Shown here one piece after another: positions 1 through 64,000 of a stretch of DNA of 64,000 nucleotides. Position 1 is the stretch's first letter; each line of letters begins with the position of its first letter. This DNA is from Verrucomicrobiota bacterium (lineage in GTDB: Bacteria; Verrucomicrobiota; Verrucomicrobiia; Verrucomicrobiales; Akkermansiaceae): NCBI GenBank assembly GCA_004293445.1, contig RDYP01000001.1, forward strand, positions 186,001 to 250,000, read 5' to 3'. Under the pieces are notes generated by a model. It saw nothing but the letters and a program-made list of their open reading frames with translations. It searched no databases and was not told the DNA's origin. The position numbers and the translations under genes were made by a program.

Positions 1-1
1 G

Positions 2-688
2 AAGGCTCGGCAGCGGCTTTTCCGGGACAGTCGGATCGGTGTGACGGAGCGAATCGCAGCCGGAATCGGGCGATTGTCGGGATCGGGTCGTCCCTCTGTC
101 CTCGTGAACGCCTCGGCGGTTGGAATTTACGGCAATCGAGGCGACGAGCTTCTTGATGAGAGTTCAGCGCCGGGGTGTGGTTACCTTGCGGATTTGTGCC
201 GGGATTGGGAAGACGCGGCGGATCGGGTGGCCGAGCTCGGCCCACGCGTCTTGAAGTGGCGGATCGGGATTGTGCTCGGGCGGGATGGGGATGCCTTCCG
301 GCAAATGCTGATTCCCTTTCGGCTGGGATTAGGCGGGCGATTGGGCTCGGGTCAGCAATGGATGCCTTGGATCCATGTGGAGGATCTGGCGGCGTCCATT
401 TTGCATGGAATCGGACGATCTGGGCTTCATGGCGCGGTGAATGGTTCGTCGCCGCAACCAGAACGGAACATCGATTTCACCCGGAAATTGGGGGCGGCTT
501 TGAGGCGTCCTGCTTTGCTACCGGTGCCTGCCATCGGTCTCCGCGCTCTGTTGGGAGATTTCGCAGGCGTGATACTCGCCAGTCAGCGGGTAATTCCCAG
601 AGTCTTGCTGGAGAACGAGTTTCATTTCCGTTACCCGACGCTTGAGCTGGCACTGAGTGACTTACTGACCTCGTCTTCGTCGTCGTGA
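2..688 (+). CDS. TIGR01777-type SDR epimerase, 5' end missing
   Basis: The reading frame is open from base 2 and its N-terminus lies outside the window, so the Rossmann glycine motif cannot be seen. What remains matches the C-terminal two thirds of the YfcH/TIGR01777 family of NAD(P)-dependent sugar-nucleotide-epimerase-like proteins. It has the [11 protein letters not shown] segment, [12 protein letters not shown] with the Tyr of the active site, and [16 protein letters not shown], a strong signature of this family. The first ATG (base 41) falls inside the conserved SRxxxT helix and is therefore not the start. The substrate is unknown for most members. The gene ends 49 bases before the HAD phosphatase on the same strand. 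The family call is secure; the physiological role is not. Confidence 0.85.
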
Positions 689-737
689 TTCCGCTTGCGG
701 GGAGCTTGGTCGACTGGTTCGCTTCGCACTCGACCCG

Positions 738-1619
738 ATGGCTGCCCTGCAAAACACAATTGCGCTGGTTTTCGATTACGACCAGACGTTGAGCCCGCGC
801 TACATGCAGGACGATGTGTTGTTCCCGGAATTCGGGATCGATCCGCTGCAGTTCTGGAAGAAGTGCAATGCCTTGGTGACTGAGCAGCAATGGGATGGTG
901 AGCTGGCTTACTTGAAATGCATTCTCGACTATCTCCAGATGGATCGCGTGACGAATGCCCGTCTGTGCGAACTCGGAGCAGGGTTGCGATTTTTTGCGGG
1001 GGTTCCCGAGATCTTCGAAAACCTACCGAATGCTGTTCTAAATCCCGATCATGAACTGGCCGGTATCAAGATCGAGTTTCACATCATTTCATCGGGTTTG
1101 AAGGCCTTGCTGGATGGCAGTCGCCTGGCTCCTCACGTGAAGTCGATTTTCGGCTGTGAATTCGGCGAGGACGCTCAAGGGCTCATCAGTTTTCCCAAGC
1201 GCGCGATTTCGCACACGACCAAGACTCAATTTTTGTTTCGGATCAACAAGGGGATGTTGGAGCATTCGCAGGATGTGAACGATCACATGCCACCGGATCT
1301 GCGTCCGATTCCCTTCGAAAACATGATTTATGTCGGTGATGGACCGACCGATGTTCCTTGCTTCACGTTGATGAACAAGAGCGGTGGGCATGCAATCGCG
1401 GTCTACAATCCGGACGACGGCAGTGGTCGTAGCTTCCGTAAATGCTATCAGCTTTCCACCCATGCGGGGCGGGTGAAACACATCGCGCCAGCCGACTATC
1501 GGGAGGGCAGCCACTTGTGGTTGCTGCTTGCTGAAATGGTCCGTGAAATTGCCGACCGGATGCTTCGCCGTCGCTCCGAAGAGCGGGAAAATGGAACGGT
1601 AGCCGCCCCCACGTTCTAA
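738..1619 (+). CDS. HAD-superfamily phosphatase
   Basis: The protein has 293 residues and no signal peptide, so it is cytoplasmic. HAD motif I is FDYDQTLSP (nucleophile Asp13, acid/base Asp15, Thr17). Motif II is HIISSG near residue 118. A Lys-rich stretch near 155-162 could supply motif III. Motif IV is [11 protein letters not shown] with Asp201 and Asp205. The large insert between motifs I and II is a C1-type cap. These are all the residues needed for Mg-dependent phosphoryl transfer, so the protein is probably active, but the substrate cannot be read from the sequence. It lies between an epimerase and Mpl on the same strand, with gaps of 49 and 60 bases. A link to sugar-phosphate or cell-wall metabolism is only an inference from position. 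Confidence 0.8.
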
Positions 1620-1679
1620 ACGAAACTGCATCGTCAAGGCACCGAGCACCCGGTTATCTCTCCACTGCGGAAAATCCTC

Positions 1680-3083
1680 ATGTTAGAATCGAAGCATTTC
1701 CATTTCACCGGGGTCTGTGGAACGGCCATGGGTGCCGTCGCGGTTGCGATGAAGCGCAAGGGCTTCACGGTCACGGGATCCGATAGCAATGTCTATCCGC
1801 CGATGTCGGATTTCCTTCGCGCGGAGGGAATTGTGATCAGCGAGGGTTACCGCGCTGAGAACCTCCCGTCCGAGGCGGATGTCATTGTCATCGGCAATGC
1901 GATCAGCCGAGGCAATGAAGAGGCGGAGGCCGCCTTGTCACGTCGTTTGCTTTATCAGTCGCTACCCGAGGTGATGAAGGAGCACTTCTTGCGAGGAAAA
2001 CGAAACTATGTGGTGAGCGGGACGCATGGCAAAACCACGACGAGTTCGATGCTTGCGTGGTTGTTTCTGTCGGCCGGCAGGGACCCGGGATGGATGATCG
2101 GAGGATTGCCGAAGAATCTCGGACGCGGCGCCCAGTTTGGTGATTCCGAATTCAATGTTCTTGAGGGCGATGAATACGACACGGCCTTCTTCGACAAACG
2201 TTCCAAGTTCCTCCACTACCTGCCGGAGGTGGCGGTGGTGAACAACATCGAGTTCGATCACGCGGACATCTACGCGAGCCTCGATGAGATCAAGCTGAGC
2301 TTTCGCCGTTTGCTCAATGTCGTGCCGCGCAACGGGTTGGCGATCGTCAACGGCGATGACCCAAACTGCGTGGACGTGTCCGCGAACGCCCCGTGTCCGG
2401 TCATCAAGGTCGGTATGGGTGAGTCGAACGAGCTCCGAATTACCGACCTGTGCTACGAGGCGGATCGTAGTTCATTCAATCTCGGCGCTGTCCGCTATTC
2501 GTTGCGAATGACGGGTGAGTTCAACGTGAGGAATGCTGCGATGGCTGCTGCCGCCGCATCCTTTGCCGGGCTGTCGGCGGAAGAAATCCGCGAAGGCCTT
2601 GCAAGCTTCGATGGGGTGGCTCGTCGCCAAGAGCTGCGCGGCGAGGCGGGTGGGGTGAAGGTGATTGACGATTTCGCGCATCATCCCACGGCGATTCGCT
2701 TGGCGGTGGGGAGTTTGCGCCAACGTTATCCCGAGGGGCGTCTTTGGATTTTGTTCGAGCCCCGTTCCAATACCACGCGGCGTGCCGTGTTTCAGACGGA
2801 ACTCGCTGACGCTCTCGCGCTGGCGGATCAGGCGGTGATTTCGGAGATTCCGGATTTGCACAAGATTCCGGAGAACGATCGCCTAGATCCGCATCGCTTG
2901 GCGGCCGATATCGGGCGGCATGGTGGTTGCGGACGCTACATCCCGCAAATCGACCAGATTGTGGACACCGTTATCGCGGAGGCAAGGGAGGGAGACGTCG
3001 TTGCGGTCCTGAGCAATGGCGGCTTCGGTGGTATTCACGGGAAACTGCTCGATGCCTTGGAGCGTTCTACGAGAGATCGCTGA
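1680..3083 (+). CDS. mpl: UDP-N-acetylmuramate:tripeptide ligase Mpl
   Basis: Mpl is the murein-recycling ligase that attaches recovered L-Ala-gamma-D-Glu-meso-DAP tripeptide directly to UDP-MurNAc in the cytoplasm. The protein has 467 residues, normal for Mpl. It opens with the Mur N-terminal UDP-binding fold (GVCGTAMGAVA, then GSDSNVYPPMS). The ATP P-loop GTHGKTTT is at 114-121. The segments WMIGGLPKN, LEGDEYDTAFFDKR and NNIEFDHADIY are typical of Mpl rather than MurC. DDFAHHPTAI and the C-terminal ligase domain with FEPRSNTTRR follow. ATG1680 is the natural start because the Rossmann-like strand begins directly after it. The gene implies a meso-DAP peptidoglycan with recycling. Confidence 0.93.
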   Translation: MLESKHFHFTGVCGTAMGAVAVAMKRKGFTVTGSDSNVYPPMSDFLRAEGIVISEGYRAENLPSEADVIVIGNAISRGNEEAEAALSRRLLYQSLPEVMKEHFLRGKRNYVVSGTHGKTTTSSMLAWLFLSAGRDPGWMIGGLPKNLGRGAQFGDSEFNVLEGDEYDTAFFDKRSKFLHYLPEVAVVNNIEFDHADIYASLDEIKLSFRRLLNVVPRNGLAIVNGDDPNCVDVSANAPCPVIKVGMGESNELRITDLCYEADRSSFNLGAVRYSLRMTGEFNVRNAAMAAAAASFAGLSAEEIREGLASFDGVARRQELRGEAGGVKVIDDFAHHPTAIRLAVGSLRQRYPEGRLWILFEPRSNTTRRAVFQTELADALALADQAVISEIPDLHKIPENDRLDPHRLAADIGRHGGCGRYIPQIDQIVDTVIAEAREGDVVAVLSNGGFGGIHGKLLDALERSTRDR

Positions 3084-3089
3084 TGAGGT

Positions 3090-3860
3090 TCACAAGCGCG
3101 GGATGGTCAGGCCGCCGTCGATCATGATCACTTGGCCGGTGGAGTAGGGGAAGTTTCCGTCGGCGAGGCTGGCGACCGCCTTGCCGACGTCCTCGGGGAA
3201 GCCCCAGCGCGGGGTGACACATAGGCCGTCGGCGATGAGCTTGTCGTATTTTTCGGTCACGCCGGAGGTCATGTCTGTTTTGGTCACCCCGGGACGGACC
3301 TCGTAGACGGGGATGCCGAATTCGCCGAGACGCGCGGCGAAGAGCTGGGTGACCATGGCGAGGCCGGCCTTGGAGACGCAGTATTCCCCGCGGTTCACCG
3401 AGACCACGGTGGCGGAGATCGAGTTGACGTTGATGACGCACGCGTCGAAGCCGGAGTCGACCTCACGACTTTCGATCATCCAGTTCGCGGCGGTTTGGGT
3501 GAGGAAGTAGGGCCCTTCGAGATTGATGCGCATCAGGCGCTGGAAGGATTCCTCGCTGGTCTCGAGAACATCTTTACGCTCGATCGGCGCGACGCCTGCA
3601 TTGTTCACCAGCACGTTGAGGTGGGGAAAGCGGGAGCGCAGACTTTCGATGACCGCGTCGCGGCCTTCGGTGGTGCCGACATCGCCCTGACAGTAGATCG
3701 CTTCAGGAGCTCCAGCGGCGCGGAGTTCGGCGAGGACGTCGGCGACCTCGCTTTCGGCGCGGATGCCGTTGATGGCGATGGCGTGGCCGGTGGCGGCGAG
3801 GGCTTTGGCGCAGCCGAGGCCGATGCCACGGGAGCCGCCGGTAATGAGTGCGGTTTTCAT
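3090..3860 (-). CDS. SDR oxidoreductase, 3-ketoacyl reductase-like
   Basis: A 256-residue classical short-chain dehydrogenase. The cofactor loop is TGGSRGIG (7-14), NNAG is at 86-89, the catalytic Ser lies near 147-149, and the Tyr/Lys pair is YCVSK (Tyr160, Lys164). The C-terminal GQVIMIDGG is standard. Annotation pipelines usually call such proteins FabG. However, it is the last gene of the minus-strand run headed by the XRE-cupin regulator, after the transglutaminase-like gene (42-base gap). Oxidation or reduction of a sugar or sugar acid is therefore more plausible than fatty acid synthesis. Its stop lies 6 bases from the convergent mpl stop. Substrate unresolved. Confidence 0.8.
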   Translation of the reverse strand: MKTALITGGSRGIGLGCAKALAATGHAIAINGIRAESEVADVLAELRAAGAPEAIYCQGDVGTTEGRDAVIESLRSRFPHLNVLVNNAGVAPIERKDVLETSEESFQRLMRINLEGPYFLTQTAANWMIESREVDSGFDACVINVNSISATVVSVNRGEYCVSKAGLAMVTQLFAARLGEFGIPVYEVRPGVTKTDMTSGVTEKYDKLIADGLCVTPRWGFPEDVGKAVASLADGNFPYSTGQVIMIDGGLTIPRL

Positions 3861-3902
3861 GGGATGGTGGAGAGAGGATAATGAATCGCGGAGGGGGCGG
3901 AA

Positions 3903-6032
3903 TCAGGGTTCAGGGGTCAGCGTGAAGTCGCGGATACTGACCCCCTTGACGTTTCCTTCGCGGGTGAAGCGCAGGACGTTGGGCCCTTGGACGAGGTCGA
4001 TCTCGACCGATTCGCTGTTTTCCCATAGGCCGAGGGTGAAGGGCAGCGGTAGGTCGATCGGCGGGCCCTTATCGTTGACGACGAGTTTCAGGTTCTGCTT
4101 CCAACTCGGCGTCGCGACTCTTGCGGTGAGCCGATACTTGCCGGCGGCCGTGGCATCGAAGGCGTATTCGAAAGGCTGGTGGCTGGTGGTCCGGCTGTAG
4201 TGCAGCTGCTTGCCGCCGAGCATGCTTTCGAGGAACAGGATCTTGCCGGTGCTGCGGGTCGGATTCCGGGTCGCGGCTGCGGGAAGAGTGATCACGCCTT
4301 TCGTGTCGACGACGATCCGCCGGTCCTCGTCGCTGATCTCGACCGGGACGATCTTTTCTTTCGCCTTCGATTCGGTGGCCTCGGCGATGTCCTCGCCGAC
4401 GGAAGCTAAGGTCTTCGCCTTCGATGCCTCGATCAGCGCGCGTTGGGTGTGGAGCGACACGCCGTTCCAGAAAGCGGGCTCCTTTTTCGTGATCAGGCCG
4501 AAGCTTCGCGGCTCGCCCATCGCGTCGCCGATCCACTGGGCGCGCTTCACCCTCAGGAAGGCATCGCCCAGCGCGCGGGCCTGGGTGGTGGCGAGGAAGT
4601 CGAGGTCGCGATCGTAGGGCGTCTTAGTCCAGCCGCTGCCCCAGCCGCCGCCGAGGCAGACGACCCAGCCGTCGGGTGTCCAATGGGCGAGCGCGGCGTG
4701 GCCTTTTTGCGGGCGGGCGGTGGTCGGCACCCCGAAGGCGCGGAGGAGGAAGCGGCCGATGAAGGCGCGCCGCCCGCAGACGCCGCCGTTCTTGAGAATG
4801 TTTTGGAAGAAGTGGAGCTCGGGTTGGTCGTGGATGTTGTCCTGCGAACCGTAGGGGATCTCGGTGCGCACCAGCGCGACGTAGCGCCAAGCGGCGTCGG
4901 GCGTCGTGATGTGGTCGGGGCGATAGTTGCGGAGCATCCGGCGGCCCCAGGCGAGGATCTCGTCGGGCTCCTCGCCATCGACCACCATGCGGAGGTCCCA
5001 GGTGCCGAGGTCCTTGAAGGAGGGATCGAGTTCGCCGGCGAGGAAGGCCTTTTCGAAGTGGAGGTAGCGCTTCACCGGATCGACGAAGGCCGGGCCGCCG
5101 GTGTTCGCTTCGGCGTTCCGCTGCGGGTTGGGCACCGCGTGGTCGAGGGCGACGGCGAGGGCCAGTCGTTCTAGGACGCCTTCGCCGGACTTGTCGCCGG
5201 ACTTACGGATGTCGGTGTAGATCCGCATCGCCTCGCCGTAGCGGCCGCCTTCGGCGCCGTCGGCGACGAGCATCCGGAGCATGAGCTTTTCATCGGCCAG
5301 CAGTTGTCCGACGAGCTTCTCGTGCTCCGGGCCTTGTTGGGCGAATTTCGCGAGGCCTGCGGGCGTGGCTTCGGTCAGCACCGAGTGTTTGGCGAGCAAG
5401 CCATCGAGCCGGTCGCTGGCAAGGATGCCTTCGAGGTCGAGGCGGCGGATCGATTCGATCGACGCGGCATTGGCAGTGGCTAGGGCATCCTTGGCGGCGG
5501 CGAGCTGCTTTTCGGCGGCGGGCCGTTCGCGTTCCGCCTGTTCCAAGGCGGCGCTGCGTTCCTTGAGGGCGGCCACGCCTTCGGCGCGGTTCTTTTCCCA
5601 CTGGTCGACTTCGTCCCGCGCGGCCTTGCGTTCGGCGTCGGTGGCGGCCTTGGCAAGCCTGGCCTTCGCAGTCGCGATGCCCCGGTCGGCGCCGCCGATC
5701 CACTTGCCCTTGGCGTGATCGACCAGCCCCTTCGCCCCCTTAATCCTGTCGAGCCGCGACTGCGCCTCCCCGATGGCTGACTCCGCCGCTTTCCCGGCCC
5801 TCACGGCGTCGAGGTAGGCGCGTTTGTCGCGGGCTTCGAGGACGGGCAGGCCGTCGGCGATCTTCCCTCGCAGGGACTGGAGTTCGGTCGAGTAGCTGCG
5901 CTCCAGTTTCCTTCTCTCATCGCTCAGCTCGACCGTCGCGTTCGCGTCCCGCGGCTTGGCAATCGCGAGCGGAGTTCCGGTCGCGACGAGGGCTGCCAGG
6001 ATCAGGAGAGCGGTTGTGGGTGGGTTTTTCAT
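3903..6032 (-). CDS. Secreted transglutaminase-like protein with coiled coil
   Basis: The protein has 709 residues and an N-terminal signal peptide (hydrophobic 8-24, then AIAKPRD). Residues about 35-195 are rich in Glu, Lys, Ala and Arg with heptad character, probably a long coiled coil. A transglutaminase-like core follows. It has NGGVCGRRAFIGRF with the candidate nucleophile Cys419, then PQKGHAALAHW with His445/His450, and a Trp/Gly-rich strand. The C-terminal 130 residues look like a beta-sandwich of the carbohydrate-binding type. It lies 12 bases after the SASA esterase gene in the same run. Such proteins occur in Planctomycetes and Verrucomicrobia. Whether it is a protease, a crosslinker or a sugar-binding protein is unknown. 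Confidence 0.6.
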   Translation of the reverse strand: MKNPPTTALLILAALVATGTPLAIAKPRDANATVELSDERRKLERSYSTELQSLRGKIADGLPVLEARDKRAYLDAVRAGKAAESAIGEAQSRLDRIKGAKGLVDHAKGKWIGGADRGIATAKARLAKAATDAERKAARDEVDQWEKNRAEGVAALKERSAALEQAERERPAAEKQLAAAKDALATANAASIESIRRLDLEGILASDRLDGLLAKHSVLTEATPAGLAKFAQQGPEHEKLVGQLLADEKLMLRMLVADGAEGGRYGEAMRIYTDIRKSGDKSGEGVLERLALAVALDHAVPNPQRNAEANTGGPAFVDPVKRYLHFEKAFLAGELDPSFKDLGTWDLRMVVDGEEPDEILAWGRRMLRNYRPDHITTPDAAWRYVALVRTEIPYGSQDNIHDQPELHFFQNILKNGGVCGRRAFIGRFLLRAFGVPTTARPQKGHAALAHWTPDGWVVCLGGGWGSGWTKTPYDRDLDFLATTQARALGDAFLRVKRAQWIGDAMGEPRSFGLITKKEPAFWNGVSLHTQRALIEASKAKTLASVGEDIAEATESKAKEKIVPVEISDEDRRIVVDTKGVITLPAAATRNPTRSTGKILFLESMLGGKQLHYSRTTSHQPFEYAFDATAAGKYRLTARVATPSWKQNLKLVVNDKGPPIDLPLPFTLGLWENSESVEIDLVQGPNVLRFTREGNVKGVSIRDFTLTPEP

Positions 6033-6044
6033 CGGGAAGGGTGC

Positions 6045-7121
6045 TTACTTGCTGGCCAGCATCCTCGCCATCGCCTCGCCCATCGCGAGGCCGATGTCCA
6101 TGTAGGTGCGCGCGTTGCCGTTGTAGTGGCCGTTGGACGCGCCGCCCTGGCTCAGCGGGTGGGCGTAGACGGTGGCGACGTTGCCCTTGAACTCGGGATA
6201 CTTGCCGCCTTCGCCATCCACCGCCAGCATCGCGTCGAGGATCATCCCGTCGTTGCCGCCGTCGCCCTTCTTGGTCTGGCCGAGGGTGGCGAGGACGAAG
6301 GGGGCCTGGGGCGCGTTGAAGTCCTTGCGCAGCGATTGGATGAGACGCACGAGATTCTGTTCGTAGCGGCCGGCGTGGGCCTCGTCGTAGCGGTCCTTGT
6401 CACCTTGCCACCAGCAGAAGCCGGCGATCACGTAGCCCTTCGCGCCGGGGTAGTAGGTGTCGAGTTCCTCCAGCGCCTTCTTCGCGTTGGCGGTGTCGTC
6501 GTCGTACTGCTTGCCGGCGTACCACGCGATGGGCTTGGGCTCGGTGCCCTTTTCCCAGCGGTGGGGCGACTGCTTGTAGCCGGCGTAGATCCAAGTGCTT
6601 TCCTTGCCGGTCTTTTTGTCCTTGTAGCGGTGCTCGTAGCTTTCGCTGCCCGGGGGCAGCAGGTCCCAGCCGAGGCCGCGGTTGCCGATGCAGCTCTTGA
6701 GGATGAGGACCGGTTCCTCGAGTGCGTTGCCGAGCTGGTGGCCGATGCCGATCTCCGGTCCGATGGCCTTGCCCCTGATGGTCAGCCATTCGTTTTGATG
6801 GACGCCCATCGCGCCGCCCCGGCCGACCATCACGCGGACGTTGCGGACGTCTTTCCGCTCGGTCCACCGGCCAGCGTCGTCCGTGAGAAAGGGGTAGAGC
6901 TTCTCGGTTCTAACAGCGTGTTCGAGCGTGCCGGGCTGGTTCGCGCCGGAGATCTTGCCAAAGCCGAGCATGTTCGACTGGCCCATCAGGATGAAGACCT
7001 TGACCGGCTTCGACAGGTCGGCGGGTCGGCCATTGGGATCCGGGAGATCTGCGGCGTGAAGCGATGCGGTGGCAAGAGCGGCGAGGCAGTAAAGCGAGAC
7101 GAGGCAGACAATGGGCTTCAT
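6045..7121 (-). CDS. Secreted SASA-family carbohydrate esterase
   Basis: A 358-residue protein of the sialate O-acetylesterase/acetyl-xylan esterase (SASA, DUF303) fold, exported by a clear signal peptide (MKPIVCLVSLYCLAALATAS, cleaved near LHA-AD). The nucleophile motif is FILMGQSNM with Ser49. FCWWQGDKDRYD is the second SGNH-like block, and a His near the C-terminus (VYAHPLS) can complete the triad. ATG7121 is chosen because it begins the signal peptide; the frame remains open further upstream, but that extension is low-complexity and not protein-like. It sits 58 bases downstream of the GH88-like gene. It probably deacetylates a plant- or algal-type glycan before the GH88-like enzyme acts; the exact substrate is unknown. 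Confidence 0.8.
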   Translation of the reverse strand: MKPIVCLVSLYCLAALATASLHAADLPDPNGRPADLSKPVKVFILMGQSNMLGFGKISGANQPGTLEHAVRTEKLYPFLTDDAGRWTERKDVRNVRVMVGRGGAMGVHQNEWLTIRGKAIGPEIGIGHQLGNALEEPVLILKSCIGNRGLGWDLLPPGSESYEHRYKDKKTGKESTWIYAGYKQSPHRWEKGTEPKPIAWYAGKQYDDDTANAKKALEELDTYYPGAKGYVIAGFCWWQGDKDRYDEAHAGRYEQNLVRLIQSLRKDFNAPQAPFVLATLGQTKKGDGGNDGMILDAMLAVDGEGGKYPEFKGNVATVYAHPLSQGGASNGHYNGNARTYMDIGLAMGEAMARMLASK

Positions 7122-7179
7122 GAGAGATGTGCTGGAATCGGGTAGTTCCGCCGTGTCGTGGCTGAAGGCTTCGTTTCGT

Positions 7180-8553
7180 TCAGGTCCAAAAAGTGAGATA
7201 GGGCTTTCGCTCGATGAGGCGCTGGAGGTAGACGGCAAGCTCCATCGCGTGGTAGTCGCCCCACATACTAGATTCGCCGTAGGCCGCCTTCGCTGGGTCG
7301 GGGCGGTGGTCCCAGCCATTGGGCTGGTGGTAGATGGAATGAAGCAGCAGGCCGTGGTGGGCGGGATCGGTGGAAAGATAGGGCTCGCTGAAGAGTGACT
7401 TCGCGGTGACTAGGCCGGCCCTCTCGTAGCGCGCAGCGTTGGCGGCATCGCCCTTCGCTTCGAGGTAGCGAGCGAGACGGAAAAGGCCCTGGGCGGTGAT
7501 GGCGGACGCGGTGCTATCGACTGGTTCGTGAGCGTTGAAGGGATCGGCCGGGCGGTCGAGGTAGTCGCCGAGCTTGTGCAGGTTCGGCGCGCCTTGGTCC
7601 CAATAGGAGATTCCATCGGTCGGAGTGTTCGCGAGGAAGTTGTCGGCGGTCGCGGTGGCGGCTTTCAGCATCAGCGCTTCCCACTTGGCCTTGCCACCGT
7701 GGGGCGCAAATTCGGCGGCATTCATCGTGTCCAACAGCTCCAGTTCCTCCGCGAAACCGAGCGTCGCCCAGGCCTGGCCACGGGTCCAGGTGCTGAAGCC
7801 GGTGTAGCCCTGCTGCGAGTTTGGGCAGCGGTAGGCACCGTCCTTGGTGTTGAAGACGCACTCGTGGGCGGTGCGGCCGCGGACGTCGTAGCTGTCGCGG
7901 CCTTCGCCGTAGAAGACGGAGTAGAGCGCGGTGGACTCGATGTGCTGCAGGGCGCGGTCGAGCAGGGAGACCGCCTTGTCGCCCTCGCTCATCAACACGT
8001 GGCCGAGGCGGTGGGCTTCCATCAGGATGCGGCAGGAACGGATGGTATCGACGAACAGTGAGTGGGGTCCGTTGAAGGAGTGGATGAATCCTCCGCCCTG
8101 ACGGACGGTCCAGCGGGCGGCCTGGACGGCGCCGGAGACTTTGATCGCGAGCTCGTAGAAATTCTTCTCCCACTCGTCGGCGGGCAGGCGGCCTTCGAGC
8201 ATCAATCGACGGAGGTTGCCGTAGGTCGAGAGGTTGTTGAAGCCGTGGTCGTGGACGCCGATGTGCGAGACGTGCGAGGCCATCTTGCGGACTGTGCGCT
8301 CGCGACCACTGGCGAGGCTGGCGAGGTCGCCGGTGGCGTCGAAATGGAGGATGGCGATGCCGTAGCGGAAGCCTTCGGTCCACTCGGTCCAGCCGCGGGT
8401 GGTGTACTTGCCGCCAACGGTGAAGACCGGCGAACCCTTCGACTCGTCGTATTCGCGGTCGATCGCGTCGATCTTGTCCTTCGCCAGGGCGAAGAAGCGC
8501 TGGAGCGGAGCCTGGAGGTCGGCGAGGGCGGGGGCGGAGTCGAGGTGAATCAT
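7180..8553 (-). CDS. GH88-like unsaturated glucuronyl hydrolase
   Basis: A 457-residue (alpha/alpha)6-barrel-type hydrolase without a signal peptide. The best family match by eye is GH88 or a close relative: TEWTEGFRYGIAILHF, STWTRGQAWATLGF (255-268), DSTASAITAQGLFRLARY (346-363) and SSMWGDYHAMEL (428-439). GH88 enzymes hydrate the vinyl ether of 4,5-unsaturated uronyl oligosaccharides made by polysaccharide lyases. A PL10 pectate lyase is present elsewhere in the window at 52116. The gene starts 5 bases after the XRE-cupin regulator stop, so the two are almost certainly cotranscribed. The family is likely; the linkage cleaved cannot be told. Confidence 0.72.
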   Translation of the reverse strand: MIHLDSAPALADLQAPLQRFFALAKDKIDAIDREYDESKGSPVFTVGGKYTTRGWTEWTEGFRYGIAILHFDATGDLASLASGRERTVRKMASHVSHIGVHDHGFNNLSTYGNLRRLMLEGRLPADEWEKNFYELAIKVSGAVQAARWTVRQGGGFIHSFNGPHSLFVDTIRSCRILMEAHRLGHVLMSEGDKAVSLLDRALQHIESTALYSVFYGEGRDSYDVRGRTAHECVFNTKDGAYRCPNSQQGYTGFSTWTRGQAWATLGFAEELELLDTMNAAEFAPHGGKAKWEALMLKAATATADNFLANTPTDGISYWDQGAPNLHKLGDYLDRPADPFNAHEPVDSTASAITAQGLFRLARYLEAKGDAANAARYERAGLVTAKSLFSEPYLSTDPAHHGLLLHSIYHQPNGWDHRPDPAKAAYGESSMWGDYHAMELAVYLQRLIERKPYLTFWT

Positions 8554-8558
8554 GGATT

Positions 8559-9098
8559 TTAGAAGCGATGCTGCTTGGTGAGATGGACGATGGTAAGTTC
8601 GGCGTCTTCGAGAATTTCGTAGGTGTGTTCGAGCATGGCATCGAACTTGAGTGCCTCGCCCGCGGCAAGTTCATGGCGTTCGCGGGGTAGGGAGATGAGG
8701 ACGCGGCCGCGGAGGACCCAGCAGATCTCATGGTCGTCGCCGTGCGCCTCCGGATGAGTGAGCGAACCGCCTGCCTTGGCAGTGGCGTGGAAGCAGTCGA
8801 TGCCTTGGAACGACAGCTTTTCGAAATCGAAGGGCCCGGAGCGGTAGCGGGTGGCCGACTTGCGATGGGCCGCGACGGATTCGGCCAGCGACAATAGGTC
8901 GGAAGCGGACAGGCCGAAGGCGCGGGCGATGCGGTAGAGCGTCTCCAGTTCGACGACGTTCTGGTTGCGCTCCAGCTTCGAGAGGACGGAAATCGAGATC
9001 CCGCAGCGCGCCGACAAAGCGTCCAAGGTCAGGCTTTCACGCTTGCGGAGGTCGCGGACCACGGAGAAGTCGAGGTTATCGAGCAGGGCGGGCTGCAT
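8559..9098 (-). CDS. XRE-cupin transcriptional regulator
   Basis: A 179-residue two-domain regulator. An XRE helix-turn-helix spans about residues 12-65 (LTLDALSARCGISISVLSKLE is the recognition region). A C-terminal cupin occupies about 105-170 and includes HPEAHGDDHEICWVLRG. Cupins of this class bind a small effector, often a sugar or sugar acid. It is the first gene of the minus-strand catabolic run and is divergent from the isomerase/dehydrogenase pair. It probably controls both directions and itself. The palindrome CTTGCAAG at 9132-9139 is the best operator candidate. Whether it represses or activates is unknown. There is no convincing ribosome binding site before ATG9098. Confidence 0.85.
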   Translation of the reverse strand: MQPALLDNLDFSVVRDLRKRESLTLDALSARCGISISVLSKLERNQNVVELETLYRIARAFGLSASDLLSLAESVAAHRKSATRYRSGPFDFEKLSFQGIDCFHATAKAGGSLTHPEAHGDDHEICWVLRGRVLISLPRERHELAAGEALKFDAMLEHTYEILEDAELTIVHLTKQHRF

Positions 9099-9171
9099 TT
9101 CTTAAGAGGAAAGAAAGCGTAGTAATTTTCACTTGCAAGAAAAATGAAGAGTGCTTCCTTGGCTAGCGAAA
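9099..9171. promoter_or_regulatory. Divergent promoter region with CTTGCAAG palindrome
   Basis: This 73-base A-rich spacer separates the XRE-cupin gene from the divergent sugar isomerase gene. It carries the perfect palindrome CTTGCAAG at 9132-9139. The palindrome is embedded in an imperfect dyad, TTTTCACTTGCAAGAAAA (9127-9144 approximately). XRE regulators bind short dyads of this size, so autoregulation and control of both arms is the obvious hypothesis. I see no confident -35/-10 pair. Confidence 0.45.
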
Positions 9172-9984
9172 ATGAGTCCCGACCAACTTGCGATCCACAC
9201 CTTCACCAATAAGCCGTGGTCGATTTATGAGTGTTTGGAGAATTACGCGCGGCGCGGTATTGGCGGCGTCTCAATTTGGCGCGAAACCGTCGTTGGACAA
9301 GATCTGGGGAAGGTAAAAAGGCATCTCATTGATAGCGGCTTGAAGCCAGTCAGTCTGGTACGCGGCGGGTTCTTCACGGGCAAGGATGTTGCGACACGCG
9401 AGTCGGGGATCGATGCGAATAGGGCTGCCCTGCGCGAAGCCGAGGCGCTCGGACTGCCGATGATCGTGCTGGTTTGCGGAGCGACCATCGGTCAGACGCC
9501 GGAAGAGAATCTCGATCAGATCCGCGACGGCATTGCCGCGCTGCTACCCCAGGCTGAGGGTGCCGGGATTCGGCTGGCGATCGAGCCCTTGCATCCGATG
9601 TATGCGGGCGATCGCTCGGCCGTCGCGTCGATGCGTGACGCGAATGAACTCGCGGAGTCCTTGAACCACCCATTGGTCGGCGTCGCGCTCGACGTCTTTC
9701 ACGTCTGGTGGGAAAGCGGTCTCGAAGCGCAGATTCAACGCTGCGCCGCGGCCGATCGCCTGTTTGCTTTCCACGTCTGCGAGTTCAAGCCGGACTTCGA
9801 CCACGTCCTCCTCGACCGCGGCTTGCCCGGAGAGGGCGTCGACGCCTCCGCTCGAATCGCGAGGATGGTAAAGGTCGCAGGCTTCACTGGCCTGACCGAG
9901 GTCGAGATTTTCTCACGCAAGTACTGGTCGGAGAACCAGCACGACTTCCTCGAGAAGATCGTTCAGAGCTGTGAAGCGCTATGA
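9172..9984 (+). CDS. Sugar phosphate isomerase/epimerase (TIM barrel)
   Basis: A xylose-isomerase-like TIM barrel (AP_endonuc_2 family) of 270 residues counted from ATG9172. A GTG at 9151 would add seven residues that the family does not need. Likely divalent-metal ligands sit on successive strands: Glu138 in IEPLHPMY, Asp174 and His177 in LDVFHVWWE, His201 in FHVCEF, and Glu243/245 in LTEVEIFS. Enzymes of this family isomerise or epimerise ketoses, inositol intermediates and similar compounds. It is the first gene of the plus-strand arm facing the XRE-cupin regulator. The Gfo/Idh/MocA dehydrogenase follows after 83 bases, a pairing very common in sugar-catabolic loci. Substrate unknown. Confidence 0.83.
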   Translation: MSPDQLAIHTFTNKPWSIYECLENYARRGIGGVSIWRETVVGQDLGKVKRHLIDSGLKPVSLVRGGFFTGKDVATRESGIDANRAALREAEALGLPMIVLVCGATIGQTPEENLDQIRDGIAALLPQAEGAGIRLAIEPLHPMYAGDRSAVASMRDANELAESLNHPLVGVALDVFHVWWESGLEAQIQRCAAADRLFAFHVCEFKPDFDHVLLDRGLPGEGVDASARIARMVKVAGFTGLTEVEIFSRKYWSENQHDFLEKIVQSCEAL

Positions 9985-9999
9985 AAAGGCAGGGCGGTC

Positions 10000-10060
10000 A
10001 GTGGTCAGCAATCTTTTGCGATTACGATCCATTTTCAACCCTCACCAAATACTGACCACT
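10000..10060. repeat. Inverted repeat before the Gfo/Idh/MocA start
   Basis: AGTGGTCAG (10000-10008) and CTGACCACT (10052-10060) are perfect inverse complements with a 43-base loop. Extending outward, GGTCAGTGGTCAG on the left matches the complement of the right arm except for one inserted base. The right arm ends 7 bases before ATG10068, so a stem would place the start codon just outside it. No T-run follows, which argues against a terminator. It could be a small intergenic repeat or an RNA hairpin. Confidence 0.5.
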
Positions 10061-10067
10061 CGACCCC

Positions 10068-11219
10068 ATGAAAACCAAGAAACTCGGCATCATCCTCAAC
10101 GGCGTCACCGGACGCATGGGCACCAACCAGCATCTTGTCCGCTCGATCCTCGCGATCCGCGACCAGGGCGGCTTGGTTTGCGGCGACACACTGGTCATCC
10201 CCGATCCCATCCTGACCGGCCGGAATTCGGACAAGCTTCGCGCGCTGGCGGCGAAGTATGGGGTGGAGCGTTTTACCACCGACCTCGATGCCGCCTTGGC
10301 GGAACCGCACAACGAGATTTTCTTCGATGCATCGGGAACACCGTTTCGCATTGGATTTCTCGAGAAGGCCATCGCCGCGGGCAAGCATGTCTATTGCGAG
10401 AAACCGACTGCGGTGTCCTTCGACGAAGCGTTGCGGATCGCCGAGGTCGCCGAAAAGGCGGGCGTGAAGAACGGCGCGGTGCAGGACAAGCTGTGGCTGC
10501 CCGGATTGAGGAAATTCCAGCTTCTCAAGGAGCAGGGATTCTTCGGCAAGATCCTCAGTGTGCGCGGCGAGTTCGGTTACTGGGTTTTCACTGGCGAGCA
10601 CGAAGGTCAGCCCATCCAGCGACCGAGTTGGAACTATCGGAGCGAGGATGGCGGCGGCATGATCGTCGACATGCACTGCCACTGGCGCTACGTGATCGAC
10701 AACCTCTTCGGTAACGTCACGCGGGTCTTCTGCAAGGCGGCAACGCACATCGAGCGGCGCTTTGATGAAAGCGGCAAGCCCTTCGAGTGCACTGCGGACG
10801 ATTCCGCCTACGCGCTGTTCGAGACCGACACCGGCATCACCTGCCAGTTCAACTCCTCTTGGAATGTCCGTGTCCGCCGCGATGACCTGCTCACCATGCA
10901 GGTGGATGGCACCGAGGGCTCGGCGATCGTCGGCCTACGCAAGTGCTGGGTGCAGCACCAGAGCGTCACTCCTCGGCCGGTTTGGAATCCCGACATCGAC
11001 AGTCCGATCAACTACTACGATCGCTGGACGGAGGTGCCGGACCAGCTTCACTTCGACAATGCCTTCAAGATTCAGTGGGAGCTGTTTCTGAAGCATGTCG
11101 TGAATGACGAACCCTTCCGCTGGACCTTGCGCGAAGGGGCGAAGGGAGTGCAGTTGGCGGAGCTCAGTTGGAAGTCCCACCAGAGTGGGGCTTGGGTCGG
11201 GGTGCCGCCGATTTCTTGA
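10068..11219 (+). CDS. Gfo/Idh/MocA family oxidoreductase
   Basis: A 383-residue NAD(P)-dependent dehydrogenase. The N-terminal Rossmann fold begins at KLGIILNGVTGRMGTN. The family signature Glu-Lys-Pro is at 111-113 (KHVYCEKPTAVSFDEAL). The C-terminal beta-sheet domain contains DGGGMIVDMHCHWRYVIDNL, whose His/Asp residues probably line the active site. These enzymes oxidise or reduce sugars, inositols or uronates at a ring or chain carbon. It follows the TIM-barrel isomerase/epimerase gene on the same strand, which supports a two-step sugar conversion. ATG10068 is well placed for the Rossmann strand. Substrate unknown. Confidence 0.86.
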   Translation: MKTKKLGIILNGVTGRMGTNQHLVRSILAIRDQGGLVCGDTLVIPDPILTGRNSDKLRALAAKYGVERFTTDLDAALAEPHNEIFFDASGTPFRIGFLEKAIAAGKHVYCEKPTAVSFDEALRIAEVAEKAGVKNGAVQDKLWLPGLRKFQLLKEQGFFGKILSVRGEFGYWVFTGEHEGQPIQRPSWNYRSEDGGGMIVDMHCHWRYVIDNLFGNVTRVFCKAATHIERRFDESGKPFECTADDSAYALFETDTGITCQFNSSWNVRVRRDDLLTMQVDGTEGSAIVGLRKCWVQHQSVTPRPVWNPDIDSPINYYDRWTEVPDQLHFDNAFKIQWELFLKHVVNDEPFRWTLREGAKGVQLAELSWKSHQSGAWVGVPPIS

Positions 11220-11231
11220 AACTCCGGATCC

Positions 11232-11786
11232 ATGGATTCCTCCAACGAGCCGAAAACCGCGCTGCGTCGCATGCTCCGTCAATCCCGGCCGGGGCCCGAG
11301 TCGCAGCATGAACAATCGAATGCGCTGCGGCGGGTGATCGGCGATTGGTTGGCGGATCGTGAGGCAGGGGTGGTCGGGTGTTTTGCCGCCTTGCCAGGCG
11401 AGCCGGAGCTTTTGTCGTTGTTGGAGCAATTCCCGGAAATGCGGTGGGTCTTGCCGCGAGTTGTTGGGGCCGAACTTGCCTTTCATGAAGTGCGGAATTC
11501 CCGGCTCGATCCCGGGAGCTTCGGGATCAGGGAGCCCTCCGCATCGTCGGTGGTTTGTGGCGTGGACGAGATCGATGTGATGCTTTGCCCGGGAATGGCC
11601 TTCAGTCGCGATGGGGTGCGGCTTGGGCGGGGCAAGGGATTTTACGACCGCGCTCTCGCCGGAGCTCGCGCGATACGGGTTGGGGTGTGTTTTCGTGAGC
11701 AGGTGCTGCCGGGTCTGCCTAGGGAGGATCACGACCAGCGGATGGATTTTCTCGCGACGCCCGATGGACTGATTTCCTGTGGCTGA
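11232..11786 (+). CDS. 5-formyltetrahydrofolate cyclo-ligase
   Basis: A 184-residue protein of the MTHFS/YgfA family, which uses ATP to convert 5-formyl-THF to 5,10-methenyl-THF and so returns a storage folate to the active pool. The diagnostic C-terminal block LCPGMAFSRDGVRLGRGKG is followed by FYDRAL, and the N-terminal LRRMLRQSRPG carries the basic nucleotide-binding residues. The length is typical. It starts 12 bases after the dehydrogenase stop, so it may be read through from the sugar arm. The function is nonetheless housekeeping, and the sigma factor gene follows after 44 bases. Confidence 0.9.
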   Translation: MDSSNEPKTALRRMLRQSRPGPESQHEQSNALRRVIGDWLADREAGVVGCFAALPGEPELLSLLEQFPEMRWVLPRVVGAELAFHEVRNSRLDPGSFGIREPSASSVVCGVDEIDVMLCPGMAFSRDGVRLGRGKGFYDRALAGARAIRVGVCFREQVLPGLPREDHDQRMDFLATPDGLISCG

Positions 11787-11830
11787 GGTCCGCAACTTCT
11801 CGCTGGTTCCGGCGTTGATACCTGCCGAGC

Positions 11831-12475
11831 ATGGAAGCCACTTCGACCTTCCCGCCGAGTCGCATGTCTGAAGCCAACCCGAGTCCAGCGTCCGAGAGCG
11901 ATCGTGGTGGCGATGCGGTGGACATTGCCTTGATGCGGCGGATCGCCGATGGCGACGACGGAGCATTCCGCGAATTGGTCGAGCGGCATCAGGGCTCCGT
12001 TGTTGCAGTTGTCGCGCGAATGCTGAGCGATCCCACTGAAGCGGAGGACATCGCGCAGCTCGTTTTTTTACGGATTTGGAAGCATGCGAAGCGCTGGCGG
12101 CCGGATGCGAAGTTCACCACCTACCTTTTTACCATCGCCCGGAACCTCGTTTACAACGAGAGCCGTCGTCGTTCGCGTCGCAAGGAAGTCTCGACCGATG
12201 AGCGTGAGGAAGAGAGCGGCTTTCAGATCGCGGCCGACGCCCGTCATGAGCCGGGTGAGGAGCTTTTAAAGTTCGAGATGCATCGACAGATCGATCAGGC
12301 GATTGCGGGCCTGCCTGAGGCACAAAGGACGGCGGTGATTCTCTACAGTTATGAGTCCTTGGCCTACGAGGAGATCGCCGTGGTTCTTGGGACCTCGGTG
12401 TCATCCGTGAAAAGCCTGATGTTCCGTGCACGCAGCAGTTTGCGGGAAAAACTGGCCAGCTATCTGGCGGACTAG
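11831..12475 (+). CDS. ECF-type RNA polymerase sigma factor
   Basis: A 214-residue sigma-70 family factor with only regions 2 and 4. Region 2 runs from VDIALMRRIADGDDGAFREL through DPTEAEDIAQLVFLRIWKHA and KFTTYLFTIARNLVYNESRR. A charged linker (RRRSRRKE...) precedes region 4, which includes AIAGLPEAQRTAVILYSYE and VVLGTSVSSVKSLMFRAR. No anti-sigma gene is adjacent: the downstream gene is convergent opcA and the upstream one is the folate ligase. It may therefore be controlled transcriptionally or by a partner elsewhere. ATG11831 or the internal ATG at 11864 could be the start, because the first 30 residues are not conserved. Confidence 0.9.
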   Translation: MEATSTFPPSRMSEANPSPASESDRGGDAVDIALMRRIADGDDGAFRELVERHQGSVVAVVARMLSDPTEAEDIAQLVFLRIWKHAKRWRPDAKFTTYLFTIARNLVYNESRRRSRRKEVSTDEREEESGFQIAADARHEPGEELLKFEMHRQIDQAIAGLPEAQRTAVILYSYESLAYEEIAVVLGTSVSSVKSLMFRARSSLREKLASYLAD

Positions 12476-12487
12476 GTCGGAGTAGCC

Positions 12488-13576
12488 TTACTGCCGTTCC
12501 AGCAGGCTGCGGAAGCGAGGCAGGATTTTTCGGAACAGCGAATTCTTACCGCCGCGCGCAAGCTGCTCGCCGATCAGGTCGGCGCAGGTATCGGGATCGG
12601 CGGGGCCGGGGGCCTCGACAAAGTGGCCGGGAGCCTCGATGCGGCGTATTACATGGCTGGATCCGGCCTCCCGCGAAACCGATGCGCTGACTTCGCCCCC
12701 GCTGAGCGTCAGACATCCAAGCGGTGCGGAGTCGGGATTTGCCACGAGGGTGGCAAGGATGGTTTTCCCGCTGGTGCTTTCGAAGGAGAAGCACGCCTTG
12801 CTATCGTTGTGATTCGGAACGGCAAGAGGCAGTTCGACGGTATCGGACCAAGAAGCCTGCACTGCGAGCCAGGCGAGAAGTTGCAACGCCGAGCCGCGGT
12901 GGGCGGGGTGGTAGATGATTTCCACGGCTCCGATCTCCGAGAGGGCGGAGAGCATGATGGGGTCGTCGAAGAGCGAGGCGACCGAGACCCGGAATTGGAA
13001 GGTTCGGGTCCAAGCAAGATCTTGCACCACGAGCGGCCGGGTGGCGTTGGCGATGGCTTCGGTGATGCGTGCGAAGGACGAGCAAGGGTCGACCCAGCCG
13101 GAGCTGTCGAACACGAAGCGGTCGACGAGACTGTAGAGTCGGTCCTCGAAAATGGGCGACAGCTCTCCCTGCCACCAAAAGATCAGCGGCAGGTCGGAGG
13201 CGAGGTGTGCGAAGACCGTGTTGCGGAGACGGCCAGTGGCCTTGCCGGTGAGAGCGAAGGCGATCTGTTCGCAGCAAATCGATTTCTTTCCGTGCGAAAG
13301 ATGGCAGTGCGCGGTGATCCAGGCGCGAATCGAGGTTTCGGGAGCATCGCGATCGATGCCGATGAGGATGGCGCGGCAGGCGTGCTCCGCGGTCAGTTCC
13401 CGAACGGCTGCGGAGTTTTTCTCCAGCGCGCCCGGGGCCTCGGAGTAGACCGCGAGGTTCATCAACGAGGCATTGGTGCGGGCCTCATCCTCGGCCCACA
13501 GCTTGTGGAGTTCCTTATCGATGGATCCGACTGGAACTTCGCGACCGAGTTCGGGATGCATTTCGGGAGTGGCCAT
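12488..13576 (-). CDS. opcA: Glucose-6-phosphate dehydrogenase assembly protein OpcA
   Basis: A 362-residue OpcA-family protein. In cyanobacteria OpcA is an allosteric partner needed for full activity of glucose-6-phosphate dehydrogenase. Family features are the N-terminal MNLAVYSEAP, the central DLPLIFWWQGELS, VDRFVFDSSGW and the domain ending in DLIGEQLARGG. The gene begins 31 bases after the zwf stop on the same strand, the usual zwf-opcA arrangement, which strongly supports the call. It converges with the ECF sigma gene, leaving 12 bases between stops. Confidence 0.88.
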   Translation of the reverse strand: MATPEMHPELGREVPVGSIDKELHKLWAEDEARTNASLMNLAVYSEAPGALEKNSAAVRELTAEHACRAILIGIDRDAPETSIRAWITAHCHLSHGKKSICCEQIAFALTGKATGRLRNTVFAHLASDLPLIFWWQGELSPIFEDRLYSLVDRFVFDSSGWVDPCSSFARITEAIANATRPLVVQDLAWTRTFQFRVSVASLFDDPIMLSALSEIGAVEIIYHPAHRGSALQLLAWLAVQASWSDTVELPLAVPNHNDSKACFSFESTSGKTILATLVANPDSAPLGCLTLSGGEVSASVSREAGSSHVIRRIEAPGHFVEAPGPADPDTCADLIGEQLARGGKNSLFRKILPRFRSLLERQ

Positions 13577-13607
13577 GGAGAGGGGTGATGATCTGCCTTT
13601 TGATTTC

Positions 13608-15140
13608 TCAGAGCCTGCGCCAAACGTGGCCGTCAGCCTGCAGGAGTTCGTCGGCCTCTTTCGGTCCCCAGGTTCCGGCGACGTAGCCGGCCATGGGAGG
13701 CGGGTTTTCGCTTTGGTGCCAAGCGCGCTCGATATGGTCGATGAAGCGCCAGGCTTCTTCGACCTCGTCGCGGCGGGCGAAGAGGGTCGCGTCGCCCGCC
13801 ATCGCGTCGAGCAGGAGCCGCTCGTAGGCCTCGGGGCTGCTCTTTCCGAAGCTCGTAGAGTAGTGGAAGTCCATCTTCACGGGTTCGAGGCGCAAACTGG
13901 TCCCGGGGATCTTGGACACCATGCGCAGCGAGATGCCCTCGTCCGGCTGGATACGGATGACGAGCACGTTGCCCCCGGGAACACCCCCGGCGAGGGCATT
14001 GAAGAGGACGCCCGGTGGTGCCTTGAAGTGGACGGAAATCTCGGTCGCCTTCTTTGGGAGTTGCTTGCCCATGCGGATGTAGAATGGCACTCCGCTCCAG
14101 CGCCAGGTATCGATCATCAGGCGCAGCGCGACGTAGGATTCCGTCATGCTTTCCGGGTCGACACGGTCCTCCTCGCGATAGCCGGGAACGGGTTTCCCAT
14201 CGACGTGGCCGGCGTGGTATTGGGCACGGATCACATTGGCAGCAACCTTTTCGGGACTGTCCCACTGGCGGAGCGAGCGAATGACCTTCACCTTTTCGTC
14301 GCGGACGCCATCGGCGCTGAGGTCGGTCGGCGGCTCCATCGCGACGAGGCTGAGCAACTGGAGCAAGTGGTTTTGGACCATGTCGCGCAGGGCACCGGAC
14401 TTGTCGTAGTAGCCACCTCGACCACCCTCCATGCCAAGGTTTTCGGCGCAGGTAATTTGGATTTGGTCGATGTAGCGGCTGTTCCAGAGAGGTTCGAAGA
14501 TCGCGTTGGCGAAGCGCAGGACCATCAGATTCTGGGCGGTCTCCTTGCCGAGGTAATGGTCGATCCGGTAAGTGTCCTTCTCCTGGAAGGTGCGATTTAC
14601 GACCTCATTGAGCTGTTGTGCGGTGGCGAGGTCGGTGCCGAAGGGCTTCTCGACAATGACACGAGCCCAGCAGCCCTCGGCAGCTTGGTTCAGACCGGCC
14701 GCTTTGAGGTGGGTAAGGATGTCGTCGAAGAACTCCGGCGCGCTGGCGATGTAAAATAGGCGATTTCCTTTGCCACCACGTTCCCTGTCGATCTCGTCGA
14801 GTCGAGCGGCGAGGCGCTGGTAGCCAGCGAGGTCGGTGAATTCGCTTTGGTGGTAGTGGATGCTTTCCTCAAAGCTGGCCCAGATCGTGTCGTCGTGACC
14901 CGAGCGGGAAACTTTGCGGTTCAGCTCCTCGAGGCCCTTGCGGAATTCTGCGTCCGACTTCTCGCGCCGAGCGAAGCCGAGAATCTTGACGCCGGGTGGC
15001 AGTTCGCCATCGATCGCCAAGTTGTAGATCGCCGGCACGAGCTTGCGATGGGTGAGGTCTCCGGTGGCGCCGAAGATCACCACGGTGCATGGCTCCGGGC
15101 GCGAGCGGGAGACGAGGTCTTCGCGGAAAGGGTTCGTCAT
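13608..15140 (-). CDS. zwf: Glucose-6-phosphate 1-dehydrogenase
   Basis: Zwf is the NADP-linked entry enzyme of the oxidative pentose phosphate pathway. ATG15140 gives 510 residues, normal for Zwf; the frame is open further upstream, but that extension has no family similarity. The cofactor loop is IFGATGDLTHRK (22-33). EKPFG is at 164-168, and the active-site signature RIDHYLGKE is at 192-200, with the catalytic His. The C-terminal half includes GVPFYIRMGKQLPKK and SPEAYERLLLDAMAGD, both typical. It forms a two-gene operon with opcA. The 185 bases upstream separate it from divergent apaG and should hold both promoters. Confidence 0.96.
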   Translation of the reverse strand: MTNPFREDLVSRSRPEPCTVVIFGATGDLTHRKLVPAIYNLAIDGELPPGVKILGFARREKSDAEFRKGLEELNRKVSRSGHDDTIWASFEESIHYHQSEFTDLAGYQRLAARLDEIDRERGGKGNRLFYIASAPEFFDDILTHLKAAGLNQAAEGCWARVIVEKPFGTDLATAQQLNEVVNRTFQEKDTYRIDHYLGKETAQNLMVLRFANAIFEPLWNSRYIDQIQITCAENLGMEGGRGGYYDKSGALRDMVQNHLLQLLSLVAMEPPTDLSADGVRDEKVKVIRSLRQWDSPEKVAANVIRAQYHAGHVDGKPVPGYREEDRVDPESMTESYVALRLMIDTWRWSGVPFYIRMGKQLPKKATEISVHFKAPPGVLFNALAGGVPGGNVLVIRIQPDEGISLRMVSKIPGTSLRLEPVKMDFHYSTSFGKSSPEAYERLLLDAMAGDATLFARRDEVEEAWRFIDHIERAWHQSENPPPMAGYVAGTWGPKEADELLQADGHVWRRL

Positions 15141-15325
15141 AGGCGAGGCGGATTTCGCTGAAAGTCCGGCTTGGGGGAAGCGAAATGGGTATGAATTCTT
15201 GTCAGGATGCGCGGGAGGGCGGCGAATGGCTAGGGAACAAGGGCCTTTTAGGTCCCTGTTGCGGGTGGAAAAAGCCGTTCTTGGCGCTTGGCAGGACGGA
15301 ACCCGGCGGTTCACGCTGCTTGCGG

Positions 15326-15712
15326 ATGACCCCAGTTTTGAAAGAACTCGATGGTTTGAGTGTTCGGGTAGATGACGTGATCTATATGCCGAGCTTGGAC
15401 GCTCCGGACGAGCGGCCGCATCCTTTCGTGTATTTCATTTCGATTTCCAATGAGTCGGGCGAGAAGGTCACGATCCGGGGTCGGAAGTGGGTGGTTCGAG
15501 AGAGCGATGGCGAGGTAACGGTGGTTGAGGGCGACGGGGTGATTGGCCAAAGCCCGGTCATCGCGCCCGGCGAGAGCTTTTCCTACAACAGTTATCACGT
15601 GACGCGGGGTGAGGCCGTGGCGGCAGGAGCCTTTTTCGGTGAGACCGACGGCGGAGAATGGGTGTTCACCCGCATTCCTGAATTTCGTCTCGAGGTGCCG
15701 GGATGGGCTTGA
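15326..15712 (+). CDS. apaG: ApaG-domain protein
   Basis: From ATG15326 the protein has 128 residues, the usual ApaG size. The frame extends to 15185, but that part is not conserved. It is a single immunoglobulin-like ApaG domain: VYFISISNESGEKVTIRGRK, then WVV, EVTVVEGDGVIGQSPVI, PGESFSYNSYHV and the GxFF-type end AGAFFGE. ApaG proteins are linked to Co2+ resistance and diadenosine tetraphosphate levels in enterobacteria; the biochemical role is unsettled. It is divergent from zwf and lies just upstream of rsmD on the same strand. Confidence 0.88.
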   Translation: MTPVLKELDGLSVRVDDVIYMPSLDAPDERPHPFVYFISISNESGEKVTIRGRKWVVRESDGEVTVVEGDGVIGQSPVIAPGESFSYNSYHVTRGEAVAAGAFFGETDGGEWVFTRIPEFRLEVPGWA

Positions 15713-15773
15713 GTTCCGCGCCGTGACGCGTTGGGCGATTGCGCTTGTGTGGGGCCTTTGTCATAGCTGGCGC

Positions 15774-16331
15774 GTGCGCATCATTGCGGGAACAGCAGGA
15801 CGTTTGGCCATTAAGGTGCCCAAGGCGGTAACTCGGCCGACGACGGATTTCGTGCGGCAGGCGATGTTTTCAATCCTCGGGCTGAGGGTTGAGGGGGCGG
15901 CGGTGTTGGATTTGTTCGCAGGTTCTGGGGCGATTGGATTGGAGGCCTTGAGTCGCGGGGCGGCATCTTGTGTTTTCGTCGACGAGCACCGCAATGCCGA
16001 GGCCGCGATTCGCGAGAATTTGGCGAAAGCACGACTCAGCGAGGGGAAGGTGGTTCGGGCGGATGTTCATGCTTGGGTCGCCCGTGACTTTGGTAGCTAT
16101 GATTTGATTTTCGCCGATCCTCCTTACGCCAAATATCCGGGCGATCGAGATCATCTCAAAGAGCTGATGTCGGTGAAATGTCTGCGCGAACGTTTGGCGC
16201 CGGGAGGTTTGCTGATTGGGGAATGCGCGGCATCGAACCGGAGTCCGGAGGCGGATGGCTGGACGCTGGTTGATCGACGGGAGTATGGCAGCAGTGCCAT
16301 CCTGCTTTACGCTGCGGCGGAGCCTTCCTAA
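15774..16331 (+). CDS. rsmD: 16S rRNA (guanine-N2)-methyltransferase RsmD
   Basis: RsmD methylates G966 of 16S rRNA. GTG15774 gives 185 residues beginning VRIIAGTAGR, exactly where most family members begin; longer upstream reading overlaps apaG and is not conserved. Key motifs are RPTTDFVRQAMFSIL (21-35), the SAM loop LDLFAGSGAIGLEALSRG (45-62), acidic FVDEH ending the second strand, and the N-methyltransferase tetrad DPPY (115-118). No good Shine-Dalgarno sequence precedes the GTG. kdtA starts 10 bases after the stop, suggesting cotranscription. Confidence 0.92.
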   Translation: MRIIAGTAGRLAIKVPKAVTRPTTDFVRQAMFSILGLRVEGAAVLDLFAGSGAIGLEALSRGAASCVFVDEHRNAEAAIRENLAKARLSEGKVVRADVHAWVARDFGSYDLIFADPPYAKYPGDRDHLKELMSVKCLRERLAPGGLLIGECAASNRSPEADGWTLVDRREYGSSAILLYAAAEPS

Positions 16332-16341
16332 TTTCCACGCG

Positions 16342-17634
16342 ATGCTTTTCCGCCTCGTTCTCGGGCTCTACCGATTGCTCCTTCCTGGCTTCTTGCTGCT
16401 GGCCTTGCCGGGCTGGTTGCTGCGGATGGGCAAGAGGGGTGGATTTGGGAGCGGCTTGAGTGAGCGATTCTCGATTTACCGAAAGCCGCCCGAGTTCGAG
16501 CCTTGTGGCGCGGTTCACCTGCATTCGGTGAGTGTGGGAGAGACGATGATTGCGGTGAAACTCGTCCGGGCTTGGCAGGCCCGTGAGCCCTCGAGGTGCT
16601 TCGTGATCGCGACGGGTACGGCGACAGGGCATGCGGTCGCCTGCGAGGCGGGTCTTCCCAACACGCGGGTGACTTATGCACCGGTCGACTTCTCCCCCTG
16701 TATCGCCCGCTATCTGGATCGCTTCGAACCCTCGCAAATCGTTCTCGTCGAGGGCGAGGTTTGGCCGCGGCTTCTTCTGACGTGCGGCCGTCGGGGAATT
16801 CCGGTCCGCTTGGTAAACGCTCGCCTCTCGGTGCGCTCGGAGCGGCGCTATCGGAAGCTTGCTCCGCTGATCCGCCCGCTGTTTGGAATGCTCGACCGTG
16901 TCGCGGCGCAGGAGCTGGAGGACATCGCTCGCTGGGAGGCGATGGGGGTAACGAGGTCGAAGATTGTGGTCACGGGGAGTTCGAAATTCGATCCCGGAGC
17001 CGCCATTCTGCCGATGGAGCGCGCGGAATTTTCGGAAATGCTCGCCGGCTTTGGCGAGGGACGTCCGATCGTTCTGGCAGCGAGCACGCATTCGGGTGAG
17101 GAACGGTGGTTGGGGGAAGCGATGAGGGGCAATCCTGCCTTGTTGGTCTTTGTGCCGCGACATGCGGAGCGCCGGGCGGAAGTAAGGGAGGATCTGGAAG
17201 GCGCGGGATTCGAGGTGGTCCTGCGGTCGGCCTTTCATGCGCCGATTGCCCCGGAGAAGGCCTGTTTGGTGATCGATAGCACCGGTGAACTGAGGGACTG
17301 GACGGCCCATGCGAGTGTGGTCGTGATAGGGAAAAGCATCCTAGGGCATGGTGGGCAGAATCCCGCAGAAGCGATTCTTGCCCGTCGGCCTTTGATGTTC
17401 GGTCCGAACATGGAGAACTTCGAGCCACTGGCAGGCAGCTTGGTGGCCGGTGGTGGGGCGCGACGCTTTGCCGATGCGAATGCGCTCCGCGCTGGATGCG
17501 ATGCGCTGATGGAAAATGCGCTGCTCCGGGAACAACAGGTTGAGCGAGCGACCGAGGTACTTGCTCGGCACCGTGGGGCGACGGAGCGAATTCTCGATTT
17601 GTTAGGGGCAAGCTCCGTCGAAAGGGCGTTTTGA
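16342..17634 (+). CDS. kdtA: 3-deoxy-D-manno-octulosonic acid transferase
   Basis: KdtA (WaaA) transfers Kdo from CMP-Kdo to lipid A precursor at the inner membrane. This shows that the organism makes LPS. ATG16342 gives 430 residues starting with a membrane-associating helix (LFRLVLGLYRLLLPGFLLL). The GT-B N-domain contains LHSVSVGETMIAVKLV with the catalytic-type Glu67. PVDFSPCIARYLDRF and LVEGEVWPRLL follow and are family hallmarks. NARLSVRSERRYRK and GHGGQNPAEAILARRP belong to the acceptor/donor sites. It lies 10 bases after rsmD. Confidence 0.93.
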   Translation: MLFRLVLGLYRLLLPGFLLLALPGWLLRMGKRGGFGSGLSERFSIYRKPPEFEPCGAVHLHSVSVGETMIAVKLVRAWQAREPSRCFVIATGTATGHAVACEAGLPNTRVTYAPVDFSPCIARYLDRFEPSQIVLVEGEVWPRLLLTCGRRGIPVRLVNARLSVRSERRYRKLAPLIRPLFGMLDRVAAQELEDIARWEAMGVTRSKIVVTGSSKFDPGAAILPMERAEFSEMLAGFGEGRPIVLAASTHSGEERWLGEAMRGNPALLVFVPRHAERRAEVREDLEGAGFEVVLRSAFHAPIAPEKACLVIDSTGELRDWTAHASVVVIGKSILGHGGQNPAEAILARRPLMFGPNMENFEPLAGSLVAGGGARRFADANALRAGCDALMENALLREQQVERATEVLARHRGATERILDLLGASSVERAF

Positions 17635-17707
17635 GTGGCATTTTTGGACCCTCAGATTGTCGCAAGGGGGATTTGTCATTTTCGGATTGGTGGTTACGAT
17701 CTCCCTC

Positions 17708-19438
17708 GTGAGCAATCCCTCCGATGAGCTGGCCAAGCGCTTGCTGTCCGCATTTGACCTCGGTCCTGCATGGGCACGTGGCGATGCACCGGCGAAAAAG
17801 TTACCGCAGACCCGAGATGAAGACGCCCCGCGCGAGCGTCGCGATCGCGATGATCGCGAGCGGCGTGGCGAGCGACGGGATGAACGCCGCGAGCCCCGTG
17901 GCGCCGGGAGGCGTGGCGAGTTCCGTCCTCAGCGAGGTGCTGAACGTGATCGTCGCCAAGGGGGCTCAGGCCGCGATTTCTCGCCGCGTGAGCTTCCACA
18001 AGCTGCGGAGGGGGTGAGGGTCAGCCTAGTTCCCACTGCCGAGGCGGTGCATCTTGTGGTGAAGGAAATTCAGCATGTCGCGCGGGTGTATTCGCTCTAC
18101 GATGTCGCGCAGATCCTGCTCGCGGGCCGTGAGCGCTATCGCTTGCGCTTCGAACTTTCGGACAAGGCCGCACCTTTGTTTCGCAGTCGCTTGGATGATT
18201 CGCTTTGGCTGACGAAAGAGGAAGCGATCGCGCATTTCTGGAATTCACCGCTGGTGGGCGAGCTCTACGAGTCCGAGGAGGTGGAAACCGACCCTCCAAC
18301 TGGCAATTTCCTCGTCGTCGCCCGCTGCGGCATGAGTGGCGAGTGGCTGGGGCCTCCGAATTTTCATTCCTATCAAACGACCATCCGCAGGATTCATCGC
18401 GAGCAGTTCGGGCACATGTCTTTCGAGCAATACTCGTCTCGGGTTCGTACCGAACGCGGCGAGGATGCGGTGAACGCGTGGCTTGATACGATGCGGAAGC
18501 GTGTGCGTTGGCGCGTGAAGCCAGCTGTCTCAGAAGTCACCGAGGTGGTGGCGTCGTCGCTTCCCATCGAGCCCGCGGAAGAGTTGGCAGAGGGAAGCGA
18601 TGCGATTGTCGGGCTCGACGATGCCGCTCCGGCAGAGGTCGAGGGTGTCGAAGCGAGCGAGAGTGTCGAAGAGCTCCCGTCCCTCGCGGCGGATGACAGC
18701 TCTTGGAGTTTCGATCGTGGTGAAATCGAGCGCGATTTCGCGACTCGGGGCTTTGCCGAGGTCTTCGAGCAGGTCCGCGGAGTGGATATGCCTGGCACGA
18801 TCTTTGCGCGGAACCTTTCGCCCGGGTTGCTGGCTTGTGTCCGGATCGCAACTTCGCACGCTCGAAAGCATGCCGCCATTTTGATTCCGACGATTTGCCG
18901 TCTTCTGGAAAACGAACATCTTTCGGTCTTCAAGCGCGAGGGCAAGTTGTTCACCGGTCCAGCTCGGCCCCATCCTTTGACCACCGATGCGGTCCTTGCC
19001 GAGAGGCCCTCCGCGATTGTTCACTGGCTCGAATCCCAAGTTGGCGGCAAACTTTCAGATCTCTGGAAGGGCGTCTTGCCGGAAGGTCAAGACGAGCCGG
19101 GCACGGAGTGGTTGGCGGATCTATTTTGGCTGCTCAGCCAAGGGCACGTGTTGCTTTTCGCGGATGACAGTTTGGTGTTGCCGCGCCGTCGCGCTCCCCA
19201 AGGGGAGGCCGGGAAAACGGCTCAGCCGCAATCGGTCGCCAAGTCGGCGAAGAAGAAAAAGCGCAGAAAACGTCGGAAGTCGCGGCGTGCGAAGGTCACC
19301 GTGGCAAGTCCCGCCAAGATGGTGCGCGTCATCAGCCGGATGAAGCCAGGGGCGCTGAAGACGCTGCGTGGTCCTGCCATGATCTGGCGTCGTCGTTTGG
19401 AGAAACGTGGTCGCATTGCCTCGCTGATCCAGGATTGA
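17708..19438 (+). CDS. Uncharacterised protein with charged disordered ends
   Basis: I do not recognise a family. GTG17708 gives 576 residues; the longer frame from TTG17657 adds a non-conserved stretch. After a short helical start (SNPSDELAKRLLSAFDLGPAW) comes a disordered segment of Arg/Asp/Glu/Gly repeats (about 40-100). A folded first domain follows (about 105-280; VHLVVKEIQHVARVYSLYDV, AHFWNSPLVGELYESEEV). An acidic linker leads to a second domain (about 330-500; FARNLSPGLLACVRIATSHA, HPLTTDAVLAERPSAIVHW). The tail is very basic (KKKKRRKRRKSRRAK). No signal peptide or membrane segment is evident. The RE/RD-rich head and poly-Lys/Arg tail suggest nucleic-acid or ribosome contact, but that is inference. 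Confidence 0.75.
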   Translation: MSNPSDELAKRLLSAFDLGPAWARGDAPAKKLPQTRDEDAPRERRDRDDRERRGERRDERREPRGAGRRGEFRPQRGAERDRRQGGSGRDFSPRELPQAAEGVRVSLVPTAEAVHLVVKEIQHVARVYSLYDVAQILLAGRERYRLRFELSDKAAPLFRSRLDDSLWLTKEEAIAHFWNSPLVGELYESEEVETDPPTGNFLVVARCGMSGEWLGPPNFHSYQTTIRRIHREQFGHMSFEQYSSRVRTERGEDAVNAWLDTMRKRVRWRVKPAVSEVTEVVASSLPIEPAEELAEGSDAIVGLDDAAPAEVEGVEASESVEELPSLAADDSSWSFDRGEIERDFATRGFAEVFEQVRGVDMPGTIFARNLSPGLLACVRIATSHARKHAAILIPTICRLLENEHLSVFKREGKLFTGPARPHPLTTDAVLAERPSAIVHWLESQVGGKLSDLWKGVLPEGQDEPGTEWLADLFWLLSQGHVLLFADDSLVLPRRRAPQGEAGKTAQPQSVAKSAKKKKRRKRRKSRRAKVTVASPAKMVRVISRMKPGALKTLRGPAMIWRRRLEKRGRIASLIQD

Positions 19439-19454
19439 TCCAGCTAGATCGTTT

Positions 19455-19943
19455 TCACAGGCGGCGGCGCAGAGTCTCGAGCAGCCCGGTGCAGGCGTCT
19501 TCGACAAGGTCAGCGACCTTTTCGAAGCCCTGCTGGCCGCCATAGTAGGGATCGGGCAAATAGCTGGCGCGACATTCGATCCCATAGTCGACCAGTAGCT
19601 GGATCTTTTCGCGATGCTCCATGGTTCGGTCGAGGCGGTGGAGGTCTCTGATGTTTTCGGCGTCTGCGGCTAGGATGAGATCGAAGTCGCGAAGATCTTG
19701 AGGGCTGACTTGTCGTGATCGGCCGCTGATCGGGTAGCCGCGGGCGCGCAGGGTCTCCGCCATTCGAGGGTCGGGCCCTTTGCCGGTGTGATAGCCGATT
19801 GTGCCTGCCGAATCGATTTCGATCGCTTCCTGAAGTCCTGCGTCGGACACCAGCTTGCGGAAGACCATTTCAGCGGCAGGCGAGCGGCAGATATTGCCCA
19901 TGCAGACGAACAGGACACGGATAGGGCGGCGATCGTTAGGCAT
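19455..19943 (-). CDS. Low molecular weight protein-tyrosine phosphatase
   Basis: From ATG19943 the protein has 162 residues, the normal size. The phosphate loop CMGNICRS (Cys14 to Arg20, the CX5R signature) directly follows strand one (RVLFV), which fixes the start. The general-acid loop is LPDPYYGG. The segments IDSAGTIGYHTGKGPDPRM and ISGRSRQVSPQDLRDFDLI are typical. Such enzymes dephosphorylate tyrosine kinases of polysaccharide export or arginine phosphosites; no partner kinase lies nearby. It converges with the uncharacterised gene ending at 19438. Confidence 0.9.
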   Translation of the reverse strand: MPNDRRPIRVLFVCMGNICRSPAAEMVFRKLVSDAGLQEAIEIDSAGTIGYHTGKGPDPRMAETLRARGYPISGRSRQVSPQDLRDFDLILAADAENIRDLHRLDRTMEHREKIQLLVDYGIECRASYLPDPYYGGQQGFEKVADLVEDACTGLLETLRRRL

Positions 19944-20106
19944 TGGATCTTTGGGTTGGAGAGACGCCTCCAGCGTCGGCATGGATGAAGTGCCTGCAAC
20001 CGCAAAGCGCGGGCGACTGGATTGGAAAATCCGGTGGCATCATCGGACAAAATCCGCAACTTTTTGTGGCAGCTGAGGTTGATCCGTCTCCCTCCGCATT
20101 CCCTGC

Positions 20107-21468
20107 ATGAAAAAGACCACGCTTCTCACTCTCGCCGCCCTGCTTTCTGGAGCTGCTGGCGGCTACCTCGTTGGCAAGGCTGACCACTTGAGCTCGGAGG
20201 AAGTCGGCGCGCAGGACGGCATGCTGGAGACCAAGAGCTCGCCAAGAACTTCTGCGACTCGGGCCGAAGGTGCGGAGCGAACCCGTCCCCGCGAATTGGA
20301 GGACATTTTGCGCGAGCCAGGCCAGCTGTCGCGGATGCAATCGTTGATGAATCTCTACGCAGGCTTGGATGCGGCGCGTCTCGAGGAAGAGGCGGGAAAG
20401 CTCGATGCCCTGCCTATGACTCAAAGGATCATGGCGTCATTTCTTCTTTTCGGCCGTTGGGCGGAGGTCGATCCGACCGGAGCTCTGGCCTACTCGAATA
20501 CGATGGGTTTTGGCGGCATGTTTGTGAGGCCGACGATCTTGCAGAGTTGGGCGAGTGTGGATCCTGCGAACGCGGCGAAGTATTTTGCTGAGAATCCGCG
20601 TGAGTTCGCGATGATGGGCGGTTTTGGTGGTCGGGGTCCGGGTCGCGGTGAGAGCGGCGCGGGAGTGATCGCGACCGAGTGGGCGCGGCTTGATCCGGAT
20701 GCTGCCTTGGCGTGGGCGAATGGGTTGGAGGGCCGTGACAAGGCGGGTGCGCTGGGAGCGGTGATCCGCGAAATGGCGGTGAGCAATCCTGAAAAGGCTG
20801 CCGAGGTGGCTGGCACGCTGAGTGGCGGTGAGCAGACCCGTGCCTATGCCGACATCGCTGCCAAATGGGCGGGACAAGATTTCGCAGCGGCGGAGCGGTG
20901 GATTCAATCGCTCCCGGAAGGTGCTCGGGGTCGTGCCATGTCCGAGGCACTCGAGAGCCTCGCGACGACGGATCCTGAAGCGGCTGCCGGCAAAGTAACC
21001 GGTATCGCGAATGCCGAGGATCGCGAGCGGGCAGTGGAGAGCATCGCGGGTCCTTGGGCGCGCAAGGACGCCGCAGCGGCGGCGGCATGGGTGGCGAGTC
21101 AGGCCTTGGAAGGCCCTGGTGACGCCATTCGTCCGGTGATGTCGACCTGGGCCAATCAAGATAGCGCCGCGGCCTTGGAATTCATCCGGCAGCAACCGCA
21201 AGGGGCATTGCGCGACGAGGCGACCGCAACTTTTGTGTGGTCCAATCGGACTGGCAGCCCTGAGGCGTCCTTGCAGCTGGCGGAGTCAATCGGCGATGAA
21301 AGATCGCGCGAACGAACCATGAACTTTGCGGCCATGCGCTGGATCCAGGAGGACGAGACTGCGGCGAAGTCCTACATTCAGCAATCGAGTGCACTGAGCG
21401 ACCAAGCGAAACAGCGACTGATCGAGGGTCGCGGGTTCTGGGGTGGCGGGCGTCGCGGCGGGAACTGA
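20107..21468 (+). CDS. Exported repeat protein, W..(3)DP..AA units
   Basis: A 453-residue protein with an N-terminal membrane anchor or signal segment (KKTTLLTLAALLSGAAGGYLVG). From residue 118 to about 425 it is built of short helical units of roughly 31 residues. Each unit contains a Trp (or hydrophobic) followed by x3, Asp-Pro (or Asp-x) and Ala-Ala; examples are WAEVDPTGALAY (118), WASVDPANAAKY (148), WARLDPDAALAW (192), WAGQDFAAAERW (254), WARKDAAAAAAW (317) and WANQDSAAALEF (348). About ten units can be counted. The C-terminus is Gly/Arg-rich. The pattern predicts an alpha-helical solenoid. I know comparable repeat proteins from Verrucomicrobia; no function is established. Confidence 0.75.
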   Translation: MKKTTLLTLAALLSGAAGGYLVGKADHLSSEEVGAQDGMLETKSSPRTSATRAEGAERTRPRELEDILREPGQLSRMQSLMNLYAGLDAARLEEEAGKLDALPMTQRIMASFLLFGRWAEVDPTGALAYSNTMGFGGMFVRPTILQSWASVDPANAAKYFAENPREFAMMGGFGGRGPGRGESGAGVIATEWARLDPDAALAWANGLEGRDKAGALGAVIREMAVSNPEKAAEVAGTLSGGEQTRAYADIAAKWAGQDFAAAERWIQSLPEGARGRAMSEALESLATTDPEAAAGKVTGIANAEDRERAVESIAGPWARKDAAAAAAWVASQALEGPGDAIRPVMSTWANQDSAAALEFIRQQPQGALRDEATATFVWSNRTGSPEASLQLAESIGDERSRERTMNFAAMRWIQEDETAAKSYIQQSSALSDQAKQRLIEGRGFWGGGRRGGN

Positions 21469-21486
21469 GGGCCAGATCCGGCTCGG

Positions 21487-22275
21487 TCAGATCTTCATCG
21501 CATTGAAACCGCCGTCCACGACGAGCTCTGTTCCAGTGATGAAGCTCCCGGCCTTGTTTGACGCGAGTAGGAGAGTCGCACCGACGAGGTCACCGGGGTT
21601 TCCGAATCGGCTCATCGGCGTCTGGCGGAGAATGTCGAGCACACGGCTCTCATCGAGCACCTTTCGATTCTGCTCGGCGGGGAAGAAGCCGGGCACCAGC
21701 GTGTTCACTCGGATCGAGTATTCGGCCCACTCGCGGGCGAGATTCTTCGACAGATTGTGGACGGCAGCCTTGGACGCCGAGTAGGTGAAGACTCGGGAAA
21801 GAGGCACGAGGCCGGACATCGATCCGAGATTGATGATGGATGCGGGGATGCCTTCGTTGATAAAGTATTTCCCGAAAACCTGGCAGGTCCTGAAGACGGC
21901 GGTGAGGTTAGTATCGATGATCCGTTGAAACTCCTCCTCTTCGATATCGAGGAAGGGGGTGGGGGAGTTGATGCCGGCGCCGTTCACGAGGATATCGACA
22001 CGGCCCGAGCGCTCGACGACGTGGTCCACGAGTTCCTGCAATGAGTCGCGCGAGGTCACATCGGCTGGCAGGAAATAGCCCTTGCCACCGAACTCGGCGA
22101 TCTCGGCCAACTTTCGTTCGGCCTTTTCGCGGATGCGACCGACCAGCACCACTTCGGCGCCGGCGCGGGCGAGACCTTGAGCCATGCAGCCGCAAAGCTC
22201 GCCGGTGCCGCCGATGACAACGGCAGTTTGTCCTTCGAGCCCGAACATTTCCTTGAAAAAAGCAGCAGTTTGCAT
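21487..22275 (-). CDS. SDR oxidoreductase, sugar-acid type
   Basis: A 262-residue classical SDR. The cofactor loop is IGGTGELCG (21-29), VNGAG lies at 97-101, the catalytic Ser is Ser152, and Tyr165 with Lys169 form YSASK. The ending [14 protein letters not shown] is typical. The N-terminal lead-in ([20 protein letters not shown]) resembles SDRs annotated as D-mannonate/fructuronate oxidoreductases and KduD-like enzymes, so a uronate reaction is plausible but unproven. It is divergent from the metal ABC operon, sharing the 145-base spacer with the candidate operator. Its stop lies 19 bases from the convergent repeat-protein gene. Confidence 0.78.
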
Positions 22276-22356
22276 GGATCGATATTCCTCGGGGAAGGGG
22301 AAGGGGGCAAGCGGAATGAACGGGTTCGCTGGAGCGCGCTCCCCTCAGAAGCTCAA

Positions 22357-22388
22357 CAAGAATTAGCTAAGGCTAATATTTATTCTTG
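22357..22388. promoter_or_regulatory. Nested dyad, candidate DtxR/MntR-type operator
   Basis: ATTAGC (22362-22367), a 4-base spacer and GCTAAT (22372-22377) form a perfect dyad. It is enclosed by CAAGAAT (22357-22363) and ATTCTTG (22382-22388), which are also perfect inverse complements. The core TTAGCTAAGGCTAA looks like the TTAGG/CCTAA half-sites bound by DtxR-family repressors. It sits about 33 bases before ATG22421 of the metal ABC operon, whose third gene carries a DtxR/MntR-type domain. Metal-dependent autoregulation is the natural reading; it is inferred, not shown. Confidence 0.6.
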
Positions 22389-22420
22389 AGGATGATTCGA
22401 TCGGTGTTTACTTCGCCCGC

Positions 22421-23365
22421 ATGGGACTTTGGCGAATGCGTTGGATGGCGACTGTCCTTGTCTTCCTTGGTTTCTCCGCTTGCGATCAGTCGCGGTCGTC
22501 TTCGGGTGGCAAGCCCTTGGTGGTGGCGACCACGACCATGGCGGCGGATTTGGTTTCGCGGATTGCGGGCGATCGGGTTGAGTTGCGCGGCTTGATGGGG
22601 CCGGAGGTGGACCCGCACAATTACATCCCGACCCTGCCGGACAGCTCCTTGCTAGAGCGCGCCGATGTTATCGTTTACTCCGGCTTGCACCTCGAAGGGC
22701 GTTTGCAGGGGACCTTGGAAGCGATGGCTGGGCGCGGTAAGCGCTGCGTGGTCCTCGCGGATGGGGTTGGGGAGGAGCGACTTTTGTCGCCGCAGCAGGG
22801 CTTCGAGGGCACGCCGGACCCTCATTTCTGGGGCGACCCTCTGTTATGGAGGGATACGATTCCCTCCGTCGTGATGGCCTTGAGCGAGGTTTTACCGGGG
22901 TCCGCCGCAGAATTCGAGACAGGGGGACGTGAGCTCGCGGATGAACTTTTGGAGCTTCACGCTTGGGCGAAATCGAGGTTGCAGGAGATTCCGGCCGAGC
23001 GGCGTGTGCTAGTCACGAGTCACGATGCCTTCTTTTACTTCGGCCGCGCATTCGGAGTCGAAGTGCGGGGTTTGCAGGGCGTGAGCAGCGCGGCCGAAGC
23101 GGGCTTGAAAGATCGCAGCGATCTCGTGGCATTCATTCGTTTGCGTGGGATCCGCAGTCTATTCGGAGAGAGTTCAGTGAATGACAAAGGTATCCTTGCG
23201 GTGGCGAAGGAGGCCGGGGTTTCAGTTTCCCCGGAGCCATTATTTTCGGATGCGATGGGGAGACCCGGGGATCGGGTCGAAGTGGCTGGTGAGTCCTACG
23301 ATCGCGGGACTTACGTCGGGATGATCAAGCATAACGTGAACACGATCGTGGGGGGATTGAAATGA
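22421..23365 (+). CDS. Metal-binding lipoprotein, TroA/YtgA/MntA-like
   Basis: The solute-binding subunit of a cluster 9 (Mn/Fe/Zn) ABC importer. It has 314 residues with a lipoprotein signal ending FLGFSAC (lipid-modified Cys21). Metal ligands fit the TroA pattern of three His and one Asp: His66 in DPHNYIP, His135 in DPHFWGD, His201 in SHDAFFYF and Asp277 in LFSDAMG. FGESSVNDKG is the usual late block. There is no His-rich loop of the ZnuA kind, so Mn2+ or Fe2+ is more likely than Zn2+; this is inference. Its stop overlaps the ATPase start by 4 bases (ATGA). Confidence 0.9.
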   Translation: MGLWRMRWMATVLVFLGFSACDQSRSSSGGKPLVVATTTMAADLVSRIAGDRVELRGLMGPEVDPHNYIPTLPDSSLLERADVIVYSGLHLEGRLQGTLEAMAGRGKRCVVLADGVGEERLLSPQQGFEGTPDPHFWGDPLLWRDTIPSVVMALSEVLPGSAAEFETGGRELADELLELHAWAKSRLQEIPAERRVLVTSHDAFFYFGRAFGVEVRGLQGVSSAAEAGLKDRSDLVAFIRLRGIRSLFGESSVNDKGILAVAKEAGVSVSPEPLFSDAMGRPGDRVEVAGESYDRGTYVGMIKHNVNTIVGGLK

Positions 23366-24129
23366 AAGAAGTGCCGGTGCTTGAGGCTCACGATCTGTGT
23401 GCGAGTTATCGTCGGAGACCCGTGCTGCACGGGGTGGATGTCGCCTTGCCGAAGGGTGTCTTGGTGGGCCTGTTGGGGCCGAATGGAGCGGGGAAGTCGA
23501 GCTTCCTGAAAGCGGTGATGGGTGAGCTGAAGCCGGACAGTGGTTGGGTGAAATTGTTCGGTGAACCTGTCTCTCGCGCGCGGCACCGGGTCGCCTACGT
23601 ACCGCAGCGGGAAAGCGTCGATTGGGATTTTCCTGTGACCGTGGCGGATGTGGCCATGATGGGAACCTATGGCGGGCTGGCTTGGTGGCGTCGCGCTGGT
23701 GCGCAAGAGCGCGGGCGAGCGATGGAAGCGCTGGATCGGGTCGGGATGGCGTCCTTCGCCAGGCAGCCAATTGGCGAGCTCAGCGGAGGTCAGCAGCAGA
23801 GGGTTTTTCTCGCGCGAGCTTTGGCACAGGATTCGGAATTGCTTTTGATGGACGAACCCTTCGCGGGGGTGGATGCGGCCACGGAGGAATCGATTGTCGA
23901 CGTATTGCGCGAACTGCGTTCGGCGGGTCGGACGGTTTTGGTGGTGCATCATGATTTGCAGACCGCTCGGCGATACTTCGATCTCCTGATGATCCTGAAC
24001 TTGCGGGTCGTTGCGTTTGGAGCGACCGAGGAGGTTCTGACGAGTGGAAATTTGGATGCTGCTTATGGTGGTCGCCTCACCTTGCTGAACGAGGTGGCGT
24101 CGCGTTCAGTCGTGGGAGGAAAAATGTGA
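23362..24129 (+). CDS. Metal ABC transporter ATPase, YtgB/MntB-like
   Basis: A 255-residue nucleotide-binding subunit of the metal importer. Walker A is GPNGAGKSS, the Q-loop region is VAYVPQRESVDWDFPVTVAD (typical of Mn/Zn transporters), the ABC signature is LSGGQQQRVFLARAL, Walker B is LLLMDEPFAGVD, and the switch His is in VVHHDL. A purine-rich GGGGGGATT ribosome binding site lies in the end of the upstream lipoprotein gene, and the starts and stops are coupled. The permease-repressor gene follows after one base. Confidence 0.93.
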   Translation: MKEVPVLEAHDLCASYRRRPVLHGVDVALPKGVLVGLLGPNGAGKSSFLKAVMGELKPDSGWVKLFGEPVSRARHRVAYVPQRESVDWDFPVTVADVAMMGTYGGLAWWRRAGAQERGRAMEALDRVGMASFARQPIGELSGGQQQRVFLARALAQDSELLLMDEPFAGVDAATEESIVDVLRELRSAGRTVLVVHHDLQTARRYFDLLMILNLRVVAFGATEEVLTSGNLDAAYGGRLTLLNEVASRSVVGGKM

Positions 24130-24130
24130 G

Positions 24131-25399
24131 ATGATCGAGTGGCTCCATACTGCTGCGGGTACCGCCATGACTGCAGCCTTCCTTTTGGGCATCAGTGGCG
24201 GCCTGACCGGGGTGTTCGTCGTTTCCCGACGGATGGCGCTCACCGGCGATATGTTATCGCATGCGGTTCTGCCGGGAGTGGTTGGGGGCATTTTATGGGG
24301 TCCGGGCCGTCATCCGCTTGTGGTTTTGGGCTGCGCGGTGGTGGCGGGTTTGGTTGCAGCCGGTTTGTTGATGGCGCTGATGCGAAGCACGCGGCTGAAA
24401 TCGGATGCCGCTCTTGGCATCGTGCTCTCGGTTTTTTTCGCGCTCGGACTAGCGATGATTTCCAAGTGGAAGCCGGGGGGAGTGCAGGCCTATCTCTTCG
24501 GCCAAGCCGCGGCGATTTCTTCGGGGGATTTGATTTTGTTGGCGTGTAGTAGTGGCGTGGTTGTGTTAGGCGTTATCTTCGGATTTCGAGTGCTTCTGGT
24601 ATCGAGCTTCGATCCTCAACACGCCCGTTTGCTGGGGATTCCGGTCGGGTGGGTCGACAGGTGCTTTTTTATCGCGTTGTCCGTGTCGGTGGTGGTCGCG
24701 ATGCAGGCGGTTGGAGTGGTCTTGGTCTCGGCATTGTTGGTAACGCCTGCGATCGCGGCGGCTCGGATGAGTCGGCGCTTGGTCTCGCAGGCGTGGTGGG
24801 CTTGTGGATTCGGAGTGGCGGGGGCCTTGGTGGGCGTCTGGCTTTCCTTGTTGCGACCCGGCCTGCCGACAGGCCCTTTGATGGCGCTGTCATTGGCGGT
24901 ATTGTTTGTAGCTGCGGCGCTCTTCGGGCCGCGTGATGGCTTGCTTCAGCGGGGGCTTGGACGGATGCGTCAGCGGCGGCGGATCGATACGGAGAATCTC
25001 TTGAAATCGGCGTGGGTGCTGATGGAAGAGCGCGCGTGCTCTGAATTAGCGATTGATATCCTGGCAGAGCGTGTCGGTGTCTCCCGAAAAGGGATTCGGC
25101 GCTGTGTGGCGTCCTTGGTGCGGGAATGCGATGCGGAGCTTGTTGAGTCGGGCTTTTCGCTTACCCCGAGCGGCCGGCGTCGGGCATCGGAGATCGTGCG
25201 GAGGCATCGCTTGTGGGAGCTTTATCTGATGCGTCGGGCGGATTATGCGGCGGATCATGTTCACGATGATGCGGAGCGCGCGGAGCACTGGATCAGTGGC
25301 GAGATGGAACAAGGTCTGGCGAAGATGCTCAATCACCCCGACGTGGACCCACATGGAAGCATCATCCCGCGCGGAGTAGAAAGAGAGGAAGGTCGGTGA
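24131..25399 (+). CDS. ABC permease fused to DtxR/MntR-type repressor
   Basis: A 422-residue chimera. Residues 1 to about 268 are a cluster 9 permease with about eight membrane helices, including MALTGDMLSHAVLPGVVGG and FDPQHARLLGIPVGW. Residues about 280-345 form a winged helix (LAIDILAERVGVSRKGIRRC, then LTPSGRRRA). Residues 346-415 match the DtxR metal-binding/dimerisation domain: HRLWE (His359, Glu363) and VHDDAERAEH (His378, Glu382, Glu385, His386). Glu382 stands where DtxR has Cys102 and MntR has Glu, which hints at Mn2+. Chlamydial YtgC-YtgR has the same fusion and is cleaved to free the repressor; whether cleavage happens here is unknown. The stop overlaps the next GTG start by 4 bases. 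Confidence 0.88.
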   Translation: MIEWLHTAAGTAMTAAFLLGISGGLTGVFVVSRRMALTGDMLSHAVLPGVVGGILWGPGRHPLVVLGCAVVAGLVAAGLLMALMRSTRLKSDAALGIVLSVFFALGLAMISKWKPGGVQAYLFGQAAAISSGDLILLACSSGVVVLGVIFGFRVLLVSSFDPQHARLLGIPVGWVDRCFFIALSVSVVVAMQAVGVVLVSALLVTPAIAAARMSRRLVSQAWWACGFGVAGALVGVWLSLLRPGLPTGPLMALSLAVLFVAAALFGPRDGLLQRGLGRMRQRRRIDTENLLKSAWVLMEERACSELAIDILAERVGVSRKGIRRCVASLVRECDAELVESGFSLTPSGRRRASEIVRRHRLWELYLMRRADYAADHVHDDAERAEHWISGEMEQGLAKMLNHPDVDPHGSIIPRGVEREEGR

Positions 25400-26280
25400 G
25401 CCTCGAGTCGTGGATCGAGCCCTGGCGTTCGCCTGGCAATCTATGGTTGCTGGGAACGGCGATACTTGTCGCGTTTTCCTGCGCGTTGCCAGGTGTGTTT
25501 CTTCTCTTGCGGCGGATGGCCTTGGCGGGGGATGCCATCACTCACAGCGTGTTGCCGGGGATTGTCGCGGGCTTTCTGCTGGGTGGCAGCTTGGACTCGC
25601 CTTGGTTGCTTTTGGGTGCGGCCTTGGCCGGCTTGGCCTGCGTGCTGTTGATCGAGTTTCTGCACCATACTTTGGCGCTGCGGGAAGATGCCGCAACCGG
25701 GATAGCCTTCACCACCTTCTTTGCGGTCGGGGTTTTGGGACTGCGGCTCTTCGCGTCCAAGATCGACCTCGATCCGGACTGCGTAATCTTTGGATCTTTG
25801 GAAACGGTGGTGCATGGCGCCCGTCTGTCGTTCAGGTCGATGCAGGTGCCTGCTGCCTTCGTCAGTGGTGCGGGAGCTGTCGTGGTGGGGGTGCTCGCGG
25901 TCATGGTTTTTGGTCGTCGGTGGACGATTGGAGCCTTCGATCCCCTTCATGCCCGTTGCTTGGGATTTGAGGACGGAAGGGCTCGTGCTGTGTTGCTTGG
26001 ATGGACTGCGATGATGGTGACTTCGGCGTTCCAATCGGTTGGGGCCATCCTAGCGGTCGCCTTGCTTGTCCAGCCGGGAGCTTGTGGCTTGCTTGTCGCG
26101 AGGAGGGTTCCCGGGGTTTTGATAGTGGCCGGCCTTCACTCGGTCCTGTCGGCTCTATGCGGTTTTTATCTCGCATGGTTCGCAGCAATCAATGCGGCGT
26201 CGGCGATGGTGTTGGCGGGCTTTGCGTGGCTTTGCATCGCCTGGGGCTACTCCTTGTTGCGCGGTGGGCGGGGTGCTTGA
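25396..26280 (+). CDS. Metal ABC transporter permease, YtgD/MntD-like
   Basis: A second cluster 9 permease, 294 residues and about eight membrane helices, without any cytoplasmic extension. Conserved blocks are RRMALAGDAITHSVLPGIVA (the family signature loop) and FDPLHARCLGFEDGRARAVL. It starts with GTG25396, overlapping the fused permease-repressor stop (GTGA). It would pair with the permease half of that protein. Gene order (lipoprotein, ATPase, permease-repressor, permease) is that of chlamydial ytgABCD. The DUF2238 gene starts 78 bases later. Confidence 0.9.
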   Translation: MSLESWIEPWRSPGNLWLLGTAILVAFSCALPGVFLLLRRMALAGDAITHSVLPGIVAGFLLGGSLDSPWLLLGAALAGLACVLLIEFLHHTLALREDAATGIAFTTFFAVGVLGLRLFASKIDLDPDCVIFGSLETVVHGARLSFRSMQVPAAFVSGAGAVVVGVLAVMVFGRRWTIGAFDPLHARCLGFEDGRARAVLLGWTAMMVTSAFQSVGAILAVALLVQPGACGLLVARRVPGVLIVAGLHSVLSALCGFYLAWFAAINAASAMVLAGFAWLCIAWGYSLLRGGRGA

Positions 26281-26358
26281 GAAGGCGAAGTTGGCGGCTG
26301 CGCTCCTCGGTATTGGTGGCATGTTGTGGGTTGATCCCGGCGCTACCGGGTTATCGAC

Positions 26359-26985
26359 ATGATGAGGGAATCAGAGCGTCTCGTTGTCCGAAAGGTGCTG
26401 GCTTTCACCTTGTTGTATCTCGTCTTGCTCGGTGTCGCGGGCAGGAGGGCGGGTTCGCTGCAGGTAATGATTTATCTGGGACTGATGGCCTTGATGGTGC
26501 CAGCGGTTTACAGGGTTCATCGACGCTGGCCGCTTCAATCTTCCCAACTGTGGTGCCTGAGCATTTGGGGTCTGTTGCATCTTGCGGGCGGGTTGCTTGC
26601 AAGCCCGGACCCCTGGCCTGCCATCGACTCTTTCGTGCTGCTTTACAGCTGGGAAATGGTACCGGGTATTTTGCGATACGATCAAGTGGTGCATGCCTAC
26701 GGTTTTGGCGTGTCGACCTGGGTGAGCTGGCATTTGCTGAGGAGTCGCTTGCGCAGGCAGGACGGGGGAGCTTTGTCGCCGAGCTGGCCTTTATTGGCGT
26801 TTTGCGTCGTTGCCGGCATCGGCTTCGGAGCCTTGAATGAGACCGTGGAATTCATCACCACAAGGTTCCTGTCAGGAACATCGATTGGTGATTATGAAAA
26901 TACCGGCTGGGACTTGGTGGCGAATCTGTTGGGAGCGACTCTTGCTGTTCTCCTGATCCGGCTGCGTTCGGGAAGCTCGTTTTGA
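26359..26985 (+). CDS. DUF2238/YjdF-like membrane protein
   Basis: A 208-residue integral membrane protein with five or six predicted helices. The conserved features of the YjdF/DUF2238 family are present: YDQVVHAYGFGVSTW, FGALNETVEFITTRF and IGDYENTGWDLVANLLGA. The His, Glu and Asp residues in these blocks are invariant-looking and face the same side. The family has no established biochemical role. It lies on the same strand as the metal ABC operon after a 78-base gap containing a small CCCGG/CCGGG hairpin (26336-26350), so it is probably a separate unit or weakly coupled. Confidence 0.82.
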   Translation: MMRESERLVVRKVLAFTLLYLVLLGVAGRRAGSLQVMIYLGLMALMVPAVYRVHRRWPLQSSQLWCLSIWGLLHLAGGLLASPDPWPAIDSFVLLYSWEMVPGILRYDQVVHAYGFGVSTWVSWHLLRSRLRRQDGGALSPSWPLLAFCVVAGIGFGALNETVEFITTRFLSGTSIGDYENTGWDLVANLLGATLAVLLIRLRSGSSF

Positions 26986-27061
26986 CAAGATGACGGGTGA
27001 TGCTTAAATCAATATGGCCGGAGCAGCGGCATGATTTGGTCCATGAAATTCTTTCACCATC

Positions 27062-28576
27062 ATGAATGCTTATCCGTCACCAGTTTGTCAGGAACGGCGA
27101 AATGCCGTTCAACGTTCGAGCGCCTCCTGTTTAGCGGGCTCTCCGTTTGAAATCTCGGGTGAGACCGATGCTCCGTGGCGAGGATTGCAAGGTCTGCGGA
27201 GCCCTCAGACATCGATGCTCCCGGTGGGTAGCGAATTGGATTTAGACCGCAGCGTGCTGCGCGCCATTCGTCAGCAGGCCGTGCCTCTTACTGGCGAGTT
27301 GGACCAGCTCGATGGCTTGCTTGAGATGATTGGAGATGCGGGTGTGGTTTTGCTGGGCGAGGCCTCGCATGGGACCCACGAGTTTTATCATCTTCGGGCC
27401 GAATTGACGCGGCGCTTGATCGTTGAGAAGGATTTTGCGGCCGTTGCGGTTGAAGCGGATTGGCCGGATGCTTGGCGGGTGAATCGGTATGTCCTGGGCG
27501 ATTCGGATGACTGTTCGGCGGTCGAGGCGCTCCGAGGCTTTGAGCGATTTCCGGAATGGATGTGGCGGAATACCGAAGTTTTGGATTTTGTCGCATGGCT
27601 GCGGGATCACAACGCGAACGTCGCAACAGAGGAGGGCCGAACGGGATTTTACGGGCTCGATCTTTATAGCCTGCATCGTTCCATGAGCGAGGTTATCGAT
27701 TACCTTTCACGGGTTGATCCGGAGGCAGCGGAGCGCGCGCGGATTCGTTATGGATGTTTGGATCGCCATGGGCCAGATCCTCAGAATTACGGGCTATTGG
27801 CGATCAGCGGGGTCGATGCAAGCTGTCGTGAAGAGGTGTCGCGGCAGCTTGCCGAACTGCGGGCGATGGAGGCGGAGTTGCTTTCTCGCGACGGTCGACC
27901 AGCGCTTGATGCGTATTTCTTCGCCGAGCAGAATGCGCGCCTGGTGGCGAATGCTGAGGCCTACTATCGGCAGATATTTCGCTCCGATGTCTCGACGTGG
28001 AATTTGCGCGACCAGCACATGATGGAGACTTTGGTCGAGTTGATGGCGCATCTGCAGACGGTAGAGGGGCGGGCGAAGGTGGTGGTATGGGCACACAATT
28101 CCCATCTCGGGGATGCTAGGGCGACCGCGATGGCGCGTCGTGGCGAGCGAAATCTCGGACAACTCGTGCGCGAGACCTTTGCGACGCAATCCCGTCTGAT
28201 CGGCTTCACGACCTATGCCGGCACTGTGACCGCGGCGACCGGTTGGCATTCGCCTGGACGTCAGATGTCGCTGCGACCGGGGCAGGAGGGCAGCTATGAG
28301 AAACTATTCCATCAAGTGGGAATCCCGGCGTTTTGGCTCGATCTGAGCGACGGCAATCCGGCGGCTTTGGGATTGCGAGAGCCTCGCCTCGAAAGAGCGA
28401 TTGGTGTCGTCTATCGACCCGAACGTGAGGCGCGGAGCCATTACTTTGAGGCCTGCCTCGGACGGCAATTCGACGCGGTAATCCATCAGGACCTGACGAG
28501 GGCCGTCGAGGTTCTCGATCATCCCGGAGAATGGCCAGTCGACGAGGCCCCTGAGACTTTCCCCCATGGTCTGTGA
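27062..28576 (+). CDS. Erythromycin esterase family protein
   Basis: A 504-residue protein of the EreA/EreB-like fold. The signature VLLGEASHGTHEFYHLR carries Glu100, His103, His106 and Glu107 of the proposed active site. AVEADWPDAWRVNRYVLG and KVVVWAHNSHLGDARAT are further conserved blocks. The first 50 residues are not conserved; ATG27215 (MLPVGSELDLDRS) may be the true start. Most chromosomal members have not been tested for macrolide hydrolysis, and many carry other predicted hydrolase roles, so resistance should not be assumed. Neighbours give no clue. Confidence 0.85.
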   Translation: MNAYPSPVCQERRNAVQRSSASCLAGSPFEISGETDAPWRGLQGLRSPQTSMLPVGSELDLDRSVLRAIRQQAVPLTGELDQLDGLLEMIGDAGVVLLGEASHGTHEFYHLRAELTRRLIVEKDFAAVAVEADWPDAWRVNRYVLGDSDDCSAVEALRGFERFPEWMWRNTEVLDFVAWLRDHNANVATEEGRTGFYGLDLYSLHRSMSEVIDYLSRVDPEAAERARIRYGCLDRHGPDPQNYGLLAISGVDASCREEVSRQLAELRAMEAELLSRDGRPALDAYFFAEQNARLVANAEAYYRQIFRSDVSTWNLRDQHMMETLVELMAHLQTVEGRAKVVVWAHNSHLGDARATAMARRGERNLGQLVRETFATQSRLIGFTTYAGTVTAATGWHSPGRQMSLRPGQEGSYEKLFHQVGIPAFWLDLSDGNPAALGLREPRLERAIGVVYRPEREARSHYFEACLGRQFDAVIHQDLTRAVEVLDHPGEWPVDEAPETFPHGL

Positions 28577-28753
28577 GGTATGATGATGCGTCGCGCTCTT
28601 CTCCGTTGGCAAATTCTGACGCCCGGGCTTTCGGGAATCGGTCGGCGTCACTCATTTTCTTGGCGTGAGAGGCTTTTATCTTCTCTGCGCCTCTTCCATG
28701 TCGGGCGGTGCATCACTCCAAAATGCCTCCAAATTGGCCCGCTCATTGCTGGT

Positions 28754-28776
28754 GCACTCCCGTGGTTCCGGAGTGC
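28754..28776 (+). other. Hairpin in the 28577-28810 intergenic spacer
   Basis: GCACTCC (28754-28760) and GGAGTGC (28770-28776) form a perfect 7-base stem with a 9-base loop. No T-run follows, so it is not a standard terminator. It lies 34 bases upstream of the GT4 start. The rest of this 234-base spacer shows no convincing gene. Confidence 0.35.
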
Positions 28777-28810
28777 CTGAAAATCAGGGTCCCAATGCTT
28801 TAATCAGGTC

Positions 28811-30103
28811 ATGAATCGTCTGCGCGTGCTCAAACTCGGCTGGGAATTTCCTCCTCTGATCAATGGTGGACTCGGTATTGCCTGTCTTGGTTTGTCTCAA
28901 GCCTTGGCCAGGCATGTTGATTTGCGGGTCGTTGTTCCGCGTGCAGCTCCCGACTCGGGTTTTGAAGGATTTGAATTGCTCGGGCTCAACCATCTTCGGA
29001 TCGAGGATGTGGAGGCAGCGGAGAGTGTTTATCGCTACGAGAGCTTCGCCCAGATCGACCGGGTACCCATTCACCTCGATCCCTACGATTCTGATGAGAC
29101 CACGGTGGAAAAGATTCGGATGGAACCGGGCGGAGAAGTGCGTTTTTCCCAGACCACCCGAAATCAGCTTGAGCAGTTCAAGATGGGCGATCTTTACGGT
29201 TCGGATCTCGGCAGCAAGGTCATCGAATTCTCCAAGATCGCCGCAAAGCTTGCCCTACAGAGCGAGTTCGACATCGTGCATGCCCACGACTGGATGACCT
29301 TTCTGGCAGGAGTGGAAGTGAAGAAGGCAACCGGCAAGCCGTTGGTCCTTCATGTCCATGCGTCGCAGTACGATCGGGCTGGAGCGGATGCTCGCGGATG
29401 GATTTTCGAGATCGAAAAATATGGCATGGAGCAGGCGGACGCGGTGATTCCGGTCAGTCGCTACACAGGGCAGATTTGCGCGAGCCATTATGGCATCAAG
29501 TCCTCGAAAATTCATCCCGTTCACAACGGGGCGGAGCCGGTGAAGGTGTTTTCGACAAAAAAGAAGTTCCCTGAAAAACTGGTTTTATTCCTCGGTCGGC
29601 TGACGGCGCAGAAGGGGCCGGAGTTCTTCCTCGAGATTGCAGCAAAGGTGCTCGAGCGGAATCGGAACGTTCGCTTCGTCATGGCTGGTACGGGTGAGCG
29701 CCTGAAGCCACTGATTGAGAGTGGAGCCTTTCGCGGGCTCGGCGGTTACTTCCATTTCACGGGATTTCTGAACAAGGAGAAAGTGAATGAACTACTGTCC
29801 ATGACCGATATCTACTGCATGCCATCGGTGTCGGAGCCGTTTGGTTTGTCGGCGCTCGAAGCGGCTCAATTCGGCATTCCTGCCGTGATTTCGAAGCAGT
29901 CGGGTGTTGCCGAGGTATTGAAGGGAGCGCTCAAGGCGGATTTCTGGGACGTCGAATTGATGGCTCGGCACATCACGGATTTGCTGAACGACGACGAGCT
30001 GCGCGAGCGGGTAGTCCAGCAGGCGGCTAAGGACATGGCGGCATCGACCTGGGATGCCGCCGCCGCGAAGGTTCTCGATGTCTACCGCAGTCTCATGCCG
30101 TGA
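28811..30103 (+). CDS. GT4/GT5-like glycosyltransferase (glycogen synthase-like)
   Basis: A 430-residue GT-B glycosyltransferase. The N-domain opens KLGWEFPPLINGGLGIACLG, the glucan-synthase-like nucleotide-sugar loop. VHAHDWMTFLAGVEV is the central acceptor-side motif. The C-domain carries LVLFLGRLTAQKGPEFFLE and SVSEPFGLSALEAAQFGIP with the E-x7-E pattern of retaining GT4 enzymes. Its partner is the GH57 gene 86 bases downstream. GT4/GH57 pairs occur in alpha-glucan (glycogen or methylglucan) metabolism, so an alpha-glucosyl transfer from NDP-glucose is likely. Confidence 0.87.
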   Translation: MNRLRVLKLGWEFPPLINGGLGIACLGLSQALARHVDLRVVVPRAAPDSGFEGFELLGLNHLRIEDVEAAESVYRYESFAQIDRVPIHLDPYDSDETTVEKIRMEPGGEVRFSQTTRNQLEQFKMGDLYGSDLGSKVIEFSKIAAKLALQSEFDIVHAHDWMTFLAGVEVKKATGKPLVLHVHASQYDRAGADARGWIFEIEKYGMEQADAVIPVSRYTGQICASHYGIKSSKIHPVHNGAEPVKVFSTKKKFPEKLVLFLGRLTAQKGPEFFLEIAAKVLERNRNVRFVMAGTGERLKPLIESGAFRGLGGYFHFTGFLNKEKVNELLSMTDIYCMPSVSEPFGLSALEAAQFGIPAVISKQSGVAEVLKGALKADFWDVELMARHITDLLNDDELRERVVQQAAKDMAASTWDAAAAKVLDVYRSLMP

Positions 30104-30189
30104 AAGGGGACGCGATCATCATCGTATCGGAAGACATCCACGAGGATGATCCTTGGTCCTAGTTCCTCATTGAAATCCATCGCCACCCG

Positions 30190-31398
30190 ATGCCCGATCT
30201 CTGCCTCTACTTTCAGGTTCATCAGCCAAACCGGTTGATTCCTTACGACTTTTTTCGGATTGGCGAGCATGCCTATTACGAAGATGAGGGTTTGAATGGG
30301 GAGATTCTCTCGAAGGTCGCTGAAAAGTGCTATCTGCCGGCAAACGCGATGTTCACCAAGGCGATCCAAGAGAGTCGTGGACGATTTCGCATGGCGCTGT
30401 CGATCAGTGGAACGGTGATCGAGCAGATGCAGCGACATCGTCCGGATGTCTTGAGGTCGTTTCAGGATCTGGTCGCCACCGGAAATGTTGAATTGCTGGC
30501 GGAGACCTACTATCATTCGTTGGCCTTTGTACATTCGAAGAAAGAGTTTGAGCGTCAGGTGGAGCTTCACCTCGACAAGCTTGAGGAGGTCTTTCACATC
30601 CGACCTCGGATCTTTCGGAACACGGAGTTGATCTACAACAATGCGATCGCTGCGCAGGCCGAGACCATGGGCTTCGACGGGATCCTCGCGGAAGGGGTCC
30701 CTTGGGTGCTGAACGGACAGTCGCCCGACTATCTCTATCGAGCTCCCCAAGTTTGCCAGTTGAAGACCCTGCTCCGGAATATCGAGTTGTCAGATGATCT
30801 CGGCTTTCGATTTTCCGATCGTAGTTGGAGCGAGTGGCCTTTGACGCCGGAGAAGTTCGCCGGTTGGATCAAGCGGGCACCGGGCGATGTGGTCAATCTG
30901 TTCCTCGATTACGAAAGCATCGGCGAGCATCAGGGCAGGGACAGCGGTGTCTTTGAGTTCTGGGAAAGGTTGCCGGATGCGGTGCTGGACGAGGATGTGA
31001 AATGGGTGACTCCGAGCGAAGTAGTCGATCTTTTCCGAGCATCGAAGGAATACGATTGCCATTGGCCGACATCGTGGGCCGACGCCGAGCGTGATCTCAG
31101 CGCATGGATGGGCAATGTGATGCAGCAGGAGGCGATCGCAAAGATTCACAAATTGGAAGAGGAGGTGCTTGCCGCGAAAGACGCGGAGTTGTCGCACGCA
31201 TGGGCCAAGATGCAGACATCGGATCACTTTTACTGGATGTCCACGAAGAGGGGGACCGATGGCAGCGTGCACGAGTACTTCTCGCCTTATGGCAGCCCCT
31301 ACGACGCCTACATGTATTTCATGAACGCCCTCGCCGATCTACAGATCCGCATCAGGCGAAGTCTGGAGGCTCGGGCGATGATGGACGGCGGTGGGTAG
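30190..31398 (+). CDS. Glycoside hydrolase family 57 protein
   Basis: A 402-residue GH57 enzyme with a (beta/alpha)7 barrel. Conserved region 1 is YFQVHQPNR (His11, Gln12). The nucleophile region is IFRNTELIYNN with Glu146. The acid/base region is LFLDYESIGEHQG with Asp240. No signal peptide is present, so it acts in the cytoplasm. GH57 includes alpha-amylases, 4-alpha-glucanotransferases and branching enzymes; the short length is nearer alpha-amylase-type members. With the upstream GT4 it probably shapes or degrades an intracellular alpha-glucan. Its stop lies 10 bases from the convergent anti-sigma stop. Confidence 0.88.
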   Translation: MPDLCLYFQVHQPNRLIPYDFFRIGEHAYYEDEGLNGEILSKVAEKCYLPANAMFTKAIQESRGRFRMALSISGTVIEQMQRHRPDVLRSFQDLVATGNVELLAETYYHSLAFVHSKKEFERQVELHLDKLEEVFHIRPRIFRNTELIYNNAIAAQAETMGFDGILAEGVPWVLNGQSPDYLYRAPQVCQLKTLLRNIELSDDLGFRFSDRSWSEWPLTPEKFAGWIKRAPGDVVNLFLDYESIGEHQGRDSGVFEFWERLPDAVLDEDVKWVTPSEVVDLFRASKEYDCHWPTSWADAERDLSAWMGNVMQQEAIAKIHKLEEEVLAAKDAELSHAWAKMQTSDHFYWMSTKRGTDGSVHEYFSPYGSPYDAYMYFMNALADLQIRIRRSLEARAMMDGGG

Positions 31399-31408
31399 GG
31401 CGATCGGT

Positions 31409-32140
31409 TTACAATTTCGCGATCGCCACCACTTGTTGCTGCTTGGACCGGACGACACCGCCAGGCTGCTCGAGGGTGATCACGAAGGCGATTGGCTTTG
31501 TCACGGCGAGTTTCGCGCGAATGGGAATCACGAAGGGGCCTGGCACTGACGGGATGTCGAAGACGCCACCGTCGACGGGAAATTCGTCGCGGGAGGGATC
31601 GACGATCCAGAGCTGATATTGGCGCTCAGAGGGATCGTTGGCGGGGACTTGATTCAGGGTCATGTAGCCTTCTTGACGGGCCCCGCTCCACAGAACTTCG
31701 CCGCCGACGGCGCGGTAGGCGTCGCCGGCGGGAGTGAATTGGAGCTGGGTGAGATCCGTGGCAGAGGCGATGAGCGACTGTCGCCGATCGGGGATCGCTG
31801 AATTTCTGTCCGGGACGAGTGCCTGAAAGACGAGAAGCACGAGGAGGCAGGCGGCTGCCGCCCAGCCTAGCCAAGGTGAAGCGAGAAGGCTGACCGGGCG
31901 CCTCGATGCTTCCGGAGGATTGAAAGGCGTGGTTTGCGAGGCAAGGCGCTCGGGACTTGTGCGCTTGATGCAGGATGCCTCGAGTGCTGCAGCCAAAAGG
32001 TCGAGACTAGGGTCTCCGGTGAGTCCTAATTCCTCGGAGAGAACTTTCCACTCGGCGGCCTCGGAGGCGTCGAGATCCCCGAGGGCACGCCCTGCATCGA
32101 GCTCGGCGAATCGTTCCATTCGTTCGTCGATGCTGCTCAT
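31409..32140 (-). CDS. Anti-sigma factor, RskA-like
   Basis: A 243-residue membrane anti-sigma factor. The N-terminal cytosolic helical domain (MSSIDERMERFAELDAGRAL and onward) binds sigma. A single membrane helix lies at about 90-110 (WLGWAAAACLLVLLVFQALV). The periplasmic RskA-type beta domain has SGARQEGYMTLNQVP, YQLWIVDPSRDEFPVDGGVF and AFVITLEQPGG. No CxxC or HxxxC zinc motif is seen. The ATG overlaps the upstream sigma stop (ATGA), so synthesis is coupled to the sigma factor, the standard layout of an ECF sigma/anti-sigma pair. Confidence 0.88.
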   Translation of the reverse strand: MSSIDERMERFAELDAGRALGDLDASEAAEWKVLSEELGLTGDPSLDLLAAALEASCIKRTSPERLASQTTPFNPPEASRRPVSLLASPWLGWAAAACLLVLLVFQALVPDRNSAIPDRRQSLIASATDLTQLQFTPAGDAYRAVGGEVLWSGARQEGYMTLNQVPANDPSERQYQLWIVDPSRDEFPVDGGVFDIPSVPGPFVIPIRAKLAVTKPIAFVITLEQPGGVVRSKQQQVVAIAKL

Positions 32141-32778
32141 GCCATTCGCGGGTTTGAGTTTGGTGCCATATCGCCCAGATGCTTGAACATTGAGCGTGCT
32201 TCGATGAGTCCGCGGCGAAGGCGGGTTTTTACACTGCCAAGCGGCAGGCCGGTCAGTTCGGCGATTTCACCATGGGTCATGCCTTGTTCGAAATGCAGGA
32301 CGAAGAGTCGGCGGGTTTCTTCAGGGAGGCGATCGAGTGCCAACCAGAGTGCTTCGCGATCGAGTTCGCGGCCGGGGATTTCCGACGGTGCCTCGAATTC
32401 GGCGGAGCTTGTCAGGGATTCGATTTCGGGCAGCCGCTGTTCACGCCGCAGCAAGTCGATCGACCGGCGGCGGGCGATGACGGCGATGAAGCCTGCCTCG
32501 GCAGCGAGACTCGGATCGTGGCGACCGGCGCTCCTCCAGACTTCGGTGAAAATTTCCTGAATCAAGTCATCGGCCTCCGTGAGGTTCCTGACCCGGCGCT
32601 GAACGATGGTTCTGACCAGTGGACCATAGGTGCGAATGCAGTCCTCCATGGCCAACTCGTCGCCACCCGCGACGCGGGCCAACAAGCCGGACTCGTAGGA
32701 GGAGTGTTCATCCTTCGTCGTCACGCATGGCGTCTCTACTGGGGAATCGCCCGATTGCAAAGATCGACTTGCGGGCAT
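32137..32778 (-). CDS. ECF RNA polymerase sigma factor
   Basis: Region 2 runs from LLARVAGGDELAMEDCIRTY through LTEADDLIQEIFTEVWRSAG. Region 4 contains LDRLPEETRRLFVLHFEQGM and LTGLPLGSVKTRLRRGL. ATG32778 gives 213 residues. GTG32724 would also fit, and the frame is open to 32895, but that lead is unconserved and overlaps the region before the hydrolase gene. It is translationally coupled to the RskA-like anti-sigma gene and probably regulates its own operon. The signal is unknown. Confidence 0.9.
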   Translation of the reverse strand: MPASRSLQSGDSPVETPCVTTKDEHSSYESGLLARVAGGDELAMEDCIRTYGPLVRTIVQRRVRNLTEADDLIQEIFTEVWRSAGRHDPSLAAEAGFIAVIARRRSIDLLRREQRLPEIESLTSSAEFEAPSEIPGRELDREALWLALDRLPEETRRLFVLHFEQGMTHGEIAELTGLPLGSVKTRLRRGLIEARSMFKHLGDMAPNSNPRMA

Positions 32779-33022
32779 GCGGGAAAGAACAGCGGCGCCG
32801 AGGCGAAGTCGCCAGGGCGATTGAGCGGACTCGTGCCGGATCGTGCCGCACGAGGTTGGTGCGGGGTGGGGTTGGACACGGAGTTCGGAGTTCATCGGAT
32901 GCGAGCGACGTGCCGGTGGTGCTCGCTGCGTCGTTCGCGTTTATCCTCCGCGTGGATTCACATTTCCGCCTTTGGTGAATTTATGCTGTTCGGGCCGGTG
33001 CGATCGCCTAGACCGATGTCCG

Positions 33023-33730
33023 GTGAAGGGAAGTTTGTGGTGTTTGCACGGAGCGGTTGGCCGAGCGTCCGCTTGGCAGGGATTCGCTTCGCCCGGTTGG
33101 TCGGTGCGGCGGGTGGATCTTTGGCGATTCCTCGCCTGCTGCCCGATGAGCCTGCGCGGGTTTGGCGAGGCATTCAATGAAGAGGCGCGAGGTGGCGAGG
33201 GGAAGCGAGTCCTAGTGGGCTATTCAATGGGGGCGCGTTTGGCCTTGCATGCCTTGCTGGCGAAAGGGTCTTGGGATGCGGCGATTTTGGTCGCGCCTCA
33301 TCCCGGCTTGGAGATGGCGGAAGAGCGGGCGGAACGAAGGGTCTCGGACGCTCGATGGGCGGGTTTGGCGATGAGCGGAGACTGGCGAGAGTTTCTTACA
33401 GAGTGGGGAGCGCAACCACTTCTGGCGGGCGTGTTGGCAGGGGATCCGCCGTCTGAGTCCTCGCGGCGGGAGATCGCGCGGAGCTTTGTCGATTGGTCGC
33501 TGGGAGCGCAGGAACCGCTGTGGCAGCGACTGCCGGAAATCTCTTGTCCGGTTTTATGGTGCGTGGGGGAGCGGGATCAGAAATTTCGGGAATTCGGGGA
33601 GCGCGCTGTGGGACTGCTGCCGAACGCTGAATTGTGGATAGCAGCGGGGGCGGGGCATCGGGTTCCATGGGAGCAGCCCGAAGCTTTCCGATCAAAGGTC
33701 GGGGAATTTCTTGAGCGGGTGCTTTCCTGA
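33023..33730 (+). CDS. Alpha/beta hydrolase, probable MenH
   Basis: An alpha/beta hydrolase starting near the first strand (SLWCLHGAVGRASAWQGF). The nucleophile elbow is VGYSMGARLALHALL, the acid region is CVGERDQKF, and the catalytic His is in GAGHRVPWEQPE. The CLHG oxyanion motif and GYSMGARLAL elbow resemble MenH (SHCHC synthase). It directly abuts menB in a menBACE cluster, which makes MenH likely. The start is uncertain: GTG33023 gives 235 residues and matches the family N-terminus, while GTG32975 and GTG32843 are also in frame. No good ribosome binding site is visible. Confidence 0.7.
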   Translation: MKGSLWCLHGAVGRASAWQGFASPGWSVRRVDLWRFLACCPMSLRGFGEAFNEEARGGEGKRVLVGYSMGARLALHALLAKGSWDAAILVAPHPGLEMAEERAERRVSDARWAGLAMSGDWREFLTEWGAQPLLAGVLAGDPPSESSRREIARSFVDWSLGAQEPLWQRLPEISCPVLWCVGERDQKFREFGERAVGLLPNAELWIAAGAGHRVPWEQPEAFRSKVGEFLERVLS

Positions 33731-33748
33731 GTGGAGAGTCGCGCCGCC

Positions 33749-34564
33749 ATGTGGACTACCGTTTGTGAATTCGAGGACATCCGTTTTGAAACCGCGGATG
33801 AGGGGCAAATCGCGAAGATCACGATCAACAGGCCCGAGGTGCGCAATGCCTTCCGCCCGCAGACGGTCAAAGAGATGCTTGTCGCCTTCGAGATGGCGCA
33901 CGAAGACCCGCGGGTCGGCGTGGTCATCCTGACCGGCGAGGGACCAGATGCCTTTTGCTCCGGCGGCGATCAGAAGGTGCGCGGGCACGCAGGTTACATC
34001 GGGGGGGACGGCGTTCCTAGATTGAATGTCTTGGACTTACAGAAAAAAATCCGTGGTTTGCCAAAGCCGGTGGTGGCCATGGTGGCAGGCTATGCGATTG
34101 GTGGCGGCCATGTCTTGCATGTCGTCTGCGACTTGACGATCGCCGCGGACAACGCGCGTTTTGGTCAGACCGGTCCCAAAGTCGGTTCTTTCGACGGAGG
34201 CTTGGGTTCGAGCTATCTCGCACGCATCGTCGGCCAGAAAAAGGCGCGCGAAATCTGGTATCTTTGCCGACAGTATGATGCGGCCCAGGCGCTGGACATG
34301 GGACTGGTCAATACGGTGGTGCCTCTGGCGGACCTCGAAGCGGAGACGCTCAAGTGGTGCCGCGAGATGCTCGCTCATTCGCCGCTGGCACTGCGCTGCT
34401 TGAAGTCCGCGCTAAATGCCGACTGCGACGGCCAGATGGGGCTGCTCGATTTGGCCGGAAATGCGACCTTGCTCTATTATATGAGCGAGGAAGCCAAAGA
34501 AGGAAAACAGGCCTTCGTTGAGAAACGGCAGCCGGATTTCGGTCGTTTCCCACGGGTTCCCTGA
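33749..34564 (+). CDS. menB: 1,4-dihydroxy-2-naphthoyl-CoA synthase
   Basis: MenB closes the second ring of the menaquinone nucleus from o-succinylbenzoyl-CoA. It is a crotonase-fold protein of 271 residues from ATG33749; a GTG at 33731 overlaps the hydrolase stop and adds six residues. [27 protein letters not shown] and EM at the N-terminus are diagnostic of MenB. So are [10 protein letters not shown] with the oxyanion-hole Gly, [19 protein letters not shown], and [20 protein letters not shown], which carries the Ser/Asp active-site pair. It is the most secure member of this cluster. Confidence 0.95.
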
Positions 34565-34624
34565 ACGGGCCTTCGCGCACTTCAGAAGGGATCGCCGGGC
34601 GGCTTTTTGTTTGCCCTATCGTCG

Positions 34625-35521
34625 ATGGGTGGGCTTGTTGCCGGCGTGATCCTTCCTCTGCTGCTCGCAACCCGCCCCAAGACGCTGCCGGCGGCAATCG
34701 TCCCGGTGTGGGTCGCTTGTGTTCTTTCCTGGAAATTGACCGGTGATTGCGATTTCGTGCTCGCCAGCGCGACGCTGGGCGGGGCGGTTTTCATCCAGAT
34801 TGCGACGAACCTTTTCAATGATGCGATCGATGCGGAGAAGGGGGCCGACACCGAGCGCAGGACCGGGCCGAAGAGGGTAACGGCCAGCGGTTTGATGTCT
34901 CGGTCCGCAGTGATGGGCTGGGCTGGGCTTTTTCTTGTATTGGCGCTGGCCTGTGGAGTGCTGCTCTATCGCGCGGCGGGTTGGCCCATTCTTGCCATCG
35001 GACTTCCTTCGCTCTACCTCGCTTACGGCTACACCGGCGGTCCACTGCCACTGGCCTATCGCGGCTTGGGCGAGATCTTCGTGATCCTGTTTTTCGGTCT
35101 GGTCGCGGTCGCAGGCACGGTATTCATACAGACGGGTCAGTGGCGAATGGAGGCTTTGTTGCTGGGCGGGCAGGTCGGACTGCTGTCGGCGGTGTTGATT
35201 TCGATCAATAATCTTCGAGATCGTGAGGAGGACTCCGGAACGGGTAAGCGGACCTTGGCGGTGCGTTTGGGATCGAGAGCGGCTCGTTTACTGGTGTGGT
35301 TGGAGATCAAGGTCGCGGTGTTTCTCGGGCTAGCTTGGTTTCACTATGATCTTGGCTGGTTGGTGCTCGCCACCTTGCCCGTTTGGACCTTGGGGCTGAG
35401 GGTTCTTTGGGGAGTTTTCACCCTTCCGGAGGGTCAGCGGATGAATCGACTGCTGGCCTTGGCTGCGTTGCAATTGATCGCATTTGCTGGCCTCTTCCAT
35501 TTTTTGGCTGCGAAGTTCTGA
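34625..35521 (+). CDS. menA: 1,4-dihydroxy-2-naphthoate polyprenyltransferase
   Basis: MenA attaches the polyprenyl chain to DHNA in the inner membrane. From ATG34625 the protein has 298 residues and about eight or nine membrane helices. The UbiA-family Asp-rich motif is QIATNLFNDAIDAEKGAD. The second polar loop is INNLRDREEDSGTGKRTLAV, characteristic of MenA. TRPKTLPAAIVPVWV at the N-terminus is also typical. An in-frame TTG at 34607 is less likely as a start. It lies 60 bases after menB and 39 before menC in a single plus-strand run. Confidence 0.93.
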   Translation: MGGLVAGVILPLLLATRPKTLPAAIVPVWVACVLSWKLTGDCDFVLASATLGGAVFIQIATNLFNDAIDAEKGADTERRTGPKRVTASGLMSRSAVMGWAGLFLVLALACGVLLYRAAGWPILAIGLPSLYLAYGYTGGPLPLAYRGLGEIFVILFFGLVAVAGTVFIQTGQWRMEALLLGGQVGLLSAVLISINNLRDREEDSGTGKRTLAVRLGSRAARLLVWLEIKVAVFLGLAWFHYDLGWLVLATLPVWTLGLRVLWGVFTLPEGQRMNRLLALAALQLIAFAGLFHFLAAKF

Positions 35522-35560
35522 GCTTGGCGTTTTCGATGAAGCCGTGCGAGGACTTCCCGC

Positions 35561-36523
35561 GTGAGCAATTTGCTGTGGTATTGGCATTACCGTTTGAAGA
35601 GTCGGCGTGATCTGAACTCGCGGTCACCACGACGTGAATTCGAAGGGCTGTTGCTGCGTGACGGCGAGGGTGGGTATGCCTGTGTCCATCCTTGGCCGGA
35701 GTTGGGGGACCCATCGCTTCAGCGCTGCCTCGACGACTTGTCGGGACCCCGTCGTTGGCCGATCATCCGGAGGTCGCTGCGCTGCCTTGAGATGGATGGG
35801 GCTGCGCGATCTTTGAAAGATCCGCTTTTCGAGGATTTGGAGCTACCGCCGAGTCATGCCACGCTGACGGGCTGCGATGTGGCTTTGGTGGCGAAGGCGG
35901 TGGAATCAGGGTTTTCGGCGGTAAAGTTGAAATGCGGCCACGACCCGGCGTTGGAGATGGGTTTCCTCGCCGAGATGGGCGGACTTCATCAGGAGCTTCG
36001 CTGGCGGCTGGATTTCAATGAATCTTGTGATGCCGATCACTTGATTGCGCTGCTTGCGGGACTTCCGCCCGGCATCCGGGAACGGATTGATTTCATCGAG
36101 GACCCTTGCCCGTTTTCTGAATCGAAGTGGGACAAACTTTGGCGCGAGGGGCAGGTGCCCTTGGCGGTCGATCGCGAGTCGGGACCGCATCGGGTGGCGG
36201 CTCAATTCGTGGTAATCAAGCCAGCGATCGACGAGCCATGGCTGCTTGCGGAAGCGGCTGCGGAGCGGGGTCAAAGGGTGGTGGTGACCAGCTATATGGA
36301 TCATCCGCTGGGTCAATCTTTCGCTGCCTGGGAGGCCGGGCGTCTTGCCCTGCAATTTCCGGGTTTGGTGGGGGTGTGTGGTTTGCAGACGCACCATTTG
36401 TTCGAGGCCGACGCCTTTACTGAAGCACTGGGTCCGTGGACGCCAGACTTCCATGCGGCTCCGGGAACGGGTTTGGGTTTCGATGATCTTTTGGAGAAAC
36501 TGCCATGGAAGCGGGTTCCTTGA
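35561..36523 (+). CDS. menC: o-Succinylbenzoate synthase
   Basis: MenC is the enolase-superfamily dehydratase that makes o-succinylbenzoate from SHCHC. GTG35561 gives 320 residues. The catalytic Lys pair is VKLKCG (Lys122/Lys124). The metal ligands are Asp151 (RLDFNES), Glu180 (DFIEDP) and Asp204 (AVDRES), and the second-face Lys is Lys220 (VVIKPA). All required residues are therefore present despite a divergent N-terminal capping domain. The end of the gene overlaps menE by 19 bases. Confidence 0.9.
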   Translation: MSNLLWYWHYRLKSRRDLNSRSPRREFEGLLLRDGEGGYACVHPWPELGDPSLQRCLDDLSGPRRWPIIRRSLRCLEMDGAARSLKDPLFEDLELPPSHATLTGCDVALVAKAVESGFSAVKLKCGHDPALEMGFLAEMGGLHQELRWRLDFNESCDADHLIALLAGLPPGIRERIDFIEDPCPFSESKWDKLWREGQVPLAVDRESGPHRVAAQFVVIKPAIDEPWLLAEAAAERGQRVVVTSYMDHPLGQSFAAWEAGRLALQFPGLVGVCGLQTHHLFEADAFTEALGPWTPDFHAAPGTGLGFDDLLEKLPWKRVP

Positions 36524-37623
36524 TGCGTCCGGAGTTCTGGGCGGAGGAGGTTCCGCTGGTCATGGGGGAGTCGATAGAGCTCTCGCACGGCTTGCCAGGA
36601 TTGGTCTATTTCCGAAGCTCTGGAACGACGGGTGAGCCGAAATGGATCGGGCTGCGGCGTTCTGCTTTGTTGGCATCGGCAGCGGCGGTGAATCGGCACC
36701 TTGAGGTGGACTCAGGCAGCGTATGGGCGCTGGCATTGCCGCTCACCCATGTCGGAGGCTTTGGGGTAATTGCTCGGGCGCATCAGGCGACCTGCGGTTT
36801 GGAGGTCTTCACTGAAAAATGGAGTGCGCTCGGCTTCGGGCGATGGTTGAAAGGAGTGGAGGCGAGTCATCTATCCTTGGTGCCGACCCAAGTGCATGAC
36901 TTGGTGATCTCGTGCATCGCGGCACCTGAGACGCTTCGTGCGGTGGTGGTAGGCGGGGGCGCTCTCGATGCCTCTACGGGGCGGGCGGCGCGGGCGCTGG
37001 GTTGGCCGGTATTGGCGAGTTACGGGATGACGGAAGCGGGTTCGCAGATCGCAACCCAAGGGCTTGAGAAACTAGAAACGGCGTACGTCACGGATGCGCT
37101 GGAGATTCTGCCTTGCTGGCAGCTGCGTCGGACGTCTGAGGGGCGCCTTGAAATGCGTGGTGATACCTTGTTCGAAGGCTGGCTGGTGAATGAAGACGGG
37201 ATTTGGAGATATCGGCCGCGCGAAGGGGATTGGTTTGTCACTTCTGATACTGGGGACATCGGGCCCACTGGCTTGCGGGTCACCGGCCGGGCCGATACCT
37301 CGGTGAAGATCCTCGGTGAACTGGTCAATCCTTTGGCGGTAGAGACCAGGTTGCGAGACCTTGCGGGGATGCCACTGCCGCCGACATCGCTCTGCGTGGT
37401 CGCAGTGCCGGAAGCTCGTGCCGGGATGCGTCTAGTTCTAGCATACAATACGGAATGCCTTCATCGCGAGCAGGCAGAATCGCTGCTCGATCGCTACCAC
37501 TCGACCTGCCCCGGATATTGCAGAATCTCATCGACGCTCGCAATGCCAGCGCTGCCGACCAGTCCCTTGGGGAAGCTATTGCGCGGCGAGTTGGCGAGGA
37601 TTGCCAGCGAGAAGACGAATTGA
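36505..37623 (+). CDS. menE: o-Succinylbenzoate-CoA ligase
   Basis: MenE activates o-succinylbenzoate with ATP and CoA. At 372 residues it is shorter than usual (about 450), with most of the N-terminal ANL subdomain missing. The working motifs remain: P-loop FRSSGTTGEPKW (36-47), ASYGMTEAGSQ (171-181), SDTGDIGPTGLRVTGRADTS, and the C-terminal catalytic Lys357 in SPLGKLLRGE. The gene overlaps menC by 19 bases, implying coupled translation. Similar short MenE proteins occur in Bacteroidetes-like lineages. The menD and menF functions are not in this window. Confidence 0.88.
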   Translation: MEAGSLMRPEFWAEEVPLVMGESIELSHGLPGLVYFRSSGTTGEPKWIGLRRSALLASAAAVNRHLEVDSGSVWALALPLTHVGGFGVIARAHQATCGLEVFTEKWSALGFGRWLKGVEASHLSLVPTQVHDLVISCIAAPETLRAVVVGGGALDASTGRAARALGWPVLASYGMTEAGSQIATQGLEKLETAYVTDALEILPCWQLRRTSEGRLEMRGDTLFEGWLVNEDGIWRYRPREGDWFVTSDTGDIGPTGLRVTGRADTSVKILGELVNPLAVETRLRDLAGMPLPPTSLCVVAVPEARAGMRLVLAYNTECLHREQAESLLDRYHSTCPGYCRISSTLAMPALPTSPLGKLLRGELARIASEKTN

Positions 37624-37710
37624 AGATTGCCAATCTCCGGCGAGCGGTAATAGTTCAGTTGTCTTGATTAAAAGACCTTTCCAGATGCCGTTATTCCACG
37701 GCGTGTCGGA

Positions 37711-37733
37711 GACCGGTGGCGGTCCGGTTTTCT
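37711..37733 (+). terminator. Weak hairpin with T-run after the men cluster
   Basis: ACCGG (37712-37716) and CCGGT (37724-37728) make a 5-base stem with a 7-base loop, followed by TTTTCTGT. A second small stem, GTCTT/AAGAC, lies at 37661-37676. This fits a modest terminator between menE and the PhoH gene, but the stem is short. Confidence 0.35.
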
Positions 37734-37773
37734 GTCCCCCTTGAGCCGCCCATATCCATCACTCAACCTCACC

Positions 37774-39312
37774 ATGCCCCAGCGCGCCGAAGACGTCCAA
37801 GCCCGCCTTTTCGATGAGACCCAGAACGGCAGGGGGCGGGGGCGAGGCTCCAGTGCTGCGGCCAAGAAAGCCCAACCATCGGAGTTCGGTCTCAAATCTC
37901 CGTCTCTTGTCGCAAAGAATTTCGTGCTCGATACCAATGTGCTCTTGCACGATCCGGCATGTCTCGGCCGTTTCACGGACAATCATATCTGCATCCCGGT
38001 CGATGTTCTTGCTGAGTTGGATCGCTTCAAATCCGAGCAGACCGAGCGTGGTGCAAACGCTCGTAAGGTTCACCGGAAGCTTACCGAAACCTTCTCCTCC
38101 ACACGCGATGTCACGCGAGGAGTTCCGACCGATGGCGGCGGCACCCTGCGGCTCGTCATTTACGATCCTTCCCTGTGTCCCAAGAACTCGGAGATGCTCT
38201 CGCGCTTTCATCGGATTTTCCCGGATACGGAGCGGGTGGATCACCGGATTCTTGCCTGCACCCTCTTGCTGATGGCGCACAACAAGGCGCCAGTGGTTCT
38301 GGTGACCAAGGACCTCAACATGCAACTGAAGGCGCGTTCGGTGGGCATCGAGTGCCAAGACTACCTCAACGACAAAGTGGATCCGCGCGAAGTGTCGAGC
38401 TACGAAGTCCGGCGGATCGAGGTCGAGAGTTCGGAGCTTCAGCGCTTCGCCAGCTCGGGCGAATTGACGATCGAGCCAGCCCGGCGCGGTGATTTGGTGC
38501 TCAATCAGTATGTCCTGCTTGAGGCCGGCGAGAAGCAGACGATGCCGGCGCGGGTCGCTGCCGACGGTCGATTGGTACGTCTGCAGATCCCCGAGGCTTT
38601 GAAGATTCAGGACGGTGCCGCACTGAAGCCTATGAATCTAGGTCAGCGTTGTCTGATTGATGCTCTTCTCAATCCCGATATTTCGCTGGTTACTTGCTAT
38701 GGTCAGGCTGGCACGGGCAAGACGCTGGTGGCGGTAGCTGCCGGTCTTCATGAGATGTTCAATCGCCGCTACAACGGACTTACCGTGAGTCGGCCTGTGG
38801 TTGCCATGGGAGACCAGCTTGGATTTTTACCCGGTACCCTGGATGAGAAAATGCGCCCTTGGCTGCAGCCTATCCACGATGCGCTCGATCTCCTGATGCG
38901 CCCGGCAGCCCCGCTGGGTCCGCGCCGCAAACAACCGAAGAAAGAAGGAGGCGGCGAGAGTGGGGGAGGTGGCAAGAAGCCGTGGGAGGTCCTAATGGAA
39001 CAGGGCATCATCGAAGTCGAGGCGCTTTGTTACATTCGCGGTCGATCCATCCCGAACCGCTTCTTTGTACTCGATGAAGCACAGCAGCTCACGCCGCAGG
39101 AGGCGAAGACCGTGGTAACCCGGATGTCTCGAGGCTCGAAACTGGTGCTGGTCGGCGATCCTGCGCAGATCGACAATCCGTACGTCGACAGTCGAAGCAA
39201 CGGCTTGGTCTATACACGGAATCGGCTCAAAGGACTACCCTTTGTCGCACACGTCTCTCTCAGCCGCGGCGAACGATCCGAACTTGCCGATGCGGGGGCT
39301 CAGCTCATGTGA
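37774..39312 (+). CDS. PIN domain-PhoH ATPase
   Basis: A 512-residue protein from ATG37774 (a TTG at 37741 is in frame but adds nothing conserved). The N-terminal PIN RNase domain begins FVLDTNVLLHDP (Asp53), with further acidic residues in VLAELDRF and DHRILACTLLL. The C-terminal PhoH ATPase has Walker A GQAGTGKT (310-317), VSRPVVAMGDQLGFLPGTLD, and Walker B FFVLDEAQQLTPQEAKT. PIN-PhoH (PhoH2) proteins have RNA-helicase/RNase activity. A Gly-rich insertion (GGGESGGGGKK) interrupts the ATPase. It lies directly upstream of the RbsD-like lipoprotein gene. Confidence 0.92.
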   Translation: MPQRAEDVQARLFDETQNGRGRGRGSSAAAKKAQPSEFGLKSPSLVAKNFVLDTNVLLHDPACLGRFTDNHICIPVDVLAELDRFKSEQTERGANARKVHRKLTETFSSTRDVTRGVPTDGGGTLRLVIYDPSLCPKNSEMLSRFHRIFPDTERVDHRILACTLLLMAHNKAPVVLVTKDLNMQLKARSVGIECQDYLNDKVDPREVSSYEVRRIEVESSELQRFASSGELTIEPARRGDLVLNQYVLLEAGEKQTMPARVAADGRLVRLQIPEALKIQDGAALKPMNLGQRCLIDALLNPDISLVTCYGQAGTGKTLVAVAAGLHEMFNRRYNGLTVSRPVVAMGDQLGFLPGTLDEKMRPWLQPIHDALDLLMRPAAPLGPRRKQPKKEGGGESGGGGKKPWEVLMEQGIIEVEALCYIRGRSIPNRFFVLDEAQQLTPQEAKTVVTRMSRGSKLVLVGDPAQIDNPYVDSRSNGLVYTRNRLKGLPFVAHVSLSRGERSELADAGAQLM

Positions 39313-39410
39313 TGTCCCGCCCCGACGAAAATCCTAATGCTTGCAAATCGTTCGCAAAGCCTCCCGTGCCTTCGTTGACAGCTTCGGTGCTTCGCCTTTT
39401 ACTGTCGCCG

Positions 39411-39989
39411 ATGCTTCTCGGGTTCCGACTCATCGGGCTTTTTAGCTCACTCGCGCTGGTCGGTTGCGGATTTTCGCCAAAAGGTTCCGACTGGCGGGAA
39501 GATTTGCGGATGCAGACCTCTCAGTTGGGGTATCGAAATTGGATCGTGGTCGCAGAGGCCTCGTTTCCCGCTCATAGTCGGCCGGGTTTGCGCCAGGTCA
39601 CTGCCAATGATGAGATTCCAGCGGTGGTGGATGGCGTCTTGCGGGCCTTGGAGCAGACGGAGCACGTCACACCCCGGATCTACGTGGCCCGCGAGCTGAG
39701 ATCGCTTGAGAATGATTACGCTCCGGGTATCGATGACTTCCGTGAGAGACTTCGGGGTGCGACTCATGGCCACGAGGTCACAGAGCTTGAGCAACAGTCC
39801 CTTTCCGCACTGATTGAAGATGCAAGCCGGAGTTTTGAGGTGCTTGTGATTCGAACCCACACGGCGCTACCCTACACCAGTGTCTTTATGGAACTTCATC
39901 CGGGCTACTGGAATGCCGACTCTGAAAGTCACTTGCGAGAGCGGCTCGAGCGGGAGCGTATGGAAAAGCTGGCCCGACCCATCCCTTAA
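39411..39989 (+). CDS. RbsD/FucU-like lipoprotein
   Basis: ATG39411 gives 192 residues with a lipoprotein signal peptide ending SLALVGCG (lipid Cys19). Earlier in-frame starts (GTG39309, ATG39312) would overlap phoH and give an unusually long leader. The mature part resembles the RbsD/FucU sugar mutarotase fold. VVAEASFPAHS matches the FucU SDAHFPAHS block, and EVLVIRTHTALPYTSVFMEL matches AVIRSGECSPYANIIL of RbsD, keeping the Tyr (Tyr155). However, the catalytic GH His is Tyr41 here and the Asp of the DA motif is Glu49. I infer a surface- or periplasm-anchored homologue, possibly binding rather than mutarotating sugar. Confidence 0.62.
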   Translation: MLLGFRLIGLFSSLALVGCGFSPKGSDWREDLRMQTSQLGYRNWIVVAEASFPAHSRPGLRQVTANDEIPAVVDGVLRALEQTEHVTPRIYVARELRSLENDYAPGIDDFRERLRGATHGHEVTELEQQSLSALIEDASRSFEVLVIRTHTALPYTSVFMELHPGYWNADSESHLRERLERERMEKLARPIP

Positions 39990-40007
39990 GGGCAATCTGC
40001 CGCGGCG

Positions 40008-40292
40008 ATGAAGAAGACGGAGGAAATTCGGGTGGAGCGCGAGTTCGCATGGATCGGTGACGCCGTGTTGGCGCTCTTCGCAAGGTCTTGGGTGTTGCGT
40101 GAGAGGGGATCGATGGATGGAGAATGGTTCACTCGGATGACATCGAATGACTTTCTGAGTGCTTTCGGCCCCCCCACCGCGGTCGAGGCGCGAATTGGCC
40201 GGATTTATCGAGAAGAGGGGCTTGAGGCTGCATTTTCATGGATCGATAGCGAGTTCATGCCGCTTTTTCGGCGGCAAATGGCCAAACGTTGA
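40008..40292 (+). CDS. Mini-RNase III-like protein
   Basis: A 94-residue protein too short for ordinary RNase III and lacking a dsRNA-binding domain. FAWIGDAVLALFARSWVL matches the Mini-III (MrnC) signature AYIGDAxxE/VYVR, with catalytic-type Asp18. PTAVEARIGRIYREEGLEAA matches the second Mini-III block STAFEALLGYLFLE, keeping Glu60 and the Thr-Ala pair. The middle helices are shortened relative to Bacillus Mini-III (about 140 residues). Mini-III matures 23S rRNA ends by dimeric dsRNA cleavage. It is 18 bases after the RbsD-like lipoprotein gene and 74 before the helicase gene. Confidence 0.7.
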   Translation: MKKTEEIRVEREFAWIGDAVLALFARSWVLRERGSMDGEWFTRMTSNDFLSAFGPPTAVEARIGRIYREEGLEAAFSWIDSEFMPLFRRQMAKR

Positions 40293-40366
40293 TTCGGGTC
40301 GGCCCTCGGTGGCGCTGACTTTCATCTGGCTCGTCGATTCATTCGGTCGTTTATTGTGACGCGGAC

Positions 40367-43300
40367 ATGGAGATTACGGAAGACTGGGTGAGGGGATTGA
40401 CGGGTTGGAAGCCCTTCAAGCAGGGCAAGGAGATCGTCGCCCAGGGGATTCCGGCCGGCTTCAAGCGCTCGGGCGATGTGTTTCAGGCACTCTTTCGCGA
40501 AGGTCGGATGAACTTGCGGACGGTCGTTAAGATTGCAGGACCGTCTGATCTCCGAGTTCAGTGCGCCTGCGCTGAACATCGGTCAAATGGTGGTATTTGC
40601 GCTCATGCCGTCGCTGTCTTGCTGTCGAGTGTCTCCGTTTCCACGTTGAAACCGCCCCATGTCCCCGATGCGGCGTCTGAAGTGCAGCCCCGCAAGTCCT
40701 TGAAGCAGGCTCCGCCCCGCGCTTGGAGTCTCCGGCTTTCACCGCGTTTTGCGAGCGAATGGAGAGCGGGTAGCCTCGCGGTGCGTTTGATTTCATCGCC
40801 TACCGAGCCTTCGCCTGCTGATCAGAGGCTTTGTGAGTGGCTCGAAAATCGCAAGATCGGGCGGGCGGGGGAGAATCCACTGCTTCGTATCGATGCTCCC
40901 GATTTGCCTGAATTTCTGGATGCCATCGCGGATCATCCTCGCATCGGGATTGATGGCCGGTCCGCTATGTTTCGAATTCAGGAGGAGTCACTCCCACCTC
41001 TGAAGCTCATCCATAGCGAGTTCGACGGCACTAGTCTGTTGCTCGAAATCGAATCACTCGCAGATCGGGGCGTCGTGGTGGGCTGGGGGAATGCGGCCGC
41101 TCTCGTCACCGATGACTTTGCTGCACGGTTTCCAGTCATGGGAAGTGATCGCCTTCTTAGATTGATTGAATCGATAGTTTCAAGCAGTCGATTGAAGCTA
41201 TCGATCTCCGATTTTTTGGGAGATCTTGAGGGGTGGCTTGATCTCTTTGAGTCGCCTCGTCCAGGCTGGCTGGGAGATCTTCATTTGACCGCGGGAGAAC
41301 CTCGTTTCGAGCTTGAACTCGACGGTTCGCTCGACCGTTTGGAAGGCCTATTGAAGGTTGTCTATCCTGGAATCCCGCCCCAGGACTTGCATGGGTCGAT
41401 GAGCTCGTTTGCCGGACTTCCGCGCTTGGATGATCAAGGGCGGCTTTTAACCAGAAATTTTGGGGCGGAAGGAGTCGCGCGACGTGAGTTGGCGGCCATG
41501 GGTTTCTCCTCAAATTCTGGATCTGCTCGCTACCAACTTCAGGGGCGAGCCGAGGTTTTAGACTGCATTGCCGACGGCTTGCATCGGATTAGCAAGCACT
41601 GGACTGTTCGCAAGAGTGCGCGACTCGAGGAGGCCATACGGCGCGTCCATATTGTTCGCCCGGAGCTCAAGGAAAGCGCTGGAAGCCTCGGCTCGTTAAG
41701 TTTCGATCTTTCATTTCAAACAACCAATGGGAAAAGCATTCCAGCCGCCGAGTTGCGCAAGTTGCTTCGCGGTGGGAGACGGGCTCTGAAGCTTCGTGAT
41801 GGATCCGAATTGGTTGTCAGTCGGACTTGTGAGGAGCTGGTGAATCCATTGCTTGAGGAGATGGGAATCGCTCGGCTAGATGGGCCCCTCGCGCTGCAAG
41901 GTGCTCATTCAATCCTTTTTCAGAATCTTCGTGATATTCTTCATGGAGAATTGATTTCCAGTAGTTTAAATCATCCTTTATCGGCAAAAAGTTGCTCTGA
42001 TTTGCGCCTTGGATCTAACGTTTGTTTGAGGCCTTATCAAATGGGTGGGGTTGAGTGGATTGTGGATCGCCTAAGTCGGCTGGGCGGCGCCTTGCTGGCG
42101 GACGAAATGGGACTCGGTAAGACACTTCAAACGATCGCTTCGATTTGTCACATAAAGCAAGCTGAGTCCACCAGCTTTGGGCAGGCTTTGGTGGTCGCTC
42201 CGACCTCGTTGCTTGGAAATTGGATGCTGGAGCTAAAGCGCTTCGCGCCCGAATTGCGTTGCCTGTTGTTTCATGGGGTCGATCGGGGGCGGTATCGCGA
42301 GAGGCTGAGTGAGTTCGATTTGATTGTCACAAGTTATGGCACCCTCGCTCGAGACCTGGCGTTTCATCTCGGGAACGATTACCGGATGGTGGTTATCGAT
42401 GAAGCCAGTTTGATTCGGAATCCGAATTCCGAGATTTCTCGAGCGGTCTGCAAGCTAAGGAGCAGGGGGCGCTTGGCGCTCACTGGAACACCAATGGAGA
42501 ATCGCCCTCGGGATCTGTGGTCGATCTTTAGATTTGTTTCGCCGACTTACCTTGGTGCGCTATCGGATTTTAATGAGCGGTATGAGGCGCCGCTCGCTGA
42601 TGCTTCCGGAGCGGGCCTGAGAGGAGGTGTCTCCCCCTTGCTCGAGAGACTGCGATTGAGGGTTTCTCCGTTCGTGCTACGTCGAACTAAAGATCAGGTA
42701 GCTAAGGATTTGCCGGACAAGGTTGAGATCGATGAGTGGCTCGATCTGCCCGCGGAGCAGGCTGAGCTTTACGCGGGGGTGGCGCGGTCCGGATTGCAAG
42801 AGATCGAGCGAATCCGTGAAAAGCAGGGTGAAGGAGCGGGGCGAATTCACCTGCTCACATTGCTTCTTCGCTTGCGACAGATTTGCGTCGATCCGGGCTT
42901 GTTGGCAGTCGATGACTCCAATCCGGAATCCGTTAAAATCAATCGTTTGATTGATTTGCTCTCTGAACGATTTGAAATGGGGCGTAAAACACTCGTATTC
43001 AGTCAATTTTCTCAGAATTTACGCCGAATTGAGAAAAGGATTGGAGTTCGATATGGTCGGGTATTTTGCATCGATGGTAGCACGAGGGGTCGTCAGGGTT
43101 TGGTGGATGCATTCCAGGTTGAGTCGGGGCCTGCCGTTTTTCTGATCAGCTTGAAGGCCGGGGGCTACGGCTTGAATTTGACTGCGGCGGATGCTGTTGT
43201 TCATCTGGATCCTTGGTGGAATCCGGCGGTAGAAGCGCAGGCGACGGATCGCGCGCACCGGATCGGACAGGATCGTCCGGTGACCGTTTATCGGTTGTTG

Positions 43301-43435
43301 ACTCGAGGGACGGTCGAGGAGCGCGTTCGGCGAATGCAGGATCGCAAGCGAGCTTTGATCGATGCAGCGACGGGAGCACGTGATGATCTGCCTCGCAATT
43401 GGACGACTCAGGATCTCGAGGATTTGCTTCGATAG
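40367..43435 (+). CDS. SWIM zinc finger-SNF2 family helicase
   Basis: A 1022-residue Swi2/Snf2 ATPase. The N-terminal SWIM zinc finger is CxC-x9-CxH at 66-80. A long unclassified middle follows. The helicase core has Walker A DEMGLGKT (579-586), DEAS (678-681) in place of DEAH, LTGTPMENRPRDLW, LVFSQFSQNLRRIEKRIG, and motif VI QATDRAHRIGQDRPVTVYRL near 955. These proteins remodel protein-DNA complexes, including stalled RNA polymerase (RapA-like). The 41900-43100 stretch is visibly richer in A and T (near 41-45% GC in two sampled 120-base lines) than its neighbours. The 190-base spacer after the gene contains no ORF I can support. Confidence 0.92.
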   Translation: MEITEDWVRGLTGWKPFKQGKEIVAQGIPAGFKRSGDVFQALFREGRMNLRTVVKIAGPSDLRVQCACAEHRSNGGICAHAVAVLLSSVSVSTLKPPHVPDAASEVQPRKSLKQAPPRAWSLRLSPRFASEWRAGSLAVRLISSPTEPSPADQRLCEWLENRKIGRAGENPLLRIDAPDLPEFLDAIADHPRIGIDGRSAMFRIQEESLPPLKLIHSEFDGTSLLLEIESLADRGVVVGWGNAAALVTDDFAARFPVMGSDRLLRLIESIVSSSRLKLSISDFLGDLEGWLDLFESPRPGWLGDLHLTAGEPRFELELDGSLDRLEGLLKVVYPGIPPQDLHGSMSSFAGLPRLDDQGRLLTRNFGAEGVARRELAAMGFSSNSGSARYQLQGRAEVLDCIADGLHRISKHWTVRKSARLEEAIRRVHIVRPELKESAGSLGSLSFDLSFQTTNGKSIPAAELRKLLRGGRRALKLRDGSELVVSRTCEELVNPLLEEMGIARLDGPLALQGAHSILFQNLRDILHGELISSSLNHPLSAKSCSDLRLGSNVCLRPYQMGGVEWIVDRLSRLGGALLADEMGLGKTLQTIASICHIKQAESTSFGQALVVAPTSLLGNWMLELKRFAPELRCLLFHGVDRGRYRERLSEFDLIVTSYGTLARDLAFHLGNDYRMVVIDEASLIRNPNSEISRAVCKLRSRGRLALTGTPMENRPRDLWSIFRFVSPTYLGALSDFNERYEAPLADASGAGLRGGVSPLLERLRLRVSPFVLRRTKDQVAKDLPDKVEIDEWLDLPAEQAELYAGVARSGLQEIERIREKQGEGAGRIHLLTLLLRLRQICVDPGLLAVDDSNPESVKINRLIDLLSERFEMGRKTLVFSQFSQNLRRIEKRIGVRYGRVFCIDGSTRGRQGLVDAFQVESGPAVFLISLKAGGYGLNLTAADAVVHLDPWWNPAVEAQATDRAHRIGQDRPVTVYRLLTRGTVEERVRRMQDRKRALIDAATGARDDLPRNWTTQDLEDLLR

Positions 43436-43625
43436 TGGTCTGATCGGGGTCGCCTTGGCCCTTGGCTGCCTAAATTAGCAACTTGTGACAATTTATGTAA
43501 TACGTGGTTGATAATTCCACGGTCCCTTCACCTTCGCTTCGCAGGCAGGAAAAAAGCACTCTGAATCCACAGAGGATACCGGCCGTTTGAATTGGAATCG
43601 TCCTGAGACTCGTCCCTTCAGGTGC

Positions 43626-44309
43626 TCAGCGAATCTCGGAGAGCTTGCCATCGCGAATCACGCATTTCCGATCTCCGCGCGCGGCAAGTTGCTCATCATG
43701 GGTAACGACGACCAGAGTCGTTCCGCTCTCTTCGGCGAGACCCAAGAGCAGTCTCATCACTTCTTCGCTATTGCGGGAATCGAGGTTTCCCGTCGGCTCG
43801 TCGGCAAAAAGGACCGGAGGATGATTCACGAGGGCCCGCGCAATGGCCACCCGCTGCTGCTCGCCGCCGGAAAGTTCGGCTGGCAAATGTTCGGCACGAT
43901 CGGCGAGACCGACTCGTTCGAGTGCAGCCAAGGCGGCAGCGTGAGCGTCTTGACCCCCGATCGCGCCTGGCACGAGGATATTTTCGATGGCCGTGAGTTC
44001 GGGAAGCAGGAGGTAATTTTGGAAAATATAGCCGATTTTGGCGTTGCGAAATGCGGCCTGCCGTTTCGGTGTCAGAGCGTAAAGGTCGGCACCGTCAATA
44101 TGAACGGTCCCCTGCTCCGGACGTTCCAAGCCGGCGAGCGTGTAGAGCAGCGTCGTCTTGCCAGCGCCGCTTGGGCCACAAAGGAACACCCGCTCGCCCC
44201 GAGAAATCGAGAGCTCGATGCCATGCAGCACCTCGATGCTCTTTTTTCCGATGCGGTAGCTGCGATGAAGATTGGAGGCTTGGATCACGACGTCGCTCAC
44301 GATGGGCAT
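43626..44309 (-). CDS. LolD/MacB-type ABC transporter ATPase
   Basis: A 227-residue ATPase from ATG44309; a frame open to 44336 adds nine residues. Walker A is GPSGAGKTT, the Q-loop is [20 protein letters not shown], the signature is [15 protein letters not shown], and Walker B is [12 protein letters not shown], the combination typical of the LolD/MacB/FtsE group. No cognate permease is adjacent. It is the last gene of the run that starts with the retropepsin-like protease, close behind the ATP-grasp gene. It could work with a permease elsewhere or serve the lipid/peptide process of this operon. Confidence 0.88.
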
Positions 44310-44332
44310 GCACCTCGATCCGGCGGTAAGAG

Positions 44333-45370
44333 TCAAGACAGGGGCGACTTCACCGCGAAAGTCCGGCGGGAGAAATCGAGTTTCTGATTATGATCGTCGT
44401 GCGGGTGGCTCCGCCATCTCTCCATGGCTGGCTCGAGTCGTCTGAGAAGTCCAACGCCATTGGCCAACTGAATGGCGAGGCCGGGACGCGCGTTGACTTC
44501 GATCATCAGTGGTCCGAGCTCCTCGTCGATCATCACATCCACACCGAGGTAGCCGAGCCCGGTCATTTCGTGACAAGTGACTGCGATGTCCAAGATGGCG
44601 TCCCAGTGTGGGAGTTGGATGCCGACGACAGGGACTTTCAGGTCGGGATGGAGCTGGATGGGGTGACCGTGATGGATCGCGCGGATCGTCCGGCCCGTAG
44701 CGAGGTCGATACCGATTCCGATCGCGCCTTGGTGCAGGTTGGCGCGGCCATCGGATTCTCGTGTCGCGGCGCGTAGCATGGCCATGACCGGGTAACCGTG
44801 AAGCATGACTACCCGGATGTCTGGGGCGCCTTGGAAGCTGATCTCGGTAAGGATTTTCGCCGGATGGACGCGGTATTCGATCAATGCGACGTCGCGTCTT
44901 CCGCCAAGACTGAAAAGACCTGCGAGGATATTCGAGCAATGGTGGCGAATCTCATCGAGGCTCAGCCGTGCGCCGCTCGGTTTGAGGAACCACTCCCCTT
45001 CCCGCGCGACAATCACCAGAATCCCCTTTCCCCCGGAACCGCGGGCGGGCTTGATTACGAAGGAATCGCGATCACCCAGAAGCCGATCGATCATCGCGGT
45101 ATCGTGGGGACTGCGGATCACACAATAAGTCTCGGGGACGGCCAGCTTTCGCTCCGCCGCGAGTTCTTTGGTGCGGAGCTTGTTGTCGACGAGATCGTAA
45201 AGGCGTCTCGGGTTGTTCGGCAGCAGATAGCGCGCATTGCGCATGTTAATCCCAACGACTCCCATCGCTCTGAGCTCCGCAGGAGTGCGAAGCCAACGAT
45301 GCCACCACCGGCGGCGTGGCTGTGGTGGAGATGCCGGCACTCCTTCAGGACTGGCGTCTGTTGTCTTCAA
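44333..45370 (-). CDS. ATP-grasp ligase, alpha-L-glutamate ligase-like
   Basis: A RimK-related ATP-grasp enzyme of up to 345 residues. Family features are GINMRNARYLLPNNPRRLYD, LVDNKLRTKELA, the ATP-binding FVIKPARGSGGKGILVI and the metal-ligand strand GPLMIEVNARPGLAIQLANG. The coordinates given start at TTG45370; GTG45340 is an equally good start. Members of this subgroup ligate an amino acid to an unknown carboxylate. It sits 11 bases after the 7TM inactive transglutaminase gene, with the retropepsin gene ahead of that. This is a recurrent association in Proteobacteria and others, proposed to modify a peptide or envelope component. Confidence 0.9.
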   Translation of the reverse strand: MKTTDASPEGVPASPPQPRRRWWHRWLRTPAELRAMGVVGINMRNARYLLPNNPRRLYDLVDNKLRTKELAAERKLAVPETYCVIRSPHDTAMIDRLLGDRDSFVIKPARGSGGKGILVIVAREGEWFLKPSGARLSLDEIRHHCSNILAGLFSLGGRRDVALIEYRVHPAKILTEISFQGAPDIRVVMLHGYPVMAMLRAATRESDGRANLHQGAIGIGIDLATGRTIRAIHHGHPIQLHPDLKVPVVGIQLPHWDAILDIAVTCHEMTGLGYLGVDVMIDEELGPLMIEVNARPGLAIQLANGVGLLRRLEPAMERWRSHPHDDHNQKLDFSRRTFAVKSPLS

Positions 45371-45381
45371 GTTTTCAGTCT

Positions 45382-46923
45382 TCAGGCTTCTTTGAAGTCA
45401 CGGAAGCGGAACAATTCCGAGAGTCGGTAACCGGTATAGCGGCCGATCAAAATGATCAAGGCGAGGAGAACCAGCAGCAGTTCCGGGAAGTAGAAGGCGC
45501 AATACTTCACCTGGGGAAGATTCATGAAGGCGAAGGCGATCACTGCGACGATGAGCGATCCTCCGACTTGCATCAGTGCGGAGCGTTTCCCCTCCTCTTC
45601 CCAAATGAGCGACATCCGCTCGATCGTCCAGGCAAGGATGATCATCGGGAAAAGCGTAATCTGCAGGCCATCTCTCATGCCCAATTTGTAACTGAGCACG
45701 CTTAGAATCATCATCAGCAAAGTCACAATCACCACGCAGGCGGCGACCCGTGGGACCACCAGCATGTTCAGGCGGGCAAGAAGGAATCGGAACCAGAGGC
45801 CGGCCCCGACGATGATCGCGAACATGATCAGCCCGCTTTCGAGTTCCATTTCCAGCAAAGCGAGTGCGAGCAGCACCGGCATGAAGGTGCCGAGAGTGGC
45901 AATGCCGATTAGGTTGCGAAGTACCACCACGACGAAGGCGCCGAGAGGAATCAGCACGACGTAGCGGAAGACGGCTTGCTCGGATGCAGGGAGTCCGAAA
46001 ATCGTCGAGATCAGCAACGGCGAATCATGCAAATCCGCAAGATCCTCCAACGGAATGAAGCCTCGAATCACCGTGAAGGATACCTGCGAAGCTTCGCCGC
46101 CAGTAACTTCAAAAAGTGAGCCCCCACCTCGGTTCCAGACAAACATTTTTGACGGATCGAGAGTCGAAGCCGGCTCGTCAGGATCCCTTACCTTCCAAGA
46201 TGCCCCGTCGTAGTACTCGACCAAGCGAGTAGGCTGCTGCCCACCGCGCGCTTCTTCGAGTCGGACACCATGAGCGACTCGCGCCGGGACGCCCGCCATG
46301 TTCAAGAGATCGATCCCCAGAAAGGTCAGAGCGCCCCGGCCCGATTCGCCTTCGTAGAGCGCACGAAGCAGGCCGACTTCTTGGGATGCATCGAGGGCGG
46401 CGACCTCGCTGAAGATGCTGACGAAGAGCGAGTCGGGGTCCGCGGATACCGCCTTTGCCCGCTGGATCAAGCGGTTGGCGGCATCATTCATCGAACCGGA
46501 AAATCCCGGATTCTCAGGAGTAGGGATACTCCCGTCCATGTTTGGCGTCGGCTCGCCGCCACTCTTGCGTCTTTCGGGGAAGCTGACGCGGTAGTAGATC
46601 GCCTGATTGTCCGCCTGCTTTTCGGAAGCCCAAATCGCGGTGTATTCCCCCCGATCCTTCTCGACATAGTGCTTGTAGCCGACCGATCCAGCTTCCTGTC
46701 CCAGTTCCTCCTCGACTGCGGCGGCGGGTAGCGACAGCCGCGCGCTTACCTTGCCCCCGTCGGGCGGAGCGATGAAGGTAATCTTTGCGTCGACCAACCA
46801 CTGCTCCGGGAGTTCGCCAGCGCGGAGCGGCAAGCCGAACTTTACGTGCTTGTAGGTGGCGATACCGCCGCCGACCGCCGTTAGGATCAGGACGACGAGT
46901 GCGAGTTTGATGCGGGATGCCAT
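45382..46923 (-). CDS. Inactive transglutaminase fused to 7TM domain
   Basis: A 513-residue membrane protein. A single N-terminal anchor helix (about 7-23) leads to a periplasmic domain whose second half is a transglutaminase fold (DSLFVSIFSEV, LTFLGIDLLNMAGVPARVAHG, LVEYYDGASWKVRDPDE). The usual catalytic Cys is absent, as in the family named for this. Residues about 320-500 form about seven helices (VLIPLGAFVVVVLRNLIGIA, TFMPVLLALALLEM and so on). The family always pairs with the ATP-grasp ligase and retropepsin-like protease found on either side here. The inactive domain probably binds the peptide or isopeptide substrate. Confidence 0.9.
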   Translation of the reverse strand: MASRIKLALVVLILTAVGGGIATYKHVKFGLPLRAGELPEQWLVDAKITFIAPPDGGKVSARLSLPAAAVEEELGQEAGSVGYKHYVEKDRGEYTAIWASEKQADNQAIYYRVSFPERRKSGGEPTPNMDGSIPTPENPGFSGSMNDAANRLIQRAKAVSADPDSLFVSIFSEVAALDASQEVGLLRALYEGESGRGALTFLGIDLLNMAGVPARVAHGVRLEEARGGQQPTRLVEYYDGASWKVRDPDEPASTLDPSKMFVWNRGGGSLFEVTGGEASQVSFTVIRGFIPLEDLADLHDSPLLISTIFGLPASEQAVFRYVVLIPLGAFVVVVLRNLIGIATLGTFMPVLLALALLEMELESGLIMFAIIVGAGLWFRFLLARLNMLVVPRVAACVVIVTLLMMILSVLSYKLGMRDGLQITLFPMIILAWTIERMSLIWEEEGKRSALMQVGGSLIVAVIAFAFMNLPQVKYCAFYFPELLLVLLALIILIGRYTGYRLSELFRFRDFKEA

Positions 46924-46942
46924 GGGAAGCCTGGGGCTTGAA

Positions 46943-47638
46943 TCAGCGCATGATCTTCTGATCGGCGAGATAGGCGCGGGATGGGTCCACCCAACCGATT
47001 TCTTTGATCGTGTTGCGACCGATCAGGACCGGACTCAGCATGTTGCTCCGATTGTTCAGGGTGAAGTCACCGCGCATCTTGCGATCCCCGATGGTGAAAT
47101 TCAGCCGAACGACCTCGCGTGCTTCCGACTGTCCGCCGGGCTCTTTGATGTGGGCAATGCGCGTCAACGGGGCCTCAATCCGGGTGCGTGGTGAATTCTT
47201 CTCGCCGGGATCGGTGACAATGAAGCGGACCCATTTTTTCCCATCCCGCTCGAAAAGTTCCTTCTCTTCTGCGTGGATCGAGCTGGTGAGCGCTCCAGTA
47301 TCGAGTTTGGCAGCGAGCTTGAGCTGGAGATTTCCCACCAGGACCCATTCACGCCAGCCGAAGACCTGAACGGGGTCGGACGAAACCGGTCTTGCGACGG
47401 AACTTCCGGCCTCCGCCTCCTTGCGCTCGGCTGCGGCTGCATCTTCTTCCGCCTCGGCTTCCGAGTCATCCTCGGTGGTATTTTCCGACGCCGCTTCTTC
47501 CTTGCGCTCGCCCGATGTCTCGGCTGGTTTCTCAGCGGTTCCGTCCTTCTCAGGTTCGGGGACGGCAGGAAGTCTTTCTCCAGCGAGCAGACAGAGAGCC
47601 AGCAGGAATGACGTAAGGACTTTTCTTTCGAGGGTCAC
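46943..47638 (-). CDS. Retropepsin-like aspartic protease (RimB/DUF785-like)
   Basis: GTG47638 starts a 231-residue exported protein with a signal segment (VLTSFLLALCLLAG) and a 60-residue Glu/Ala-rich linker. The catalytic domain has FGWREWVLVGNLQLKLAAKL, then DTGALTSS with the retropepsin Asp113-Thr-Gly. FTLNNRSNMLSPVLIGRNTI is the family hallmark near the end. Old names such as ATP-dependent zinc protease are misleading, since the fold is a one-Asp aspartic protease that dimerises. It is the first gene of the four-gene minus-strand operon, and its start is only 32 bases from the divergent NodT gene. Confidence 0.88.
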   Translation of the reverse strand: MTLERKVLTSFLLALCLLAGERLPAVPEPEKDGTAEKPAETSGERKEEAASENTTEDDSEAEAEEDAAAAERKEAEAGSSVARPVSSDPVQVFGWREWVLVGNLQLKLAAKLDTGALTSSIHAEEKELFERDGKKWVRFIVTDPGEKNSPRTRIEAPLTRIAHIKEPGGQSEAREVVRLNFTIGDRKMRGDFTLNNRSNMLSPVLIGRNTIKEIGWVDPSRAYLADQKIMR

Positions 47639-47670
47639 GCGGGCCGACTATCAGCAACGAAGCTTGGAGA

Positions 47671-49128
47671 ATGCAACGGAATTTCCGAATACAGGAGGGG
47701 AGATCGCGGGGCGCGTCGAGCGGCCGGTCGATCGTAATTCTGCTTGCATGTCTATCCTTGGTTGCTTGCGGGAGCTGGCGCATCGGTAGGCCGAAGGATG
47801 ACGTGGCATGGATTGGGTTGGATCGATGGCAGGCCGCGGGGGAAGGAGTGGAGGGTTCCATCAGCAGCGGCTGGCTTCAGGATTTCGAGGATCGTGCTTT
47901 AAAGAAAGCGGTGGACGAGGTGCTGGCAGGGAATTCCGACCTCAAGGTCGCGGCCTCGCGGATGAGCCAAGCTCGGGAATCAAGAATTGCAGGGAGGTCG
48001 CGCGGATTGCCTGCGATATCCATCGAAGGCTCCGCCAATGCCAGCGAGGCGGCAACGAAGGCCTCAGCGGCAGGCAAGGGTCGTCGCTACGGACTGGCGC
48101 TTGCTGCGTCGTGGGAAGTCGATTTGTGGGGTCGCCTGCGAGATTTGAATGCGGCGGACGATGCCGATGAGCAGGCAGCGCGGGCGACTTTCCGTGGAGC
48201 GCGGCTTTCGCTTGCGGCGAATGCTGCGAAATCCTGGTGCGATCTGATCACTGCGGAGCAATTGCTTGAACTCTCTCGCAGCACGCTCGACGCCAACGAG
48301 CGCGTGCTGCGCGCCGTCGAGCGACTCTTCAAAGGAGGAGCAGGCCAAGGTGCTTTGGACGTGCAGCTGGCTCGAACCAATCTTGCTGCCGCCCAGCGTG
48401 CGGTCAAAGCGACTGAGCAATTGCGCGACGAGGCGGCACGAAGTTATGAAGTGCTCAGCGGTCGCTATCCTTCAGCGTCGATGCGGGCTGGGCGGGCCTT
48501 GCCGATAATGAAAAAAGACATCCCGCTTGGCATCCCAGCGGACTTGATCGAAAGACGACCGGATTTGGTGGTTGCGCGGGCGGAATTGTTCGCGAGTGCT
48601 CGACGAGCTGATGCCACCCGCAAGGCCTTGCTGCCAAGTCTCGCCCTGAGCGGTAGGGCCGGGCCATTCGTGCCTCACCTTGCGGATTTGTTGGATCCGA
48701 AATGGCTGGCAGGATCGATCGCCGGAAATTTCAGCCAGGCGCTCGACTCCGATTCTAGCTTGCGGGCCACGGCTCGCGCCGCGGTCGCGGCGAACGAAGC
48801 AGCGGTTCACGATTACACGAGTGTCGCGCTCGAGGCCCTCCGCGAAGTGGAGTCCGCATTGGGGGCGGATCGCTCGCTGGCCGATCAAGAGGCTTTGCTC
48901 GTCCGGGAAGTCGAACAAGCGGCACTTGCCGAAAAGCAGGCTGCGCGGGATTACTCCGATGGGGTGAATGACGACATTCTTCGGGTTCTGGAATCCCAGA
49001 GCCGTGCGACCAACGCGCGATCCGGCTTGATCCGCCTGCGCAACGAACGCCTTCAAAATCGTATCGATCTCCATCTTGCCCTCGGCGGCGATTTCGCCAC
49101 GTCCCCTGTTCCGCTCGATCCGTCGTAA
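47671..49128 (+). CDS. RND efflux outer-membrane lipoprotein, NodT/OprM-like
   Basis: A 485-residue TolC-like outer-membrane channel with a lipoprotein signal (IVILLACLSLVACG, lipid Cys33). The two OEP repeats are visible. The first holds LKVAASRMSQARESRIAGRS, LALAASWEVDLWGRLRD and AAKSWCDLITAEQLLELSR. The second holds IPADLIERRPDLVVARAELF and DYTSVALEALREVESAL. Conserved LIERRPDL is diagnostic of the NodT family. It forms an operon with the HlyD-type adaptor 53 bases downstream. No inner-membrane pump gene is present in the window. Confidence 0.92.
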   Translation: MQRNFRIQEGRSRGASSGRSIVILLACLSLVACGSWRIGRPKDDVAWIGLDRWQAAGEGVEGSISSGWLQDFEDRALKKAVDEVLAGNSDLKVAASRMSQARESRIAGRSRGLPAISIEGSANASEAATKASAAGKGRRYGLALAASWEVDLWGRLRDLNAADDADEQAARATFRGARLSLAANAAKSWCDLITAEQLLELSRSTLDANERVLRAVERLFKGGAGQGALDVQLARTNLAAAQRAVKATEQLRDEAARSYEVLSGRYPSASMRAGRALPIMKKDIPLGIPADLIERRPDLVVARAELFASARRADATRKALLPSLALSGRAGPFVPHLADLLDPKWLAGSIAGNFSQALDSDSSLRATARAAVAANEAAVHDYTSVALEALREVESALGADRSLADQEALLVREVEQAALAEKQAARDYSDGVNDDILRVLESQSRATNARSGLIRLRNERLQNRIDLHLALGGDFATSPVPLDPS

Positions 49129-49181
49129 TCTTTTGGCAAGTTCGCGGTGGCGATGCATGCTGCCGCTGCCCGATCCACCCG

Positions 49182-50363
49182 ATGCTGCTTCGCTTTCTCA
49201 TCCCTGTTTTCATCCTCATCGCCGGCGCGATCGCCGCATGGCGACTCGGCATCCCGGCGGAGTCGCCCAAGCCACAGCCGGCACCGCCCTTGGTAATGAA
49301 AACGGAGGTGGTTCAGCTCCAGCGATCCGATTACCCTGTCCGGCTGGAAAGCCAGGGCAGCGTCCGAGCACACTACACCACAACGATCACCCCCCAAGTG
49401 GAGGGAATCGTCATCGCGATCCACGAGCGTTTTGAGGACGGAGCCTTTTTTGCAAAGGACGCGATTCTTGCCGAGCTGGACCCCGCGGATTTCCAGTTGG
49501 CGGTGGCCACCGCGGAATCGCGCCTCGCCCGCGCGGAGGCCGTTTTGATCCAAGAAGAGGCCCGGGCGAAACAGGCTCGCCTCAATTGGCAGGATCTCGG
49601 CTATGACGAAGCCCCTTCGGATCTCGTGCTTCGAGTGCCGCAATTGAAAGAGGCGAAATCGGGAGTCGCGGCGGCTCAAGCCGATCTCGCCCAGGCACTG
49701 CGAAATTTGGAGCGAACAAAAATTCGCGCTCCCTTCGATGGCCGGGTCCAGAGGCGAGAAGTCGGTCTCGGACAAGCGGTGGGTGCATCAACTCCCCTCG
49801 GTCAGGTCTTCGCCACAGACTTCGCTGAGATCCGCTTGCCGCTGACGCCTCGGCAGCTCGAATTTGTTCGCCTCCCCTCCCGCCCCGACGATCCGGCGCT
49901 GGAGGTCGTATTGACGGATGCCCTCGGCGGGAAGAACTCCACGCAATGGAAGGCGTCACTGGTGCGCACCGAGGGCGCGATCGACGAATCCTCACGCGAG
50001 TTGTTCGTCATCGCTCGCATCGAGGACCCCTTCGGCTTGATTTCCGGCCAACCACCGCTCCGCATCGGGCAGCCCGTGCGCGCATCGATCCAAGGTGTCG
50101 TGCTCAAGGAAGTCTTCGTGCTTCCTCGGCATGCGCTGCGCGGCGTGAACCGCGTCTATCTCGTTGAACGCCCGCAAAATAGTATCCGTCGTATTTTGGT
50201 CGATCCCGTTTGGACCACGACCGAGGAATTGGTCGTGCGCGACGGACTTGAAGCGGGTCAATGGCTCTCGGTCACGCGACTGCCTTACGCGCCCGATGGC
50301 GCTCCCGTCGAACCGATTGAGAGTCAAGCGGCCGCAAGCCCGTCCCCAGCCTCGAAATTTTGA
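49182..50363 (+). CDS. RND periplasmic adaptor (HlyD family)
   Basis: A 393-residue membrane-fusion protein anchored by LLRFLIPVFILIAGAIAAW. The lipoyl half-motifs are YTTTITPQVEGIVIAIHERF and LERTKIRAPFDGRVQRREVG. The alpha-hairpin lies between them (about 110-170). The beta-barrel and membrane-proximal domains follow (LFVIARIEDPFGL, PVRASIQGVVLKEVFVLPRH). It should bridge an RND pump to the NodT channel encoded just upstream. The expected AcrB-like gene is not next; a LysM gene follows after 102 bases. Confidence 0.92.
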   Translation: MLLRFLIPVFILIAGAIAAWRLGIPAESPKPQPAPPLVMKTEVVQLQRSDYPVRLESQGSVRAHYTTTITPQVEGIVIAIHERFEDGAFFAKDAILAELDPADFQLAVATAESRLARAEAVLIQEEARAKQARLNWQDLGYDEAPSDLVLRVPQLKEAKSGVAAAQADLAQALRNLERTKIRAPFDGRVQRREVGLGQAVGASTPLGQVFATDFAEIRLPLTPRQLEFVRLPSRPDDPALEVVLTDALGGKNSTQWKASLVRTEGAIDESSRELFVIARIEDPFGLISGQPPLRIGQPVRASIQGVVLKEVFVLPRHALRGVNRVYLVERPQNSIRRILVDPVWTTTEELVVRDGLEAGQWLSVTRLPYAPDGAPVEPIESQAAASPSPASKF

Positions 50364-50465
50364 CGCTTCAAAAGCTGGCGGGAGAATCTGCTTTGGCCGC
50401 TGATGTTCAGGATTCCATGAATTTCTCTTGAACTTCGATGGCCTTTTAAAAAGCCTCCCGGCACC

Positions 50466-51410
50466 ATGAGAGCAGTGCCCTACCTCGCCGCCATTCTTTG
50501 CAGTGGTTCCATCGCATCCGCCAACGAACTGGAGTTGCTTCAAGATCGCTGTTCGGAGCAGGAACGCGTCATCCAGCAGTTGGAGCAGGAGAACAATCGC
50601 CTCAAGGCACTGATCGCCAAGGATGACAACGCTGCCGAGGTGGCACCCGCAGAAACCGAGCCGGCTTCGCCTGTCGCCGACGAGTCCACTTTCGCGATTG
50701 TCCAGAAGGGTGACTCAATCGCCAAGCTGGCGGCTCGCCACGGCACGACGACCGATGTCCTGATTTCGCTCAACAAATTGAGAAATCCGGCCCTGATTCA
50801 GCCCGGTGACAAGCTTCGCCTCCCCGCCCCATCCGCTGAAAAAACATCGACGAGCGATGACGCGTCGCAGGCCGATGCTCAGAAGGAGGAGTCCCAATCG
50901 GCCGAGAGCAGTCATGTCGTGAAGGCCGGTGAAACCTTCTACAGCATCGCTCGGCAGCACAAGATCAGCCTCGCCGCTTTGCAGGCCGCCAATCCAACAG
51001 TGAAGCCGACCAAACTGCAGTTGGGTCAGGTTCTCAAGCTCGCCGAGGCATCCCCTGCCCCCACTCCCGAGCCTGAGGCCAAGCAGGAGCCCGCAGCAGA
51101 GGAGGCTCCTGACACCAGCAGCGAGAAGGCGGAGAATGAAAACCTTCCCGAGGAGCTCACCCCTTCAAAATCGGCACCTGCCGAAGGTGAGCCAGAGGCG
51201 GATAGCGCCCCTCAAGCCGAGGAAGAGCCCCAAGCCGAAGGCACCACGGCCCTCAACTCCGTGGTGGTCACTGAGCAGATCGCTTTCAGTGCCTTCGCCG
51301 AGCAGCACAATACGACCACCGACCGCTTGAATGCTCTCAATAGCCTGAATCTCGACCCCTCCACCGTTCTGGCGAAGGGCGCCGAACTCTACGTTCCCGC
51401 CAAGCCCTGA
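50466..51410 (+). CDS. Exported protein with three LysM domains
   Basis: A 314-residue secreted or periplasmic protein with a signal peptide (AVPYLAAILCSGSIASA). A short coiled coil (22-52) is followed by three LysM modules: 76-120, 149-192 and 265-311. They are joined by Glu/Ala/Pro-rich linkers of low complexity. The first two LysM modules are close to consensus (VQKGDSIAKLAARHG, VKAGETFYSIARQHK). The third is degenerate at the start (VVTEQIAFSAFAEQH). LysM binds peptidoglycan N-acetylglucosamine, so this is probably a cell-wall anchored organiser. No catalytic domain is present. Confidence 0.88.
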   Translation: MRAVPYLAAILCSGSIASANELELLQDRCSEQERVIQQLEQENNRLKALIAKDDNAAEVAPAETEPASPVADESTFAIVQKGDSIAKLAARHGTTTDVLISLNKLRNPALIQPGDKLRLPAPSAEKTSTSDDASQADAQKEESQSAESSHVVKAGETFYSIARQHKISLAALQAANPTVKPTKLQLGQVLKLAEASPAPTPEPEAKQEPAAEEAPDTSSEKAENENLPEELTPSKSAPAEGEPEADSAPQAEEEPQAEGTTALNSVVVTEQIAFSAFAEQHNTTTDRLNALNSLNLDPSTVLAKGAELYVPAKP

Positions 51411-51441
51411 GAAGCTAGGACTTGCCCGTTAGGTTTCTTCG

Positions 51442-51480
51442 CACCCGTCCGGAATTTCAACCGGACGGGTGTTTTGGTTT
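51442..51480 (+). terminator. Rho-independent terminator after the LysM gene
   Basis: CACCCGTCCGG (51442-51452) and CCGGACGGGTG (51461-51471) form a perfect 11-base stem with the 8-base loop AATTTCAA, followed by TTTTGGTTT. The T-run is on the plus strand, so it ends transcription of the NodT-HlyD-LysM run. It also separates that run from the convergent Lrp-type gene. Confidence 0.9.
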
Positions 51481-51493
51481 CTGTGGTTCAAAC

Positions 51494-51979
51494 TCATGGC
51501 GACACCGCCAGTCGCTCCGGCCCGGTACTTTCGCCGAATATGAACCCGTTCTCCTTGTAGGTCTTGAGACGGAAATGGGTCGCGGTCGAGATCACGCCAT
51601 CCATGGTGCTCAGCTTCTCCGACACGAATCGCGCCACTTCGCGAAGGTCGCTACCCTCAACCACCACCATCAAGTCGTAGCCGCCGCTGGCAAGGTAGCA
51701 ACTGACCACTTGATCGAAGCGTGCGATGCGCATCGCCAAGCGGTCGAAGCCGCCGCCGCGCTCCGGGGTGACCTTGACCTCGATGAATGCAGACACGTCT
51801 TCGTCGCCTGCCTGCTCGGGATTGATCACGGCTTGGTAGCCTAAAATGGTGCCGTCACGCTCCCAGATGGCGAGGCGCTCCCGCACTTCTGACTCGGTCA
51901 AGGACAGCAACTCGGCAAGTTCCTGATGGCTGTGGCGAGCTTGGCGGCGAAGCAATTGCAAAAGCGGGTCGATCGACAT
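51494..51979 (-). CDS. Lrp/AsnC family transcriptional regulator
   Basis: A 161-residue regulator. The winged helix occupies about 1-60 (DPLLQLLRRQARHSHQELAE, LLSLTESEVRERLAIWERDG). The linker strand is TILGYQAVINP, and the RAM effector domain runs from VSAFIEVKVTPERGGGFDRL to about 150 with the usual SCYLASGGYDLMVVVEG. Such proteins form octamers that sense amino acids. The gene has no close partner: it converges with the LysM gene and its start lies 136 bases from divergent pelA. Confidence 0.9.
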   Translation of the reverse strand: MSIDPLLQLLRRQARHSHQELAELLSLTESEVRERLAIWERDGTILGYQAVINPEQAGDEDVSAFIEVKVTPERGGGFDRLAMRIARFDQVVSCYLASGGYDLMVVVEGSDLREVARFVSEKLSTMDGVISTATHFRLKTYKENGFIFGESTGPERLAVSP

Positions 51980-52115
51980 GGTGTGCTTTCCCTAACCCCC
52001 TTGACCCGCCCCGGCAAGAGCCTGTCGTGAAATCCGGGGATCTCTGGCTGAAGCGGACTCGCACAGAACGCCGCCTGATTGCCCGAAAGGCCTTTCACTC
52101 GATGGCGACGCTGCC

Positions 52116-53168
52116 ATGTTCGTCCCTGCTGTGAAACGAATCCTTGTCCATGCCGCTTCTGCCCTGCTTGGCATTATTTTAGCCCACGCAGGGTCCACTG
52201 CCGCGCTGCTCGATAAGCCCGACGACTGGTTTTGCAGTCACGATGGCCGACGGGTCACTCAGGCCATTCTTTCGTGGCAATCTCCACAGGGAAGCTGGCC
52301 CAAAAATCAGGACAACGCCTTGGATTCCTTCACCGGCGATCCCAAAACAATCCGCGGCACCTTTGACAACGGTGCCACCACCGATGAGCTGCGATACTTG
52401 GCCCGCGCCTTCCGTGCGACAGGCGATGGCACATGCCGCGACGCCTTCATCAAAGGCTTTAAGCACATCCTCGCCGCTCAGTATTCAAACGGTGGGTGGC
52501 CTCAATTCCATCCGCCCGGGGGTCAGTATCATCGCCACGTGACTTTCAATGATGGCAGCATGATCCGCTTGCTGGAGTTCCTGCGGGATTCGGAGCGCTA
52601 CGGTTTCATTGAGCCCGCTCTCCGACGACAGGCTCGTGGTGCCTTCCAGCGCGGCATCGACTGCATTTTGAAATGCCAGATCATGCGCGAAGGACAGGCG
52701 ACGGTATGGTGCGCGCAGCACGATGCTCGGAGTCTTGCCCCGGTTACGGCACGCAGCTACGAGCTCCCGTCCCTCAGTGGATCCGAGAGCGCCGGGATCC
52801 TGCGCTTTCTCATGAGCCTCGATTCCCCTTCAGCCGATGTGGTTCGAGCCATCGACGCTGGTGCCGCGTGGTTCGAGGCTGCGAAGTTGGAAGGCATCCG
52901 TGTGGTCCCGACCGATGGCGATCGGAAAGTCATCGCCGACCCTGACGCCCCACCCCTATGGGCACGATTCTACGACCTCGAGAGCGGCCGTCCCTTTTTC
53001 TGCGATCGTGACGGCGTTAAGAAAAACGCGCTGGCAGACATTGGGAAAGAACGCCGCAATGGCTACGCGTGGCTCGGTCGCTGGGGAGATGCGGTTGCCC
53101 TCGACTATGCCCGATGGCGGGCCCGTCGTGACCTGATCAAGAGCGGATCGGATCTGCCAAAACATTGA
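52116..53168 (+). CDS. Secreted pectate lyase, PL10 family
   Basis: A 350-residue exported protein (signal near 8-30, cleaved around AGSTAA). The PL10 (alpha/alpha)3-barrel features are QGSWPKNQD, TFDNGATTDELRYLARAFRA, GGWPQFHPPGG with YHRHVTFNDGSMIRLLEFLR, VWCAQHDARSLAP with RSYELPSLSGSES, and PLWARFYDLESGRPFFCDRDG. PL10 enzymes cleave polygalacturonate by beta-elimination, releasing unsaturated oligogalacturonides. The GH88-like hydrolase and sugar-acid SDRs of the window could process such products, although they are far apart. The final 32 bases overlap the convergent carbonic anhydrase gene. Confidence 0.88.
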   Translation: MFVPAVKRILVHAASALLGIILAHAGSTAALLDKPDDWFCSHDGRRVTQAILSWQSPQGSWPKNQDNALDSFTGDPKTIRGTFDNGATTDELRYLARAFRATGDGTCRDAFIKGFKHILAAQYSNGGWPQFHPPGGQYHRHVTFNDGSMIRLLEFLRDSERYGFIEPALRRQARGAFQRGIDCILKCQIMREGQATVWCAQHDARSLAPVTARSYELPSLSGSESAGILRFLMSLDSPSADVVRAIDAGAAWFEAAKLEGIRVVPTDGDRKVIADPDAPPLWARFYDLESGRPFFCDRDGVKKNALADIGKERRNGYAWLGRWGDAVALDYARWRARRDLIKSGSDLPKH

Positions 53169-53730
53169 TTCGCCCGCTGTCCAGACGATAGATCCAGCTG
53201 TGGATATCCACGGGCTGACCCCGCTCCCATGCGTCTTCCACGATGGTCGTTCGCGCGAGGTTCTGTGCGTTCGCCAGCACGTTCAGCTCGCAAAGACGGT
53301 CCACCGCGTTTTCATGGACCAGCCCGTTCAACTCGGATTCCGCGCGCCGTGCAGTGTTGCGAATGTGCCGCAGCCAGTTGTCCACGATCCCATGCCGCTG
53401 ATTCTCCAGCGCCGCTCTTACCCCGCCGCAGCCGTAGTGCCCGCAAACAATCACGTGCTTCACCTTGAGCACATCCACGGCGAATTGCAGCACCGACAGC
53501 ATGTTGAAGTCCGTCTGCACCACCACATTCGCGACATTGCGGTGGACGAAAATCTCCCCCGGCGCGAGGCCCGTGATCTGATTGGCAGGAACGCGGCTAT
53601 CCGAGCAACCGATCCACAGATATTCCGGGCTCTGCTGATTGGCCAATCGGGTGAAAAACTGTGGATCCACCGCCACCTGGGACTCCGCCCAGAGCCGGTT
53701 GTTCTCAAGCAAGTGCGTCAGCGATTCCAT
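53137..53730 (-). CDS. Beta-class carbonic anhydrase
   Basis: ATG53730 gives 197 residues, a normal Can/CynT size, and begins at the conserved LLENNRLWAESQ helix; the frame open to 53994 is not protein-like. Zinc ligands are Cys42 and, with the Asp/Arg dyad, CSDSRVPA (42-49), then His98 and Cys101 in GHYGCGG. NVANVV and the C-terminal VDIHSWIYRLDSGRI fit beta-CA. The enzyme interconverts CO2 and bicarbonate in the cytoplasm. Its start is 100 bases from the divergent rarA gene, and its 3' end overlaps pelA by 32 bases. Confidence 0.95.
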   Translation of the reverse strand: MESLTHLLENNRLWAESQVAVDPQFFTRLANQQSPEYLWIGCSDSRVPANQITGLAPGEIFVHRNVANVVVQTDFNMLSVLQFAVDVLKVKHVIVCGHYGCGGVRAALENQRHGIVDNWLRHIRNTARRAESELNGLVHENAVDRLCELNVLANAQNLARTTIVEDAWERGQPVDIHSWIYRLDSGRINVLADPIRS

Positions 53731-53830
53731 GCCCGACGATCCAAGCGGGAGAGTCTGGCTTTGTCGATACCCGGCAAGCCCTCGTGTCTTGGATCTTGGC
53801 ACTTTCCCACTACCAACTAGCCTGTCCGCC

Positions 53831-55177
53831 GTGCCCGACCTCTTCGATATCCGCTCAACCGGGGAAGATTGCCGCGACGGCGAACCGCTCGCTTCCCGCA
53901 TGCGACCGCGCAGTCTCGACGAGATCGCGGGGCAACAACACATTCTCGGCGCGGGTAAGCTGCTGCGTCGTGCCATCGAGGCCGATCGTTTCACCTCACT
54001 GATCTTTTACGGTCCTCCTGGCACCGGGAAAACCACCCTCGCCAGTGTGATCGCCCGCAGCACCGGGTCGCGCTTTGAGGCCTTGAATGGAGTGGAGTCC
54101 AACGTCGCTGAAATTCGTGCGAAGATCGACCAAGCCCGGACCTGGCGCGACCTCCGCGGCGAAACGACCGTGCTCTTCATCGACGAGATCCATCGCTTCA
54201 ACAAAGCCCAGCAAGATGTTCTGCTCCCTCACATCGAGCGCGGCACGGTGCGATTCATCGGCGCCACTACCCACAATCCTTATTTTTACGTCAATTCCCC
54301 CCTTGTCTCCCGCTCTCAGATCTTCCAACTCGAACCCGTCGCCACTGACGATCTCCTTCCGGTTTTGCAGCGTGCCCTCACGGACCCCGAGCGGGGCTTC
54401 GGCAGCATGAGGATCGATGCGGCCCCGGACGCTCTTCTGCACCTCGCCGTCATGTCCGATGGAGATGTCCGAAAGGCCCTCACCTCCCTCGAACTGGCCG
54501 TGCTCACGACACCCCCGCGGCAATCGGTCGTTCACATCACCCTCGCCGCCGCGGAGGAGTCGATCCAGCGCAAGGCGATCGTGTATGACTCCGATGGCGA
54601 TGCCCACCACGACACCATCTCCGCCTTCATCAAGTCCATCCGCGGGTCCGATCCCGATGCCGCCCTCTACTGGCTCGCCAAGATGCTTCAAGCCGGCGAA
54701 GACCCGCGGTTTATCGCAAGGAGGATCGTGATTTCCGCCAGCGAGGACATCGGCCTTGCCGATTCCAATGCCCTCCGCGTCGCGATGGATGCCCAGCAAG
54801 CCTTCGAATTCATCGGCATGCCGGAAGGTCGCATCCCCCTCGCCCACGCGACCGTATATCTCGCCACCGCGCCGAAATCCAACACCGCCTACGCCGGGAT
54901 CAATGCCGCGATGGCCGATGTGGAAAATGGCCGTACGCTCGCTGTTCCGGAGCATTTGCGAACCGGCACCCGCAAAAAGTTGGCAGCCGCGAGTGGCACC
55001 GACGACGAAAAGCTCCGCTACCTGTACGCTCATGATTACGAGGGGGGCTATGTCCCTCAGGCCTACTTGCCAGAAGGTCGCGTTTACTACCGACCCAGCG
55101 AAAACGGTCTCGAAAAGCGGATCAAGGAGCGCATGGAGCATCTCCGTCAGCATTCATCCACCCCCACGCCCACCTGA
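53831..55177 (+). CDS. rarA: Replication-associated recombination protein A
   Basis: RarA (MgsA) is a clamp-loader-like AAA+ ATPase acting at stalled replication forks. GTG53831 gives 448 residues starting PDLFDIRSTG; longer reading into the carbonic anhydrase promoter is not conserved. ASRMRPRSLDEIAGQQHILG is the family opening. Walker A is GPPGTGKTT (61-69), Walker B is VLFIDEIHRFNKAQQD, and the sensor segment is IGATTHNPYFYVNSPLVSRS. The C-terminal tetramerisation region includes YWLAKMLQAGEDPRFIARR and HDYEGGYVPQAYLP. Confidence 0.95.
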   Translation: MPDLFDIRSTGEDCRDGEPLASRMRPRSLDEIAGQQHILGAGKLLRRAIEADRFTSLIFYGPPGTGKTTLASVIARSTGSRFEALNGVESNVAEIRAKIDQARTWRDLRGETTVLFIDEIHRFNKAQQDVLLPHIERGTVRFIGATTHNPYFYVNSPLVSRSQIFQLEPVATDDLLPVLQRALTDPERGFGSMRIDAAPDALLHLAVMSDGDVRKALTSLELAVLTTPPRQSVVHITLAAAEESIQRKAIVYDSDGDAHHDTISAFIKSIRGSDPDAALYWLAKMLQAGEDPRFIARRIVISASEDIGLADSNALRVAMDAQQAFEFIGMPEGRIPLAHATVYLATAPKSNTAYAGINAAMADVENGRTLAVPEHLRTGTRKKLAAASGTDDEKLRYLYAHDYEGGYVPQAYLPEGRVYYRPSENGLEKRIKERMEHLRQHSSTPTPT

Positions 55178-55212
55178 GCCCTCGAATCTCCGCCCGCGAT
55201 ACGGAATCCAAG

Positions 55213-55231
55213 AATCCTTGCCGTAAGGATT
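55213..55231 (+). other. Perfect hairpin upstream of mqo
   Basis: AATCCTT (55213-55219) and AAGGATT (55225-55231) pair perfectly around the loop GCCGT. It lies 48 bases before ATG55280 in the rarA-mqo spacer. No T-run follows, so it is more likely a regulatory site or RNA leader element than a terminator. Confidence 0.45.
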
Positions 55232-55279
55232 GGCAGACCGGAATCGCCCGTTTACATCCTCTCCGTCCACGCTCTTCCC

Positions 55280-56779
55280 ATGCCGCACTTCTCGCACATC
55301 GAAAATCCCGACGTCATCCTCATCGGCAGCGGCGTCATGTCGTCCAATCTTGGCGCGATGCTCAAGCGTCTCGAGCCGTCCCTGACCATTCAAGTGTATG
55401 AGGTCACCGACGGCCTTTCTCAGGAAAGCTCCGACGGATGGAATAATGCGGGTACCGGTCATGCGGGCATCTGCGAACTCAGCTACACCCCTCATCGGGA
55501 AAAGGACGGCAGCGTCAATGTCGCGAAAGCCATCCAGATCTTCGAGCAATTCGAGCACTCCAAGCAGTTCTGGAGCTACGCCGTCGACAGCGGCATGGTC
55601 GATAACCCGCGCGAGTTCATCAACCCCGTCGCCCATCTCAGTTTCGTCCACGGGCAGGAGCAGGTCGACTACCTCAAGGCCCGCTACGACGGGATGTCTG
55701 CCCACCACTTCTTCCGTGACATGGAGTATTCGACCGATCGCACGACGATCGGATCTTGGGCTCCACTGCTTGTCGAAGGACGCAAGGACATCCCGATCGC
55801 TGCGACCAAAATGGACGGCGGCACCGACGTGAATTTTGGCAACATTTCCCGCAAACTTCTCGGCTGGCTCGACCAGCAACCGGGCTGCGGTATCGCCTCG
55901 AACCACCGGGTGATCGACCTCACCAAAACCGAGCACGGTTGGGAGGTTCGGGTCAAAGATCTGCGCACCGGCGAGGTCCACGAGAACCATGCGAAGTTCG
56001 TCTTCGTCGGGGCCGGTGGAGGCAGCCTGACACTTCTCCAGAAGTCGGGTATCCCCGAAGCCAAAGGTCTGGGTGGCTTCCCCATCGGCGGCCAATGGTT
56101 GATCTGCGAGAACCCTGAGATCGTCGCCAAGCATCAGGCTAAGGTTTACGGCCAGCCGCTCGAATCCGCACCGACCATGGCCGTGCCCCATCTCGATACC
56201 CGGATTCTTGACGGCAAGAAGACCCTTCTCTTCGGGCCCTTCGCTGCTTGGACCACCAAGTTCCTCCACAAAAAGGGCAGCTACCTCGATTTGCCCCTGT
56301 CGGTCAAACCGGACAATCTTGCCACGCTCCTCAAGATCGGGGCGAGCAACCTGCCACTCGTCCAATACCTCGTTCAACAAGGGACCCAGAGCATGGCCGA
56401 CCGCATGGAAGTCCTCCATGTCTTCTACCCCGATGCCAAGGCTGAGGACTGGAAGTTGATCGACGCCGGCATCCGCGTTCAAGCGATCAAAAAGACCGAC
56501 GGCGAAGCAGGCATCGTTCACTACGGCACCGAAGTGATCACCAATGCGGATCGCAGTATTTCCGCCCTCCTCGGAGCATCACCCGGTGCTTCGGTGTCGG
56601 TGAACATCGTGCTCGATGTCGTGAAGCTCTGCTTCCCCGATCTGCTTGCGACCCCAGAGGGCCAGGCTCGGATGAGCGAAATGATCCCGACTTGGAACGA
56701 GGACATCAAGCGACCCGAGGCCGCTGCACGATTCCACGAGGTCAGTCAGCGTGCGGACCGGATTCTCGGCCTCGCCTGA
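55280..56779 (+). CDS. mqo: Malate:quinone oxidoreductase
   Basis: Mqo is the FAD-dependent peripheral membrane enzyme that oxidises L-malate and passes electrons to the quinone pool. It has 499 residues, as usual. The dinucleotide-binding start is VILIGSGVMSSNLGAMLKRL. SSDGWNNAGTGHAGICELSY is diagnostic. FVGAGGGSLTLLQKSGI with PEAKGLGGFPIGGQWL and the C-terminal LGASPGASVSVNIVLDVV complete the family pattern. With the men genes in this window the acceptor is probably menaquinone. It converges with mnmE, 15 bases apart. Confidence 0.95.
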   Translation: MPHFSHIENPDVILIGSGVMSSNLGAMLKRLEPSLTIQVYEVTDGLSQESSDGWNNAGTGHAGICELSYTPHREKDGSVNVAKAIQIFEQFEHSKQFWSYAVDSGMVDNPREFINPVAHLSFVHGQEQVDYLKARYDGMSAHHFFRDMEYSTDRTTIGSWAPLLVEGRKDIPIAATKMDGGTDVNFGNISRKLLGWLDQQPGCGIASNHRVIDLTKTEHGWEVRVKDLRTGEVHENHAKFVFVGAGGGSLTLLQKSGIPEAKGLGGFPIGGQWLICENPEIVAKHQAKVYGQPLESAPTMAVPHLDTRILDGKKTLLFGPFAAWTTKFLHKKGSYLDLPLSVKPDNLATLLKIGASNLPLVQYLVQQGTQSMADRMEVLHVFYPDAKAEDWKLIDAGIRVQAIKKTDGEAGIVHYGTEVITNADRSISALLGASPGASVSVNIVLDVVKLCFPDLLATPEGQARMSEMIPTWNEDIKRPEAAARFHEVSQRADRILGLA

Positions 56780-56794
56780 AATTGGGAAGAGAGG

Positions 56795-58150
56795 CTACTT
56801 GCCGATACAGAAGCGGCTGAAGATCGCACCGAGGATCTCCTCGGTGTCGACCTTACCGCAGATCTCGCCCAGCGACTCGAGCGCGGAACGCATTTCGAGT
56901 GCCGCCAATTCGGGAGCGGCTCCTTGCGATAACAAGTTGAGGGCCTCCCGCAGGGCGTCATCCGCCCGCTTCAAACAGTCGCGATGGCGCGTATTGATCG
57001 CCACTGCATGCTCGCCCCAATCGGCCTCGCCAAGATCCAAAGCGGCCCGGATCTCCCGCCGCAGTGGCTCGACGCCTTCACCACCCAGACAGCAGAGCCT
57101 CACTCCGGGCTGGTCCTTCCACTCGGGATGCTCACCGAGGTCGCATTTATTCAGCACGGTGAGCACCCGGCCCCTACTGTCCGGCAATTCCACAGTACTG
57201 TCGGAGAGGGGCAAAGAGGCGTCACGTACCACCAGCAAAAGGTCGGCGCGGATTGCCTCCTGCAAGGTCCGGCGAATTCCTTCGCGCTCCACGACGCCCG
57301 CCTCGACACGGAGGCCCGCGGTATCGATCAGTCGCAGAGGGACCCCGTCGAGCAGCAGCACTTCTTCGATCGTGTCGCGCGTGGTGCCGGCTTCATCACT
57401 AACAATTGCCCGTTCGCTGCCTAATAAGAGGTTCAGCAGGCTCGATTTCCCGGCATTCGGTCGCCCGCAAATCACGGTGCGCACCCCCTCGCGCAGAATG
57501 CGTCCCTGCTCGGCCGTGGCCAATAATCGGTCGATTCCCACCCGCACCCGGCTGATTCCAGCACCGAAGAGCTCCCCGGTGTCAGGATCGATATCCTCCT
57601 CCGGAAAATCGATCCACGCCTCCAAATGGGCGATCAATCCGATCAAATCCTCTCGCAAAGCTCCGGTGAGGCGACCGATGCCGCCTTCGAGTTGTTCATG
57701 AGCTGCCCTTAGTGCCAGGTCGCTCTGCGCGGAAATCAAATCCATGACCGCCTCTGCCTGGGTCAGGTCGAGTTTGCCGTGAAGGAAAGCGCGCTCACTG
57801 AATTCGCCCGGTCCCGCCGACCGCGCCCCACACTCGAGGAGCCGTTCGATGACTCGACGAGTGACAAGCCTCCCTCCGTGGCAGGCGATCTCCACCACCG
57901 GCTCGCCCGTGAAACTGCGGGTTCCATGGAACACCGTCATCAAGACATCGTCCAAAGTTCGCCCCGCCGCATCGAGGATCTTGGCCCGCGTGGCACGACG
58001 CTCGATGGCCCGTCCTGCCGCGCCTGCGGAGGCCCGATCTGCGATTTCGACAGCCTGCGGCCCCGATACGCGGATCAGGGCCACCGCGGAGGTCCCGCCT
58101 CCGCTTGCGAGAGCGACGATGCTGTCGAAGTTCACCGTTCCGCGAGTCAT
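56795..58150 (-). CDS. mnmE: tRNA modification GTPase MnmE
   Basis: MnmE, with MnmG, installs the cmnm5 group on wobble uridines of tRNA. ATG58150 gives 451 residues. The N-domain starts DSIVALASGGGTSAVALIRV. The G domain has GRPNAGKSSLLN, the switch DTAGL, and NKCDLG. The C-terminal CIGK, with the Cys used in modification, is intact (FSRFCIGK). It is transcribed after hisC with a 12-base gap. Base composition matches its neighbours. Confidence 0.96.
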   Translation of the reverse strand: MTRGTVNFDSIVALASGGGTSAVALIRVSGPQAVEIADRASAGAAGRAIERRATRAKILDAAGRTLDDVLMTVFHGTRSFTGEPVVEIACHGGRLVTRRVIERLLECGARSAGPGEFSERAFLHGKLDLTQAEAVMDLISAQSDLALRAAHEQLEGGIGRLTGALREDLIGLIAHLEAWIDFPEEDIDPDTGELFGAGISRVRVGIDRLLATAEQGRILREGVRTVICGRPNAGKSSLLNLLLGSERAIVSDEAGTTRDTIEEVLLLDGVPLRLIDTAGLRVEAGVVEREGIRRTLQEAIRADLLLVVRDASLPLSDSTVELPDSRGRVLTVLNKCDLGEHPEWKDQPGVRLCCLGGEGVEPLRREIRAALDLGEADWGEHAVAINTRHRDCLKRADDALREALNLLSQGAAPELAALEMRSALESLGEICGKVDTEEILGAIFSRFCIGK

Positions 58151-58162
58151 GGCGGAGCTCAA

Positions 58163-59269
58163 TTAGGAAGCGGCGATGTCCGCGAGCACCCGGTCGAGCA
58201 CCTCCAGGCATCGTGCGTTTTGTGCCGGCGTGCCGACGGAGATTCGCACCCAGTCAGGGAGCTTGTAGCTGCTCATGGCCCGAATGATCACGCCCTGGGC
58301 AAGCATTTCACGGAACACACGATCGCCCTGTCCTACTTTTACCAGAATGAAATTGGCAACGCTGGGAACGAATTCCAAACCGCGGGCATGGAAGGCGGCC
58401 TCGTAAAATGAAAGGCCCTCGCGATTGATCTCGCGGGTCCGCAAAACGTGCTCGTCATCCTCAAGTGCCGCGAGGGCACCCGCCTGGGCGATCGCGTTGG
58501 TATTAAAAGGTTGCCGCGCCTTTTGGAGAATGCCGGCGATGCTCTCCGAGCAGAGGCCGTAGCCGATTCGTAGCGCTGCCAGCCCGTGAATCTTCGAGCA
58601 TGTCCGCAACACGCAAACATTCCGCCCTTCGCGGACGTAGCGCAGCACGTCCGGGGCATCATCGAGAAACTCGTGGTAGGCTTCGTCGAATACCACCACA
58701 ACGTGCTCAGGCACCCGCGCCATGAAGCGGTCGATCTCCTCCTGCCCCACCACCGTTCCGGTCGGATTGTTCGGGTTCGCGATGAAGACCAAGCGGGTGT
58801 TCGCGGTGATCGCGTCCGCCATGGCGTCTAAATCGTGCACGAAGCCCGGATCCGGCACTTCGACATATTTCGCGCCGAACAATGTGGCCATCAGCTTGTA
58901 AACCACAAAGGCATGCTCAGCGGCGATCAACTCGGCATCCGGATTGAGGAAGGAATGGCAGAGCAGTTCGATGATCTCGTTCGATCCATTCCCGAGCACC
59001 ACATTCGAAATCCTCATGTCGAAGCGCTGGGCGATCGCATTCCGCAGCTTCCAACCGCCCCCGTCGGGATAAATGTGGGAGTCCTCTAGCGCACTCCTCA
59101 TCGCGGCCTTTGCCAAGGGCGATGGACCCAGCGGATTCTCGTTTGATGCGACCTTAACGATCTCTGCCGGATCAAGCCCCAGCTCGCGGGCGGTCTCCTC
59201 GATCGGTTTTCCTGGCTCGTAAGCGACGAGGTCACAGACGAATCGGTTGGCGGATTGCTCGATGGCCAT
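58163..59269 (-). CDS. hisC: Histidinol-phosphate aminotransferase
   Basis: A fold-type I PLP aminotransferase of 368 residues from ATG59269; the frame continues upstream without conserved sequence. HisC features are YEPGKPIEETARELG with NENPLGPSP, LGNGSNEIIELL, ANPNNPTGT, FDEAYHEF, and the PLP Lys226 in RTCSKIHGLAALRIGYG. It makes histidinol phosphate in histidine biosynthesis; some members also transaminate aromatic amino acids. No other his gene is nearby. It sits 74 bases downstream of the polysaccharide ABC ATPase gene. Confidence 0.92.
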   Translation of the reverse strand: MAIEQSANRFVCDLVAYEPGKPIEETARELGLDPAEIVKVASNENPLGPSPLAKAAMRSALEDSHIYPDGGGWKLRNAIAQRFDMRISNVVLGNGSNEIIELLCHSFLNPDAELIAAEHAFVVYKLMATLFGAKYVEVPDPGFVHDLDAMADAITANTRLVFIANPNNPTGTVVGQEEIDRFMARVPEHVVVVFDEAYHEFLDDAPDVLRYVREGRNVCVLRTCSKIHGLAALRIGYGLCSESIAGILQKARQPFNTNAIAQAGALAALEDDEHVLRTREINREGLSFYEAAFHARGLEFVPSVANFILVKVGQGDRVFREMLAQGVIIRAMSSYKLPDWVRISVGTPAQNARCLEVLDRVLADIAAS

Positions 59270-59343
59270 GCGCGGCAAACTAGGCAGCGCATTCGGCTCC
59301 CGCAACCCGCAACCCGGGTCGCGATTGAAAAAAACACCGCTTA

Positions 59344-60546
59344 TCACGCCTCCGCCTGCCAGCGGACCGGTGGTGCCAGCAATCCTTTGTGCTCGGTCGC
59401 CCCATCGACCGTGAATGGATAAACATGCCAGTGATAATCGTAAGCATGCCTCCATTCCGCCTCGAAAACGCCCACATCCACGAAATAGAGGCCTGCACCT
59501 AGGTCCAAACGATCGATCTCAAACCGAATGCTCCCCTTGCCCAAGCAGTCTGATACTTCGACTCGCCCGAGCTGGGTATTGGTATCGAGGCAAACACTGC
59601 CATCCTCCCGCGTGATCGAAACGACGAAGGCCGGGTTCCGGACCAACTGCCGCGCATGATAATCCAGCTTCACCGCGAAGGCACCACCCGAGCGAATTCG
59701 ATCCCCCGGTAAAAGCGCCACTGCTTCGATCTCCATCTCAAAGCTCCCAAATCGATTTTCTCGTGGAATCAGCGCGATCCCGCCTGTAGCTCGAAGCGGG
59801 CCTTTCGATGGAGTCCGCCGAAGCGTCTCCTCACGCATTTCCGTCTCGTAAAGTCCTGCCACAACCTCAGCTCCACCAAATGCAGCAACCTTGCCATGCT
59901 TCAGCCACAAGGCACGATCGCAGGAACGCCGAACTTCATCCATGCCGTGAGACACCATCACGATCGCACAGCCACGCTCACGCATGGCCTTGATTCGGGC
60001 ATGGCATTTCGCCTGAAACGCGAGGTCGCCGACCGAAAGGAATTCGTCGACCAAAAGAATCTCCGGATCGGTATGGACAGCCACCGAGAAGGCGAGTCGC
60101 ATCATCATTCCCGTGCTGTAAGTCCGCACGGGCTCGTCGACGAAGTCCTCCAATTCGGCAAATGCAATGATCTCGTCCATCCGCTCCCGCATTTCCTGCC
60201 TCAGCAAGCCGGCGACGACCCCCGCAAGCATCGCATTCTCCCGCCCGCTAAGGTCGCCGAGAAAGCCGCCACCGAGATCGAGCAATGCCCCGACGCGGCC
60301 GTGCGTAGCGACGCGCCCCTTGCTCGGCCGACCAACCCCACCAAGCAGTCGCAGCAAGGTGGATTTTCCGGCCCCATTCGCCCCGACCACTCCGAGCATC
60401 TCACCCGGACCCACGGTGAAGGAAACCTCTGACAGGGCCCAGGGCGAAACCCTCTTGGGATTCGCTCCCCATGCGCGCACGCCTCCCTTCCGGCGATGGA
60501 GATATCGCTTGCTGACAGCCTCGGCGATGATGCGATGTTCGTTCAC
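59344..60546 (-). CDS. Polysaccharide ABC exporter ATPase, Wzt-like
   Basis: GTG60546 overlaps the permease stop by four bases (GTGA) and gives 400 residues. Walker A is GANGAGKST (55-63), the signature region is YSTGMMMRLAFSVAVHTDPE, and Walker B is ILLVDEFLSVGD, typical of the TagH/Wzt/RfbE group. After about residue 265 comes a beta-rich C-terminal extension (IEAVALLPGDRIRSGGAFAV, LDYHAR, GLYFVDVGVFEAEW). It resembles the Wzt glycan-binding domain that recognises the polymer's terminal modification. It works with the Wzm-like permease directly upstream. Confidence 0.92.
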   Translation of the reverse strand: MNEHRIIAEAVSKRYLHRRKGGVRAWGANPKRVSPWALSEVSFTVGPGEMLGVVGANGAGKSTLLRLLGGVGRPSKGRVATHGRVGALLDLGGGFLGDLSGRENAMLAGVVAGLLRQEMRERMDEIIAFAELEDFVDEPVRTYSTGMMMRLAFSVAVHTDPEILLVDEFLSVGDLAFQAKCHARIKAMRERGCAIVMVSHGMDEVRRSCDRALWLKHGKVAAFGGAEVVAGLYETEMREETLRRTPSKGPLRATGGIALIPRENRFGSFEMEIEAVALLPGDRIRSGGAFAVKLDYHARQLVRNPAFVVSITREDGSVCLDTNTQLGRVEVSDCLGKGSIRFEIDRLDLGAGLYFVDVGVFEAEWRHAYDYHWHVYPFTVDGATEHKGLLAPPVRWQAEA

Positions 60547-61352
60547 ATTTCTTCCACGAATCGATGGCTCTGCACGATGAATACCCGGCGTCCAACCAGC
60601 ATCAGGACGAGGGCCATGAGCAAGAGAATCCCCAAGGCGGCAAAGTCGGGCCAGCGGCCATTCAACAGGACCATTCGCCAAGCGTCCATCAGGCAGGCCA
60701 TGGGATTCCATTGATACCACGCACGAAACGCCTCGGGCATGGAACTGGGGCTGTAAAAAATGGGTGATGCGAACATCAACAACTGAAGCAGGACGGTTAG
60801 GATATGCTGCGTGTCGCGGTGAAGAACGTTGAGTGACGCCAGTGGGTAAGCGAGCCCGACTGCCAGCAGATACTGAATGCCCACCAGCAGCGGCAAGGCC
60901 AGCCAGGCCCTGCTCGGTCGCAGCCCCAAAGACCAAAGCAGACCAAACAAAAGTGGCAGGGCGATAGCGAAGTGAATGAAGCGAACGCTGACACTCACAT
61001 GCGGCAACAGCGATAGCGGGAAACCCGGTTGGCGAACCAAGGAGGGGTTTCCGGTAATCAGACCGACCCCCTGAGCCAAGGATCCCTGGAACCAGCTCCA
61101 AACCAGCACACCGATGTAAACATAAGCGGCATAATGCGGGATCTGTGCGCCCAGCGCCCGGTGGAAAATGGTCGCAAAAATGAACAATTGCAGCAATGGA
61201 CCCGCCAAGGCCCATCCGAAGCCGAGGGATGATCTTTTATACTGCGCCTTCAAATCGCGTGCTGTGAGCACGAGCAAGACGTCGCGCGCGTGACGCCAGC
61301 GACGCCCCCTCGCCTGCGCCGGTGCCTGTGGAATGATATCTTCCGCTCTCAT
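60543..61352 (-). CDS. Polysaccharide ABC exporter permease, Wzm-like
   Basis: A 269-residue ABC-2 type permease with six membrane helices. DVLLVLTARDLKAQYKRSSL, then GFGWALAGPLLQLFIFATIF, is the standard opening. LLMFASPIFYSPSSMPE and WNPMACLMDAWRMVLL are the conserved C-terminal blocks of O-antigen/teichoic-acid exporters. Its start overlaps the glycosyltransferase stop by four bases and its stop overlaps the ATPase start, so the three genes are translationally coupled. Substrate: an undecaprenol-linked glycan. Confidence 0.92.
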   Translation of the reverse strand: MRAEDIIPQAPAQARGRRWRHARDVLLVLTARDLKAQYKRSSLGFGWALAGPLLQLFIFATIFHRALGAQIPHYAAYVYIGVLVWSWFQGSLAQGVGLITGNPSLVRQPGFPLSLLPHVSVSVRFIHFAIALPLLFGLLWSLGLRPSRAWLALPLLVGIQYLLAVGLAYPLASLNVLHRDTQHILTVLLQLLMFASPIFYSPSSMPEAFRAWYQWNPMACLMDAWRMVLLNGRWPDFAALGILLLMALVLMLVGRRVFIVQSHRFVEEM

Positions 61353-63934
61353 GATTCAGACACGGCATCAGCACGGCAACCCAACCCGTATTTCCGGGTA
61401 TGACGAATGCTTTGCCACAAGGCCAGCGGGCCCAGTAGCATGCCTGCGAACTCAATGGCCAGGAGACTCCATGGGTATTTCGAACGCCCTCGCAAGCGAT
61501 TGAGGACTCTCGATGCCATCGAGGTTGGCAGCTCGTAGCCAAGTCGAACCAGCGCTCGCTTGTCACGAAACTTGCTGAAGGTGATCAAGTGATAAGCAAC
61601 GTGCCCTTTTGAGTAGGCCATCAATTGGCGCTTTAGTTCCGCCATGCTCACCCGGTGATGATGCCACGCCACCGCCTCCGCTTCGTAGCAAATGACATGG
61701 CCGCGCCGCAGGATCTGATAGAACCACAAGGTGTCCTCCCCCACTCCAGCTGGTACTCCGGAGCCCAGACACTCTTCGAAGGCTCCGATCTGAGGATCAT
61801 GGAACAGCTCGCGTCGAAATGCGAGGTTCCCCGTGCCTCCAATTTGCCAGGTCGGCACTGCGCGTCGCTTCCATCGGTGGAACCATTCGCCGTCGAACTC
61901 GCGTCGTTGGAAACCACGACCGAAACCACCGTATTCTTCGAAGTTCAGCTCCGCTTCGCTCTCCAAGCTCGCCGGCAGGGTATGACCGCTGACCGCCGCG
62001 ACGTCTGCTCGCGCGAGCGGTTCGATCAAGCGCTCCAGCCAATCGGCCGCCACGACCATGTCGTCGTCCGTCATGGCCACGATCTCCTCCCGCGCCGCGG
62101 CTAGGCCTGCGTTCCGCGCGTAGGAGGATCCTGGCCGACCTTCCTCAACCAGTTCGGCTGTTGGGAAATCCTGAAGTACTTGGCGAATCCCCGGTCGCCC
62201 CGGCCGATTGTCGACGACGATGACCTGCAAACGCCTCCGCGTCGCCAGACCGAAGATCGAAGTGAGGCAGCGACGAAGATCGGAGGGTCGATCACAAGTA
62301 GCGACAATGATACTCACCCCGATCTCCTCGGCGAGACCGCGCGGACGATCCATGGCGCGATGAAGGAGACGCTGAAAATCGAACACATGGCCGGCCCAGC
62401 TTACCGATGGATCTTGATCGCCCAAAGTCAGCACCTGCCACCACATCGAGCGGGCGATCTCATCGGCCAAGCGCGATGGCGCGATCACCGCACCACGACT
62501 TTGGATTCGAAGCCGACCCAGTGGTCGACCCTTCCACTGCACCACGATCTCAAGCACTTCCCGTCCCGCTCCCTCGTCCAATGGTCGTAAAGGCCGGGAA
62601 AGGTCGACAGTCACGAGACCACCGAGCACCAGCTCGGAACCGCCCACAGGCGGATCGATCCTGAAGGCATCGGGACGAGCCGCCTCGTCTTTGACGATCT
62701 TCCGTCGTGCCCGAAGATACGCACCGCGCCCGTCCACATAGCCCTTGATCTCGCGGACGACCAACTCCCGCGGAAACCAAGTCGGAGTCCACCAAGAACG
62801 CCGCCAACGCTCCCAAGCCCAGTGTCGCCACCACCATCGGGTCAGCTTCCGAATGGCAGGACGATTCTCAGGAAACGCCAGCGCCTCTCGCTCAAAAAAA
62901 CAGCGCGTCGCATGCCCGTAGCTGTAGAGAAGTTTGGAGAGCTCCTCCATGCTCCGTCGGTGGCGATGTCTTACGATCGCGGTCGGCTCGTAGAGGCAGA
63001 TCATCCCCGAGCGCAGGCAGCGGAAGAATATCTCGTGATCGCCCCCCCCAAGAGTCGGGGTTCCGACGTCCAGTGCCGGGTCGAATTGGCCGATCTCGTC
63101 GAACAAGGTCCGCCGGATGGCCATATTCGCTCCGGCACCGAGTTGGCCCGCTCCAACCAGATGCCACGGCAATGAAGCGCCGCGTCGGGATTGCAGATAG
63201 GTGCGATTGCAGCCGCGACCGAAGCCGCCGTAACGCTCGAATAAGAATTGGGCGGGCGACTCCAATTCAGCCGGTTCGATGAGTCCGGTCACCAGCCCGA
63301 TCGCGGAATCCTCGCCGAAGACCCGTGCCAGCGCTTCGGTCCACCCGGCATCCACCATCACGTCGTCGTCGGTGTAAGCGACGATCTCTCCCCGTGCTTC
63401 GACGATGGCCCGATTCCTCGCATGATCGAGCCCTGGACGATCTTCGCGAACGTAGCGGAATTCGGGAAACTTCTCCGCCACCAAGCGCGCCGTGGCCTCC
63501 GTCGACGGAGCGTTGTCGATGACCAGCACTTCCAGCGGCGCGAGTCGCAGGCCAGCAATCGATGCCAAGCACTTGGCCATGTCATCCGGGCGATCCCGCG
63601 TGCAGATCGCCACGCTGATCGTTGGCAGCCCCTTGTTCGGCAGTGACTCCGGTGAATGGTCCGCGACTTCCGGCCGGGAATCGATGCCATCATCCAACAA
63701 AGCCCGCCGCGCCAATTCCCGTCCGAGCTTCGGCGTATGCCCCGACAGCAATCGCCTCGCGACATCCGCCGCAGACAACACGCCATTCGCCACCGGCACC
63801 TGCATCACCATCAGCGGCACTCCATGCCAGCGGACCAATAGACGGGCGGCACGGTAAGACGTCGGCACCGGCAAATCACCGGGTGTCGAAAGTTCGTAAT
63901 CTAGGGGGATGATTGGCAACAGCATCATGCACAT
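61349..63934 (-). CDS. Tandem double GT2 glycosyltransferase
   Basis: An 861-residue protein made of two copies of one module. Each copy has a small beta domain (LVRWHGVPLMVMQVP at 33-47 and VVQWKGRPLGRLRIQ at 464-478) followed by an inverting GT2 domain. GT2-A spans about 104-345 with TISVAICTRDRP, TDDD (188-191) and FERYGGFGRG (232-241). GT2-B spans about 538-780 with SIIVATCDRP, TDDD (622-625) and FEEYGGFGRG (665-674). Both keep the Asp triplet and the YGGFGRG block, so both may be active and transfer successive sugars. It is the first gene of the coupled export operon. The 66 bases upstream to the window end show nothing recognisable. Confidence 0.88.
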   Translation of the reverse strand: MCMMLLPIIPLDYELSTPGDLPVPTSYRAARLLVRWHGVPLMVMQVPVANGVLSAADVARRLLSGHTPKLGRELARRALLDDGIDSRPEVADHSPESLPNKGLPTISVAICTRDRPDDMAKCLASIAGLRLAPLEVLVIDNAPSTEATARLVAEKFPEFRYVREDRPGLDHARNRAIVEARGEIVAYTDDDVMVDAGWTEALARVFGEDSAIGLVTGLIEPAELESPAQFLFERYGGFGRGCNRTYLQSRRGASLPWHLVGAGQLGAGANMAIRRTLFDEIGQFDPALDVGTPTLGGGDHEIFFRCLRSGMICLYEPTAIVRHRHRRSMEELSKLLYSYGHATRCFFEREALAFPENRPAIRKLTRWWWRHWAWERWRRSWWTPTWFPRELVVREIKGYVDGRGAYLRARRKIVKDEAARPDAFRIDPPVGGSELVLGGLVTVDLSRPLRPLDEGAGREVLEIVVQWKGRPLGRLRIQSRGAVIAPSRLADEIARSMWWQVLTLGDQDPSVSWAGHVFDFQRLLHRAMDRPRGLAEEIGVSIIVATCDRPSDLRRCLTSIFGLATRRRLQVIVVDNRPGRPGIRQVLQDFPTAELVEEGRPGSSYARNAGLAAAREEIVAMTDDDMVVAADWLERLIEPLARADVAAVSGHTLPASLESEAELNFEEYGGFGRGFQRREFDGEWFHRWKRRAVPTWQIGGTGNLAFRRELFHDPQIGAFEECLGSGVPAGVGEDTLWFYQILRRGHVICYEAEAVAWHHHRVSMAELKRQLMAYSKGHVAYHLITFSKFRDKRALVRLGYELPTSMASRVLNRLRGRSKYPWSLLAIEFAGMLLGPLALWQSIRHTRKYGLGCRADAVSES

Positions 63935-64000
63935 GGGGGGGAATCAGGAGGACGGTAGGACTTGTCTTGATCGAGAAGGGCTTGCATCCGCTTGCGTTTG

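Follow-up and report, generated by a model that had tools for sequence, protein, structure and literature searches.

A DtxR-derived domain fused to the permease of a verrucomicrobial TroABCD-type importer as a possible membrane-tethered metal sensor

The operon and its fused permease

The window, by which we mean the whole 64,000-nucleotide stretch of DNA that was analysed, contains an operon of four genes, A-B-CR-D, which overlap or abut one another and whose product is a TroABCD-type metal importer (Table 1). The gene order is that of chlamydial ytgABCD, as the initial annotation had proposed, and open reading frames and Pfam agree on its further point that a single polypeptide, the product of gene CR, carries a full cluster 9 permease together with a DtxR-type metal domain. 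The best solved relative of the gene A protein is TroA of Treponema pallidum (1toa, E 3.2e-60), and the ligand motifs DPH, DPH, SHDAF and SDAMG are kept. A manganese-specific binding protein was considered and dropped because the third of these motifs is the TroA-like SHDAF, so that Zn, Mn or Fe are all candidates. The operon is followed by a DUF2238 membrane protein and then, at 27062-28576, by an erythromycin esterase-family protein (PF05139, E 2.7e-128); elsewhere in the same genome there is a second, unfused ABC-3 permease (L002, G000:C34:15990-16775) that probably belongs to a separate zinc-type system.

Table 1. Features of the importer operon in window coordinates
Feature	Position	Strand	Remarks
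Operator-like palindrome TTAGC-TAAG-GCTAA, MntR-type box, upstream of gene A	22363..22376	.	
Gene A, metal-binding lipoprotein, TroA/ZnuA family	22421..23365	+	PF01297 E 2.8e-62
Gene B, ABC ATPase	23362..24129	+	
Gene CR, permease-DtxR-like fusion, 422 aa, ~45 kDa	24131..25399	+	ATG start, no internal stop
CR residues 11-265, ABC-3 permease domain	24161..24925	+	PF00950 E 1.6e-57; hydropathy
CR residues 285-299, end of Arg-rich linker and helix 1, N289 at the DtxR M10/MntR D8 ligand position	24983..25027	+	
CR residues 300-343, HTH-like stretch including ILAERVGVSRKGIRRCVASL	25028..25159	+	no PF01325 match
CR residues 345-414, DtxR metal-binding/dimerisation domain	25163..25372	+	PF02742 (Fe_dep_repr_C) E 1.3e-23
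Gene D, second permease, unfused in the window	25396..26280	+	PF00950 E 1.7e-37

The C-terminal region of CR is charged and non-membrane according to hydropathy. It had been described as a winged helix plus a metal-sensing domain of DtxR/MntR kinship, and the kinship is confirmed by the PF02742 match and by the structures of SloR, DtxR, IdeR and MntR, which align to this part of the protein with E down to 5e-18. The metal-sensing domain also stands, with the ligands H359, E363, H378, E382, E385 and H386 (assigned by alignment columns and numbered from the sequence). The winged helix does not: Pfam gives no match to PF01325, the N-terminal DNA-binding domain of DtxR, at residues ~280-340, and the region yields only an HTH-like hit to PF25213 that stays below threshold. 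That said, the HTH resemblance of ILAERVGVSRKGIRRCVASL is retained in the window copy, and this particular domain may still bind DNA. A single-sequence AlphaFold model of residues 269-422 was discarded (pLDDT 57, pTM 0.40).

Occurrence and ancestry of the fusion

Sampling covered two phyla, Verrucomicrobiota and Chlamydiota, and a fusion was counted as full-length when the match extended beyond about residue 396. By this measure ~38 of the 289 genomes sampled from the phylum have full-length fusions, as do ~41 of 60 in the family, so the fusion is no sequencing artefact. Chlamydial genomes were reached through the chlamydial 16S signature, and 25 of the 29 genomes found in this way carry the fusion, as do 17 of 18 from the genus Chlamydia itself; a search of plasmids returned unfused permeases only. 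The EUB338-III probe is specific to Verrucomicrobiota, and its 16S signature occurs in 11 of 18 genus-mate genomes, which upholds the assignment of the genome to this phylum; the site is absent from the window's own assembly, the 16S gene presumably lying outside it. As a kind, the permease-repressor fusion is already known: orthologous fusions in 11 phyla were reported by Thompson et al. (2012), as related in a later review (PMC5599777), and the novelty that had been attached to its presence outside Chlamydia was overstated.

Common ancestry of the window fusion with chlamydial YtgCR (CT069), which belongs to the iron importer ytgABCD, is supported by comparison of both halves of the protein. 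A maximum-likelihood tree was made from 102 permeases, those of D type and the unfused ones serving as outgroup. In it all C-type fused permeases, namely verrucomicrobial types A and B, those of environmental chlamydiae and those of Chlamydia, form one clade (SH-aLRT 100) that contains neither unfused permeases nor D partners. The repressor halves of the fusions match those of chlamydial YtgCR with E 1e-39 in hhalign. Chlamydial fusions form a clade of their own (100) that groups with type B (support 92, not starred) inside the verrucomicrobial fusions, and because they are nested in this way the fusion was not exported by the chlamydiae. This suggests a single origin of the fusion before the lineages split, or else a very early passage between phyla. 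The earlier proposal that the fusion predates chlamydial parasitism or has spread within the PVC group is thus upheld as far as shared ancestry goes, while the tree leaves the choice between descent and transfer undecided.

The exact position of the window permease within type A is uncertain. The end branches of both window permeases are unusually long, at 1.32 for the fused one and 1.71 for the other where the median is 0.33. The genome, at 3.35 Mb, is also smaller than those of genus-mates (4.2-7.8 Mb); accelerated evolution or genome reduction is possible.

A variable DNA-binding half and operators that follow stand-alone regulators

The comparison took in 96 distinct fused domains and 34 stand-alone members of the family from the same phylum, and PF02742 matches every one of these proteins. 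PF01325 is found in 32 of the 34 stand-alone proteins and in none of the 96 fused domains (0/23 type-A, 0/36 type-B and second fusions, 0/37 chlamydial). Pairs that share 60-70% identity in the metal domain are 47% identical in the HTH segment among stand-alones, versus 28, 24 and 20% among type-A, type-B and environmental chlamydial fusions, and at 70-80% metal-domain identity the values are 52% versus 31, 30 and 31%. The spacing from helix 1 to the metal domain (M10 to T65) is 51-57 residues in stand-alones versus 33-70 in fusions, and in several fusions it is too short to leave room for a winged helix. Moreover, the recognition helix of stand-alone MntR, ISQASVTNML, is conserved across these genomes and its fused counterpart is not. 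Profiles of fused and stand-alone domains nevertheless align over their full length, which identifies the HTH segment as a decayed or remodelled descendant and not an unrelated insert. Every fused group keeps helix 1 and the H79/E83/E105/H106 columns with little or no variation, and the ENxLK motif of helix 1 is kept in type-A and chlamydial fusions. Loss of the N-terminal metal ligand in the fusions was considered and rejected, the M10/D8 position being N, H or D; N occurs there in 10 of the 34 stand-alones as well. Taken together, these comparisons show a DNA-binding half that has degenerated throughout the family, and the idea that the domain, tethered or released, represses its own operon is poorly supported outside the genus Chlamydia.

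The palindrome in front of gene A is embedded in a longer imperfect inverted repeat (22355-22384, outer arms 22357-22363/22382-22388), and a search of its surroundings gave no sigma-70 consensus promoter. Its type, TTAGC-N4-GCTAA, resembles the E. coli MntR box. Allowing at most one mismatch, this box stands upstream of most type-A operons and is nearly absent elsewhere in those loci, and most type-B operons (16 of the first 20) carry a different box, TTTGA-N4-TCAAA, the form of two treponemal tro operators in work on TroR, TTTGATGCATCAAA and TTTGATATATCAAA (PMC2628430). Each box comes with its own kind of stand-alone regulator. The window's own genome encodes a stand-alone MntR (G000:C48); besides the window, the MntR-type box and an MntR gene of the L060 type occur together 22 times (17 type-A and 5 type-B operons), and the TTTGA-N4-TCAAA box occurs 19 times without MntR and with a TroR/DtxR-type gene instead. 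There are two exceptions, a draft genome that is 84% complete (G302) and a genome with both regulators, the TroR type being adjacent (G252). Fisher's exact test gives 5e-10 for this pairing, a value inflated by kinship; on the tree the operator has switched three times independently, each time matched by the regulator, although three pairs alone cannot reach significance. Six operons fit neither box at the threshold (G298, G332, G229, G131, G164, G211), among them two that carry a GTAGC-N4-GCTAC box beside an E. coli-type MntR (G164, G211) and one from a fusion genome that lacks any PF01325 protein and likewise lacks a box (G332). At one locus (L080) mntR is divergent to the operon with the box in between. 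Six fusion operons with the TTTGA-N4-TCAAA box lie beside a stand-alone TroR/DtxR-type gene (L084, L090, L093, L095, L097, L099). Since operator type tracks the stand-alone regulator and the fused recognition helix is variable, the simplest reading is that the operator of the window operon would be read by MntR rather than by the fused domain.

A different explanation, modelled on YtgR, would have the C-terminal domain cleaved off, dimerise with metal and repress its own operon at the palindrome. Besides the shared ancestry with YtgCR and the HTH-like stretch kept in the window protein, it can point to the box itself, which is the sole exact copy in the 3.35-Mb genome, as expected of an autoregulator, and to the release of YtgR from the fusion and its repression both in Chlamydia and in E. 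coli (PMC5599777, PMC7755916, PMC6504234). It has to contend with the lack of PF01325 in any fused domain, with a recognition-helix region that varies among type-A proteins having a common operator, with operators that change along with the stand-alone regulator, and with the unfused operons of the window's own genus, on which the same box is found. We regard it as unlikely, and the initial view of the fused domain as repressor of its own operon is not supported, given a degenerate DNA-binding half and an operator type that follows stand-alone MntR or TroR across the fusion genomes.

A proposed sensor on the transporter

We propose, with a probability of slightly over one half (about 0.52), that a stand-alone MntR is the repressor of the operon and that the domain on the permease senses metal at the membrane, to which it is tethered, and feeds back on transport. 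MntR of the same genome would bind the palindrome and repress transcription there, and the fused DtxR-derived domain would no longer be mainly a DNA-binding repressor but a cytoplasmic sensor tethered to the transporter, where metal is predicted to bridge the dimerisation domain and helix 1, the latter being connected to the last transmembrane helix. At high cytosolic metal the resulting change would most likely lower transport, by analogy with trans-inhibition in ModBC and MetNI, so that the fused sensor would provide rapid feedback on uptake and MntR the slower transcriptional control. The proposal is built on the loss of PF01325 with the ligands kept, on operators that follow regulators, on the box shared by unfused operons, and on the existence of double fusions, to which we return below.

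Counter-evidence comes from Chlamydia trachomatis: reporter and pull-down assays show repression and promoter binding by its YtgR, a member of the same fusion family (PMC6504234, PMC5599777); within the genus the released protein acts at ytg and trpRBA (PMC6504234, PMC7755916). The HTH segment of the genus Chlamydia is 61% identical at 60-70% metal-domain identity, as conserved as in stand-alones, and the Chlamydiota are mostly without a stand-alone member: in 36 of the 38 chlamydial genomes that have a PF02742 protein, the fused protein is the only one. The full-length alignment of the profiles and the plausible HTH stretch of the window also count against a sensor without DNA binding. The repressor role may be real in the genus Chlamydia and yet not be the general role of the fusion. 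We consider, tentatively and at somewhat less than even odds, that the fusion of Verrucomicrobiota and environmental Chlamydiota represents a new allosteric control, in which the metal switch of a repressor, freed of DNA binding, serves as a feedback brake on an ABC importer; YtgR of Chlamydia would then have taken on a secondary or special role after its lineage had lost the stand-alone regulators.

Two observations on the Chlamydiota may be added. In the genus Chlamydia (L160-L171) the HTH segment is conserved even though it gives no PF01325 match; in environmental chlamydiae it is not conserved. A shared palindrome upstream of chlamydial operons was looked for and none was seen; in many environmental chlamydiae (L245-L253) gene A follows directly after an unrelated upstream ORF with almost no gap, and these operons may have no promoter of their own.

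YtgCR is a well-known oddity of Chlamydia, a repressor welded to a membrane permease. A free-living relative in which the fusion occurs together with its own MntR gene and an evident operator allows the role of transport sensor to be separated from that of repressor in a harmless organism; YtgCR shares the fusion, gene order and permease clade with it and differs in its conserved, though non-canonical, HTH and in genomes without a stand-alone member. It also calls for caution, as a 'permease-repressor fusion' annotation should not be taken to mean transcriptional control in proteins with a degenerate DNA-binding half. Treponema TroABCD-TroR resembles the present system in TroA, which among solved structures is nearest to the binding protein, and in the operator that TroR shares with the TroR-regulated type-B relatives, but TroR is a separate DtxR-family protein, whereas the window operon has an MntR-type box and its domain sits on the permease. 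MntR, both of Bacillus subtilis (1ON1) and of the window's own genome, has the same metal-binding/dimerisation domain with ExxEH and His ligands; it differs in a canonical HTH with D8/E11, positions taken by N289/K292 in the fused domain, which PF01325 does not match. For ModBC and MetNI the shared principle that we propose is a substrate-sensing cytoplasmic domain on an importer. Their trans-inhibition domain is carried by the ATPase and has an unrelated fold; that of the window is on the permease and is DtxR-derived. ABC importers with domains of this trans-inhibiting kind have been reviewed (PMC10710835).

Two further possibilities concern what the domain does besides, or instead of, sensing for transport. 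It might damp transport and also, free or tethered, help MntR at the promoter, or sequester or feed MntR. Intact metal ligands and dimer surface would suit such a dual device, as would the coexistence of the fusion with stand-alone regulators in most verrucomicrobial fusion genomes, but the analysis revealed no operator signature peculiar to the fused domain, and we hold it to be quite unlikely. Alternatively, the domain could be structural or serve metal delivery (dimerisation, assembly or metal hand-over) without any regulatory effect. Conservation is indeed concentrated in the dimerisation/metal domain, and double fusions would put two copies into one heterodimeric transporter; the full set of sensor ligands is retained, helix 1 included, as would be expected of a switch more than of a scaffold, and we find this possibility improbable. 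Double fusions also speak for the tethered sensor, and they would set two sensor domains next to each other. Such fusions, in which the D permease also has a DtxR-like domain of its own, occur in several genomes of the phylum: both permeases are fused at L009, L017, L019, L021 and L027 (genomes G047, G268, G074, G121 and G038, respectively), and further cases are found in G046, G059, G015 and G157. The metal ligands are kept in all five double fusions examined, and in three of them (L009, L017, L019) the HTH region of the second copy is ~12 residues below canonical length.
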